Source: Patiria pectinifera
Taxonomy: Eukaryota; Echinodermata; Asteroidea; Valvatida; Asterinidae
Assembly (NCBI GenBank): GCA_029964075.1
Contig: CM057129.1
Span: forward strand, 27,519,430-27,583,429
Direction of reading: 5' to 3'
DNA length: 64,000 bases
The notes below the pieces were generated by a model, which ran no database searches, was not told the origin of the DNA, and was given only the letters and a program-made list of their open reading frames with translations. A program made the translations under genes and the position numbers. Position 1 is the first letter of the stretch. The number at the start of each line of letters is the position of its first letter. Positions 1-64,000 of this stretch are shown here, piece after piece.

Positions 1-3000
1 TGCTCTACAGCGATGTCCGGACTTGGTCATCGTCAGTGGGGAAGATCTGACGCACTACAGGGAGATGTCTTACAGAATGACAGGTGGGTTCTGATTATCA
101 ATCTTAGAAATGCAGTAAAACAAAATGCAATAAAATGTACATGTGTGACATGTGCAGCCTGTATGCATACCAACGTGTGCATTTAGATGTATTTTGAAGG
201 TACTACTCTCATGTAAATTCACATCCCATTTAAATCCCCTCGACATCCAATTTTATATTTCATGAGCACACCGAGTTCACGTGAGGCCTTTTCAGGACAA
301 ATTTTTAAAATTTTCATTTTACTTAATTTTGCTTAGCCTCATGCTCAAATTTCAAATTGTGCCTTTTCATTTGCGAAATAGATAATTATCTATTTCGCAA
401 ATGAAAAGGCACAATTTTAAATTTTTTTCTTGTGTTAAGAGCTTAAATTCTAGACAATCATCTTTATCTGACATTCCTCACATGAGGTACAGATATCCAA
501 AGTTATACTGAATAGTTGTATACTCTTTAGGGAACCAAGATGGCCTTTGGAATGTTTTCATCGGCACGATTAGCGGGGTAATAGTAATGTACTGTACATT
601 AAGCACCTGTTTGGTGGATATGGGTACCACATAAATCAATTTTATTATTATTATTATTGTTATTAATACAGAGCTTCTTCAGCAGTTCAGCCCCTTGGTG
701 GAGAGGCTAGGATTTGATGAGAATTTCATCGATGTGAGCCATCTCGTGTCTCAGCGCTTGCAAAGAGAAGAAGAAAGAACTGAAGTCTTTGGTCACGTGT
801 ACGGAGACACAGCTACAAATTCTGGTATGTACAAATGAGAAGACTTACTTAGAATTTTGTTGATGTAAGCCATCTTGTGTCTCGTTTATAGGATTCTTAT
901 ATATTATATTTCAAGGGCAATCAACATCAAGGACAATCAACATCGAAGAAAATATGAACAAGAAATGTGTACATTTGTGACATCAATAAATCTGTGACTT
1001 TTTAAACTCTTTACAGTTGCACTTTAGAAGAGAGTTTAAGAGTGATGTTATTGGGCTCTGACATTTTCATTGGAAATTTTAGGCATATAAGAAAAGTTGT
1101 CTGCAATTTGTTGTCTACATTTTAGGAGAAAATCTTTTAACTGCAGGATTTATATTGTTTGTTAAAGCGTTGAACTCATGTACATTTATAGCAGGCATGC
1201 AACGTTTTCTCTGATCCGCTCATTTCTTAAATTTTTTCTTCTCATGTCTGCTATTGAAAATGTCCGCTATAGAAAACTACACTGAAGAAAGTCTTATGCA
1301 GCTTTGAATGTCCAGATTTTCGATGACATTTTTGATGACTATAATGTACATGAGGTGCATGTCTGTTAGTCTTACCTGTACAGTACCACACACTGTCAAA
1401 AAATCCCTTTTTTAGTTGTTGCTATAGAAACCAACTCTCCGCCAATCTGCACCTGTGGCTGTCACCAGCGCCTCCTCCTCGCCTCACACATCGCCCACGA
1501 GATGCGCGAAGCCCTCTGGACCCAGCTGGGTCTGACAAGCTGTGCGGGAGTGGCCCACAACAAGCTGCTTGCCAAGCTGGTGGGCTCGACTCACAAACCC
1601 AACGACCAGACGACACTGTACCCTCACATGGTTGGCATGCTGATGGCAAGCCTGACTAAAGTCACTCAGGTTCCAGGTATAAACAATATCCATTGTTAAC
1701 CCTAACTCCCTGGGGACTTTTGCTAGGATGCATGCCTCAATCCTACAAAATCCTCCAACTGCCTCCATGTACAAATTGCATACAGCCTCAATCCTCCAAA
1801 TTAAACCATTGCTATGACATCACACTATTGTTAAAAGTGTGGATTCGGATCTACGAATCTCTTACACTGGTCACAAAGTGTGGATTCGGAACTACGAATC
1901 TTTAGTAAAGTGTGGATTCGGAATTACGAATCCACACTTTGAAAACGTCGGACAATTGTTCTCCATAATGAGCATGAATAGGACCGTCTGCGTGAAAATT
2001 TGCTTTCCAAAAATTACCAATGCATCTTCACTGTCAGATTCTCCGCCGTCACTGCAAAATCTACTTTAGTCAGAAAGAAATCGTCGTCTCAACTATCCAT
2101 TTTGACGTATGTGGCAATACACATGCTAAACACGCCAGGAAACAATGTTGCAACCTGACGCCACTTCCGCACTTGTGTACAACGTTTATGGAGAGTCATT
2201 TCAATTTTCAAGTATTTCCTAACAATTATGGAAACATTTATCAGTCCCAGATTCATGTCTTATTATCAATTTTGCAACAAATGGCCTTCATTGAGATGAT
2301 GAAGAAAAAAGTGGCGTCAGGTTGCAGCATTCTTTCTTATACTTCTGTTGACGCAATGGTTTAAGTCGAATTCGCGCCTCGTGAATTCTTAAATTACGAA
2401 TCCACACTTTCTCGTGTATTCTCCTTAACATAATCTATTGCTTCAGTGTGGTCATTGGAGGGGTGACCACTGCCTCAATCCTGCCAAAATCCTCCAGCAA
2501 TCACTGTCAATATGTTGAGGCAGAGCCAATGACATCCTGGAGTAGTGCTGAGGATTTCACGTACATGTATAATCTAATCCTAAATTAATGCACGGCTGAG
2601 CATAAACAACACAAGGTACGGCATAAGGCTTTGGCACAATGCATCCTCCAAAATCAGCCACACATTTTTGCCATAAAGCCTCAATCCTGCAAAATCCTCC
2701 ATTTTGCAAAGAGGATTTTGGAGGATTTGGGAAGGTTAGGATTAATCCTGTTGCGGACACTGTGAACCCCCGTAGCTATTGAAACAGTCACAGAAAGTCA
2801 ATAATTCAATCCACTTCTCTTGCCATGTCTTTATAACTATACACGGCTAGTCACCAACAATCAGATCACATTTATGGTATTAAAGCACTATGATTAGTTA
2901 AATTCCATCAACACACAGACGCAAGTCACTGTTAGGTACAGCTGGCTTATCAATCACCAATTGCCAAGGCAAAGCTGTATCAAGTTATGTGAGCATACTT

Positions 3001-6000
3001 TCACAGCCAGTCAAGCCTGCTTCATGCATGTAGGCGTACAGTTCATATCTTTTAAAAACAGTCGTGTGATTGAATTCTTTGACTGCTGAGATGTTTTTTT
3101 TAATTTGTCGGCAAGAGATGGAGAGCTGTTTTGGTGATACAAGGACGAATGGATTATTAGTCCCTGTATCACCCCCTGTATCACCCAAACTGCCCTGCCT
3201 GTTACGCCCTACACAACCCAAGCCAAGCACACTACCAGATTTCTGACGTCACTGATACTTTACTTTTGTGCGTCAAAAAAGACCTAAGAAATTACTTGCA
3301 GCCTCACTTTACTACTTAATCATTTACTTTGATGTGTTTCCTTCTCAGGCATCGGCCATTCAACTGGTAAAAAGCTGTCATCCATGGGGATCACCACATT
3401 GGATCAGTTGATCGAGGCCCCATTATCGGTGCTGAAGGAAGAGTTTGGATACCAGACAGCATGTACGATGCAGAAGTTGTGTCAAGGACATGATGAATCA
3501 CCAGTTGTACAGTCTGGTCCCCCACAGGTATGTAGTCTGTCATCAAATATTAAACATGTTCATTCCTTAAAGATGATAAACTGTTATTCCTCCTGCCCCC
3601 TCCCCCCCCCCACCTCCTGAAAAAAAGTGGGGGAAAAAAGATAATGAAATTATTAAAAATGGATCTCGCCTTTTCAAACTGTCTAAATTTGAGGAGCAAT
3701 CATGTATCTAAAAACAGTACAACTTGAAGGGAAACTATGGAACAGTTTGACATATATGTGGACATTTCAGAAAGTAGTTAATTTAAAACATAATTTTTCA
3801 CCCAACTATCTTCTCTGGACAAGTCTTGTATCACACATGCTACTATCCGCTGCGTTCACAAGTACCCCCTCACCGGCAAAGAAAGTACAGTTGGGGGTGA
3901 CCGAACGATGCCATCTTGCCTGACTGCAATATTTTGCCGCGGAGTAAATCATTATTCTTTCTATATTTTGATTCCAGTCAATAAGTGATGAGGATTCATT
4001 TAGGAAGTGCAGCGGTCTTCAAGAAGCTCAAGTCAAGATAAAGGCACTTCTTTGCAGTCTCCTGCTAAGGTAATATCAACTTAGGAGTCATCTCATTTAA
4101 TATGCAGAATAAGTTGTCAATTTTACTCATAATATGCCCATTGTATCAGATATATTAGTTGCAGCCTCCAAGGATTCCACCTGCAATGAAGTTGTAAACG
4201 ATCAAATTGTAAACAAAAAACAATATTGTTTGTAAACAAAAAACAATATTGTTTGTAAACAATAAGTTTACTTCACTAAGATTCAACTAACCCTAGGCAC
4301 TTTTGCTAGGATGCAACCGTAATAATCCTGCAAAATCCTTCAACTGCCTCCATTTAAAAATAGCATACAGCCTCAATCCTGCAAAATACTTCATTATTTC
4401 TTGAATGTGGTCTTTGGAGGGGTGACCACTGCCTCAATCCTGCAAAATCCTGCAGCATTCACTGTCCATATGAGGCAGAGCCAGTGACATCCTGGAGCAG
4501 TGCGGAGGATGTCAAGTATAATATAGACCTAAATTTATGCACAGCTGAGCATAAACAAAACAAGGTCCGGCCTAAGACCTTGAAACAGTGCATCCTCCGA
4601 AATCAGCCACACACTTTTGCCATGTAGCCTCAATCCTGCAAAATCCTCCATTTCGCAAAGAGGATTTTGGACTATTAGGGAATGTTAGGGCTAATGCCCA
4701 ATACATACATTGGGCCTTTTACAGATCAATTTATCTTCAGTTTATCCAGGATATTTGATGAAAAAACACATTAGTTTTATGTCCCGAAATCAATTTAATA
4801 CTAAAATAATCAGAACAAAATCACCAAGAACACACAGGAAATTTGAAAGCCTGAGAGCCGATGCAGTTATTCATACGAATATAATAACTGTTTCTGGGTT
4901 GGTTGTGGTGGTACAATTTTTTTTTACTGATTCTCTATGAGGAATGTAGTGTTAATCTCTTCATTTTGTTTTGTTTTGTAGATTGAGAAAGGATGGGAGG
5001 CAGCCCCATACATTGAGACTGAGTGTGCGGAAATACTCTAGGGTGCATAAATGGACACGTGAGAGCAGACAGTGTGGGATGCCTGGTGGGATTCTACACA
5101 GCTTGCAGTCCGGTAGGCCGTAGATTGGATTTGAATTGATGAATGGATCGACTGAGGCTTTGCATCGATAGTGTGTAGTGATGAACATCTTTGTTGCAGT
5201 GAATTATGGTGCAATTGACCTATCGCGGTAGAATCACATGATATACAAATAGACGCGGAACGCACTAAATCTGAGACAAACAAAACTTAGTGTACAAAAA
5301 CTCCATAGGGTTGTCTAAGGGGCGTGGCTAACTTGCAAACAGCGATAGGTCAATTCGTTCAAAACATGCTGCATGCTGGCTCCATGGTCTTACATGGTCT
5401 GTATGTGGTCAGAAATGTGGGTTTGGTCCCAGCTAGGATTGTGATGCCAGTTTTTTGTTTAGAATAATCTCGCGACAGCCATTTTCTGAGGTGGCACCAG
5501 GCTTGGGTGAGTCACGCTCGGGTAGTACACACGCACTCCGGGCTCCTTTGACCAAAAGTGTTAACAAAATGCATGCACGGCTCGTCTTTAAGAACGTGTG
5601 AGGCATGAGCGCTGAGGCCAAAAAAACAAGTCTCCGGTTTCTGGTATGCGCGCGCGTCACCGTAGCCATGCGCGTCGGCAAATGAAAAAGTTTTTTTTTC
5701 AATGAAAGATGATGTCTCAAAACCGCCAAACTCACTGGTTTGACTGGAATCCTGCTGCTGCACAATTTTAACGTGTTTTTAGATGGGGTTAATGATCGAG
5801 AATAAGCTTTATGTGGCCTCTCTGGTCTCCCATAATATTTGCACGAAGTTTAGTCGGGCACCATTTGCAGTCATCAGCCGACATTTGAAGCAAAAAAAAA
5901 CAGGGAAAAAAAAAAAAGCCGCGTCGCCGCACCACTTTTTGGGAAAGCTCCATACCAGAAACCGGAGACTTTTTTTTTGGCCTAACCTGGTGCCACCTCA

Positions 6001-7613
6001 AGCATGGGCTTCTAATTTTGTTCGCCGGATTAGCCCATACGAACGGAGGACTTTATTTAAAAAAAAATTAAAAGGACTCAGTGCTCAAGTACCCTCGCAG
6101 TGCCACTGCGAGGGTACTTGAGCACTGAGTCCTTTTAACTTTTTTAAAAATAAATGATGAATAGAGATAAAATTGAAGGGCATTTAAGTAGCTTAGCGCT
6201 GTAGTAAGTGTTGGAAATTAGGGGTCTGAATTTACCTGGAATTGAAAAAATGTGTCCAACTGGCTACAGTAGTATGATTTTACATTATGTTAACAATAAC
6301 AGTAAGCAAAATGGGGCATGAAGAATAATTAACAGGGTTGTCTAAAAGATGCCAAGAAACCTTGTGGTTAAAACCTTCCATAATCTGGAACCTGGTTCCT
6401 GACATTCTTTTCCTTGAACTTTCAATTTCCCACAGATGAAGATGCCACAGTGAGTAAACTCCTAGACCTCTGCGTTGGACTCTTCCACAAGATGGTAGAC
6501 ACCTCCCAGCCCTTTCATCTCACACTGATAAGTGTGTGCTTCGCCAAGTTTCAATCGCAGAGCAGGGCAACTTCAGATATCACCAAATTCTTCTCGCCAA
6601 GATCTGTAAAGAAAGGTTGTTATGGCGATACATCCAACAATGATAACTTTACTGTAACAGAGGAGAGTTACATTGCGAAGCCTGAAGCCTGCTCATTAAC
6701 AGCCACTGATGTTCCATCTGCATCCGTAAGATACGACGGCAATTTACACAATTTGAGTGAAAGCGTCATTCCATCGAGTTCCAATGTTAAATTGGAGAAC
6801 AAGCTGCATCAGAGTGGTTGCAGCGATAACGATCGGCTTCCGCCTTCCCAAGCCAGCAGTTGCTCGGCACCTAAAGGTGGATCTAATAATAAAATTGGAG
6901 GAATCAGAAATTCTAACAGAGAAAATGATCAGTGTGCAGTAACCATGAGTGGCCATCCACCTTCATTAACCAAGACAGAGAACGAACAAGCAGTTAGCGA
7001 TGCTAGCATTTCGCCACGTAAAAGGCAGTCGTTCTTTGCCCAGAAATCAGAAACTGTAACTTCATCACAGATAAAAGGGACGGTGGATCGCAACACACGG
7101 GCAAGTGATAGAGACTGTCGACAAACTGCATACTCGACATCATCGGGGCACCAGCAAGTATCATTTGACAGTGCTAGTTCTAAAAAACCAAGTGACGAGC
7201 AGTTGCCTTTGACATCAGAGCATGCTGACGTCGCACCTGCTGTTGTACCTCCAAACGTCGACCCCTCGGTGTTTGCAGAACTACCTTCTGAACTGCAACA
7301 AGAATTAACAAATGAGTGGAGGAACATGCGACACGACAATTCCAAGCCCGGATCAACACGTACATCACAAGCATCTAGTGACTCTCAACACATCCAGCTT
7401 ACAGGCATTGACCAGTCTGTTTTTGAAGAGCTACCCCGGGATATACAGAGGGAGGTACTTGAGCAACAGAAACAGAAGAAACGAACACTGTCCAGTCACC
7501 CTCCTCAAAGTGAAAGAACGTTACACGCCAAAAGGCCAAGGACTGTGAAAACATCGCCGAACAAAGCCGCAGGAAAAAGTACAACTATCAAGGATTTCTT
7601 CCTCCGGAAATGA
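1..7613 (+). CDS. POLI: DNA polymerase iota (Y-family translesion polymerase), 5' end outside window
   Basis: Seven exons join in phase: 1-83, 672-824, 1428-1676, 3349-3527, 3978-4069, 4982-5112 and 6436-7613, giving 687 visible residues. All junctions are GT-AG. The first exon enters in the palm domain with CPDLVIVSGEDLTHYREMSY, close to vertebrate pol iota. Exon 2 has LVERLGFDENFIDV, which carries the conserved catalytic-site acidic residues of the DEN motif. Exon 3 has GLTSCAGVAHNKLLAKL, and exon 4 the helix-hairpin-helix thumb region. Exons 5-6 form the little-finger domain, ending in RESRQCGMP. The last exon holds the regulatory tail. The enzyme inserts nucleotides opposite DNA lesions in the nucleus and is recruited by PCNA and ubiquitin. 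The catalytic N-terminus and promoter are not in the window. Introns 3 and 5 hold TTAA-flanked repeats. Identification is firm because order, spacing and motifs all match POLI. Confidence 0.97.
354..417. repeat. 64-bp perfect palindrome
   Basis: The two 32-bp arms are exact reverse complements, centred between 385 and 386 (gataattatc at the centre), with no loop. It lies in the first visible POLI intron. The lack of any mismatch suggests a young hairpin element or an actively corrected structure. Confidence 0.9.
1696..2745. mobile_element. TTAA-flanked nonautonomous DNA transposon, family 1 copy A
   Basis: The element begins TTAACCCTAACTCCCT and ends in GGGAAGGTTAGGATTAA, so the termini are imperfect inverted repeats beside TTAA. 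Inside are many copies of a short word related to aatcctgcaaaatcctcca. The same termini and words recur at 4287-4694 and 27506-28498. TTAA targets with CCC termini suggest the piggyBac superfamily. Another element appears inserted at about 1835-2411, since a gtgtggattcg repeat occurs inverted at both its ends. It lies in a POLI intron. Confidence 0.65.
1835..2411. mobile_element. Inverted-repeat element nested in the TTAA family 1 copy
   Basis: The motif aaagtgtggattcg appears near 1836, 1876 and 1908. Its reverse complement, cgaatccacacttt, appears at about 1926-1939 and 2398-2411. The interior resembles nothing in the flanking family. I read this as a separate short-TIR element inserted into the older repeat; its superfamily is unknown. 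Confidence 0.45.
2775..3085. repeat. Dispersed repeat family Y, copy in POLI intron
   Basis: The segment shares ordered words such as ctagtcacc, cagctggcttatcaatcacc and aattccatcaaca with 23800-24118, 29893-30190 and, on the opposite strand, 41174-41458. No coding potential was seen. It is probably an old nonautonomous DNA transposon; the ends are approximate. Confidence 0.55.
4207..4262. repeat. Two-copy palindromic tandem repeat
   Basis: A unit of about 27 bp containing the self-complementary word aacaatattgtt is repeated twice, each followed by tgtaaacaa. It lies in a POLI intron directly before the TTAA family 1 copy B. Confidence 0.7.
4287..4694. mobile_element. TTAA family 1 copy B (short, with CTAA flanks)
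   Basis: This 408-bp copy shares the termini and the internal aatcctgcaaaatcct words of 1696-2745. Both flanks read CTAA instead of TTAA (4287-4290 and 4691-4694). This fits a duplicated variant target site. It is in the POLI intron before the 4982 exon. Confidence 0.6.
5213..5355. mobile_element. Short MITE with perfect 14-bp terminal inverted repeats
   Basis: The segment begins AATTGACCTATCGC and ends GCGATAGGTCAATT, an exact inverted pair about 143 bp apart. It has no coding capacity. It lies in the last POLI intron. Confidence 0.65.
5484..6010. mobile_element. Foldback-like element with separated inverted arms
   Basis: The left arm (about 5484-5660) contains gaggtggcaccagg and agtctccggtttctggtatg. 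The right arm (about 5945-6002) contains the reverse complements of both, in inverted order. The interior carries A-rich tracts. It occupies much of the last POLI intron; superfamily unknown. Confidence 0.5.
6052..6152. repeat. Near-perfect 101-bp hairpin with 1-nt loop
   Basis: The arms 6052-6102 and 6104-6152 are reverse complements around a single C at 6103 (core cgcagtgccactgcg). The inner 35 or so bases of each arm match exactly; the A/T-rich outer parts are imperfect. It adjoins the foldback-like element in the last POLI intron, about 280 bp before the terminal exon. Confidence 0.85.
6436..7613 (+). CDS. POLI: POLI terminal exon: end of little finger plus PCNA-, Rev1- and ubiquitin-binding tail
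   Basis: This single exon encodes 391 residues and the TGA stop. It starts with the end of the little-finger domain (FHLTLISVCFAKF). Next comes a PIP-box-like SDITKFF (about 6570-6599), at the position of the human PIP motif KKGLIDYY. RQSFFAQ (about 7024-7047) resembles the FF-type Rev1-interacting motif. Two ubiquitin-binding motifs (UBM) follow at about 7258-7320 and 7404-7466; each keeps the diagnostic Leu-Pro pair (FAELPSELQQEL and FEELPRDIQREV). The protein ends in TTIKDFFLRK, a second PIP-like motif at the extreme C-terminus. The segment between PIP and UBM1 is Ser/Thr-rich and probably disordered. The motif assignments follow known POLI biology; binding itself is inferred. Confidence 0.93.
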
Positions 7614-7624
7614 ATGTTAGCACG

Positions 7625-7696
7625 AATAAAGAGAACAAAGACCAAATTTTGACACAATATATATCATAAAGTATATATTTTTTTTTAATCAATAAA
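7625..7696 (+). promoter_or_regulatory. Poly(A) signals of POLI
   Basis: Two AATAAA hexamers lie just after the POLI stop, at 7625-7630 and 7691-7696. The second is followed by a T-rich stretch. The 3' UTR is therefore probably under 120 nt. Transcript ends were not observed. Confidence 0.6.
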
Positions 7697-8005
7697 GTAC
7701 TGCATGTTTTAAATTTTGCATTTTAAGAACAATGAATACGTTATTACAAATTTTACAAATATTTATATACCAATCCAAGTACGCGGCCACTGTGCACTCA
7801 AAGAGACCTTCAGTGGTGAAAGCACTGTGCTAGCTATTGTTCAGATAATCTGTCATGGGGCACTTGCTTTGTACAACAGCTTGCACAATACATTCGCCAT
7901 TGAAGGGGGCCTCAGTGAATGCAGTGCTCCAATAAGCCACTTCGGTATCTTGATCAAGTAGTCCAGGTTAAAGGTCAATCGGGGTAAAATCAGTGATGTG
8001 ATGGT

Positions 8006-8172
8006 ATACAAATATTGAGTGGCTCAGCGTGGAATGGGAGGAATATTAACGCAAGGTAAAATCTGGACTTTTCCATTTAACGAGGCGAAGCCGAGTGAAC
8101 TGGAAAAGTCCAGATTTTACCGAGCGATAATATTCCTCCCATTTCACAATTTAAAGCCACTCGATATTTGTT
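8006..8172. repeat. Inverted repeat (MITE-like) between POLI and IDNK
   Basis: The words caaatattgagtggct, gggaggaatatta and ggtaaaatctggactttt on the left are repeated in inverted order on the right, ending cactcgatatttg. The loop is about 15 bp near 8085. It lies in the convergent interval between the two 3' ends. Nothing else was recognised from 7700 to 8690 apart from a possible IDNK poly(A) signal. Confidence 0.75.
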
Positions 8173-8218
8173 TTATATAACTGACATAGAGATCCTTGTC
8201 ATTTGATATATTTGAACT

Positions 8219-8224
8219 TTTATT
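8219..8224 (-). promoter_or_regulatory. Candidate poly(A) signal of IDNK
   Basis: A TTTATT on the plus strand reads AATAAA on the minus strand, about 475 nt beyond the IDNK stop. It is the nearest canonical hexamer seen. Transcript ends are not known. Confidence 0.3.
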
Positions 8225-8698
8225 TCAATACAAAACTGGAGGAAAATGTATTTCTCTCTTTCAAACCACCCCTTCACGAAAATTTTGAACCCAACGCTGT
8301 AACGCTGCTCTTTGGAACAATACGCGCAACGCTGAACGCGCACACCAGCATGCATTTGCACACAAATACAGCGTTATTATACTAACTGTTCAATAGTATT
8401 TCCCATTCCCCATGGGCGGATAGTACTTTTTAAGCCGCGGCGTGAATGGGAGCAATAACGAATGCCACGTGATGCGAGTTCCACCAATCAAATGACTATG
8501 ATCTGTATGTTGGTTATATAATACGCAATGTTGCGCGAACGCCCATTCCGCTTGTTATTAACACACGAGCGTCGTGCGCCCATATCCTTCCGCGTTTGAT
8601 GAGCGTACGATTATCTTGAATGACCCGTGACCCATATCATTGTGCGCGTGCGCAGTTGAAATACCAAACTGGCTTACTGATCTATAGAAAATCTCATT

Positions 8699-10975
8699 TC
8701 ATAATTTCATGCCATTGCTTTGTGCTGAGACAAAGTCCAGAATGTGTCTCACTATAACTTCAACCGGCTGGCAGATATCCTCAGTTAAAACCCTTATTCC
8801 TTCTTCGGAATGTGGTTCCTCGAGTGTCTTAAACTGGGAATCAAGTAACGACACTGGCATGAAGTGACTGTCCCGACCCGTCATTCTAGACAAAATGGCC
8901 TCCGCTGATCCCTTAAGGTAGACAAAGATAATGCTGTCTTTTAGAGTTCCTGCATCAGAATGATGTACAATGTTGTTGTGTCCTGTTTCTGTCCGTCCTG
9001 TGCACAGGATTTCTCGATAGCTTCTTTTCAAAGCCGAACAGGCTAGAATACCACTCTGGATGTTAATCTTCCAGCTGTTAAAAAAAGGAAACATGGAAAA
9101 TTACAGTGGTTGCAAATATATGGTTGGGCATCTACATGTAGGTCATTTGCCGCTCATTTAATGGATTTGTAAAATCCAAAGCAGATGTTCTGTATCAGAT
9201 GTGCTCTGTCTAAATGAATGGCACAACACACGTCTTCAGCACAATAATTTCCAAATTTGTGAATTGAAAATGGTAGAACGAAAGAGATTGCATTTATCTT
9301 GGCTATTTTTATTTTTATGACACTCCAACCCTCCCTTACCGCCAGCTTGCAAATTACCTACTCAATAATAAACATCTCCAAATTGACACGAAAGTTCAAG
9401 GTTTACCTTCTTAGAATGTGATGCAAGGTGAGAAGCCATCCCTGTCGATCCTAGAAGGAAAACATTGTTCCTTGAATGATTTTGTCAACAAGTGACTACA
9501 ACAAATCGGCAATCCTCTCTGATGACATCTTGTTACAATGATATGAAACATTAATCTTTGCCATGATGGTCAAGCAAACAAATAATGAGAAATTATGAAA
9601 CAAATTTATCAATGCTGTGGCATTTCAAGTCTTTGGATGTAAATTGTCCACTTGGCTCAAAATTTCTGTATTTTGGCTTGTACTTTCCCAAAGAAAATCG
9701 TGCTGGCACAAGATAATTACTGTCATTGTGAGGTTGAATATTCCATTTTATAAGTTTATACATTGGGTATGGGTCATTGTATAAATTTAGGGTCCACAGT
9801 GTGACATTTTTCCCGCCTCCGTTACCTTGGTACTTTGTAATTTGCCATTCAGGTATCATTAAAATGACTTCAAACAAGTTTGTATTTGTTGGGTAGGTAC
9901 AATTGTAGTTTGCTCTTCATAATCACTCTTGGAGGATGACTGCATTAAGGAGTGCATCAGAATTATAAAATCATAGCTGTCAGATGTAACAGGGACAGGA
10001 AAACGTGGGTCTTAAATTTAAAGAATGACCCCTATTGTAATGACAGTGTACCTCGTCATTCAGGGGAATTCCCTTTGCCATTTTGTGTTTGTTTGTCTCT
10101 GGGTGGTGGTCGTCTGCATCTACAAATGGCCAACCAGTCTGCGGCAAGGCACAAAATAAAACAAATAGACGTATCACGGAAACATGCTTAGTAATTAAAG
10201 GCACAGTTTTGTTGAATTGTGGTTCTTTTACATAGGTTACAAAATATGAACTTATACCTTTTCAGAAAGGCATCTGCCAACCGTGGATCTGGAATTGAAA
10301 AAGAAATTGAATACAGTTTAGTTATTTGGACTCTGTTTTTGGCTGCATATTATGCAATGCATCTAGGGTTTGAGTCGTTTGTGTTCCTTCCTCCATGGTT
10401 ATGTAGTGAGGTCCTCTTACATTTTGTACAGTAATCAAGCTGAGGTTGCAGAACAGTGGTAAATATGCCCACTTCCGAAATTCAGGAAAGATACACACAA
10501 CTCTCCAAGGTGTTTGAGACACACATCAAATTACAGTTTATTTCATCATCTTTCATTTTCTGACCTGTCCATAGTCAAGCATGGCGGAAGGAAAACAGAG
10601 GGTCGAGCAAGCTACTTGCACAAGTAAAGTGTCCTCACTGTGAATGTAGAGAGGGTCGTTATATTTAAATTAAGTGACAATTTCGTTACTTCTGTTTATC
10701 ATAGACAGAGGAAGAATTGGACCAGCTGTCGATCCACATTATATCACACGTCATTTCACCACCACTGGTGTTCTTACACAATTGCTACAGTGACAATGAT
10801 CTCCGATACAAGGCCAGATATATACTGAACTGAACTGTGTGTTTAAAATTTTAAAAACATCATAAATAAAGTCCCTTTATAAAATCCAGCATTTCTAACA
10901 ATGATACAAAATTACATTATAAATACAAAATTACTTTCCGCTTCCACAGACACCCATCAACACTACAATTGCCAT
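8699..10975 (-). CDS. IDNK: Gluconokinase (complete, five exons)
   Basis: In transcript order the coding exons are 10975-10935, 10288-10258, 10138-10052, 9450-9407 and 9074-8699. They total 579 nt, or 192 residues, against 187 in human IDNK as I recall. The enzyme phosphorylates gluconate to 6-phosphogluconate. The P-loop GVCGSGKST is split across exons 1 and 2, its Lys codon being AA|A. Exon 3 gives [19 protein letters not shown] and IPLNDE, the family signature. Exon 4 gives [13 protein letters not shown], and exon 5 [15 protein letters not shown], then [14 protein letters not shown] and HFMP. All junctions are GT-AG and in phase. The start is the ATG at 10975; an upstream ATG is in another frame. 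The gene lies tail to tail with POLI and head to head with FRMD, 1.4 kb away. Confidence 0.96.
9771..10031. mobile_element. Dispersed family X element inside IDNK intron 3
   Basis: The ends GGGTCATTGTATAAATTTAG and (inverted) GGGTCATTCTTTAAATTTAA form imperfect terminal inverted repeats. Relatives occur at 17440-17610, 24680-24933, 60190-60308 (continuing after an insertion at 60841) and 61764-61892. It ends only 20 bp from the IDNK exon 3 donor. No protein is encoded. Confidence 0.6.
10430..10570 (-). repeat. Dispersed repeat W, shared with FRMD intron 1
   Basis: Words such as caactctccaaggtgtttgaga and acacacatcaaattac reappear reverse-complemented at about 14975-15120, in the same order. 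It lies in IDNK intron 1. This is probably an old nonautonomous transposon whose ends I cannot fix. Confidence 0.5.
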
Positions 10976-12359
10976 TCTTCTGCATCAAGTTTTTAAATAG
11001 AAATTGAAAAGAAAATTTTACTGAAGCCTTTTTAGAAAAAAGTAAATTAGGCCTAAGTATTTTCTCTGTAACTATTTTGGCATTATGAAATATGAGCATG
11101 TTGTGCCCATTCTTGAAAATCATGCATTCTCGAAAATGGGCAGGCACATTCTCGAAAATGTGCAACTGGATCCTTGCTCAATCTTGGCAAAAAATAACTC
11201 TTCCAGATTGAGCGCACATTCTCGAGAATACGCGACAAGATAACGGTCTTGTCGATGCCGAGCACCGGCTGCGCTTGGCAAGTCTAGCTGCATCCTCGTT
11301 CACTGATTCTTAATAATTATACTGTTGCAACGCAAGGCGCTGAAAAGTAGAGTGGATATGAAAAGTATACGCGTATTGGGGGAGGGGACCGGGGAAAAAT
11401 AAGAATAAATAAGAAAGAATTCAGATTTTTGGGATAATAAAAGAGGGGGGGGGGGAGACGTAAGAATGAAGATTGTGAAGAATGAGAATGAATACTGCGA
11501 CATCCCATAGTGCTAATGCTATTTCCCATTTAAATTGCCACCAATTTATTGTTCACACCCCACCATAACGTCGCAGAGCTGGATTCTATCTAGTCAAAAG
11601 AGCAATTTTGGCAGCTTCTGGACATCGTTTTTGTTCGTGGCACGCACATGATACATACAGGGACTTGTACTTGTCTAGCCTAAACAAAGCACTTCCCAGA
11701 CTAGTTCCCAGTCCTCCGTTATAACAAAACTTCCCATAAGTAGGCAGGAAAAAGCAATAATAACAGGTTTAATTTGATTCAAATTATCGTAGTTATACGA
11801 GTACAGAAGCATGGAACATTTTCTTTCCTCTTTATATGAATTGTTTCCCTTTTAACCGCTATACAATTCATTTAACATAATTATGTCGTGCAATGTTTGT
11901 TAAGATTGGGCAAAATTCATAAATTGTGCACGTGGTATTCCCACCCAATCTTAAGAATGAGCGCTCATTTTCAAGAATGAGCGCTCATTTTCAAGAATGG
12001 GCGCTCATTCTTAAAAATACGCGCTCATTTTCGAGAATGCGTGATTTTCAAGAATGGGCACAACAAGCACATGGGGGCGGTGTTTACTCCACTCAGACAC
12101 CGTTCGTAAATCACATGCAGCTTAAGTATGTACGCGCGTACCAACACAACCAACACCATACAATAATGTTCAAAGAAGGTTACATTCGGGTTGCCGGTGT
12201 CCCGTTGACGTATATATTCTAGAAAACAAACGGGACAAAAAGGGAATGGGGAATCGAGTAGATTAGGTGGGATTTTGTGCGGGGGTTGATGATGCTGTGA
12301 AAGAACCGCCGCTTTTCTGAAGATGTTTTGGTGTTTGTGTGCTAAAATGTGACACATCC
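10976..12359. promoter_or_regulatory. Divergent intergenic region between IDNK and FRMD
   Basis: This 1.4-kb interval must hold both promoters and 5' UTRs. Most of it (11099-12065) is one inverted-repeat element rich in TTCnnGAA motifs. A TATA-like tatatatt occurs at 12211-12218, about 150 bp before the FRMD start codon. A poly-G tract lies at 11444-11455. No coding exon was recognised. Confidence 0.5.
11099..12065. mobile_element. Inverted-repeat element with heat-shock-element-like subterminal repeats
   Basis: The left end TGTTGTGCCCATTCTTGAAA matches the reverse complement of the right end. Subterminal repeats of about 20 bp (gcgctcattttcaagaat type) run from 11950 to 12055, with inverted relatives at 11107-11230. 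Seven copies of TTCnnGAA are present: 11110, 11127, 11149, 11970, 11990, 12030 and 12047. The interior has no recognisable protein. It fills most of the IDNK-FRMD promoter interval. Confidence 0.6.
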
Positions 12360-15300
12360 ATGGCGCGAGTATTCCAGTGCACAGTCAAGGTGCTTGATGA
12401 CCAGGCGGAGGCGATTGTCGTCGATTTCAAGGTAGGTAGTTTGTCGTGTGTAAACCCATGCCATGCAATGCAGCATCGGCCATCGCTCACAGTCACACAC
12501 ACGGTATCAGGGTATACGGTGACGGTCACGGTCTCGCAAAACAAAAATGTTGGTAATCCTTACTTTTAGGACCCCGTTCCTATATAGGAAGGGAAAGACT
12601 CACCAAAACAGTTGACTAAATGACACTCAAAATTGACATTCTGATATTTCTTGGCACATCTGAACAATTGGCAATGACACCTTCTTGAAAGAGGGCAGGG
12701 CTTTGATTTATGACGTGTGAGGGGAATTCAGGGGTAAAAGACGACTGCTGCCGGCAAACCTTTAGTAAATGTTAGCTTGCTGGGATTACCGCCGGCAAAA
12801 TATCCACCAGTGTCCACTATCTTTTTATTACTCAAAAATTACATTTTGAACCTAAAGCCTTTTAGTAAAGCAGACTTCACAGCAGCACACAGCACACGAC
12901 ACAGCTAGCCCCACTAGTTGTTGCCGTCGGTATGCTGCGCTGAACCAAAGGCCACACACCGTGGTACCGCGCGCTACTGAGGACGAAGTTTTCATAAAAT
13001 CTGCGGTCCGTTTCTTACATTCTCAGTTTCTTACTTTCTTATGGTTGTATTCTATGTCTCACCTATCACTTCTGGGATGCTTAGATGTAATGATGTTCAA
13101 TTTTCCGAGATATTCTTCAATCTTTCTGGAGCCCATATCAATATGCACTCGTGAAACGTCTGGTGGTGATGGCAGCCATTTTAAATGTGACAAGAGATGA
13201 CCTCAAGCTGTGACGTCGCGTTTATGCAAATTGCTTGTCGAGCGAGGGCGCGAGTTGCAAATGCGACGGCTGTTTCCTGTACCATGCATTTATCGTCTGG
13301 GGGCCACGTGCACTGATCTCTATTCAGGATCCACGGCACAGGAAACAGCCGTCGCATTTGCAACTCGCGCCCTCGCTCGACAAGCAATTTGCATAAACGC
13401 AACGTCACAGCTTGAGGTCATCTCTTGTCACATTCAAAATGGCTGCCATCACCAGACGTTTCACGAGTGCATATGGGCTCCAGAAAGATTGAAGAATATC
13501 TCGGAAAATGGAACATCATTACACCTAAGCATCCCAGAAGTGATAGACGGGACATCATAGAATACAACCATATGTAAGAAACGGACCGCAGATTTTATGA
13601 AAACGTCCTCAGTAGTGCGCGGACCACGGTGTGTGGCCTTTGGTTCAGCGCAGCATACCGACGGCCACACTAGTGGGGCTAACGACACAGCAGGCTATTT
13701 TCTTATTTAATCGAGGTGTTTAGGCCGTGAGACACGTGAGAATGAAGGTTTACTTTTAGATTTGCGTCCACTGCCCGCACCTCCCCGCGGCAGCTGCACA
13801 AAAAATGTCATTATTTTGCAAAAGCTTTCATTAGTTAATTTAAAAAAAAATTATATTCTCAATTTACAAATGACGGAAAGAATGTTTCAACCTGAAGCCA
13901 CTTTTACTTGCAAACATGTAGGCCTACAGTGGTTATCATCTCGATGAACGATAGTCATCGCTAAAAATAATGATGATAAGACATGAATATGCGACTGAGA
14001 TGAGAAACATTTCCAATATTGTTAGGAAATACTGCTTCTATCGCTTGATCTGATTGGTTCTTAGTTTGTGGGCTTTATGGCACTAGTCTCACCATGGAGG
14101 TCTTATTCTACCTCCATGCACTCACCGAGCCAACCATTAGGTGAGTTTGCTTAGCTCACCCGGGTTGACACGGGCCAGTCCCGCCATGCCCACATTTTTT
14201 TCGGACAGCTCAATGTCCCATTTATCAGTTTTTACAACTATGTTTCTAAAATTGTGTTCTTTTCAAACCATGTCAAATGGAAAAAAGAGAGATTTTGAGA
14301 ACAGCTCTGACCTCCCCACGCCTTTTACCTTACGGATTTTCAGTCTGGGTCACATGAGCCCCTCCCCCAGCCATTGCGCAATCACGCTTTCAAGCAAGAT
14401 TGCGGTATCCACGAAACGGCTTATGCATGAAGGGGTTGTGTAATAGGGAGATCTTGCATAGATGGGTTTGCAATTTGCATGATGGATTCATAGTGTGATC
14501 CTTGTGTGATCAACTGATTGAGAAAACCCTTCCCTTCAAGATTGGCCAATAGCATAAACCGATACTTTCCCTATTGGCCAATCATACTGGTAGTTTGCTC
14601 CGCGTGAGTGGTCAATGGTGCAAGTTCTGCACTGAAGGTTGCAGGCCAGTAAATCAGTCCAAAATCGCCTACGCCGGCCAAATTACGATTTGCATGCCCT
14701 CAAATTCTTCGTTATTTGAGCATATTGTGGACCATGAACTTGAGGGTTTGTAAAAAATATGGGTAGAAGCTGTGCACAGGACTGTGAGCTTGTAGTTCTG
14801 TGCAATTTGGATGAAATTGGAGCCCTAAAAGCGCTCTATTTTGCAATGGAGTGTAGTCGTTGTTTTTCAAAATGGTGATGGGCTTCAGGAACATTTTAAG
14901 GGGTGATCATCTTCGGATGGAACTTTCTCCTAAAAGTCAGCAGTTAACCCCCCCCCAAAATTTAAAAGAAAATATGTGAAAGATGATGAAATTAGCTTTA
15001 ATTTGATGTGTGTCTCGAATACCTTCCAAGGAGAGTTGTGAGTATTTTTCCTGAATTTTTGAAGTGGGGACATTTATCATTGGGGTCTATGGCAGTTTAT
15101 TTACTGGTCTGCAACCTGAATGATCGCTGGATCCATGCCAAAAACTCAGGCCCTGCGAAATCATCTGGTGCTACATGTAGATGCAATCTACATGTACATG
15201 TATCGTACATGTATACACATTTGCTTGTGGGGACGAAAGGCCTACTGGCTTAATTAGGCTGTGTGTCATAGTGTTGCTGTGGGGATCAATTGATGGATCT

Positions 15301-18300
15301 AGTATACATACATGTACATGTACATGCTTGTTATTTTTGCTGGATGTATTCCCTGTACTGTATACATGTACTGTGTATACATTATTGATTTTCTTGACGC
15401 TTAAATTTAAACGGAGGCCATCAACTAAATGAAGAAAAGAGAATTTCTTTACATGTACATGATACATGTCAGGTTACATTGTAAACAAAAGAATAAAAAC
15501 ATATCTTATTGGAAAAGATCAGAAATGAATTTCCAAAAAATGAAACCACTAGCGACTGATGATGATGATGTTTCTGTGCAGATGAGATGTACAACATGTA
15601 CACTGTACATTGTTTGTGCCAGCATGTGCATGTACATGTACATGTAGGCCCCTACATGTACATGTATGTGTCCATAAACACGTACACAATGTATTGTGGA
15701 ATCCACATGAACATGTCCAAGAATACATGTACATGTCCAGTGTACATACATGATGTATGATACGTGCTTAATGTAATTTGTAAATTAGTAAAAAAAAAAT
15801 TAGTTTTTATAAAATGAAAACCATGAAATTTTGTTTATGGGCCTGTCATTGCTGTGTTTTATGTTCTTTGTGATGTACATGTATGGACCCTGCACTGTGT
15901 AACATGTGCAAATGAACGATATTTTCCATACGGATCTGCCTAGCCATACATGCCATATAACCTTTATAGAAGAATGGTAGGAATCCCATTAGATGTCACA
16001 TGGGAGATGATGGACAACTGTTTGTCTCTCTGCTCATCTTACGTGTACATGTGCACACAAATCAAGAGTCGATTCTTCAAGGAGAGCCTAGAGTACTGGT
16101 ACCGGTACATTGTACTTGTATGGAGACTGTAATGACTGTAGGCTCATAACATTGTACCGTATGGGCACATAATAAATAGGGCCTTGGGCAAGCAATTGAC
16201 TTTACTGGAGATTTTGATCTTCAATGATTCATCATGGAATATTTATTGACCCATTCAATTTGATGAAAAGTACTGTCATCAAAGATGTACCTACATGTAC
16301 ATGTACTGTTCATGCTATTTTGAGTTTCACAGCGGCTATTCCTAAAATAATTAAATTGCTATTTGTTCTGCGATACAAAAGTTATTCAGTTTTGAGTAAG
16401 ACATAAAACGAAAAAAATCAGGTTAAATGTGGAATACTTACCTGAAGAAATTTGAAATATTTGCAGTTTTTTTTTTAAATAAAGCATTAAAAGTGCATTC
16501 TGCAAATTATGCAACTGTACATGTACATGTATATGTACAATGATGTACATGGTTATCCAGGAATATATTGTGCCTAACGCCATTGTTGTAAAATCATAGA
16601 ATTAAATCACACTGCACTTACATGTATCTTGTTGCTCGACAACTAAATTTAGTACCAAGCTAAAAATATACATTTTCCCCCCATCATTGTCCCGGTACGT
16701 ATCTGATTTTTGTATGTGTTGTCATAGGGTTGTGTGATTTAATATACATGTACTTGTATGCTTAAGATCTGAGAACACGACAATTATGTGGCTTTATATT
16801 TTTTGATGATGAACATGAACACAAACTCAACACAGACTACAGTTGTTTAAAATTTCCCAATGCACATCTTTTTTTATCCATTGGAAGCACCTTTTCATGT
16901 ACTGTGTCAGATACTTGCATACTGTATCCAATGTCTACTGTATATGAAACACGTCAAAAAAGAGGAAAATAGTGTTGGCATTAAAAAGTAGTTTTTTTTT
17001 AAACAGCTGATTAAAGTACAATGTATTTTTAGTTTGACCTGCAAATTGTTGATTCTATTACAGAAAGATGCCAAGGGTCAGTACTTGCTTGATGAGGCCT
17101 GCAGCAGACAGAACCTGGCTGAGAAAGATTACTTTGGCCTGCGCTACATTGACGGAGAAAAGCAAAGGGTGAGAACAAACTGAAAATACATTTATGTACA
17201 TTGGGCATGCTCAATGGACATGTACAGGTTGTACTTGTACAAATTGTACCGTACATGTACATACGTGTACACAAAACTCTTCAGACAAAAATGTCTAATC
17301 ACTGTCAATTTTGAGCTGCCCTTGTGCACTTGAATGTTACACTTCAAAAAATGTTTTGGACAAAAGTGGTAAATGATTGGTAAATTGCCCAGATTTACAT
17401 TTGCTATAGGAGTGGAACAATATCTTAGATTTCATAAATTAACCATAACTGTCCAATATTCACTTGGAAGTTTTGGAGCATTTTGTAGGGACTGTGGGTC
17501 CACTTTTTCTCCTGTCCCTGTTACCATGGTTACAAAGTACATCTGACATCTGTGATTTTATAATTCTGATGCACTCCTTAATGCATTCAACCTCCAAGAG
17601 TGATTATAAATAGCAAACCATATAGGCCTAGACATTTTTTTGGTAATTACAATGTTCAGAGGTAACTGGGACATGAGAAATGTCAGTATTAATATTAGGC
17701 TTCATAAGAAATATCCACATTTCATGGGCAATTTATTCAAAGGCCTAGATTTGTGTGTTTCTGGTCTAAAACTACATGTAAGTATATATTTTAAAGCTTG
17801 TATGGTTTCAGGTCAAGAATACTTGTACAACTTTATCATGTTCAACTACAACTTCGCATATGGTTTTGAAATGTTGTTTTCCGATTTTTGTTTTCAACAG
17901 CATTGGCTTGACCTGAAGAAAAGCATCGTGAAACAGCTTAGAGGTAAAGTACACCGGCAATCATTGTAATTGTAAAGCGCTTTGAGATTGTTGATACGAT
18001 GGAAAACATACATTGTTGATACATTTTTGAAAACAAGTTCAGTTTTCTTTAAGCTAAACTTAACAAATGTGCGATGGAGGGATATTGTCTGTCAGTTTCT
18101 GTGCATTCTTGGTTGGTTCATCTCGTAAATAATCCGCGTGGGAGTTTATACAGGAGGCCAGAAACACCGGGGCAAACCCCTTCTCTTAGCGATAAGTGTC
18201 ACTGGGTTCTTTTACCTGCATCGGATTACACAACACGCGGGACCTACCGGTACTGCTTTACGTCCCATCCGAAGGACGAAGCAATAATGGTTAAGTGCCT

Positions 18301-21300
18301 TGCTCAAGGGCACAAGTGTCCACCCGGCGGGCTCGAACCCACGCCACTGTTGCCTCTGAAACACCAGAGCATGAGTCCGGTGTTCTTAATCGTTCTTAAC
18401 ATGTTCATTATACCAAAATGCATTCTTACTTTAAAATTAAATTGTGCATTTGATTGCTCAAAATTGATGGGGAGTTTTCAAATAGTCCAAGCCTTGTTTT
18501 GTGTCACATTTCACCCTCTTGTTTGATTTAAAATCCCATGTATCCAATCATCCTGCAGGCACTGGCCCACCCTACACAGTGGTGTTCCGTGTCAAGTACT
18601 ACCCAGCCAATCCTGACGACCTGAAAGAAGAGATCACCAAGTACCAGCTATTCCTGCAACTCCAGAAGGATCTCTTGCATGGGAGGTTGACGTGTACCAG
18701 GGACGATGCTGCCATACTTGGATCCTACATTGTGCAATGTAAGAAACAAAGACCAAGAATTAGACATAAAGACTTCAGTTTTTTTTTAAGGGTTTTGTGT
18801 AGCTGGCAGAACAACATTCTATCAAGTGCCCGTAGGGATTTACGAGTGTAGAGCAAAATTGGTCGGATATTTGTATTTGATTTTCATTTATAAAATCTTT
18901 TTTATTACAATGTCTCTTGTTTCCATTCATCAATAAAAGCTTTGTGTTCTCACCCATCCCATCTCAGACGAATAAGGCAGTGTGATTGGATTAACAATGG
19001 AATCAATCATTTTTAAGAAGAAAGGAAACAGTTTTTAGTTTCCTATGTCAGAACCTGTTCCTGATTTGAAATGTGATATTAAGTGTTATTTCCCAGACTA
19101 TTTTTCACAGTAAGGGGAACTCCTGCAAATTGCCGTCTATTTAATTTAACAACACTACTTCTTGCTACTATTTCATTCTGACTATAATTATGTGCAAATC
19201 CATATATTTTTAGTAGAAAAAGTGTGCTTCCCACTCAATGTATTTCAGGACCAATCAACTAATTTCTGATTACATTTTCAAAGAGGACTGTGCTGATAAC
19301 ACTTTCTTAAAAATTGGGGGTTTTTTTGACAAGTAATTTTTGGGGAGGGGCAAGGCTTTTGCCAGCTTTTGAAATAGATGGAAGTCCACATTTGCCTTGA
19401 ATTGAAAAACAGGGTTATCAAGTTGCTGAAGTTCCATGCTTTATCCTACATTTGCATTACAACTTTGGTCTAAAATAGCTAGAGGTCCAAAACAGCCTAT
19501 AGGGCATCCAAAAGACCCCAGACCCCCCTCTGGCTAAACCCTGGGAAGGGGTGGTTGTGGGTAGGGAGGCCAAATGCTCAGAGTACATACAGGTACCCAT
19601 AATTTTTCTTCTAACTTTGCAGCAAACCTTAGGGACTATGACCCAGAGGAACACTCACCGGGCTACGCGTCAGGCTTTCAGTTCGTGCCGAAACAAACCG
19701 AGAAACTGGAGGGACAGATTGAGGAACTGCACGAAAAACATACCAGGTGAAAACCGTTAATGGATGAATTTGAAACAATGGCCATCTGTGCCCTCCTGTG
19801 GGAAGAGGATTTTAAGAAATATCTTCGGGAAGAATTCCATACATGGCCATCACTAATTATTCCCTGCAGTGATCCACACGTATCAGCCATCAGAAAGCAG
19901 TAACATGTCCTAAAAGGTCAAATTTAGCAGGGAAAATATTGTAAGCACTTACTGAGAAAACACTTGGAATTTTTCAGACCAGTCTCATAGGGTTTGTGCA
20001 CAGGGTGTCAAGTGATGTCCAGGTATGGAACTTTTTCTATATCTTAAGTATCAAATGACAATTAGGGTCTGGGCTTGGATGCTAACTTGAAATTTAGTAC
20101 TGCATTAATTCCAATAATGTATACTTGAGAAATGTAGAGATGAACAGTGTATCCTGTAACAGCTTTCTTTTGTGAAGAAAAGAAAAAGATCCTCGTTGTC
20201 CATTGATAATGAAAGTCAGGGCTTGGATGCTCAATTGAAATTCTTCTGTACTAATGCTTGGGAAAGGTTGCAGATGATCACATTCTTTTTGAGAGATTTG
20301 TCTGTTTGAAAAATCTGAAAAGTTTGTAGTACTTGTATGACTCCTGTGCACAGCCACATTTACATGTATGACCGGCAGCAATAAAAGTCCGGCGAGCAAT
20401 ACAAGTCAATACTCTGGTTATTGTTCTGTAGTGAATAAGAGAAGTGATTTATTAATGTTGATGCTCGTAGTATGTGTATTATTAGTTATCTTGCGAGCGT
20501 GAGTGGGACCCGGAATAATGTAGAGCGTCTGTGTCCAACATACCACGAGGCCGAAGGCCGAGTGGTATGTGGGAACACGGAATAATGTAGTGCGTCTGTG
20601 TCCAACATACCACGAGCGAGGCCGAAGGTATGTGGGACACAAACGCACTACATTTTCCGTGTTCCACGAGCGCGAGCGCGATAACGAATTTATCTTCAAG
20701 CAAACTTGACGCACAGCAGATTTGGAACACGCATGCTGTAACCTACGCGCAACTTTTGAATTCATAGTGAATTGTGCAGCACTAATCACGTCACGTAGGC
20801 TTAGAATAGCGCAATACGCAGAGTGTGGTATGGACCGTGGCCGTGCGGTATGGTTATATGTAGCACGGCTTGTTGCCATGGATCGACCAATCAGGATCGA
20901 GGATTCAAGTTTGCTTGAAGATAATACATATTGCCGTTGCAATTTCTCTCAGTATTATTTGTTTTATTTCTGTATGGTGGCATTTGCATTGATTAGCGTT
21001 GGGAGAAGAGCAAAACACCAATTGAAGAACAAATAAACTAATTCTTTTTAACCATGTTTACACTGTATTAAATGTATTTAATTGTGATGGTTTTCTGTCG
21101 TAGGGGACTGAAGCCTAGCGATGCGGAGTTTGCCTTCATCAAGCATGCATTTAGTCTTGAGACCTATGGGATTGATCCTCATCCTGTCCGGGTAAGCTTC
21201 ATAGTGTAAAGCTTGTTTGTAAACTAGCTGAATTAAATAATGCATCAACTACATGTATATAATATTAGTTTGTTCTTACAACCAGATGTGGGGTAGCAGG

Positions 21301-24300
21301 TCTACAGATCACATTAATTTTGTTGTTTTGGCTGCTCCAAGCCCATCTGGAAGCAGTTCTGTATTGTTGTTCTGCATTGTTGTTCTGTATTGTTGTCCTT
21401 GTTTGTGATGGCTGAATATATAATAATAATAATAACAATAATAAGTATTACCCTGGATTGGAAATTTCTGAGACATCCCCATAGACTTGTACACAAAATT
21501 ATTCAAACTTAAGTGTGCCCTAACCCAATATTCCCTTGTCCTTTTTCCTTGAATTTCGGTATGTTTACTAATTAGACCACGAGCAACAAATATAACCTAA
21601 TTGCGACAATAAACTTGTGCCTCTAAAGGGGGGCTGTGACATTAGGGAGACATGAAATGTCTCCCTAATGACCGATGTCTCCCATCGTGCGAAGAAATTA
21701 CGATACCGTGTCTCCTTAATGGTACCATTACATGTATAATAATAACTGTTAAACGTAAGAAATTTTGAATCTCTGCAACACTATTACATCCTTAACTCAG
21801 AATGACAAGCCAATATATTGGCACCAACACCATAGCGCTTTGAGTCCTGCTGGCCAATATTGTTTCATGTATTTTTCTCCAATTTCATTAACAGCACCCA
21901 ATTTACACTAACTGAATAACACAATAGTCTGTGTCAAAGTGGTTATTGTGTACATTTCTACGTATGTATAATAAGGATTTTTTCAAGCAAGGTACCTTCC
22001 CACCATACATATAGATTAACATTTCATGACTGATTTTTTTAAAGAATCTTTTGGACAAATTTATTTTACAAAATCTTGTCTCAATAGATTTAGTGATGTT
22101 TTAATGAGGGCAAGACCCTAGCCTTGACCAAGGCGTTGGGCTTATCGATTCGCCGATAAAAAAAAATCGCCGATAAGAAAATCCCTAATCAACTTGGCAA
22201 GGCATAATTGCGTGCACATATACGATGCCCGTACGCTGCTAGTGAGAAAGTAACTTGTACCATACAGCAAGGCTATGCTTGTACGTACGCACGTACACAC
22301 ACGTACATGTACTCGTACAACAGCCATGCACACACAGTACATGTACATGCATGAGCTAGTCCGCGTAACCCAACGCCTTGATGGTTTTGAGTTGACCCAG
22401 CAAAACCTATTACGGTAATGAGGTACCACCCCCGCGTATACTGAATTCTCATTGGTTAGCCCGCGATAGGCTAACAAACACGTCGCATCCGCGAAGAAAC
22501 GCTGCAATGGCAGGCCGTTGCTGTGGGTGAAAGTCGTTCAGTCCCAGTCTGTCCGAAGCAGTATTGAAGGCTACAACGAATTCTGCAGGTAATGCTGTCA
22601 TTAGACGATCGTTGCCCACTCAAATGGATTCATTACACGAGCCGAAAAACTCGAATCAATGTCAAATTGTTGAAAAAGTGACGAACATTTCGCTCTCGCT
22701 AAAAAGACATGGAAGACGCCATGATGACTAATGCATTATGCATGCCGCGTGACGTCACATGATTCTTGTGAAGCTTACGATTGGTCAGCTTAAAAATGAA
22801 TTAATCATACTATTGGGAAGGTTGTTTCATGTGATTGGTCCAAGACGAACTTACATAATCATCACGGCATACCCGCATATCCTGAAGCCTGCCCATTTTC
22901 GTCCAAAACTGGACGAAAAAGTAAAGAAAGACATTAAACCCGGAAGTTGCAGACCCAACAAGGCGGTCGTTCGACAGGCCACGCGGCGCGTATATCCCCC
23001 ACACGTACGTATGTACACCCACACGCAGAACATAGTAGGCCTACATTTACTGCCTTATTACACCATGCGTACAATCCGTACTCACGTGTGTGTGCTTGCT
23101 GGTTGTGTTAGTACCGAACCGTTCGTACGGACAAGGGTCGGTGGTACACGCACGTAGCCGCGTTGATTGTGGGTGCAGGGCCCGATTATCTCCCTTCGAC
23201 AAAAAGCCGAGAGACCGCATTGAACAAGGCTAGCAAGACCCGTGATATCTTTGTTCTAATTTTGTTGACAGGATATCTATGGCACTGCTCTGCACATCTG
23301 CATGAACCATGCTGGTCTCTTGGTCTTCAGAGCCAACGCAGTGGTGGAGACGTTCAAATGGGACGACATCCGGAAATTCAGCTACGAGGGACGGACGTTC
23401 TTCATCCATGCATCAGCAGGGGAGGTTAGACTCAGAATGTTATTTGAATGGCTTTTTATGTGAAATTGTGAAAATTGTGAATTTTTCACGTGACTGCGAC
23501 GTTAAGAACCAGTGTGTTGTCCCAAACTTTGCAGACAAATTCACCAAAGTTGCAGTGTGTTCAAGTCTCGCTATTCGCAGTGCATAAACTTATGTATTGC
23601 CAAAATTTGAGTTTTTATGATAAATCAGACATAAGGCACTGACCTGCCATGCTTTTCCGGGATCATGGTGGGACATGTATGATTCAAATGTTATGCGTTA
23701 ATTCCTTGACATGGTTCTACGATAGAAAAAATTATGAAAGCAAAGAAACTATACAATCTACGCATGAAATGGCTAGCATATCGCAAGAGTAACCCTCCCT
23801 CTCTGGCTGGCAATTTCAACAAGGCCAGCCCAGCAGTCAAAATAAATCAAGTGACTGTTTTCAACAGTTGAGTGCTCGCTGCCTTCATAAAGCAGGATTG
23901 ACTGGCTGTAATTGTTTGAAACCTGATATAGCTATACTTTGACTGTAGGAGGTTGATAAGCCAGCTGTGCCTACCAGTCACCTGGTTTTGTCTGTTGATG
24001 GAGTTTGACTAGTCACAGTGCCTACAAGAAATATGATCTGACTGTTGGTGACTAGCCTGTGTATTAAAGGCATGGCAGGGGAACAGGATTGAATTTCTGA
24101 CTGTCTGTGGCTGTTCATTTTGTTGTAATTGTAGAGACGAGTGAATCATGGCTTCAGGTTATTAACGTCCGCAGCTACCAAACATCTGTGGAAAAGTGCG
24201 CTAGACCACCAAGCTTTTTTCAAGTAAGTTCCCACTTTTCAATCTGTGTATTCATTCGTTTTCTTGCCAGTAATCAAACTGTTTTTTAAAATATGAACAA

Positions 24301-27300
24301 CTGTTCAGCATTAAACAGTATTACAATAGGAAAGCATGTTTCACCTTTGCAGCAGCTTTCAATGTCAGTTTAAGAGGAAGATGGACCAAGCAATTTTATC
24401 GAGTCATTTGTCACAAAAATGACCAACCTCTGTGTAGTTTTAAAAGCAGGTACAGACGAGTGTAGTTCAACCTCTGTGGTTCAATCTACATTTTATTCTC
24501 AGCCCTCCTGTTACAAATTACATTTACATTGTACATGTGTGATAGAAACCAGTGCTATTCAACTGAAGTAAAATGAAGAAACTTCATTTTCACATCATAT
24601 TTGGAGAGGAAAAAAATACCAATAAATTGACAGAAAACATAATGGCCAACTAACTGATGGAAAGTATATAAACATATTTGGGTCATTCCATAAATTGTGG
24701 GTCCAAATGGGTTGTGTCCCTGTTACATTTGACATGTATATGATTTTTTGAATTCAGGACACTTTATTTAATGCCATTTATCTCCAAGAGTGATTATGTA
24801 AAGCAAAGATACCTGCCAAACAAATTAAAAATAGTTTGAATCAATTTTAATAATTGCATGGCAAACTACACAGGTCAAGTGTAACAAAGACACAAAAATG
24901 TCACACTTTGGACCCCAAATTTGTTGAATGAACCATATATTTAAAAAATAGTCTTAAATCTGAGGGGTGGGGGTGTTGTTTTGCACATCCCTTTTGTTTC
25001 TGTTACAATGCAAATATCTTCAGTTCCACTGTCGGCAATAGACCCTACGTCAGCAAGTGAAAATGAAAGCCTTTTATCATCAGTAGTTCTTTGAACGCAT
25101 ACTTCAATGGGTTTCTTTGAATACAGCGTTTTATGTTTCCAATGCGTAGACTTAAGCAGTGAAATGTTCCGAGTCAACTTGTACTATTGAGGTCACTGTA
25201 TCAGGTGTCGGCATTGACTTTAATGTCTTGAAAGCTTACAATTGTGCTGGCATTGCGAACTTTCTCTCTGCAAAAATATAGGTATTTATACATGTGTATT
25301 CACATACATGTACAATCTAATTTGTGCAGTACTACATGTACAGTCCACTGTACCGGTATGTACATGTACTTGTACTACTATACTTTAAGTGCAGTGTGTA
25401 TGCACATGTATTTACATACATGTACGTACATGTAGTGTATAGCTAAGTCACTGTAGATGCTAACGAGCATGCATGTAATTGCATTCACTGTCAAAGCAAT
25501 TGAACATGTAATACATTTGTAATGATCTCATACATGTAAGTCTACATGTAGAATGCATGCACCACCGACTTACCCTTGTTCTGAACATAGCTGGGACGTA
25601 TACCACAAATTTGATATATAGTTTTGCATAAATTTCCAATTGAAGGTATTACCTTGCGTGACACAGTGTTGTTTTTGTTTTTCAGAGAAGCCCCATGGTC
25701 ATGATTGTGTTATTTTTTATATGTTTGTGTACATTTTATTGTGAAATGTAAGTTTTGTGTGTAGTTGAATAATTCCCCCCTCCCCCAAAAAAGGAAAAAT
25801 TCTGATGTTCTACAGGTACATGTACAAAGCAAAGGCTTAAAAACGTATGGAAAAAATAATGTGATAATCTTAAGCTTGTCAACAGCAATGCCCTACACAA
25901 CACATAATTTGGAAAAAATACTCAAAATTTGAAAAATACTCCAATTACCATACGTGTACATGTATAACAAGAATTTGGCTTTGCTCATGTTTGTAGTGGG
26001 GCTGATATGGGAAATATTTGGGGGAATTGTGCCTTTGATGATATAAGCATGGCATTTGGCACACAGTCAGTGTACAGTACATGTACATGTATGTACCAGT
26101 ATGTCTTAAGCATGTTAAGAAAGATATTTGGCTATACATGTAGGGCCATCACAGATTTGTCCTTTGAAAAAAATATAGGCAGAATAACAAGCAATTTTCA
26201 AAATTTTCAAAATGGCTGCCATTGCTTGTTATTCTACCTACATTTTTTCAAAGGACAAATCTGCGATGGCCCTATAGCCAAATATCTTTCTCATGACATA
26301 GGCCTACTCTGACTGAGCGCCAAATGCCATGCTTGTATCATCAAAGGCACAACTCATCACCTATCTGCCGTACTACTTTTTTTGGGGGGGGGGGGAATTC
26401 GAACTATATGTACATTTATGTATCTGTACATTCCCATTGTAATTTGCATTTTACATGTTTTACGTTATAGAAATTACATTTTACATGTCTAGATTGTTTT
26501 GTAGTGTTCCTAGTGATTAAACCACTGCTGTCCTGTTCCCATTTCTACCCATAGCCCCAGCAGCCATCGGCGTAGATCTTCACTATTAGGGTAAAACCAA
26601 TGCATGTTTTACTGCACACAGACCGCACGCCACATGTTTCATTGTTTTCTTGCTTGTCATTCCAATTTGTTTTCTCTTCCTTCTTGCCATTTAAATATCT
26701 GTTTGGTCTCTTGCAAAATACAAGTCGACTCTCGTTAATACAAATTCAGGCAGACCTAACCAAAATGTTTATCACATGTACACGTACATATGTATACTTT
26801 GTGTATGTGAATTTTGTGTTTAGATGAGCGCGGTTCCCATTCATTATGTCCATAAATGCACAGTTGGAACCAAGGCTTTACATGTACAATGTATGTTCAC
26901 TATGGACTCGGTGCGCAAACAGTAGAGGGCGCTTTACGACCGCTTCGAGAGCCCAGTGGATGAGATGCACCGCGTGCGCGTACTTGTTCACAAGCGCGTA
27001 TAGCGTGAAGTACGCACGTTCTGAATGTGCACAAAGCCATAGCGTCTTTGCGTGAGCGCCAGGTGCCGTCAGCAATGCGTTTTAATGTCTCTCCCAGTGG
27101 TCTCCCCCAACTCTCCCTATGTAACCGTTGAGGGGGTACTTGTGCACGGAGCCCATAATCAGAATCTTGTAGTAACCAAATTTGTAATAACGAGAGTCGA
27201 CTGTGCAGTTTGGATTATGTATCTGGTGTGTTGCATGTCATGTACACTGTTTGTGGAGCACTTCGCAAGTTTATTACTGTTTTATAGTTATTTTTTATGT

Positions 27301-30300
27301 CTTGATAACAAGCATATTATGGGTGACAAGATGGCAAATTTGACAGAACAGGAATGAGAAAGAAAAGAACAGACTTGTATCATGAATTGTTTCATAATTT
27401 TTTTTTTATCAGAACAGGTAAAACAAGGTAAAGGTTTTTGTCCATGCACGGTACATTTGATAACTCCCTTGTTATACCTTGCCCATCACTTTTTGAGAAA
27501 GTTTATTAACCCTAACTCCCTAGCCTCTCTTGCCCAAAAGTGGCCTGAATCCTCCAATATCCTCCAATGGCAAAGAGTTCAATATCTTCCATTGACAAAG
27601 AGTTGAACAATTCTAAGGCTCTCTGCTTCCTCTCACCCATACACTCCAGCTGTGCCGGGATGTAGAACAAAGAGATACTCTACTAGCTTGTTCCCACATT
27701 CTGTATCTCTTTGCAACTCCTTGCCTTAGTGGCTGTTTCCCTCCATTCTATGATGTAACCTCTTTTAAGAGGAATATCAAGTCCTACCTCCAGCTTTCCT
27801 GATTATTTTTTTTCTTTTCATATTTTTCTTCTTTCTTGCCCTTTGCCAAGAGTGGTTTTATAGCCTTGCTTGGGGCGATTTTGCAAAAAAAAAAAAAAAG
27901 CCTCTGAATCCTTCAAAATCATCCACTTTTTGTTGCTGGAGGCCTCTGCTTGAATCTTTCAAAATGCTCCACTGGGTTTGCTGGGATGTTATTACAGAAT
28001 CAGATTTCATTGCTCTTATGAGTTCATTAGCTTGTGTACATGTAACTCCTCCATTAATATCCTGTATTGTCATGATTGTGGATTGGCAATACCAAGGCCT
28101 ATTTAGTTGGGGTAAAGAGGCTGTACTATTAGCAATGGTACATTGTACATGTTTATACATGTATGCTTACTATGCCTGCCCATGGATGGATGCCTGCCCA
28201 AGAATTTATGCATAAAACAAGTACATGTAACAGCTTGAGTCCTCCAAAATCATTTTTGGGGGTGGGGGGGGGGGGGAACCAGCCAGAGCCTTAATCCTCC
28301 AATTTCACCCAGCCTCAGTTGGGGCCTGCTATTAAACCTGGATCATCCATTATCTGCCAGAGGCAAAATCCTGTTACCGTACATGTATGCAAAATCCTCC
28401 AGTGTTTCGATTTGCAATGGCCCTCAATCCTTCGAAATCCTTCGAAATCCTTCATTATGCAAAGTGGATTTTGGAGAGATTGGGAAGGTTAGGGTTAAAG
28501 GCAGAAATATAAATGCATCCTAGTTGATAACCCCCCCCCCCCCATTTCCTCCTCTTACAAACTTTTGCTCCTCCCATTCCCTGTATAAAGCAAATCATGA
28601 CTTCCTTTCAAGCCTTAGTGTGAGTATTGAACAGCTCGTAGAAACTTTTTTGCAACTAATGAAAAGATTGTTTTTTTGCATATTGCAAAAAAAATGAAAT
28701 GTTTTAATGTTATTTGATTTTAGTCAAACAATACTTGAAAAGGTCAACGTTTGAAAATGCACTATAATTGCTGTACCTATACATACTCATGTACACCTGC
28801 AGATGTATGACAAACAGCAACTGATTTTGATCATTGTTCATCAGATTCAGTCACTGGCCTAATTCAAATAAAAAGTCATACATGTACCTTTGCATAAGTG
28901 TTCTTAAGAAACTCTTTTTAAAGACAGAAAAGGCAAACTGCCAAAAACAGACATTATTTTCTTGAAGGCGCATGCCCCCTTCTTTAAACTCATGCCTCCT
29001 TCTTACATCCACAGTTCTTGAGACATGAGGAAACTCCTTGAATGAAAAACCTTGTTTTGCCCTTGCAAATTTGCAAGTGATTAAAGATTAAACCCCATGC
29101 TCTTAAAGAAAAATGGCTTTTTTTTTTATGAAACGTATTTTCAATTTGTATGTTTTGTTTTTAAGAAAAGTCAGAAAAATTGCTTTCATTTGCGCACAAA
29201 TGGACCCATTCTACGAGAGCCGAATTATTGTCTGGCAGCTAATAAGTTTATGAAGAAGTAATTCAAGAACTATAAGTGGATTTTTCGTTTGATGTCTCAT
29301 TCAAAAGTTAGTAACTTTTGTATCGCTAGGAAAGCATCCATGGAAAAAACAAATCAAGGTGAATCTCTAAACCTTTAAGTTCCAATCATATCTGTCACAT
29401 AACAGGATAACTGTGTTTTCTGTTCCCAGATTTAGACGAGCCAGCGATGTCACCACCCACAGCTCTGGCGGCTTCTTCAGGGGAAGTCGATTTAGATTCA
29501 GGTCAGGATAAATAAAGGCAACGTTATCAGTTTTCCACACAATGGGCAAGCGTTCTGTACATTTTGGGAGATTTTTTAGAGGGGGGGGGGGGTAAAAAAG
29601 GTTGCATTCTTACTCCATGTGTTGATTTCAAATGGCCAAATTGGAGATTCAATCAATCAATCAATCATGTCGGTTTTAAGGCCGTTGTCCAGTCTGTTCT
29701 AGGTTGGCCTGCTTTCTCCCTATGGCTCTCCTCCACTTGGCCCTGTCCGTCGCGTCCCTCGCATTGACTCCAAGCAGTCGCATGTCATCTGACACGGAGC
29801 TCTGCCAAGTCTTGCGCAGATTGTTTACTTAAAATCCATTGTTGACAACGACTTGCCCTATTACTGAGGATGTGCGAGTAATTTGCTAGATTATGTTTGA
29901 TCAGTCACAGACAGTTAACAATTTCTTCCACTTCCCCTGCCATGTATTTGTATACAGACTAGTAAAAAAACAGTCAGATCACATTTTGTGTAAACACTGA
30001 GACTAGTCAAATTCCATCAACAGACAAAAGAGGTGACTGGTAGGTACAGCTATCATATCAATCACCTCCAGTCAAAGCATGGCTATATCAAATTGAGGGA
30101 ATTCTTAACCATGTTAACTGTTAAAACAGTCACTTGATTGATTTTGACTGCTGTGATGGCTAAGCTGAAATTGCCAGCCAGAGTGGGCAGGTTTTAAATG
30201 AATGCCTGCACATGTCAATATGTACATGTAACAACCACGAATGCGACCACTTATGGGGTATGTTGTGTAATATATTCATATGCTATAAATTGAGAGACAA

Positions 30301-32872
30301 CCTCCCACAATTAAATTGAAAATCTTAAAGAATACTGTGCCTACTTGCTCATGTAAGTTCCATCACCATTTTTTCCCAGTGGTCGTACACAGCGTGAAGT
30401 TCTTGAGAAGAGTGCTAGCTTGAGCAGAGAGGAGCCTAGTTTTGCAAGGTAAGATCACTTCCAGTGGCATTTGAGACTTGCATATAAAGTCGCATTCCCT
30501 GTGATATTTTCGAGTTTCATCCCCAAAAAATAGATTCGTTTTCAAAATTGCTAATTTTCCAGCAATAAAAAAGTCATTCGCTTAAATGAGACCAACAAAA
30601 AAATTGCCCCACATTAAAGGGAATGTACATCATTGGCTTTAGCTGTAATTTTCAGAAATGAACTATTTGAGGGGTTAGTATAATAGATCAAATATTGTTA
30701 CACTGACATGTTTGAAGTTTTGTCTTTGAAAATGCTGGAAAAACCAAGAAAAACAAAATTGCTCAAGTAGTCTGATTCCCTGACTCCAGTAAATATAAAA
30801 TGGATCAATTTATAGATGCCAGAAAATTGTAAGGTAAGGGAACTAGTCTAGCTGGTCTGCACCCGTTCATGAACATTGTAACCAATAGCAAACAACATTT
30901 TGACTGACAAAAATTGTAAATTTGGAGCAGTAATTGAAAAATAGTTAGGTTTTTCCAACAGTGGTCGGCCGACCACCATTGAAAATGTATACAAAAATGC
31001 CATTTTCTTGAAAATGACTTCACACCAGGTGCCATAATTTTACAGGATGCTTAAGACTATCATTTACCAACATCCTTGTAAGGTATTTCGTAAAAGCTTG
31101 GTATTTTGTTTTTCGATGTTTGCAAATGTTGTACATGTATATTCCCTTTAACATTTAATTATTGAATTATTACCTGCAAATTTTGAAATACTTGGTGGCC
31201 TGACAATAATTCTGTTCTTGCAGGGTAGTCTGGTTCCCGCCCCACAATCAGAATCAATAATGCACAGACTAAGATTGAACCAGTCTGCTTGTAAGGCGGA
31301 TCTGTTTGGGCCCCAAAAACTCTTTTTAGAGGGTTGCAGACACCCAAAAGAGTGAGAAAATGGGTTGGGGCGGTGGAATAAAACATACATGTTAACATTT
31401 ATTAAGACGGAACAAATTACTTGTCGAAGAGCAAGGGGAACGCAACTGTAATCAGGCATAAGATTTTTCAGACTTGGTCTGAATTTAGACCTCTTGAATC
31501 TGAGAGAAAGACATCAGTGTAGAAAGAAATGCATCTTTCAGACCTTTCATCCATTTTCAGATTGTTTTTTTAAATCTCATCCCTGTTGGTTTAATGCTTC
31601 TTTCTGTAAAATGGCAGCATGACAGATGGGACAACCCCACAGATGAACTACATGTGTTGTACAGCAATATTTTTTATGATTTTTTTTTTCAGGAGTCCAC
31701 CTCTGATCAGGCCACGCAGGGCCCAATCCTTCAGGGACACAGCACTTCATCCACCAACTGAGATCACATTTGATGGTCAGTTTAGTTTATTCTGTTGGCT
31801 TTTGCTTAATTTTAGGCTATTAATTGATTTTCACAAGGGGGAAAACTGGGGGACTGATCTAGCTTTTGAAAGACAACCTAGTGAAAATTGCTCAGATGTT
31901 TGTCTTGAAAATTATTTTTTGAAATTTAGTAGTGTGATTTGTAAACTTCCATACATGCATGACCCATCAAATAACAAGTTATGCTGTGCATGCACACAGC
32001 GGCTGCAATTTCTATGAACATGTTTAAGATGGTAGAGTAAGTGCTTCATCACTGATATTCTCGGCTTTAAGTTGAAGAGTCAAAGGGGATGAAATTTCAG
32101 TTTCAGATAGAGAAGAGGAGAAAAAATAACGACTGAGGAAACATGCATGGTAGGGTAAAGAGCAAACTCTAGATCTTAATGGCGTGTCTTGGAGTATTTA
32201 CACGCAGATAGTAAAGAGTAATCTGATTTTGAAAGGACCACTGCATCAACCTGTGTTCTATTTCCTTCTCTATTGATGGCAGGTTTTACCCAGCTCTCAG
32301 GCTCCGACCACTCCACTCCCATCAAGATTACTGAGCCCTTCATGCCCTACGCCCCGGCGCCTGCCGAAAGCACCGACGACTCGGACATCCATGCCGACAG
32401 TGAGGACTTCGTGGACAATGCCACGCCCGTCATCGAGGAAGAGGAGCCCATCGAAGAGCAGATTGAAGAAGAGACGGAACAAGCCGTGATGAGCGAGCAG
32501 GTTGTGCCGGATCAGGATCTGTCCAGTAATCACGTCGAGGAGATACAGGTTACCGCCATTAAGCCAGAACCAGACAAGCCACGGCGGTCTAGATCCTGGA
32601 TTCTGCTCAAACTCACCCTCTCTTGCTTGGTCATCGTGTTAACCCTCGCAGCCGTTGCACTTGTAATCCTTTATGAGACTGATCACATCCCTACCCTGGA
32701 TCCCCTCCGGCAAAATCAATCCGTAAGAGAATTCCGGGAGGCTTATTACGTCCCCGTGCGTGCCTGGGTAGAAGGCGGTCTGGAACAGATCGGAATGGCG
32801 TACCAGCAGCTGCCATCCATTGAGGAGTTGAAAGATAAAGTCGGTATCCACACAGGCACCAGGGGAGTCTGA
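12360..32872 (+). CDS. FRMD3: FERM-domain protein, FRMD3/FRMD5 orthologue (complete)
   Basis: Twelve coding exons: 12360-12431, 17064-17168, 17901-17943, 18559-18738, 19623-19746, 21104-21191, 23272-23424, 24135-24223, 29430-29501, 30380-30448, 31693-31775 and 32283-32872. They total 1668 nt, or 555 residues, with phases matching throughout. Residues about 5-285 are the FERM domain ([77 protein letters not shown]). Residues 285-335 are the FERM-adjacent region, with [20 protein letters not shown]. An acidic linker spans about 390-426, and a membrane segment ([20 protein letters not shown]) about 468-490. The short tail keeps [14 protein letters not shown], as in FRMD5 and FRMD3. It is a likely membrane-linked cortical adaptor. 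The single gene probably predates the vertebrate FRMD3/FRMD5 split; the symbol follows the linkage to IDNK. Confidence 0.93.
12906..13681. mobile_element. Mutator-like foldback element with 10-bp target duplication
   Basis: The element begins TAGCCCCACTAG and ends CTAGTGGGGCTA. Its arms of about 330-380 bp are near-perfect reverse complements meeting near 13290-13330. The flanks 12896-12905 and 13682-13691 are identical (ACGACACAGC), a 10-bp target-site duplication. Long TIRs with a 9-11 bp duplication fit Mutator-like elements. It lies in FRMD intron 1; no transposase is present. Confidence 0.8.
14975..15120 (+). repeat. Dispersed repeat W in FRMD intron 1
   Basis: This is the reverse-complement partner of 10430-10570 (tttgatgtgtgtctcg, ccttccaaggagagttgtg). 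It is noncoding and its ends are uncertain. Confidence 0.5.
15170..15770. repeat. Tract rich in the self-complementary word tacatgta
   Basis: Overlapping tacatgtacatgta words occur densely here in FRMD intron 1, and smaller clusters occur at 16285-16310, 16515-16550, 17215-17275, 22295-22350 and 25285-25440. The word is its own reverse complement, so reading frames through it look alike on both strands. No gene is present. Confidence 0.7.
17380..17612. repeat. Dispersed family X, copy in FRMD intron 2
   Basis: The words gggtccac, ctgtccctgttac, ttataattctgatgcactcc and ccaagagtgattat match 9771-10031 in reverse complement. Terminal inverted repeats are worn. It is noncoding. Confidence 0.5.
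18110..18390 (-). mobile_element. tRNA-derived SINE in FRMD intron 3
   Basis: Read on the minus strand, a tRNA-like head near 18390-18310 contains the B box GGTTCGAGCCC. The body follows with TTGAGCAAGGCACTTAACC and TTCGGATGGGACGTAAAGC, words typical of widespread metazoan SINEs. The head does not form a complete tRNA. It ends about 170 bp before FRMD exon 4. Confidence 0.75.
20440..20690. repeat. Short direct and inverted repeat cluster
   Basis: The word gtgtccaacataccacga occurs twice in direct orientation (about 20530 and 20599). A related segment follows inverted, with gtgggacacaaacgcactacat. The cluster lies directly beside a TIR element in FRMD intron 5. It is probably a worn foldback element. 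Confidence 0.5.
20690..20924. mobile_element. 235-bp MITE with perfect 20-bp TIRs
   Basis: TTATCTTCAAGCAAACTTGA at 20690-20709 is matched exactly by its reverse complement at 20905-20924. There is no coding capacity. It is in FRMD intron 5. Confidence 0.75.
21640..21670. repeat. Small perfect hairpin
   Basis: Arms of 14 bp, cattagggagacat and its reverse complement, surround a 3-nt loop (gaa) in FRMD intron 6. It may be the core of a decayed MITE. Confidence 0.6.
22128..22380. mobile_element. Short TIR element in FRMD intron 6
   Basis: CCAAGGCGTTGGG at 22128 and CCCAACGCCTTG ending at 22380 are inverted repeats about 250 bp apart. The interior is rich in cgtac and tacatg words. No target duplication was clear. 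Confidence 0.5.
23800..24118. repeat. Dispersed family Y, copy next to FRMD exon 8
   Basis: It shares gataagccagctgtgcc, gtttgactagtcacagtgc, ctgactgttggtgactag and ctgactgtctgtg with 41174-41458. It ends about 16 bp before FRMD exon 8, so its tail overlaps the region expected to hold the branch point and pyrimidine tract. Confidence 0.6.
24680..24933. mobile_element. Dispersed family X, copy in FRMD intron 8
   Basis: It begins GGGTCATTCCATAAATTGTG and ends with an inverted relative (cccaaatttgttgaatgaacc). The interior has ctccaagagtgattatg, as in other copies. It is noncoding. Confidence 0.6.
26027..26352. mobile_element. Foldback element in FRMD intron 8
   Basis: The outer words ttgtgcctttgatgatataa and gcatggcatttggc, and the inner words ggccatcacagatttgtcc and ataacaagca, recur in inverted order on the right side up to 26352. 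The symmetry centre is near 26210. A tacatgta-rich segment interrupts the left arm only, suggesting a later gain there. Confidence 0.75.
26880..27150 (-). repeat. Dispersed family Z, minus-strand copy
   Basis: On the minus strand it reads gtaccccctcaacggtta, then gagagttgggggagacc, then gcattgctgacggc and gcgccctctactgtt. The same order occurs on the plus strand at 41462-41715 and 57190-57365. It lies in FRMD intron 8. Nothing identifies the superfamily. Confidence 0.55.
27506..28498. mobile_element. TTAA family 1 copy C, containing a LINE fragment
   Basis: It starts TTAACCCTAACTCCCT and ends GGGAAGGTTAGGGTTAA, with TTAA at 27506-27509 and 28495-28498. This is the clearest copy. Internal aatcctccaaaatc words repeat as in the other copies. 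A LINE 3' end occupies about 27610-27802, so this copy was an insertion target. Confidence 0.7.
27625..27802 (+). mobile_element. LINE ORF2 C-terminal fragment (non-LTR retrotransposon)
   Basis: Conceptual translation gives [16 protein letters not shown] in one frame, then [20 protein letters not shown] and a stop in another. Both resemble the conserved end of non-LTR reverse-transcriptase proteins (R-T-x-R-Y...F-x-P then S-F-K-x-x-x-K-x-Y-L). One frameshift separates them and the 5' part is missing, so it is a dead, 5'-truncated copy. Confidence 0.6.
29640..29830 (-). mobile_element. LINE 3' end, 5'-truncated, with simple-repeat tail
   Basis: The minus strand encodes [15 protein letters not shown], then [13 protein letters not shown], and a stop. 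This resembles the TW...DM..LG...DR..WR ending of many non-LTR retrotransposon proteins. A tail of tgattgattgattg follows directly. Only the last 50 or so residues remain. It lies in FRMD intron 9. Confidence 0.65.
29893..30190. repeat. Dispersed family Y, copy in FRMD intron 9
   Basis: It shares aattccatcaacagac, ggtgactggtaggtacagct and atcaatcacc with 2775-3085, in the same orientation. It is noncoding; ends approximate. Confidence 0.55.
30614..31151. mobile_element. TTAA family 2 MITE, copy A
   Basis: It is flanked by TTAA at 30614-30617 and 31148-31151, with termini AGGGAATGTACA and (inverted) AGGGAATATACA. A central palindrome-like segment, agtggtcggccgaccacca, is seen near 30960. It matches 60309-60840 in reverse complement over most of its length. 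It is a piggyBac-like nonautonomous element in FRMD intron 10. Confidence 0.75.
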
Positions 32873-33061
32873 TCGGTCCAGTGACTGTCAGTGTTGTAGA
32901 GTCCATCACTAATGCACCACCAGTCTGATCACAAGTAAATCATCAATTTACAAGTCCAGTCACAAGTCACTGGGGATGAACAATAACAAAGGAATGTCTT
33001 TGTCACTCTTCATTTGAAGAGATTGTGACGACTTGAGATTGACCTGAGATGGAAATGTGAA

Positions 33062-33366
33062 GACTTGTGAGGACTTGTGATGGACTTGTGAGGACTTGTG
33101 ATGGACTTGTGATGGACTTGTGAGGACTTGTGATGGACTTGTGATGGACTTGTGAGGACTTGTGATGGACTTGCAATGGACTTGTGAGGACTTGTGATGG
33201 ACTTGTGATGGACTTGTGAGGACTTGTGATGGACTTGTGATGGACTTGTGAGGACTTGTGATGGACTTGTGATGGACTTGTGAGGACTTGTGATGGACTT
33301 GTGATGGACTTGTGAGGACTTGTGATGGACTTGTGAGGACTTGTGATGGACTTGTGATGGTCTTGA
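33062..33366. repeat. Minisatellite in the presumed FRMD 3' UTR
   Basis: About 28 copies of gacttgtgatg or gacttgtgag alternate, often as a 32-bp higher-order unit (10+11+11). Decayed units precede it from 33027. It starts about 190 nt after the FRMD stop codon. The open frame on the minus strand (HKSSQV-type repeats) follows from the repeat and is not a gene. Confidence 0.9.
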
Positions 33367-35440
33367 CTACAACATGTCGACTGCAGACTCGCTCAGAACA
33401 GGCCAGTGACGGTGGCAACATTTTTGTAGTATCCATGAACCACCGTATGAACAAGAGTAGTGTGTCCTTTCACTACGGAACACAGGCATTGATTAAGTCT
33501 CAAGTTGGGTTTTTTTATGATCAGGTAGCGTGGAGGAATGTGTAGGAATTGAAGACTAGAATTTTAGAATAGCGGTTGAGAGGTGGATGAGAAGTTTGTA
33601 TATTAAGCACTCATTCAGGGTGGTATGAAATCAGCGAGATCAATTTCAAATGACAGTATATACATTACGTGTATTGTATAAAATAATTTATGTTAATAAT
33701 TATGAACCAAATTCATAGATTGTTCACTCGCCTGCCAAAAAAAATAATATTGTGCTAGTATTCACTGAATCCAACTTTTGATAAAAGCTAAAAATTGAAC
33801 ATTTTAGGCAAGAGTAAGTGCTGAGATTATGAAATAATCGTGCATTTCATATGTCTATCTTTAAGAAGCCAAAATAAATTAAGATTTTAGAAATATTTGC
33901 TCATATCCTGGAGTAAGAACATTAAGAATCTTGAGAATCGACATCAGTAAATTCAAAACAAAGTACATATCAATAATTTTTTATTTATGACTTAAAACTA
34001 GTTGTTACAATTGTGATTGCTGTTAATTGCAGTGAATTGGACTAAAACAATGTTTATGTAGAACTAAAATTGTCACATTTCAAAAAATCAAAATTTACAA
34101 AGCTTTTAAATTGTTCTGAATGAAATGAATTGAAGTAGGAATTTTTAACTATTGAACAGTAATTTTGTTTTATAATCAAGTATTTAGAGTTCATGTTAAC
34201 TACATTGCTAAGATTCTATCTACAGAACTTTCTCAGCAAACTTTCAAAATCTTTTTTTGACCCAGGGTAAGTTAAACTTTGTTGGTCATAATCACTAACA
34301 TGAGATTGTGGAATGCATTGTTTAAATAGATACCATGTGCAAACACGTGTGTATTCTGAAGCCCCTTCCCTACCGCAGAAAGTTGATTGACACCCCTAAA
34401 CTAATGCACGTTTGTGACTTTGAACACTGAAAAAAAAAAGAATGCAATGTTGCCATAATCAGGGCAGGACAGTGTCAGCTTCCTTGGTTTGTAACTTTGT
34501 GTTTCATCTGGAGCATCTACATGTACTCTCTGGTAAATTTATGGCTTAATGTGTTACCAGTTACCATGGTTACTTGGTAAAATGTGGAGTTTGCTCATTT
34601 CCTAAATCCTGCATCGCCCGAAAGTCGCAAAGGCTACATGTAACTGTAATGTTGTTATTGAATTTTTACAATGTACCGGTGTAGCATGAATGTCCGACTC
34701 CATGAAATGTGGACTCATTGGTAGTACTGCGCACGCGTGAGTACGATACCATGCTATTTTTAGGATCGTTTCGGGATAGTGACCTGTCACGTGCGAGGGA
34801 TTAACCAATAATAGGGAAAAAGGGGTCCGATTTTCATAGGAGTCAGATTTTCATGTGACACCGGTACCGTGTGTTCTGTCTAGCCCTATTTCATGAACTT
34901 TAGCGTACTGTTTCAATTGTTTATTGATTCTTGTTAAATATATAGTCCGTCATTTGTAATTTGTGCATTTTGTTCGTTTGAAGCAATAAAAGTGCTCAAA
35001 ATCCAATGAAGGATACTGAACAACTAACCTGATGAAGTTTCAGCTCGGCTTCAGCTGTATATTCCGAGAAAAACAGCATTCTAGGATCTCACTTTCAAAT
35101 CAAAAGTTGCTGAATCATGTTTTGAATTGTTTTGAATTGCAGCTATACGCGATGCCGCACACTGATCCGACGAATTATAGCAACCGCGCACGCCTGTGCG
35201 TCGTGCCAATGCTTGCGCGCGCTGCGCCGAATAACAAAACGAACTACTAATTTAAATGTTCCTACGGTGCGTCTTAAGACGCACCGTTGGAAAGGCCTTC
35301 TTTCGTTGATTACTTCAACATGATAGCTTGCCAGAAAGAATAATTTCACAGGGAGTTTAGTCCACTTACTATCTTTCAACCAAGTATGTTTTTCAACAAT
35401 AATATGCCAGTAACTTTTTCGGATGGATGCAAATGATGGA
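33367..35440. other. Presumed FRMD 3' UTR and intergenic DNA, no gene recognised
   Basis: This A/T-rich stretch has no coding segment or clear element that I can support. AATAAA hexamers occur at 33873-33878 and 34984-34989. Confidence 0.5.
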
Positions 35441-35463
35441 CTATAGCTTTTACACATTAATAC

Positions 35464-35912
35464 TTGTATTACATTGTATCACACTGTACTACATTGCATC
35501 ACACTGTATTACATTGTATCCCACTGTACTACATTGTATCGCACTGTACTACATTGTATGGCACTGTACTACATTGTATGGCACTGTACTACGGTACGTT
35601 GTATCCCACTGTACTACATTGTATCGCACTGTACTACATTGTATGGCACTGTACTACGGTACGTTGTATCACACTGTACTACATTGCATCACACTGTACT
35701 ACATTGTATCGCACTGTACTACATTGTATCGCACTGTACTACATTGCATCGCACTGTACTACATTGTATCGCACTGTACTACTTTGTATCGCACTGTACT
35801 ACATTGTATGGCACTGTACTACATTGTATCACACTGTACTACGGTACATTGTATCACACTGTACTACATTGCATCACACTAATCTATCACACTGTATTAC
35901 ATTGTATTTACT
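35464..35912. repeat. 20-bp minisatellite open in all three plus-strand frames
   Basis: The unit actgtactacattgtatcgc repeats about 21 times, with variants tcaca, tggca and an inserted ggtac. Because 20 is not a multiple of 3 and the unit makes no plus-strand stop in any frame, three long overlapping frames arise. The right flank (tacattgtatttactc, ccatgaaaccagtgct) resembles 46005-46140, so the array sits in a dispersed repeat. Confidence 0.9.
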
Positions 35913-35997
35913 CTTTAATGTATCCATGAAACCAGTGCTGGGCATTTTGGGGACAGTACAGGGCTTAATGCATGGCGATAAACTAACATTATACTGA

Positions 35998-38140
35998 AAT
36001 ATAGAATATATAGTTAAGCATATTTGGGTGAAACTCAGGAACGCTTGTGTGTCCTTGTCAAGATAAATATCCCGGATATTCTAAAAACTTTATTAAGCTT
36101 TATGAATGAGACAAACATGACATTTTTCTTGCTACATGACAAAAGTTTCTCTGTTTCAATGTTGGGTGTTCTTTTATGAATTGTATTGTTTCCATACATG
36201 TAAATGTACTGTTGCCAAACACATGTGCAACTTGGAAGACAATTAACTGTGTATATTTAAAAAAAACGTAATGTCTATAACTTGACAGATAATATTTTAT
36301 GAGCTACATGTATTGATCAAATTATGTACAACCAAGACCTATTGGAAATCGTTCAAACTTGTCAGGTGCATTATTAGATGTATGAATCTTCATTTGGTTG
36401 TGTACATAATTACTGTCCCGTTAAATTTTATGAATTTGTATAGTTTGGTGTTTAGCTGTTGGTGGCATGTGCAATGTTGAAAATGCATCTGCTGCAATGT
36501 ATAAACCTGTCTGAATGATCATGTTTACGTGTATTTTAATCATATGGGTATCTTGAGGTTTGTGGTCAAGTAAGTGTGTAGTCTTAGTCCAAGATTGGAT
36601 TTTGATTTGGTTCTAACGCAGCCTGGTCCCTGGCATGTTCGGCAATCAATAGAGGGCGCTATCAACAAGATGACAGGATCAAAAAAACAAATTCATTCTT
36701 GGATCAAGACTAGTAAGTTTGCAGAATCAATTGGAAAGACAAGGAATGTTTCCTGTATATGTACTTAGTTAATAGTCTGGTTTCGGCGCGTGTAGGCCTA
36801 TTAAAATGACACATAGTTTGATCGGGAAATACTGGCACTTGTATGATAAAAGTGTCAGTATCATGAAAGCAACATGTTAGCAATTTTTTGGTCTTAAAAC
36901 AGTAAAGAGGGATTTCAGATTTGAAGAGCTGTGATTCTTACAGGAATACCTGTAGTCAAAAAAAAAATATTAAAGAACTTGTAGAATTGGGGCCACTGAA
37001 TGATTCATACTTGAAATTATTAGGACTGTTGTAGAAGTTGGGCTGATGTAATAAATTAATCAATTGATACGCTTTTGCTTCAAGCTGTATTGTGAGCATT
37101 GCAAGACAAACATTTGTTCTTTTACAAAACAAGAAATACTGAGTATGTGACCTTCTTTGCATTATCCATGTTATCCAACATGTCCAGCATTCAGTTTTAC
37201 ACCAACACACCCACTTAAATTGCATCAGTGAAAAGGTAAAACAAATGTGTCATGAAAGGAATTGTGTTCATCAAGGCCTTTTGCATTTGAAGTCTTATAA
37301 AATAAAAAATTGAATCTTTCTTTAGAAGTTCACAAAAACCTTTAATATGCCCATTTGCCGAGGAGAATTACATATGGAGAGGTTTTTGGGATGTGAGGCA
37401 TAGAGAGGAGACCAAGTTATTTGAGAGGACTTTTGTTGTAAGTTTTGCATCAAATACTCTCTCCTTGTATAGGGTTGCACTGGAATGTAAGAAATGTGGA
37501 AATAAACATGGTCTGGGTGAGTTTGAGGATGATTGTGAAAGTTGTTTTCATTGAAGGACTCGTGTTAATAGTAATCTTTATAATCTTTAAAATAATTTAG
37601 TCTGCTTTTTTCTCTCTGATACAGATAGACAGCAGAGATTGGTAAATATGGAAATAAAAACTGTTATTGCCATTTCCCACGCCTCAGTGCTTCAACGACC
37701 AATTATGACTCTTTTAATTAAAAGGAATAAGCTCTTAGCAGCGCTATCGAATAGGTCGCTGGCCACACAAGCGAAATATGTGAACCACTTTTCATTTTGC
37801 CTACATATCTCAGGTCGGCTAATAGCATGTTTATGTGTCCAGATAATAAATCAACAAAATCAGGTGGCCTGATGTTGCGCTCTTAACAAGATCTTCAGAG
37901 GCAAAAGATAATACACACAAATTTCAATGAATCTTTACTACCCTTTCACAGCACACAACACACGTTTTTCATCACAACAGATGTGAATGAGTACAACAAA
38001 CACAACTTTTTTTCTTTTCATAACCAACTTTCATTGTTTTATTGACTGGATTCATCACAAACATTCACAGCTGGATGACAGCATTATGACCGCCTCAATA
38101 TCAAACAAATCAAAGAAATCACCAAAAGACTAAAACTCGA
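35998..38140. other. Intergenic DNA with a candidate FRMD poly(A) signal
   Basis: No coding segment was recognised. AATAAA at 37501-37506 is followed by a GT-rich stretch (ggtctgggtgagtttgagg), a good poly(A) context for a long FRMD 3' UTR. This is a candidate only. Confidence 0.35.
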
Positions 38141-38144
38141 CACA

Positions 38145-38226
38145 TTTGGATAGTGGTTAGTGGGTAGAGCCCCGGAACGACAATCTAGAGATCACAGGTT
38201 CAGTTCCTGTTTCAGTCAATTTCTTT
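38145..38226 (+). mobile_element. tRNA-derived SINE head
   Basis: An A-box-like tagtgggtagagc and a B-box-like ggttcagttcc are about 35 bp apart, as in tRNA promoters. The acceptor ends do not pair. It is followed by an A-rich tail (aaataaaaaacaaaaaag). I read it as a SINE and not a tRNA gene. Confidence 0.6.
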
Positions 38227-38279
38227 GTTCAACTTTATAATTTTCAAATAAAAAACAAAAAAGAATAGACAAAAAGAGT

Positions 38280-41170
38280 CCATCCAATGTAACATGATTT
38301 AAAATTACATTGTCCTTTTCTTTTGAAGGGGGGGGTGGAAGGTGGTCTTAATTAGCAGATGGATCTAACCATTTTTGATGAAACTATTTGATTTGGTTAA
38401 TATGTTTTTGAATCAAAGAAAAATTACATGAACTTAAGATGCCAGAAAATGTGGCGTACAAGTTTGACATTTATCTAACTGCATCTTTCGACAAAGACAG
38501 AAAAATAAATAACAGGTACCAAAATAGTGTCACCAGATAGTGCCTCGAACCTCCAGGTACTACACCTCCAGTACAACTTCACAGCCAGTAGAACAATTGC
38601 CAACTCAACAAATAAAGACAATGCAGTACACTTGAAAAATCACTGCAGTGTAACATGGAATATTTTCGGGTACCCCTTGTCTTAGTAGTTGCGAATTTAT
38701 CAAAGAAAATACCACCAAATACAAACAAGTGATAGAGTGCTTTCATACAATACTGGATGGCACAACCTGACAACAGCAATCAAACAGTACAGTTTACGCT
38801 GAAACTAGAGTAATTTAATGAAAACCTTCAGCCTCGCAATTGTTACAGAACAAAAGACAAACAAAAAAAGACGTTTTAAAAAGATAGAGTTCCAATTTCT
38901 CGGACAACCATGAGAGTTCTCCAGCACATGGAAGGATTGCTACAATAAACATAACAAGATTACTGTTTTTTTCACAATCATAAAATATGATGAGCACACT
39001 CCATCATTTGTGAACCTCAGTCCTAAACAAAAATAATACTTCAAAACCAAAACATATAGCTTTCATTGTTTACCCACGTACATACATGTACATCTTTTTT
39101 TGGGAAAATGACAAAGTTATGAACTTCAAACTTTTTTGTTGTGGTGTCCTAAAACACGAATCTTTTATAGGGAACGTTTTTGCATTACTGCATGCAAGTA
39201 ACAAAATTGCTGTAAACCTGAAGTATTTTGAGACTCGGAGGCTTATTCAAAATTTGTCATTATAATAATTTCCCCTAGCTGTTGATTTTTTTTTCCAATT
39301 TAATTTTTTTTGGGGGGAGGGGGAAGGGTGGCGCAAAAATCAAGCAACAAAATGGAAATAAACACGCTATGAACCATTCAATTTGACAGTTTGTACATCA
39401 GGCTTTTTTCAAAGGCCTTTCGCTGTTAATTAAACCACTAATTCTTTATATCAACCTTTTTTATCAATAATCATTCACAAAAGACAGAAGAAATAAATCC
39501 ATGAGGCTTTTCACACCCAGCTTCATAAAAACCTGTTAGACACGTGTGCCTCAAATCTTGATATGCAATGAAAGTACTGTTTGTATTCACTTTAAAACAT
39601 GCTTTATTTACAAATATAATTGTAATGGATGTGCAACGATTAATTTAAAAAGAAATGTTCAATTCAAGAACCATTTTCTAAAAATAATCTGGGCTACAAG
39701 GCAGTCTTGTTTTTGCTCGAATAACCTTGATTTTAGGCCGGAACAAAGATTCATGTAACCATGGTAAACCACTAATACCAAATGATAGGAAACTGTACTT
39801 TTTGGAGATGGAGGAAGGGAGTGGGGTGTTTTTGAAAAGGGGGGGGGGGGGAACGACAAATTTTCCAGTTGTGCAACGGGAACTTTTATGTTGCACAATT
39901 TCACAAGAGATGGAAAGAGGTATATATATAAGTGCACACAATTAATACTGGACACTGTGACATATTTCAATCTGTGATGACATGATATGCACCGTGTAGT
40001 TCCAAAATTCGAGACAAAATATTCTACAAAAATCATTTGATGCACACTAGTGCAGCAGGATATGTTTTTTCCTGTACATGTAATAGATACGCTTTTCCCC
40101 TTCAGACTGTACTTCTATGCAATTGGAATAAAAAATGTATCAATGCTCCAAGTTTATATGCATGTTGCTGTCACTAAATTCAAGTGTTACACACTATTAG
40201 TATTTACGTAGTGCACATCTGAACGTATATTAAAAGCCAGAACAGGCAAACTACACGAACACATATATGTATGTATACAGCTGTCGCACACAACTTTCTC
40301 AACACTGCTTGTTCTAGTTGCCATTTCATGTAGCACGACATATGACAGAGGGACCCTCCCCCCAGCTCTTGTGTGTTGGTCATTGTGTTACAAGAATCTC
40401 AGGAATTCTTTGGGATATCATGGGGGGATGGGTTAGGTAACAATAGTCTAGGGTGTGTATAGGGTATAGGGAGATGGGGGGGGGGGGTACCCCTTTGTCA
40501 CATATTGTGATGGGTACATAAATACTCCCGGCAAGACAGAAGCACTTCAAACTAGTCAATATTGTTTCCCAGTTTATGTCCAACAAGAATTTAAAAAGAC
40601 ATTACAAAATGATTTAAAAAAACCAAACTGCAACTAAAAGTACAAACTTAGGGACTGTCTTCACAAACTTAATTGAATATTAACGATGGACCTTATATGA
40701 ATTAAGGCGACGGAGTTAGATATCAATGGTCTTGTATCGCTTTGAGAGGCATTTGTTAACCCTTCGTGCATTCAATTTGTTTATACATGAAAAAGAAGAA
40801 GAAAGAACACCCTCCGAGACACCGGCTACGCATGAGGTCTACTGGTAATCTTGTGACTTGTGTAATGCTGGGCTATACATTTGCACACTAATTCAGTAAC
40901 AGCCTTGATGAGCAACAGAAACATGCAGCATCAGGGGGTAAAAATGCAGCCAGGAGAAGAATGGGTCATTTTCAAAGACTATTCAAAAAAGAAAAGAACT
41001 AGAGTTTTGAGACAAGAGGCACTGCCAGGGTTTCAACTCTTCGTGTATCATTTTGTGTCTACCCTAAGGACTCAGTGCACTCTATTCCCCCCTCCCCCTA
41101 ACACTTCAACATTAACCCTCCCAATAATGCAACCATACATTCTGTGCCAAGTACATGTAGTCCTTTCAGT
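38280..41170. other. Intergenic DNA, no gene recognised
   Basis: The stretch holds poly-G tracts (38330, 39310, 39840, 40470) and A/T-rich DNA. I see no supported exon, RNA gene or element with clear ends. Confidence 0.5.
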
Positions 41171-41173
41171 AAA

Positions 41174-41458
41174 AATCATGACTGTTTTCAACAGTTACGA
41201 ATTCCCAGCCTACATAAAGCGGGATTGACTGGCTATGGGACTGTTCATGTAACTTGACACAGCTCTGCGTTGACTGTAGGTAACTGATAAGCCAGCTGTG
41301 CCCACAACTTGCCTGCTTTGTCTGTTCATGGTCTGTTGACTGAGTTTGACTAGTCACAGTGCTTGCTTGACATATTATCTGACTGCTGGTGACTAGTCTG
41401 TAATAAAAGTATAGCAGGAGAAGTGGATGGAAATTTTGACTGTCTGTGACTGTTTAAA
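41174..41458. repeat. Dispersed family Y, intergenic copy
   Basis: It contains gataagccagctgtgcc, gagtttgactagtcacagtg, gactgctggtgactag and gactgtctgtgactgttt. It is the best preserved copy of the four and directly adjoins a family Z copy. Confidence 0.6.
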
Positions 41459-41461
41459 TTG

Positions 41462-41715
41462 CAATAGGGTTAAGGGCGAGTTGGGGAAGACCAGGTGGAA
41501 GGACAATTGAACGCATTGCTGACGGCGCCTGATGCTCGTGCAATGACGCTATGGATTTGTCCAGTTCAGAACAAGATACGTCTTGCGTGAATACTTGTGC
41601 AAACCAGAACCCAGTGTCCCTCCCATTGAGGTTGTCAAAAGTGGTTACACAGCGCCCTCTGCTGTTCACAGACGGAGTCCACTGCCAACCACTTGGCCAA
41701 CGAACATAGCACACC
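41462..41715 (+). repeat. Dispersed family Z, intergenic copy
   Basis: It runs gagttggggaagacc, gcattgctgacggcgcctga, gacgctatgg, then gcgccctctgctgtt near 41653. The order matches 57190-57365 and the minus-strand copy at 26880-27150. No protein is encoded. Confidence 0.55.
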
Positions 41716-42856
41716 TTTTGTTATCCCAGAAACATCAAACAACCCGTGTGTAGTTACATGGGATTTTGAAGACATCATATATGAGTTTAACACTGAACGA
41801 TACATCTTTATTACAAAAAGAAAAATAATAATAATCATAAAATGAATAATAAATGGTAATTTTAAGTTTACGGGAGAATAAAAATATACAACACATATTT
41901 AGTTTTTTAAATGAGAAATCACATTTAATGAGTTGAGTTGGTACGGACTAACATGAAGTACTTGGTATTAAATACAGATTTGAGAAACACATCGGCTTCT
42001 CGAAGAGCACTCAAAGAAAATGATAATATGCCAATAAAATTTAAAAAAAAAATAATTGAAATAATCCATATACACTGTACAGATAGATGTATTTAAAATG
42101 CTTCATGGTGTTTGAAATTGGGGGTGTTTTTTCCTGCTTCAGACTTTGTTTTACATTTTAACAATTTTAAAAGTAACCTAGTTATTATAAATCTGTTAAA
42201 ATGCACAACCAAACTCAAAGAAGTTTTACTTTTGAAAAATACCAAAAAAAATGCGAAGTGATTTTTGTCATAATAACAGACTTTGAATCATTTGTTGACT
42301 CGTGTGTACCAATGCTGAAGATGATGTTATTACCCCTGTTCATCACGCTTATAAATCATACATACAGCCCCAATGACTCATTGTGAAATATGCAGCAGTG
42401 CAGGGAGGACAATACTGAAGAACACCCATACAATAGCTTAGCATCCACATTGTGCTAATCCAGACTGAACAGACCAGCAGGCATCAAAGGGATTACAAAA
42501 CAAAACAAAACAAAACAAATCCAACAAGATCTTGAATAAAAACTTGGCTCATCATTACAAAAGAATGGAAAACAAAGCCATGAAGCTTTGTGGGATTGCT
42601 AATATGTACTTTTGGACATGGAACCATACAGGCCAATGGGAGCAAGCACATTTGGAGTCAAGTTTTACATAAAGTACACCTATGGTCACCCAAAATGTAG
42701 TTCATGATGTAGACAAATTAACCTGGTGAAAAGTTTCTTCATACCTGTGAGCAAACTGTGAAGCGTCCAGCATTCTTCTTCGTATGAATTCCACTTACAA
42801 GAAGCAGAATCTGCACAGATTTATTTTATATTGGGTTTTGCTCTTCCCTGACGTAT
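41716..42856. other. Intergenic DNA, no gene recognised
   Basis: A/T-rich sequence with no supported exon or element. A short caaaa-type simple repeat lies at 42498-42518. Confidence 0.45.
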
Positions 42857-43540
42857 TTATAAACACTGTACAATATGTCCCAAGAAAGAGTCCTTCTAAC
42901 TATTTTGCCAATTAAATAGCAAAACTGTGAAGTCAATTTTGAAAATTGTTGATTGTGCAGATACTCCTTATCCTTGGCCTAAACCCCTATGAGTTTCATT
43001 TAATTTCAGTCACGCATCACTGCACAATGGTCAATTGATCACAACAACATTTTTGGACACTGTGACCAAGTTCCTTGCCTTAATCAATTTCAGTGCTGTG
43101 TTATGTAAGCTGTGTAAAATCCTGCATGTTGTGAAAAAAAGGCTGATGTGGTTTGGGATTGGAATCATTTGCCCTTGAGCATTAAACTGAGGTCTTGCCA
43201 TGATGACTGATAGCCAGGCAAATGATTCCAATCCCAACCGCAGCCCTTTTCACAACATGCAGGATTTTACACAGCTTACATAACACAGCACTGAGTTAAT
43301 TAAGGCAAGGAACTTGGTCACTAGGTCCACAAATGTTGTTGTGATCAATTGACCATTGTGCAGTGAGGCGTGACACTGAAATTAAATTAAACTTATAGGG
43401 GTTTAGGCCAAGGATAAGGAGTATCTACACAATCAAAAAGTTTTTCAAAATTGACTTCATGGTTTTGTACTTATTTCAAAAATAGTCAAACAGACACTTT
43501 TTGGGGGACATACTGTACAGTGTATACTCAGTGTTTATAA
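42857..43540. mobile_element. 684-bp foldback element with arms over 300 bp
   Basis: The left arm (42857 to about 43171) and right arm (about 43209-43540) are reverse complements over nearly their whole length. Words such as tggtcaattgatcacaacaa, gcatgttgtgaaaa and tgggattggaatcatttgcc mark the pairing. The loop is about 37 bp. The ends read TTATAAACACTG and the inverse; no target duplication was clear. No protein is encoded. Confidence 0.85.
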
Positions 43541-43555
43541 CCAGCCAGCCCGACC

Positions 43556-43642
43556 CCACAAGCTCGGTGGTCGAGTGGTAAGACGTCTGCACTAGTAAGC
43601 AGGAGGTCATGGGCTCGAGTCCCACTCAAGTAAGCTTGTGAA
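43556..43642 (+). mobile_element. tRNA-derived SINE
   Basis: The A-box region ggtggtcgagtggtaagac and the B box gggctcgagtccc are spaced as in tRNAs, and a T-arm-like stem can be drawn. The 5' and 3' ends do not form an acceptor stem, so it is unlikely to be a working tRNA. It starts 15 bp after the foldback element. Confidence 0.7.
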
Positions 43643-44339
43643 TTGTTCTTGCAAGCCCTTGGACAACACTGACTACACAGTGTTTATAAATACATCGGCA
43701 GAGGGCAAAATACAATATAAAATTGACATCTTCCCGATGCAAATTTCATCTGACAAAATGTTTGCACAGGGTTGTCGGAGTGTCGGTAATTTTAAATTCT
43801 CATTCCTGCATGGATCACCAGATTTATTGACAGGATGAAGCTGGGGGCTACGTGCATTGTACGTTGTAGCACTGTTGTAAATAAAATGACAGGTGGAACA
43901 GTGTATAGACTTTTAGTCGGGTGATTCTAAGCAATCCCAAGTACACTTCTATGAGAAAATGCAATGATCCGTAGGCCCGTAGCAGGAATCGTGTTTCTGG
44001 TGATGCTCGTGCTTGACAGAAATAACGACACTCGCAGATGCCACATACTTAGCAAATATATCCACATTTACAACATCTGAGGTGCAGGATTGAACAAAGT
44101 GAACTGTTACACCGGAATATGCTGGATACGGGAAGGGTAAACATCGTGAACACAAAGGGACAAATTGCGTGCATACTGAAGACCAAAACAGTAAGCACTA
44201 CTGCACGGCTAGAAACTGATACCAATTTCTTTTCTTTGATGCTTAAGGCTGAAAACAATAATTTTTCATGATCTTGAACTTCACTTAGATAATTAATCGC
44301 ACAATTTAAAAAAAAGGTGGGTGATAATCCCACCGACCT

Positions 44340-45588
44340 GCCACAAAAAATGGCATCTTTTTCATTTAAGTTGGAGTAAAAAGGAAGAATTCAGGTCCTT
44401 TACAACAACAGTAAGCCTCATATTTAATACAAATGCACAGTGCAAAGTACATATTGGTGAGTTGCTATACAGATACATGTAGACCCTTACACGCTGTAGC
44501 CATCTTGGATATACTTCTCATATAACATGATAAACTCATTTGACTGGGACTCATCCCCACGTCTCAAATTTTTCAAAATTGTTTGAAAAAAATCAAGGCC
44601 AAATAGATTTTGTCTATAATCATACCTGCCTATTACCGAAACGACCTCGAACCGAATATTACAACTTCGCTATGACTTGGATCCGTTCAATTGAATGTTT
44701 TTCACGACTGAGTCCTAATCTCGTTACGACATTAGAGACAGAGCACCAACAGAGTGCTGACACAACCCATTGAGTAACGACACAAAAGACTGAGAACCGA
44801 TGCCGAAACAACTCCAAAATGACAGAGTGACGTCATCTTCGGAAATTCACGTCGTATTTATTGTATCAAAGTCGGCTAAAAAAAATTTGGCCGACCATGT
44901 ACGACCACTGCCGATCTCGTACAGACTTTTGCGATTTTGTTACGCCTTTGTTACGCCCTCGTTATGACACAACCATTTGAGAACAGACAGAGAATAGACT
45001 CTGATCCGTTTTGGATTTTCTTGCCGACAATCACGATATGTTTTAACTATTGAAACTAATCGTAGCTCCACTGCCGACCATGCACAACCTGTAGGATGCC
45101 GAAACGGCGCTCAAGAAGTCATTCCGATAAAGTTCAGATGTCGTTCCGAGTTTCACGTTGTCGTCGAGTCTTGCGTCTCAGCACTGTCTTATCGTGATCG
45201 GGAGGCAACGTTGTGACAGTGTGACAGACGCCTTACTGTTCAGATAATCCGTGTCACAGGGCAGCCGCTTTGTACAAGAGCTAGCACAATGCTTTCGCCA
45301 TTGGAGGGGGCCAACGTTTATGTACAGTGCTAGGGTTTGCGGTGGATTCAGTCTACACTGCCCATAACCGGTTCCCTTATGGATAACATTAACAAACCAA
45401 TTCACCCTATACCATGTAATATGAAATTGTCAGCTTGTCTACAGCGCCACGACAAGCACATAAACATCCACTGTTTTTCCTAGTGCTATTCTCTTTCCTC
45501 ATGTACCAAAGATGACTGCAGTGCGCATGGTCGTTACTTTTCCCTACTAGCTGATTTGGGGGGAGAGGGGGGGGGGGGAGTTGCTGGA
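44340..45588. other. Presumed RASA1 3' UTR and CpG-rich unresolved stretch
   Basis: Read on the minus strand, this region follows the RASA1 stop. A minus-strand AATAAA is at 44862-44857. From about 44630 to 45190 the sequence is unusually CpG-rich, with many cgacc, ccgaaac and cgttac words and a TGACGTCA at 44829. No exon was recognised. It could be an old element or a regulatory island. Confidence 0.35.
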
Positions 45589-48500
45589 TCATACCAGGGT
45601 GGTGGATCGGCCCATGTACTGATTCCTGTTCTGTGTCAGCATCTCCGTCACCGCCAACAGTTTCTTCAGACTCGGCTGTGGTAAAAACACAGACAAAAAC
45701 ATCAACATATTAAACTCCGGAAAGTCAAAAAAAGTGAGGAAATTCCAAGCTGCAGTATATATACAAAAGTGAATTTATGCTGCAAATACACAAATGACAG
45801 ATTGAGAACAAAAAAAAAGACAAATTCAATAACAAAGTGTTCCAAAGTGTTGATTTTGCTGCTGCGAGATAACGTTAAGGGAAGTACGACTGATCTAATT
45901 GTTAGCATTAATAATAGATTTGTTTTCATAAGATGAACACTCATCATTGTGACAGAAGTTTCATGACGTCATAATTGCTACGTCTCAACCAATTAGCACA
46001 TGTACTACATTGTATTACATTGTGTTTATTCACTGACAAATCAATGAAACAATAGAGTGCTCCAGTGGTTTCTGGCACTATAGGGAGTAATAGGCAGGGC
46101 TGTTTGGGGCGGTACAGTCACTAAAGGGTTAATTGTTACGTCAAACTGAGTGGCAGTGCAGTGAGTGGAAAATAATATATATATTTACTGAATTCCCAAG
46201 CATGGACTAAATCCCACTCCAAATGTTGCAAAATAAGGTTTCTTTTTTATATTTTTCCAACAAAAATATTTGAAAACAATCTTTGGGTTTTGTTCCGATT
46301 TGAGACGCTAATGTTCAAGTTACCTGAACTACACTGAGTTGTTGCAATTCCTTGAGGTGTGTAACATACAGTTGGTGCAGATGCTACTGCTTTATCTTGA
46401 CTTTGTGCCAATTGGGGACTCTGGTGTTCACTTTTCCTGAACTACACCGAGTTGTAATTCCTTGTTGTAAGTAACACACAGTTGGTACAGATGCTACTGC
46501 TTTATCTTGACTTTGTGCCAATTGGGGACTCTGGTGTTCACTTTTCCTGAACTACACTGAGTTGTTGCAATTCCTTGAGGTGTGTAACACGCAGTTGGTG
46601 CAGAGCTTCTGAACAACTACATGTATCTTTGGGCTCTGTGCCAATTTGAGACCCTAGTATTCACTTTACTTGAACTACACTGAGTTATAGCAATTCTTTG
46701 ATGAGCGTAACACATAGTTGGTGCGGAGCTACTGCTGCATCTTGCCTTTGTGCCTATTTAGGTCTGTAGTATTCACTTTACCTGAACTACACTGAGTTGT
46801 TGCAATTCCTTGAGGTGTGTAACACACAGTTGGTGCAAAGCTACTGCTGTATCTTTGCTTTGTGCCTATTTAGGTATGTGGTATTCGCTTCACCTGAACT
46901 ACACTGAGTTGTTGCAATTCCTTGAGGTGTGTAACACACAGTTGGTGCAAAGCTACTGCTGTATCTTGGCTTTGTGCCAATTTAGGACTGTAGTATTCAC
47001 TTCACCTGAACTACACTGAGTTGTTGCAATTCCTTGAGGTGTGTAACACACAGTTGGTGCAAAGCTACTGCTATATCTTGGCTTTGTGCACATTTAGGTC
47101 TGCAGTATTCACTTAACTTGAACTACACTGAGTTGTAGCAATTCCTTGAGGTGTGTAACACACAGTTGGTGCAAAGCTACTGCTGTATCTTGGCTTTGTG
47201 CACATTTAGGTCTGTAGTATTCACTTTACCTGAACTACACTGAGTTGTTGCAATTCCTTGAGGTGAGTAACACATAGTTGGTGCAAAGCTACTGCTGTAT
47301 CTTGGCTTTGTGCCCATTAAGGTCTGTAGTATTCACTTTACCTGAACTACAGTAAGTTGTTGCAATTCCTTGAGGTGTGTAACACATAGTTGGTGCAAAG
47401 CTACTACTATATCTTGGCTTTGTGCACATTTAGGTCTGTAGTATTCACTTTACTTGAACTACACTGAGTTATAGCAATTTTTTGATGAATGTAACACATA
47501 GTTGGTGCAAAGCTACTGCTGTATCTTGGCTTTGTGCACATTTAGGACTGAGGTATTCGCTTCACCTGAACTACACTGAGTTGTTGCAATTCCTTGAGGT
47601 GTGTAACACATAGTTGGTGCAAAGCTACTGCTGTATCTTGGCTTTGTGCCTATTTACATGTAAGTATAGTTGGACTCCCTATTATCGCGGCATCCCTATT
47701 ATCGCGGTATGGGAAATTTCTCTTTGTACAGTGTCAAAACTCCTTCAAGTGGCGATTTTTATCCAGTTCACCAGTCATCAAATATTTTCTACCGAAATGT
47801 ATAAAAAGGACGATTAAAAAATGTTTTGTCTTTCGATTTTAATAAATATTAACGTTTTCCAAAACTTGCAAAATTTTCCCTCATCGTGTCTGCTAAAAAG
47901 GTACCGTTTATATTTTAACATAAATCTTTAATTGCGCTCTGTCCATGAAAGTTCCATTGTCTGGTTCCCATTCTTCAGCTGCAAATGTAAAATGAAGTCG
48001 AACGACGATATTTGCAGCGCGAAATCGTAACAACTTTTACGGGATCAAAATAAGCACCGCGCGTTAGCGAAAATAAAACGGCACACCGTGTAAAGTGAAT
48101 GGCGCCCTCAATCGCCGATCAGTAGACTTGCCTCAGGGATTTGTGTTCTCCTTTCGGGGAAGGGCAGGGTCTTAAGAAATCATCCTGCAGACATTTTGTC
48201 TTTAATCTACTTGAACGTTACAGGGAAAATATCAGACTTTATTCAGGGGGTGTTTTGGTCAAAGATAAACTATGAACAAAAAAGTTGGGATCATTATAAA
48301 AACCACTTCCCGCATACCGCGATAATAGGGAGTCCACCTCCGTTCGCACACGCCGCGCAAGTCTATTTTCACAGGCATCGTACACGGAATAAACCACACC
48401 ACCCGTCAGATTTTTTTATATTAATTTAAAAAGGAAGAGTTATACAACACATAAGACAGGACAATTCTGGAAGGTTAGTGGGCAATCTCTATTCCTAACG

Positions 48501-51500
48501 AGAAACGTGATAAGTACCGCGATAATACGGCGTTCCATCCTATGTGGTATTCGCTTTACCTAACTACACTGAAATGTTGCAATTCCTTGAGGTGTGTAAC
48601 ACACAGTTGGTGCAAAGCTACTGCTATATCTTGGCTTTGTGCCTATTTAGGACTGAGGTATTCACTTTACCTGAACTACACTGAGTTGTTGCAATTCCTT
48701 GAGGTGAGTAACACACAGTTGGTGCAAAGCTACTGCTGTATCTTGGCTTTGTGCCTATTTAGGACTGAGGTATTCACTTTACCTGAACTACACTGAGTTG
48801 TTGCAATTCCTTGAGGTGAGTAACACACAGTTGGTGTGGAGCTACTGCTGTATCTTTGTTTTGTGCCTATTTACATGTAAGTATGTGGTATTCGCTTTAC
48901 CTGAACTACACTGAGTTGTTGCAATTCCTTGAGGTGTGTAACACACAGTTGGTGCGGAGCTACTGCTGTATCTTGGCTTTGTGCCTATTTACATGTAAGT
49001 ATGTGGTATTCGCTTTACCTGAACTACACTGAGTTGTTGCAATTCCTTGAGGTGTGTAACACACAGTTGGTGTGGAGCTACTGCTGTATCTTGGCTTTGT
49101 GCCTATTTACATGTAAGTATGTGGTATTCGCTTTACCTGAACTACACTGAGTTGTTGCAATTTTTTGAGGTGTGTAACACACAGTTGGTGCAAAGCTACT
49201 GCTGTATCTTGGCTTTGTGCCTATTTAGGTATGTGGTATTGGCTTCACCTGAACTACACTGAGTTGTTGCAATTCCTCGATGTGTGTAACACATAGTTGG
49301 TGCAAACCTACTGCTGTATCTTGGCTTTGTGCCTATTAAGGTATGTGGTATTGGCTTTACCTGAACTACACTGAGTTGTTGCAATTCCTTGATGTGAGTA
49401 ACACACAGTTGGTACAAAGCTACTGCTGTATCTTGGCTTTGTGCCTATTTAGGACTGAGGTATTTACTTTACCTGAACTACACTGAGTTGTTGCAATTCC
49501 TTGAGGTGTGTAACACACAGTTGGTGCAGGGCTGCTAGTTGCCTGGCTAGGTCTATGGGAGGTACTTCACTCGGTGGTGGGATTTCGCTGACAGTCTGTG
49601 CAGAAAGTGAGCAGTGAAGCCAGAACAAAAAGACAATTGAATTTGAATGTATTCTCTGGCTGCACGTGTCTGTTGGACGTAGATTCAGCAGCTTTCATTT
49701 GTTAAAACAAGAAATTCAGACAATTGCCCCTCACCAGGTTTGAATCTCACCCAAATTAATTTCTTTGTGCAACCTAACAGTGCAAAGTTGGTTTGTGTGG
49801 CTGTCTTTGGAGTGTAGCACTGTGCTGCAGTTGGATGAATGTGAGCATCAACTGATGTGTGAATGCATGAGTTCAACGAGAGTTACGGAGCTAGGAAAAC
49901 TCATGATTAACGCCTTTAAGCAAAGTGGCTCATTTCGGATCACTTTTGGCCAGGGAGGTGTAACAAAGCTTGCCGAACTGAAACCGTAAGTCTCATTTAG
50001 AACAATATTGATATTTAGTCAATCAGTCAGTAGGTGGCTCAGTCAGACAGAAGATGATTGGCTCAAATTAAAATTTAAATAAAATGTACATATTTCTTTG
50101 GAGGAGGGGGGGGGGGAGTTAAGAGAGAACGAGATCTGACGCTCTACAAAAAAATACTGCAAGTGAGACTTGCGTGATCTCCCTGGCATGCTGGCAGTTT
50201 TTATACAGTCAGTTAGTATGGATACGTGTCAGTGTCCCTAACCAAAATGGAAGACTTCTATTGTTTTAGCAATAGTGACCTTGACTTTTGACCTGTCGGC
50301 CCCAAAAGCAATAGGCTTCTTGATAAAACTACCAAGAGCAACCCACAAACCAAATTTGAAGTTCCTAAGTAAAGTATTTCTCAAGTTATCGCGTTGACAA
50401 GATTTCTATTGTTTTAGCAACAGTGACCTTGACCTTTGACCTGTCATCCCAATAGCAATAGGCTTCTTAAGACTATATACCAAGAACAATCCACAAACCA
50501 AATTTCAAGTTCCTAAATAAAGTATTTCTCAAGTTATCGTGCTGACAAGCGTTAACCTAACCAAAACATAACACACAGACAGACATACAGAGATACACAC
50601 AAAAGGAAAACGCTATCGCAATATCCCCCTCCAGCTTACAGCCAGGGGGATAATAAAAACCCTTTTAAAAGGATAATAGAAAACTGCTTACCGCTAATTC
50701 GTTGAGGAAGTGGCACATTCGCCCTTTGTTGATGACGATGAAAGGGTTGATGACCACCATGTAGGCCTCCTACAAATACAAACATACGTGATTGAGAACA
50801 TCATTGCTGTTAGTGACAATCACTTGTACATGTAGTGATCGTTAGTCCCCACTGTTCTATGCATGGACGACATGAGATCCAAAAACACATTATAAGTTAT
50901 AACCCATCCAATATGCAGAAAATGGAAAAGGGAGAATGTTTTTATGAGGAGCAAATGTAATTAAGTAACCACGCACAATGTGGGCGTGTTCATCTATTCA
51001 AACCGTGGACGAAAAAATCCAGAGAACAAAAGATAACAATATCGCACACGATTCCCAGCAAACGTCTGCGATTGAGGTCGTGTACAAAACATATGAGAGT
51101 CTTCCTAAAAAGTTAACAGTACAATCAAAAGAGGGACAATAGGACGTCCATGATCGACGGTGTGAACACGTTTGTATGCACTTACTTTGTAGTTAGCACC
51201 AAACTCCACCTGATTGGCCAGATTCTGTATCGCCTTGGCAACAATCATGAGAGTGCGACTTGCCATGGGTGAGGCAGCCTCTGCAAAAGAAATGTACAAA
51301 ATAAAACCCTTGGAACTGAGAACATCTGCTGAAAGTTGGGCCTTCACTTTTTTATCCCCAATGTTAAACCTTTTAGTTGGAAATTGGCAAAAAATGTAGA
51401 CTTCAGAGCTGTTTGAGAAAAGTGGATTTGTGTCTCAGTGTGTTTCAACTGCTTTTCATATTAAAAAAAAAACGAACAAACAAACAAAAAACATAACAAT

Positions 51501-54500
51501 CTTGTTTACTGAGGCATCTTTGCTTTGTTTCTGTGAGCAAGTTTTCAAATTTTGAAAGTCAAAAATCTGTAATTGACTTGTCTTCCGATATTTTGTGCAA
51601 AGCGTTTGTAGCCGAAAAAGGTGGACTATTTTGTACAGCGCCTCATCTTGTGTCACTTCAAAAACTGAGCAACATAACACATTACTCACGAAAACATGGA
51701 AAATCTTAGCTCTGTGCAAATTGCTTGATATATCTTTGCAAGAAACCTCAATTCGTAGGGTAATCAACTGAAGTTACAAAGGTAAATGTTCTTTGAATTT
51801 CTCTGCTGTAGGAATAAGAAACATTTGAATTGGTGTGGCTACCCGTACTTGTCTTACCTGACACAATGTTGAAGAGTCTCGGATTGAGTATTGCAGGACA
51901 AATAAGTCGTAGAAAGATGAACCCTCTGTGAAATGAAAAAAAAAATAAACAACAAAATTGATGGAACTTTTTGGCAAAATCTGTTGCCAGCCACGGCTTA
52001 CATTTAAGCCCTTGTGGCAGCCCATACAAAATGGCGTTCAATGTTTACAAACAAAAGAAAAGTCTATTCACATCAGGGTATTAATACTATGAATAGTCTG
52101 GTAAATTGCCAGATTGAATTGAAATTACCCGACTGCTCGTGCTGTGATGTTGGGATCATCTGGCCATTTCTGCTTCACATCTTGCTTCAGACACCAGCAC
52201 AGATACCTCAGAGCCCTGCGATGAATGAGTGGTGCAAATCCATGGGTTAATCACCAAGAGCATGTTATACTCATTTCAAAACACGGAAGGACGTGAAATT
52301 GCGTTCAATCATTTAGAGATGAATACTTATGAAAGGTAGAAACCTTTGTTATTTGATGAGCAATGGTCACCTAAGCCTAAGGGTCCTGTGTCAAGAGACA
52401 ATTTTACACAGCCAACTTGATCCAGGCAATATCTCAAAAAACTATGACAACCAAATTTTAATTTCTTGTGAGGAATTTCCATAAACTTGTGGGAAAAACG
52501 TATTTCACTCTTCGCAAGAGATCCTTTAGGTGTATTTGGTTGCCTCAAGGTTGCTTGTAAAAAAAATGCCTTGTTTGGCTGGGCTTTAGATACATACTGA
52601 CTACTTGACTTACGGAGGGCACATGCTAGCTGAGACGAATATGGACTCGATGATTTCCTTCAGGAACTCCAGCAGATACTGACAGTTCTCTGACACATCG
52701 TCGCCCTTCTCGACCTTCAGCGGGTTCAGCTGAGGAGACAAAAGTTTACAATAAGCCCCTGAGTCCTTAGTGTCCGGTTTTAGAACTGGTCAAGTTTGAC
52801 AAATGTCACATTCATGCCTAAAATGAAATTGAAAATTCATTTGCAGTTGAAATACCGAACTGGCTTCTTTTTTTTATGCAATCACAGCCATGGTTTAGTA
52901 GGGTTACAAAATTAAACCATACATGTACTTCAAGGCATGTAGGAGCATTTGCATTTATCCAAAAGTAACGTACCAAATTATTGCCTAAAAGCTTACTTGG
53001 ATTACAAATCATACTGGTACTGAACACCCTGTAAAATTATTCCATCTGGAAATGCAGTTAATTTCCAACGATCAGCAAATGGATTGTTTTTGGAAAAAAA
53101 TAAAGAGTGCTATAGACAAAATCGTGTGTTGTGATCAAAAGCCTGTGCATGTTTTTCCACTGTTTTCTCAATAGTGTTATATCCACTGAGCTGAAACTTC
53201 AACAGGTTAGGTTTGGAACATTGTTCTTTGGATTTTGAGTGGTGTAATTATTGGAAACGAACAAAACGCAGGAAAAGCAAATGATCCTACATGCCTTTGA
53301 TTATAACTTACAGCTTTATCATTGCAAGCACAAGAAAACCCACCTCACACGAATGCTTGGACTCCATGATCTTGATGATGACGTTGTGCAGTGCGTGCTG
53401 CACAAATTCCTGAGCTGTTATCTTCATGTACTTGTCCATCAGCGTTGTGGCCAATGTGTTGGACCGAAACAGCGTTGACCTCTCCTCTTCCTTTTCAATC
53501 TCCCTGCCGTTGAGTTTCTGCAGCAGCTCCACCTCTTTCTGCTGATGCCTGAAGATGTCCAGCAAGACGCTGGCGAGATGGGACCGGTCCTTACAGCAGG
53601 CATCTTCCAGGGCGTAGATGAAGTGATAGTCAATGTCACCCAACACCAACTGAAAGAGCAACAAGAAAAAGTCATTTCATACCCACTGGGAATACAAAAA
53701 AAAAGGGAATTTCATGACATCTACATGTACAGTTGCAGCTTGGGCCGTAGAATTTGAATATGATGTTTGCATGTACCCTTACAAACTTGCTTGATGTGAC
53801 TTAAAAAAAAATCGAGACATTGCTAATGATCCTATTGCCCGTTTAATTTATATTGTTCTGTGAAAGTCATCTGAAGATCTAGAACCATGGGGGGGGGGTT
53901 GAATTATAAGGGCTGGTCTTCGCAAATTTGCGAAGTTGGTAGGGGGGGTCTGTCTGGTCCTTAGTTGACATAAGGGGGTTATTTTTGACCATTTTTCCCT
54001 TAAATTTCACGAATCCATGGCAGTAAAGGGGACGAACAGACAACAGCATCAATTTACAAAAAGGTTGTCGTCCCTCTTCCTCTGGTTTTAATGAAATGAA
54101 AAAAAAAACTCTCTCTTACAGGTGCACCAGTGGTATTGATTGACATCCCACCCAAAGAAATGACCAAGCTGGGAGCAGGGAGATGGAATGTGAGTGGGCC
54201 GTGTATTTTTGGAAATTTGGGGTAAACAACAAAAGTATGTGACGACAATATGTTATCTGCAGTGAAAAACGACAAGATATCCCGTAACTGAGGGAGGGCT
54301 ACCATCCCTGCAGCAACATACCTCCTGAAGACTGTGGTATTCCTCCAGAGGCATGAGCGTCTCTTGAAGGAACTGGGCCCTGGTTCGTATCGAGCCCATC
54401 TCCCCCCGTCCCTGTGATGTCAGGGCAATCAGCTGATACCACTGGTCCACCACCACCCCGTTGGGTAACCTCTCCAGGAGTAGGGTGGTCCTGCAGAGGG

Positions 54501-57500
54501 GGATGGGCTTGGCTCGCTTGGCGCCGTTGAAGACGTCTATCGTGAAGGAGTCAATGTCGTCGGGGAAATCGCTGATTGGACATGAACAGACAAATGATTT
54601 AAGCCATTTTGACAGGACAAATACAAATGAATATGTGATGCAATCAGCTAAATGAGTCATTTGTCGGGAACTTTCATTTGGAGATTCAGGCCAAAATAGG
54701 ACCACTTCATCACATCACTTAATCTCATCTCTTGGTGTTCCGACTTCCATAATTTTTGAACAAAAGATGGTATCAGTATGCGGTTTTTACAGCAGTAATG
54801 CTCAGATTGTGCCCTTTTCAAATCTGTAAAAAAAAAAATTAACCAGGGTCGACAAACTGCTCATTTAGCTTGATCGCATCACATATATTGTTGGATGTCT
54901 CATTAAATGGTGTGTAAGTTTTGTATTGCTATAAAAATAACAATTGAAAAAGTCTATTTTGGGCAGTGAAGCTGGACAATAGCACGGGAGTAACTTTAAA
55001 GCAAATATTGAAGTGTTTTCAAGGGTGCAGCAGTGAAAGGGTTAAACATCATGATTCTTAGTAAATCCATGCACCAAGTCCCTACTCACTCAAAGACAAA
55101 CTCCTCGCTCCAGACAGGGTCCGGGGCCGGCTGGATGGGTGTGCGAGCCACCTTGATGTTGTTCAAGGAGATGACGCAGTAAGGATGCGAGATCTGCCGA
55201 GTAGGGATCTTGTGAGCCTCTAGGATGTGAAGACTGAGGCTCTTGAGCTGCTTGATGCCTGAGGTCTTGGCCCTAGTGGTCTGGGTCCAGCTGGCCTTAC
55301 TGCAGTGGGCGCGAAGGATCTGGGTCCATGTCTGTATGATGAGGAAAGAAAGGGAGTAGAAGGGTTTCCAGAAAGAGTATCACCATTATATCTAAGACCT
55401 GATTTTGAAGTGACGTCCCCGGTCAAACGTGAACACAAGACACAGAGAACTGACGCTGGCAAACTAGGAAACAATTCACAAATTTATTACATTCACAAGA
55501 TGTAACCAAAAACAGGATTCCTCGAGCCAATCCCTATTTTGATCTTGAGTTATTAACTTAGTAATTAAGTACAAATTGATTTATCAAATTCATCGGGAAT
55601 CTCAAATAAATATTTTCATACAACAACAATGAACAAACCAAGAAAGACAAATTTTGTAAATGGGTTAATATAGTACCTGAGCCAGTTGCGGTGTTTCTGC
55701 GTTCAGATAGAAGACTTCAAAATCACCCAGCGCCCGTACTACAATCTGAAAACAGTTGGGTCGATTGAAGAGGCTTTCATGGACCATGTAGACGGAGCAA
55801 AACTGGAGGTCAATCATACCCTTGGGCTTGGTTTGCTGCAGAATGCAGAGGAAAAGAGGACAGAAAATGTTATTTGCATTTGTGTATCATTGTTATATTG
55901 TCACAACATTTACATACCTGTACTTGTACAATTATCCTTATAGTGTAGGGCTAGACATTGTTATTGTTTGATACACGATAACTCGCCGCCGCGATAACCC
56001 ACCGCCACAAGAGGGCGCTGGCATGACCAACGAATATTACCCAAGAACCCGTCAGAACAGCGTCTAGGGAATCTGGTATTGGTTGTGTAATGCGCGCACC
56101 TGTTTGGCCTAATATATGCAGCGCGTAATTCAAAAAAATTAAAGTAGTTCCAAAGCAAACTCTCCAATTTCTTCCAGTGCAATAAAAGCTGCAGCATGAC
56201 TTTTGTGCAATTTCACTGGTCAGCTGTTTTGTTATGTGAAGTATGTGTAGGACTGAAAATGGACCGCAATTGCCTGCAGAAGTCACGCATGCGCACTGGT
56301 TTCCTCCCATTTTTTGGAGAAGATTTCAGCGGATTCCCTAGACATTGTTCTGACGGGTTCGTGGGTGATATTGGTTAGTTATGATAGTGCCTGGCCTCTC
56401 GCAGCAGCAGGTTATCACGGTGGCAGCTTATCGCATATCAAACAACAACAACGTCTAGCCCCATGACTATTATCCTTAAAGCGACCGTCACATGAATTTT
56501 ACAATGCAATAAATTTTGTGCAAATTTCCATTTCCCTGAAATGAATGCAAAATATGAGATTTTTAGTTAATCATTTTGAAAACTGGACTTTTTTATACAT
56601 TCAAAACATTCCATGTTTGTCCTGACAACTGGGGGCGCTGTTGCTGTGCTGCTTCACAGAGTTCAAGTTGTTGTTTTTTTAAATTGTGACTCCAAAAAAT
56701 TTGCTCATTGAAAACATTTGTGCATAAAATTTGCTCATATACTGTTGTGTACTGGCACAAGAATGAATTACCCAAAACAGAAAATTGATGACAGCAAACC
56801 AATAAAAAAATCTGGCAACTTTTGATGCTGAAGCATCTTTTAACACTTAAGTTTCTCCCTTGAATGCCATCACAGTTTTGTTGAAGAATTTGGATGAAAA
56901 CATGAAAAACACACAAATACCTTTGAAAATGGCAATATGACATTTAAGATACTGTGACACATCGGTGCATTTCAAAGATTACATTAAAATAATTTGAATA
57001 CATTAGGCCTTTAACATAAACCTCTTCCAACTACTAAGTCATTGATCCTTACCCTATCATGTTCAAAAAAGAGCAATTGCTGATCAGTACTGTTCAGGGA
57101 AAAGAAGTAGGTCTTCCACTTCTTGTGTTTGGAGCCTGGAAGAACAGAAAGAAAAACGGAGAGTTAGACTCTGCCAAATGGACGCCATGCACAAGTACCC
57201 CCTCAACGGTTAGAAAGGGAGAGTTGGGGAAGACCAATGGGAGGGACATCCAAAATGCACTGATGATGACGCCTGATGCCCGACGCTGGAACCACTGCAG
57301 GTGCGCTGTGTGCCCCTCCGACTAGGTCTCCCAAAAGTAGCAATAAAGCCCCATTTACTGTTCTTGCAGTGTTCAGAGAAAAGGCACAATCCAAAATATG
57401 AGTCCGTAGTTTGAAAAACTTCTCAACTTTTAGAGGGCAGCTTAATATGCTTTACACATCGCCATTCCATGGAAACTATCAAAGAATCCAGCTACCAGCT

Positions 57501-60500
57501 ACATAATGTTTTCACTTTCAAGAATTTCAAACCTTGTAGGACAAAGATACTGACATTAACGAAGGGAAAACGTAAGTAGTCACTTAACAACATCGCGCAT
57601 ACAAAAGAAGTTGAAGAATAATAATAAAATACAAAATATCCATGGTGAACAAACTATGAGGCAAGCCAAAAGTTGGTCCCACAGCAATTTAGTCAAAGGG
57701 GTCTAGGCATAATGCTAGGTAGTCACGTGAGTAAAATAAATTTGGACAAAGGTGAGCCTTTGGCAAGTCTAACTAACAAGCGACAGTCAGTAAGGCCGCT
57801 TCCGAATTCCATGGCTACGGCTTAAAATTACACAGGGGTCTATGGGAAGTGGCTGCAGCCGCAACCATAGGTCTATGAGTCAGTGAGAAAGGTACAATGA
57901 GGACTGAAGCTCGCCCTCTTGGACCAGTACAATTAAAAGATTACAATATGCAATTTTTGAATTAGTAAAACAATGTAAATTTTGGGAATAACTTTGGATT
58001 CACCACGTTCTCAGTGTTTATACCCCCAGAATGGTTTTGTTAAAGGTACATGTACATAGGATTATTTGCATTTGTTGTAATTTCATGAAATGGACCGATT
58101 TAAGGGCTATTCATTTATAGCAGACATCGTTCCACTGAGCTGTTCAATGTTTTGTGTCCATTTGTGCTGGAAAAACAAGAAAGAAAAAAAAACCCTGGTT
58201 CATTTTCAACCATCAAAGTGCGGCTCGTGGAATCTGTCTTGCATAGAGCCCATAGGTCGGTCATAAGGAGTGCACGAGTGCCAGCTCTGTGGTAGGAAAG
58301 TAATACATACATCCACCTAGCGTACCCGAGCATATGCATGAAGTCGACAGCTGGCTGGCGGCCGTTTTATGGATACAGTTTTGAGAAAACTGTTTGTTCT
58401 CAGTGATGGTTAGGTCCTATCCACTGTTACTTCTGATACAAAATTCCCCTTCATTGAGAATGACAGCATACCAGGCTCAATGAATTCACAGGTTTATTAT
58501 ATGGCAATCAAGAGAGCTATTTCATACTAGTTTGGCAGTTTGGTTTTTGAGTGTTTGCAAATGATACTTTGAAGCAGCCTCATTTACTCATGTTAGGTCC
58601 GGTTATCTACTTACTTTTCTTGCTCAGGTAGCCCTGCTTAGCGATGTGGTCACCAGATCCCATCATGACCAGCATGCCACTGCTTCTCCTCCTGCGAATG
58701 TCCTCGTAGTTGATCATGGGCTCTGGATTGATCCGGTTCATCTTCAAACTCTGCAATTTTCACAAGATCGGGAGAAATAAAATGGTCAGGAAAATGTACA
58801 CTGTACCAGTGCACAGACTTCAATCAATTCTTAGGGCCATGGCACACAAGGCAATTTATAGGCAACTTGTCCTTGGCAGTCTCCAAGAAGAAAACGAAAG
58901 GCAAATTTTAATTCCATGTAACATTTTAGGGAGTTTCCATAAACCGTTGGTAAAATGCAATTTGTTCATCGTGAAAGTTCCTTTACTTGCCTGCAAAAAA
59001 TGCCTCGTGTGACTTGGTCCTAATTTCCAACTTCTGAACAATGTAAATATTAGTAGGGGGATTTTTTTAAAACGACGGTTGGAAAAATCATTTATTCCTC
59101 GTAAAAGTCTGAGGAAAAAATTAATAGGAAATTATCAAAAAAGTTAATTTTTTGGGGGGGGGAGGGGGGGGGCAGGGGTGAGAAGACAAATTAATAAGTA
59201 AAAGCAGAAAGCAGGAAAATAATTGAATTACACAACTACTAATGGTTATCACTTTCTGTTCTATGCTTTCATAACAATACTCTCCCGCATATCAACAACT
59301 CATATTATTTGGCCCCTATTCATATTTTTACTGGGAATATGCCAAGAAAGACAGAAACAACATCGTCACTGCCCTGCAACGACAACACACCCGTGATGAA
59401 AAGGAAGGAAATGCAAGTTAAAGATGAGGGAAGAATGATCCCCCAGATATTTAATCTGAATAGGGGTACAAGCCAAGATGGGACCGAGGACTTGATATTA
59501 TTGGTGGGAATTGAACCAGGGACATTGAAAATGAAAGCACTGGCAGATTGTTTTGAGAAGGGGGGTGGGAACAGTGGCCATGGTCCCCTCCCCTCCCCCC
59601 AAAAAAGTGTCAATTTTTTTAAATAATTAAAACTGAAGAGCGAAGAAGAGTGTTTTGAAATGGATGCTACTCATCCCATTTTCCTCAATGAATGCCTAAA
59701 ATAGAGACAGAAAAAAATTAAAAATGGTGAAAAAGTCTGCCCTCTAGCATCAAACAATGTCCAGTCCTCCACTCCCAATTTTTGTAATCTGAAAAGAACC
59801 CCCCCCCCCCAAAAAAAACACAGCCCAACCAAACCCTCCCCCCCCCAAAAAAAAAAACCCCACCAAAGTCTGGTTCCGGATCTGCTGGTGAATGAAAGAG
59901 TATACTAGAAAAGTAACCATACCTTTTGATGTGACTAAATATCAACAAAAAACTTTTTGAAATGACAAACAAACATGGTTACCTTTGGTACAACCGGTGC
60001 GGCCAACTTGTAACCGTTGACAATCTCTTCTTTCTTGTAATGGTCAATGATGGCATCCAAACTGCAATTTCAAATAAAAATTAAAAAAACACAAATCAGT
60101 TATAAGATATTTTCACACCCGTCCCTTACATTATTACCCAGACACGATTGGTAGGAAAGTCTTCCCTTGAGCAAAGCATTTCAAGACCATTTCTTGTTCA
60201 TGGAGTATGGATACTGGTCACTCTATAAATTTATAGTCCAAAGTGTGACATTTTTCCTGTCCTTGTTCATGTTGTTACCTCTGAATTTTGTTATCCATTC
60301 AAGTATCATTAAAGGGAAGATACAACATTTGCAAACATCACAAAACGAAATGATCAAATTATCACAAAATACCTTACTGGATTGTTAGGGAACAACAGTC
60401 TAAAGCATCTTGTAAAATCGTGGCTCCTGGTGTGCTGACATTTTCAAGAAAAATTGTATTTTTCCAACGCTGGTCAGCTGACCAGCGTTGGAGAAAACTG

Positions 60501-63500
60501 TTTTTTTTTTCAAAAACTGCTCCTATTTTTTCATAATTAGTTATTCCGTGTTTTCTTTGCAATTGATTACACAACTGTGAAGGGGTACAAGCCTGCTAGA
60601 CTGATTCTCTGACCTTACAATTCCCCAAAGTCTATAAATTCTCCGTTTCATCTTAAGTGGGGTCAGGGAATCAGACTACAAGAACATGATTGATGAATGA
60701 TTTTCTTGGTTTTTCTAGCATCTACAAGCCCAAAACGTGAAACAAGTCAGTCTAACAATATTTGCTTTAACATGCTAATCCTCCAAATCCATTTATTTCT
60801 GAAAATTGCAGCAAAAGCAAATGTTGTACATTCCCTTTAAGAAGGATTTTTTTTTATTTGTACGGTACATGTAGGTAGTTTGCTATTCATGCATGTAATG
60901 AGCGGTGTGCAGTTACCAGTAGTACAGGAACCGAGCACAAGTAAAACACGGGTACCCGTAAAATAAACCCAACCCCAAAATTCAAATCCTGGACGTGGTC
61001 TGAAGGACTGCATAGCTTTACGTTGTAAAATGCAACTTTCGCGAGCGTCATCTATGGCGCATTAATTAAAATACACATAAACGTGAAATCTGTTTTGGTT
61101 TTCCATGTACAGTAGCCTGGTTCTCATTTTGAAAATTTTCCATAAATGGCATTCCAAACTTTGTCATTGTCTGAGACGTTACTAAGTAATTTGTAAAGTT
61201 GGTTACGGGGACCCGATCCCATAATCTGGAACCAGTTCCTGACATCAGCGGACAGGTACTCGGTTAGGACCATAGAGCTATATTAAATTACTAGAGCGCT
61301 AACTTCGTGTACAAAGTAATGCCTGCTGGGCGCATCCATGTTTGTGCACAAACCTATGGAGACCTTGAAATTTTGTACGGCTTTTGTACGGCTATTTGCA
61401 TATCTGCGTTTGTATTCCATACCGGTGCGTCATCGAAGCCGATACGCCCAAAACCGAAATGCACGATCAGCAAATGAGCGTATCAGTTTGCTCTACGCAA
61501 ACAGCGTGCGCGTATTCGCTGCAGATGCTTTTTGCCGTCACGTTTTTTTTTGTAACCGTCAATGACGCATGCGCTTAAGTTGTTTATGTTCTACTTGCAC
61601 ATTGCATGTAGAGTACACTTTCAAAATTCAATCCATCTAATTTCATTGTGTTCTACAACCACGCACATGAATTCAAAATGTCTGCGCCCGGGACGGCTTC
61701 AAAGCGTCTCCGCGCGCAGAATGACGAGTTAGCGCTCTAGTAATTTAATATAGCTCTATGGTTAGGATGCACACCCCCTTCTCATAATCACTCCTCGAGG
61801 ACAACTGCATCAAGGAGTGCATCCATGATGATTAAATTATAGATTTAATTAGGGACAGGACAAGCAGTGGACCCAAATTGATAGAATGACCCACATGACA
61901 TACTACAAAAGGGACCGAGGGGGGGGGGGGTAGTTGTTGTCACCTGTGATAGGTTCGTCCACCCATTATGTAGTGATGCTGTTGTTTCTGGATTCGGAAC
62001 CTTTGGATTGTCGTTGGACCACGGAACGAGAGGGAGTAGTCGCCGGGATTCTTGTCGCTGTTCCGAACCAGAAAGCTGCCCACGTCACCCTCTAATCAAA
62101 CATATATAACAATACAGCATGTGTCAATAAAAACGCAGGTTTGGAAACAAAAATATTAAGAATATAAACCACCCCTATTCATCATAATGTTAACCCTCTT
62201 TTCAAAGTACCTTTCCTTCTCTTCACTGTGCTTTTTATCCCATCTCATTTGGACAATCCTGTCCAGAGATAGAGTACATTGAAGAAGGGTTATAAATTCC
62301 AAGCTGGTCTGATTTGTGAAATCACACATACCTAATGAAAGATTTGAATTCAGTACAGGTGAAAGTATTTGTGGATCACAAAGAAGGACATGTGTGGCAG
62401 GATTAGGTTTACATAATCCTTTAGTCCACAATCAATGTTATTTGATATGTCAGAGACGACATTCATGATGCTTTGAAACAATGATCGTCCAGTTATTAAA
62501 TTTAAGTGATACTTATCATCAGTTGTTTCAAAGAAAGTTTTGTTCTGGTTTAATTGTCTTCAATGCATACCTGCATTGTACATACATGTAACTGGTCGTT
62601 GTGTTAAGGTCATTGAATCAGACAAAACCGCTTCAGAAGGGCTTCACAAAACTTGTCATAACTTTTGAACCAAAAGTCCAAATTCCACCAAACAAAAATC
62701 TTGTCAAAGATGAAATTATGGACAATCAAATCCTTATCAAATTAGGCACACCAGTAGCATAATTTTCTCAGAAAAAAAATCGCTTTGAATCCTGCGTTTT
62801 TATTGACACACGCTGTATAACAAGACAAGAAAATGCATGTGATGTCATTGGAATATATGCCAAATGTAGTTGATTACATGTAGGTCATATTGTTGCTTGG
62901 TTAAAGGAGCTGTAAGGGCGCTATATTCAGAGCACAAACACAAAAGAAATCACGTTTATTGAAGCAGTTTAGTAGTTTCTAAAACAGCTTAAAACTAGAG
63001 GTTCGCGTTTGTTGTTACAAACGCCGAGTGGTCAGGGAGGCAATTTGTTCATTAAACACTGCCGAGTTGAGTTATGAAAATGTTTATGTAAGAACAAAGG
63101 ATCAGGAAATTAAATCCTTTCCAGTACAATCAATTATTTTGTTTAAAAAATGCATCTTTACCGGTGTGATAAATTTGAGTAAACTTCATATGTACACATA
63201 CGAGTTATTTCTGGCTTGATGACGTCATTATTCAAAAACGGGAAGTGAATACTGATTTAGTTCGGAGTGTATAAATGTTCATTGTGAAGTTAAATAACGA
63301 AGGAAAATATGGAAACTATAACTGTATGTATTCCTAACACCCAACTTCCGGTCTGATGACGTCACAGTATTTGGAAGCAAAAGGTGAACATTGTGAGGGA
63401 TATCGTTATTTGGGCTACGAAGATATACGACATGAATCAAATGATATAATTAAATTAAAAATATTCTCGTTTTTTTCAAATTCTCATAGAAGTAACTTCC

Positions 63501-63918
63501 GGTCTGATGACGTCATGAATTTGAAACCTTGCCAAATTATCTGTGGTTAGTCAAAGAATATAAAGGAAAACTAGAGATCCTGGAGAAAAGCTCTCATGGC
63601 CCAGGAGAGATTCAATGCACAACTCTACTCACATGTGACCCGAGTCGGGAATCGAACCCAGGCCACAGCGGTGAAAGGTGAACGCTTTACTCGCTGCGCC
63701 ACCCATGCCACCCATAAAATGGGCTCGGAATTTGAAAAGTAGCTTTTCATTAACCTCAAACTTTAACTTATTTTGCACTGCTTGACTTTATTTAGGTTCT
63801 AGTCTAGTTTTCATTGATAACGATTTGGAAAAAAAAAAAAACCTGAAAGTTTTTCCAAGTCTTACCCTTGAGTAGTAAGTCAGCCGCAACTTCTTTGGAG
63901 GCGTTGGCATGGTACCAG
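45589..63918 (-). CDS. RASA1: Ras GTPase-activating protein 1 (p120 RasGAP), 5' end outside window
   Basis: Sixteen exons in transcript order: 63918-63866, 62091-61944, 60061-59983, 58750-58615, 57135-57053, 55835-55677, 55331-55090, 54571-54322, 53649-53344, 52729-52614, 52215-52129, 51925-51858, 51280-51186, 50769-50692, 49595-49473 and 45675-45589. They give 702 residues with consistent phases and GT-AG sites. Residues 1-93 are the second SH2 domain, with the phosphotyrosine-binding Arg in FLVRNSD. PH covers about 130-225 (AKQGYLSKK, KPKGMIDLQFCSVYMVHESL) and C2 about 245-360 (VWSEEFVF). RasGAP covers about 385-640. The first SH2, SH3 and N-terminus lie beyond the right edge. The protein switches off Ras downstream of receptor kinases. 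The last intron holds an exon-derived tandem array. Confidence 0.97.
46323..49472 (-). repeat. Tandem array of about 20 copies of a RASA1 exon end plus splice donor
   Basis: Units start near 46323, 46436, 46546, 46669, 46781, 46893, 47005, 47116, 47229, 47340, 47452, 47564, 48558, 48670, 48781, 48899, 49017, 49134, 49247 and 49360; the true exon end is the next one. The period is about 112 bp, or 118 bp where acatgtaagta is added. Each unit repeats the coding 3' end (HQLCVTHLKELQQLSVVQ on the minus strand) and about 58 bp of further sequence. Five or more units match the exon's 54 nt exactly. Most keep GTTCAG|GTAAAG or GTGAAG; the two units starting at 46436 and 46546 have lost the donor GT. 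Weak similarity extends into the upstream half of the exon. A transposon splits one unit. Confidence 0.93.
47667..48540. mobile_element. Tc1/mariner- or pogo-like nonautonomous element inside the array
   Basis: The left end TAGTTGGACTCCCTATTATC and the inverted right end GGATGGAACGCCGTATTATC form TIRs of about 24 bp, and TA flanks both sides. Neighbouring array units read aagtatgtggta across the same point, giving the empty site and proving a TA duplication. A second inverted TIR-like word (gataatagggagtcca) lies near 48322. No transposase was seen in 874 bp. Confidence 0.8.
49473..49595 (-). CDS. RASA1: RASA1 penultimate coding exon, source of the tandem array
   Basis: The exon encodes 41 residues, from TVSEIPPPSEV to VTHLKELQQLSVVQ, and ends in phase 0 at GTTCAG|GTAAAG. 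The segment DLARQLAALHQLCVTH aligns with human DLSRDLAALHEICVAH, so it is a conserved exon and not a product of the repeat. Its last 54 nt plus the donor recur about twenty times downstream. Confidence 0.93.
50265..50660. repeat. Two-copy tandem repeat with nuclear-receptor half-sites
   Basis: A unit of about 135 bp occurs twice: gtgaccttgac, caataggcttctt, ccacaaaccaaattt, gttcctaa and agtatttctcaagttatcg. An acacacagacagacat tail and cagccagggggata follow. The type is widespread in invertebrate genomes. The second unit has TGACCT at 50424, 50430 and 50437. It lies in the intron before the array-source exon. Confidence 0.65.
50692..53649 (-). CDS. RASA1: RASA1 RasGAP catalytic core exons
   Basis: Six exons (53649-53344, 52729-52614, 52215-52129, 51925-51858, 51280-51186, 50769-50692) encode the GAP core. 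STLFRSNTLATTLMDKYMK carries the arginine finger, equivalent to human Arg789. GFIFLRLICPAILNPRLFN is the FLR and PAILNP signature. RTLMIVAKAIQNLANQVEFG follows. All key residues are present, so the enzyme should be active. Confidence 0.95.
55941..56469. mobile_element. hAT-like nonautonomous element with 8-9 bp target duplication
   Basis: TTATCCTTA flanks both sides (55932-55940 and 56470-56478). The termini TAGTGTAGGGCTAGAC and (inverted) TAGTCATGGGGCTAGAC lead into inverted arms of about 140 bp, with ttgtttgata and cgataac words. Length is about 529 bp and there is no transposase. It lies in a RASA1 intron. Confidence 0.8.
57190..57365 (+). repeat. Dispersed family Z, copy in RASA1 intron
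   Basis: It reads gtaccccctcaacggtta, gagagttggggaagacc, gatgacgcctgatgc, then tgcagtgttcagagaa. The order matches the other two copies. It begins about 55 bp upstream (minus sense) of the PH exon at 57135-57053. Confidence 0.5.
60190..60895. repeat. Family X copy split by a TTAA element
   Basis: The left part (60190-60308: ggtcactctataaatttata, gtgtgacatttttcc, aagtatcatta) and right part (60841-60895: ggtagtttgctattcat) match consecutive segments of 9771-10031. The TTAA family 2 element sits between them. This dates the TTAA insertion after the family X insertion. Confidence 0.6.
60309..60840. mobile_element. TTAA family 2 MITE, copy B
   Basis: TTAA occurs at 60309-60312 and 60837-60840, with termini AGGGAAGATACA and (inverted) AGGGAATGTACA. 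It matches 30614-31151 in reverse complement. A central perfect palindrome (ccaacgctggtcagctgacc and onward) lies at about 60465-60492. No protein is encoded. Confidence 0.78.
61271..61762. mobile_element. 492-bp element with about 34-bp perfect TIRs
   Basis: The left end CCATAGAGCTATATTAAATT and onward, to about 61305, is matched exactly in reverse at the right end. TTAGGA occurs immediately outside both ends, a likely 6-bp target duplication. The interior is CpG-rich with several cgtac words and no transposase. A family X remnant follows directly. Confidence 0.75.
61764..61892. repeat. Family X remnant in RASA1 intron
   Basis: The words ctcataatcactcctcgagg, aaggagtgcatcca, tagggacaggac and the end ggacccaaattgatagaatg match family X. 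The left part is missing, next to the 492-bp TIR element. It ends about 50 bp from the SH2 exon at 62091-61944. Confidence 0.55.
63195..63540. repeat. Degenerate tandem repeat, each unit with a CRE octamer
   Basis: Three units share acttccggtctgatgacgtc or a close variant. The palindromic octamer TGACGTCA is intact at 63220-63227, 63357-63364 and 63508-63515, spacings 137 and 151 bp. It lies in the RASA1 intron inside the split SH2 domain. Confidence 0.65.
63597..63712 (-). mobile_element. tRNA-derived SINE, minus strand
   Basis: The minus strand has the A-box region GGTGGCGCAGCGAGTAAAGC and the B box GGGTTCGATTCCC. A body with GAGATTCAATG-type words on the plus strand follows. It lacks acceptor-stem pairing. 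It lies about 150 bp from the first visible RASA1 exon. Confidence 0.75.
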
Positions 63919-64000
63919 CTGAGTGACAAACAAAATGCCGAGGAATAAAATATGCCACCAAACACTACATAAGTTAACAATGGACTGAATCCTAATGATT

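Follow-up and report, generated by a model that had tools for sequence, protein, structure and literature searches.

A mirage-type minisatellite of exon-end copies in the RASA1 gene of the echinoderm Patiria pectinifera

Exonic sequence is repeated within genes by tandem duplication of whole exons, as in the mutually exclusive exons of the Dscam type. A less familiar form of repetition is seen in the mirage minisatellites of amphioxus, which the portions of the literature drawn on here (PMC3087553, PMC3902484) describe from Adh3, the globins BflGb6 and BflGb9, troponin C and PGBD5. According to the same portions, these arrays do not disturb splicing, are unstable in copy number between haplotypes (6 and 3 copies in BflGb6), and evolve in concert inside the cluster with the exception of the edge units. 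Internal tandem repeats at exon-intron boundaries are further described, in the relevant part of PMC2812944, from human segmental duplications and recent primate paralogs, and the creation of introns by tandem duplication of AG/GT segments has been proposed (Rogers 1989; Zhuo 2007; Gao and Lynch 2009, as cited in the portion of PMC3087553 used). Here we analyze a window of 64,000 nucleotides from Patiria pectinifera that contains an array of exon-end copies in an intron of RASA1. The initial annotation had viewed this case on its own, without a described counterpart; that view was too narrow, as the array belongs to a known, if little-known, kind of repeat, the mirages described earlier in the cited parts of the amphioxus work, and the kind recurs in other genes of this genome.

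Ten exons of the host gene, when joined, encode a protein that among PDB entries is matched best by Ras GTPase-activating protein 1 (9bz4, E 3e-142, query 25-476), an entry which we take to be human, and the copied exon stretch aligns to the C-terminus of the same chain. Both the assignment of the gene to RASA1 and the choice of the exon as the source of the units are upheld. The exon-end array in the intron is confirmed as real: 3' of the penultimate coding exon lie 20 intronic units in head-to-tail order, where about twenty had been announced, each made up of the last 54 nt of the exon (the core), the donor position and about 58 nt of intron (Table 1). The units mostly measure 112 or 118 bp, and core starts are 110-123 bp apart, usually 112, the exception being a spacing of 993 across a transposon (TRF, core positions). 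Cores identical to the exon, of which at least five had been claimed, occur in five of the 20 units (4, 5, 14, 15 and 16), and the most diverged spacers are those of units 17-20. When 141 bases spanning the exon end were searched against the 613.5-Mb assembly, at least 21 matches were returned, and among the matches listed all lie in the RASA1 exon and its array. The head-to-tail layout initially described holds, except that a DNA transposon separates unit 8 from unit 9; the element cuts unit 8 in its spacer and is flanked by TA dinucleotides that we take as its target duplication. Copies of the element are found elsewhere in the genome (414 candidates, 40 scored with the array copy included; the others are 88-97% identical, and two extra pieces 92 and 94%). 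Given that the transposon sits inside one unit, the array predates its insertion.

Table 1. Positions within the window of the RASA1 exons, the array and the inserted element
Feature	Position	Strand	Description	Basis
Last RASA1 coding exon	45589..45675	minus	PSLKKLLAVTEMLTQNRNQYMGRSTTLV, then stop	exon joining, PDB alignment
Distal RASA1 array	46324..47666	minus	units 9-20	TRF, core positions, donor tally
DNA transposon	47667..48540	minus	874 bp, CTCCCTATTATCGCGG-type ends, flanked by TA; separates unit 8 from unit 9	
Proximal RASA1 array	48541..49472	minus	units 1-8, periods 112 and 118 bp	TRF, core positions
Penultimate RASA1 coding exon	49473..49595	minus	123 nt, phase 0/0; ends ...HQLCVTHLKELQQLSVVQ	splice sites and phase, PDB alignment
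Array unit 0	49526-49473	minus	last 54 nt of the penultimate exon	
Upstream RASA1 exons	50692..55331	minus	C2 and RasGAP parts; served identification	exon joining, PDB alignment

We propose that the RASA1 array is a mirage-type minisatellite, in all likelihood a passive one that is tolerated through use of the first donor, and that it probably serves no function itself. It may have started with tandem duplication of a segment that comprised the final 54 nt of the exon and roughly the first 58 nt of the intron, and would then have grown to twenty copies and been reshuffled through unequal exchange, slippage and short-tract conversion; the transposon, observed in place, would have entered after this growth. 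These generating events are what we infer from the observed anatomy, the mosaic spacers and the insertion. By analogy with what the cited parts report for amphioxus mirages, normal RASA1 splicing can presumably run from the first donor directly to the last exon. The array would persist because its 5' end retains an intact coding exon with acceptor and first donor, while the copies bring donors accompanied by at best weak acceptors: 5' of the intronic cores, no YAG site has more than 8 pyrimidines in 14 positions (mean 4.8), whereas the true acceptor of the exon has 10 of 14. With a decoy donor the extended exon is predicted to reach a stop two codons past its normal end, so that occasional decoy use would cost RASA1 its last 28 residues or trigger decay. 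Any actual disturbance of splicing by these decoys would be hypothetical, as would the transfer of changes into the protein by gene conversion, which the initial annotation had raised.

What counts against pure passivity is the contrast in variation between the two halves of the unit. Nucleotide diversity is 0.070 in the core and 0.205 in the spacer across all aligned units, and 0.059 and 0.127 in units 1-16, i.e. the exon-derived part is 2-3 times less variable; one hypervariable stretch feeds this contrast, and excluding it lowers the ratio to 2.57 across all units and to 1.73 in units 1-16. In simulations, which covered few settings with rates of our choosing, neutral arrays in which the exon took no part had a ratio of at least 2.2 in 0 of 600 young cases and in 0-2.2% of equilibrium samples, and a mean of five exon-identical units was reached in none of the settings. 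A purely passive array with uniform mutation hence leaves something unexplained. It is possible, if rather unlikely, that the protein-constrained exon acts as the favoured donor of short conversion tracts, which would reset the exon-derived half while the spacers drift. Consistent with this, the least variable 54-base window starts no more than one base from the exon block, and the five exon-identical cores are joined to spacers that differ from that of unit 0 at 4-11 of 52 sites. Furthermore, the unit 0 spacer differs at 1 of 52 sites from that of unit 6 and at 7 of 52 from that of its neighbour, unit 1, so the exon-adjacent spacer seems, from these identities, to take part in exchange with the array; the distal edge (units 17-20) is diverged, yet unit 0 at the opposite edge shares its spacer with unit 6. 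Simulated exons donating no more than other units gave ratios of at least 2.2 in 0 of 600 young arrays, 0-1.5% of equilibrium samples and 0 of 60 arrays under strong conversion, and a 20-fold donor preference of the exon combined with strong conversion did so in 15% of 60. However, seven other arrays of the genome lack the contrast (spacer/core ratios 1.47, 1.97, 1.21, 0.66, 0.27, 0.76 and 0.68, with the last unit of each array dropped and units more than 25 bases too short excluded); none is significant in that direction and one (C10, ratio 0.27, one-sided p 0.979) is reversed, although these seven are an unfair sample of old arrays because they were found by their conserved donors. The same seven arrays weigh against the idea that, without conversion from the exon, the exon-derived part of each copy is constrained or mutates less readily, for example because of putative splicing enhancers. 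We regard this explanation as improbable, even though a simulated core accepting 0.4 of mutations gives a median ratio of 2.32, with 57% of 60 arrays at 2.2 or above.

The remaining alternatives assign the array a role in splicing or deny its existence. It is very unlikely that the array is a selected device whose decoy donors bind U1 and tune a RASA1 form without the last 28 residues. The initial annotation had most units keeping a good donor, and this stands insofar as GT is retained at 18 of 20 intronic donors, with the donor 9-mer the same as the exon's own in nine; a defined truncation is also what decoy use predicts. It does not extend to units 18 and 19, which have lost GT, or to three more donors in which A replaces the last exon G. 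Moreover, the donor hexamer is more variable than the exon-derived body (pairwise 0.134 versus 0.070), and the kind recurs in unrelated genes. Less probable still is that some units are cassette exons adding 28-residue repeats (AQSQDTAVALHQLCVTHLKELQQLSVVQ type) to the C-terminus. Nine of the 20 units (1-7, 9 and 16) do offer, via an upstream YAG, 84 nt of open sequence whose phase fits the exons on either side, and units 19 and 20 offer shorter in-frame candidates of 57 and 60 nt; but the YAGs concerned have 7-8 pyrimidines of 14 (4 in units 19 and 20), lower than the true acceptor. An in-frame choice is also expected by chance, since 17 of 82 YAG-defined lengths are divisible by three and six of the 17 contain a stop. 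Codon positions 1, 2 and 3 account for 8, 5 and 6 of the 19 distinct core changes, a lack of bias that speaks against such cassettes and leaves protein-level selection on the copies, which we had considered separately, unsupported. The nine units with possible weak in-frame cassettes are in themselves a point against pure passivity. We also rejected the copies as whole cassette exons, the unit beginning inside the exon and an open in-frame 84-nt choice existing in only nine of the 20 units, with weak YAGs. An assembly artefact is the least probable of all: long tandem arrays are error-prone, but the units differ from one another, one contains a transposon, the contig, at 29.8 Mb, has the size of a chromosome, and other genes contain arrays of a similar kind.

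The second clear case in this assembly is a dynein light intermediate chain gene with the same anatomy, in which the exons to either side of the array together give a single Pfam match (E 7.6e-25). For other donor arrays, six of 18 tested flank peptides exceed the Pfam cut-offs, and one array in a dynein heavy chain has 22 donors. Read upstream from the first donor, the open frame exceeds the shuffled median length for 18 of the 19 arrays, although individually just seven attain p <= 0.05. The reversed-motif control gave 67 matches at 8 loci, six of which are, by reading, repeats of 12, 23 or 35 bp, and a search for acceptor arrays (TTTNCAGG x3) showed no clear excess (219 matches versus 176 in the reversed control). 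Core conservation as a general rule was discarded, as it is not seen in the seven other arrays, and an exon-specific birth process appears unneeded, for on a rough estimate about half of the donor-like motifs in such a genome are true donors anyway. Three of four tektin exons of the assembly match best to sea urchin 8SNB, which leads the top chain from any other entry by 74, 35 and 98 bits, and the fourth to Tektin-3 of entry 7rro (131.6 bits; 104.5 for 8SNB). We know of no amphioxus or hemichordate chain among the tektin matches. The combined reading, that exon-end minisatellites recur in an echinoderm genome and that the RASA1 exon is a favoured template by which coding and non-coding DNA evolve in concert, is offered as a tentative conjecture that we hold to be doubtful.

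In the consulted portions of the amphioxus literature (PMC3087553, PMC3902484), mirages were met in a few genes at a time; here, a single assembly has them in RASA1, in the gene for dynein light intermediate chain and at another six exon ends confirmed by Pfam. Such arrays lend themselves to testing how the splicing machinery selects the first among many equal donors, how tandem duplications could lead to intron gain, and whether sequence passes between a coding exon and its intronic copies.

Like Dscam-type duplication, the RASA1 array places repeated exon sequence in an intron, but it copies the exon end only, and the exon's own acceptor is absent from the unit. As in the AG/GT duplications outlined in the part of PMC3087553 used here, a tandem internal duplication carries splice signals and is potential raw material for new introns, whereas the candidate acceptors of the RASA1 units are weak. 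The human boundary repeats, in the relevant part of PMC2812944, are likewise minisatellites at exon-intron boundaries able to bring splice sites and new introns; they average 30 bp in 4 copies and can generate alternative splicing patterns, whereas the RASA1 array comprises 20 units, most of them 112-118 bp long, within a single gene. The likeness to the amphioxus mirages, as far as the cited portions describe them, is that the unit straddles the exon-intron boundary and repeats the splice signal, the array is joined to an intact exon, and many but not all units keep the signal, and the cluster may likewise evolve in concert; unit sizes are comparable (60 and 108 bp in PGBD5, 150-160 bp in the globins). 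Relative to the same portions, RASA1 differs in having 20 copies rather than the 6 and 3 of BflGb6, in holding a transposon, in having an exon-derived half less variable than its spacer, and in the several further genes affected in one genome. The host of the mirages reported there is a cephalochordate, which is a reported range and not part of a definition, and here it is an echinoderm; the range of mirages probably extends beyond cephalochordates.

Joining ten exons on the minus strand of the window yields a protein that finds its best PDB match in Ras GTPase-activating protein 1 (entry 9bz4, E 3e-142, a chain that we take to be the human protein), bearing out the initial annotation's identification of the gene that holds the array as RASA1. 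The end of the penultimate coding exon, HQLCVTHLKELQQLSVVQ, aligns with the C-terminus of this chain. The next intron carries 20 copies of a unit comprising the last 54 nt of that exon (the core), the adjoining donor and some 58 nt of intronic sequence (the spacer), just as the twenty or so units originally claimed. When the exon end was used as a genome query, at least 21 matches were recovered, every one within the RASA1 exon and its array. The array has recognizable unit boundaries and mosaic spacers, is interrupted by a transposon, and is preceded by an intact first exon and donor. The unit size first given as 112-118 bp holds for most spacings, which are mostly 112 or 118 bp, but the full range is 110-123 bp, with one further gap at the transposon. 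The latter belongs to an abundant family (414 candidates in the genome), whose relatives are 88-97% identical to the array copy (40 scored, itself included). A separate two-copy repeat of 148 bp lies in another RASA1 intron (50251-50549). Elsewhere the window contains short-period tandem arrays at 33023-33365 (32 or 21 bp) and 35465-35880 (20 bp), and a neighbouring gene on the plus strand (6384-7613), a 409-codon open frame containing UBM motifs (PF14377), which bind ubiquitin.

Coordinates of RASA1 features in the window and of exon-end arrays elsewhere in the assembly (G000; C, contig; L, fetched stretch)
Feature	Position	Strand	Description
RASA1	55331 down to 45586	minus	ten exons joined into protein
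RASA1 stop	45591-45589	minus	from joined exons
RASA1 penultimate coding exon	49595-49473	minus	ends in HQLCVTHLKELQQLSVVQ
DNA transposon	47667-48540		874 bp, TA flanks, between units 8 and 9
Dynein light intermediate chain array	G000:C13:22618516-22620100 (L038 4920-6595)		106-bp units, donor CAG|GTAAGT, in next intron
Dynein heavy chain P-loop exon end	G000:C19:33537300-33541200 (L087/L094)		22 donors, 142-bp units
AAA-ATPase exon-end array	G000:C22:10166300-10167700 (L076)		56-bp units

Most units keep a donor, as had been proposed: GT is retained in 18/20 intronic copies, 13 fit CAG|GTRAR and nine match the exon's own CAG|GTAAAG. Reading through the first donor meets a stop two codons beyond it. 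Potential acceptors (YAG) were sought in the 56 nt preceding each intronic core and in the first 10 nt of the core itself, with at least 30 nt required to remain; of 82 such sites, 17 yield segments whose length is a multiple of three, 11 of them open. Nine of them, each 84 nt long with its YAG in the preceding spacer, are possible cassettes (u1-u7, u9 and u16; window 46782-49450, minus strand), and two shorter ones belong to u19 and u20. Given that open in-frame choices exist but no more than 8/14 positions upstream of these YAGs are pyrimidines, versus 10/14 at the exon's own acceptor, use of the units as cassettes is possible yet not favoured. Sorted by codon position (1, 2 and 3), the distinct core differences from the exon number 8, 5 and 6, a distribution with no hint that the copies are under selection at the protein level.

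An alignment of 19 intronic units (all except unit 8, which the transposon splits) reveals that 17 units are closer to unit 0, the exon end with its own spacer, in the core (54 sites) than in the spacer (52 sites), with one tie and one reversal. This comparison is biased, because the exon itself is not free to change. Comparing the units with one another is fairer, and gives a pairwise diversity of 0.070 in the core versus 0.205 in the spacer (20 rows with the exon; column-permutation p = 0.0001), and 0.059 versus 0.127 in units 1-16 (p = 0.012). Among 112 circular shifts of the exon block, its actual position comes out on top in all five subsets; with one hypervariable stretch omitted, the ratio falls to 2.57 (all) and 1.73 (units 1-16). 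Neutral simulated arrays with no exon involvement reached a spacer/core ratio of 2.2 in 0/600 cases, and in 0-2.2% of the correlated samples of a second set. A 20-fold preference for the exon as donor of conversion reached it in 15% of 60 simulations, a core accepting 0.4 of mutations in 57% of 60, and the latter with the exon as equal donor in 72%; no simulated setting reached a mean of five exon-identical units, the top mean being 2.4. Exon-favoured donation and lower acceptance of mutations in the core are both candidate causes of the asymmetry. Seven other arrays of the genome have ratios of 0.27 to 1.97 without significant excess, though, having been chosen by conserved donors, they are an unfair sample of old arrays.

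The exon-end array in RASA1 is not unique in this genome. Scanning for runs of three consensus donors separated by gaps of 90-120 bases recovered one on contig C13 with 15 donors, counting the exon's own, followed by a last partial copy. The surrounding exons, once joined, match dynein light intermediate chain (PF05783, E 7.6e-25), and eight of the 15 intronic cores show no difference from the exon. Degenerate donor patterns gave 209, 129 and 132 matches for gaps of 54-84, 85-115 and 116-146, whereas the reversed motif, used as control, gave 86, 67 and 46. By reading, 13 of the 16 loci among the matches listed for gaps 85-115 have periods of about 94-124 bp, and six of the eight loci in the complete listing of the reversed motif's matches have periods of 12, 23 or 35 bp. 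We took the 5' flanks of 20 hand-chosen donor arrays, mostly one per family with several dispersed repeat families passed over. The frame back from the first donor exceeded the shuffled median in 18/19 arrays (p <= 0.05 in seven). Peptides of 18 flanks were compared with Pfam, L088 being too short and L083 lacking the array start. Six exceeded the cut-off (EGF, DNA polymerase alpha/epsilon subunit B, AAA, peptidase M41, ankyrin and dynein AAA_6), a further ankyrin match fell below its own, and 11 had nothing above it, two of them with faint matches. A second cluster of the 142-bp dynein heavy chain unit occurs 0.28 Mb away (C19:33.82M). The candidate L085 looks unrelated to any exon.

We propose that the RASA1 array could have begun with a tandem duplication across the exon end and grown through unequal exchange and conversion, and that it may be tolerated because the first donor is the one used. 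Human repeats at exon-intron boundaries, giving new introns, are described in an earlier study (PMC2812944). The initial annotation knew of no case like this; for RASA1, and for echinoderms, open-licence titles and abstract openings indeed yielded no exon-end array, but the kind itself is known as mirages. These are tandem repeats straddling exon-intron boundaries in amphioxus Adh3, globins, troponin C and PGBD5, reportedly spliced without interference and, for Adh3, somatically unstable (PMC3087553, PMC3902484). Three tektin exons of the present genome best match sea urchin 8SNB (203.5, 171.8 and 230.5 bits); the top-scoring chains outside that entry reach 129.8 (9cpc), 136.4 (7ung, human) and 132.7 (7rro, bovine). 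The species names for 8SNB, 7UNG and 7RRO follow PMC10973386. The fourth exon prefers Tektin-3 of 7rro (131.6 bits) over 8SNB (104.5), which we read as an orthologue missing from 8SNB. From this comparison, whose named species are sea urchin, human and cow, the host seems not to be amphioxus and is putatively an echinoderm. The genomic hits listed all fall on contigs C1 to C22, a set that would agree with a starfish karyotype. The RASA1 array fits mirages in its anatomy; the mirages reported in those two papers come from a cephalochordate, and the genome carrying this array is closer to sea urchin in three of four tektin exons.
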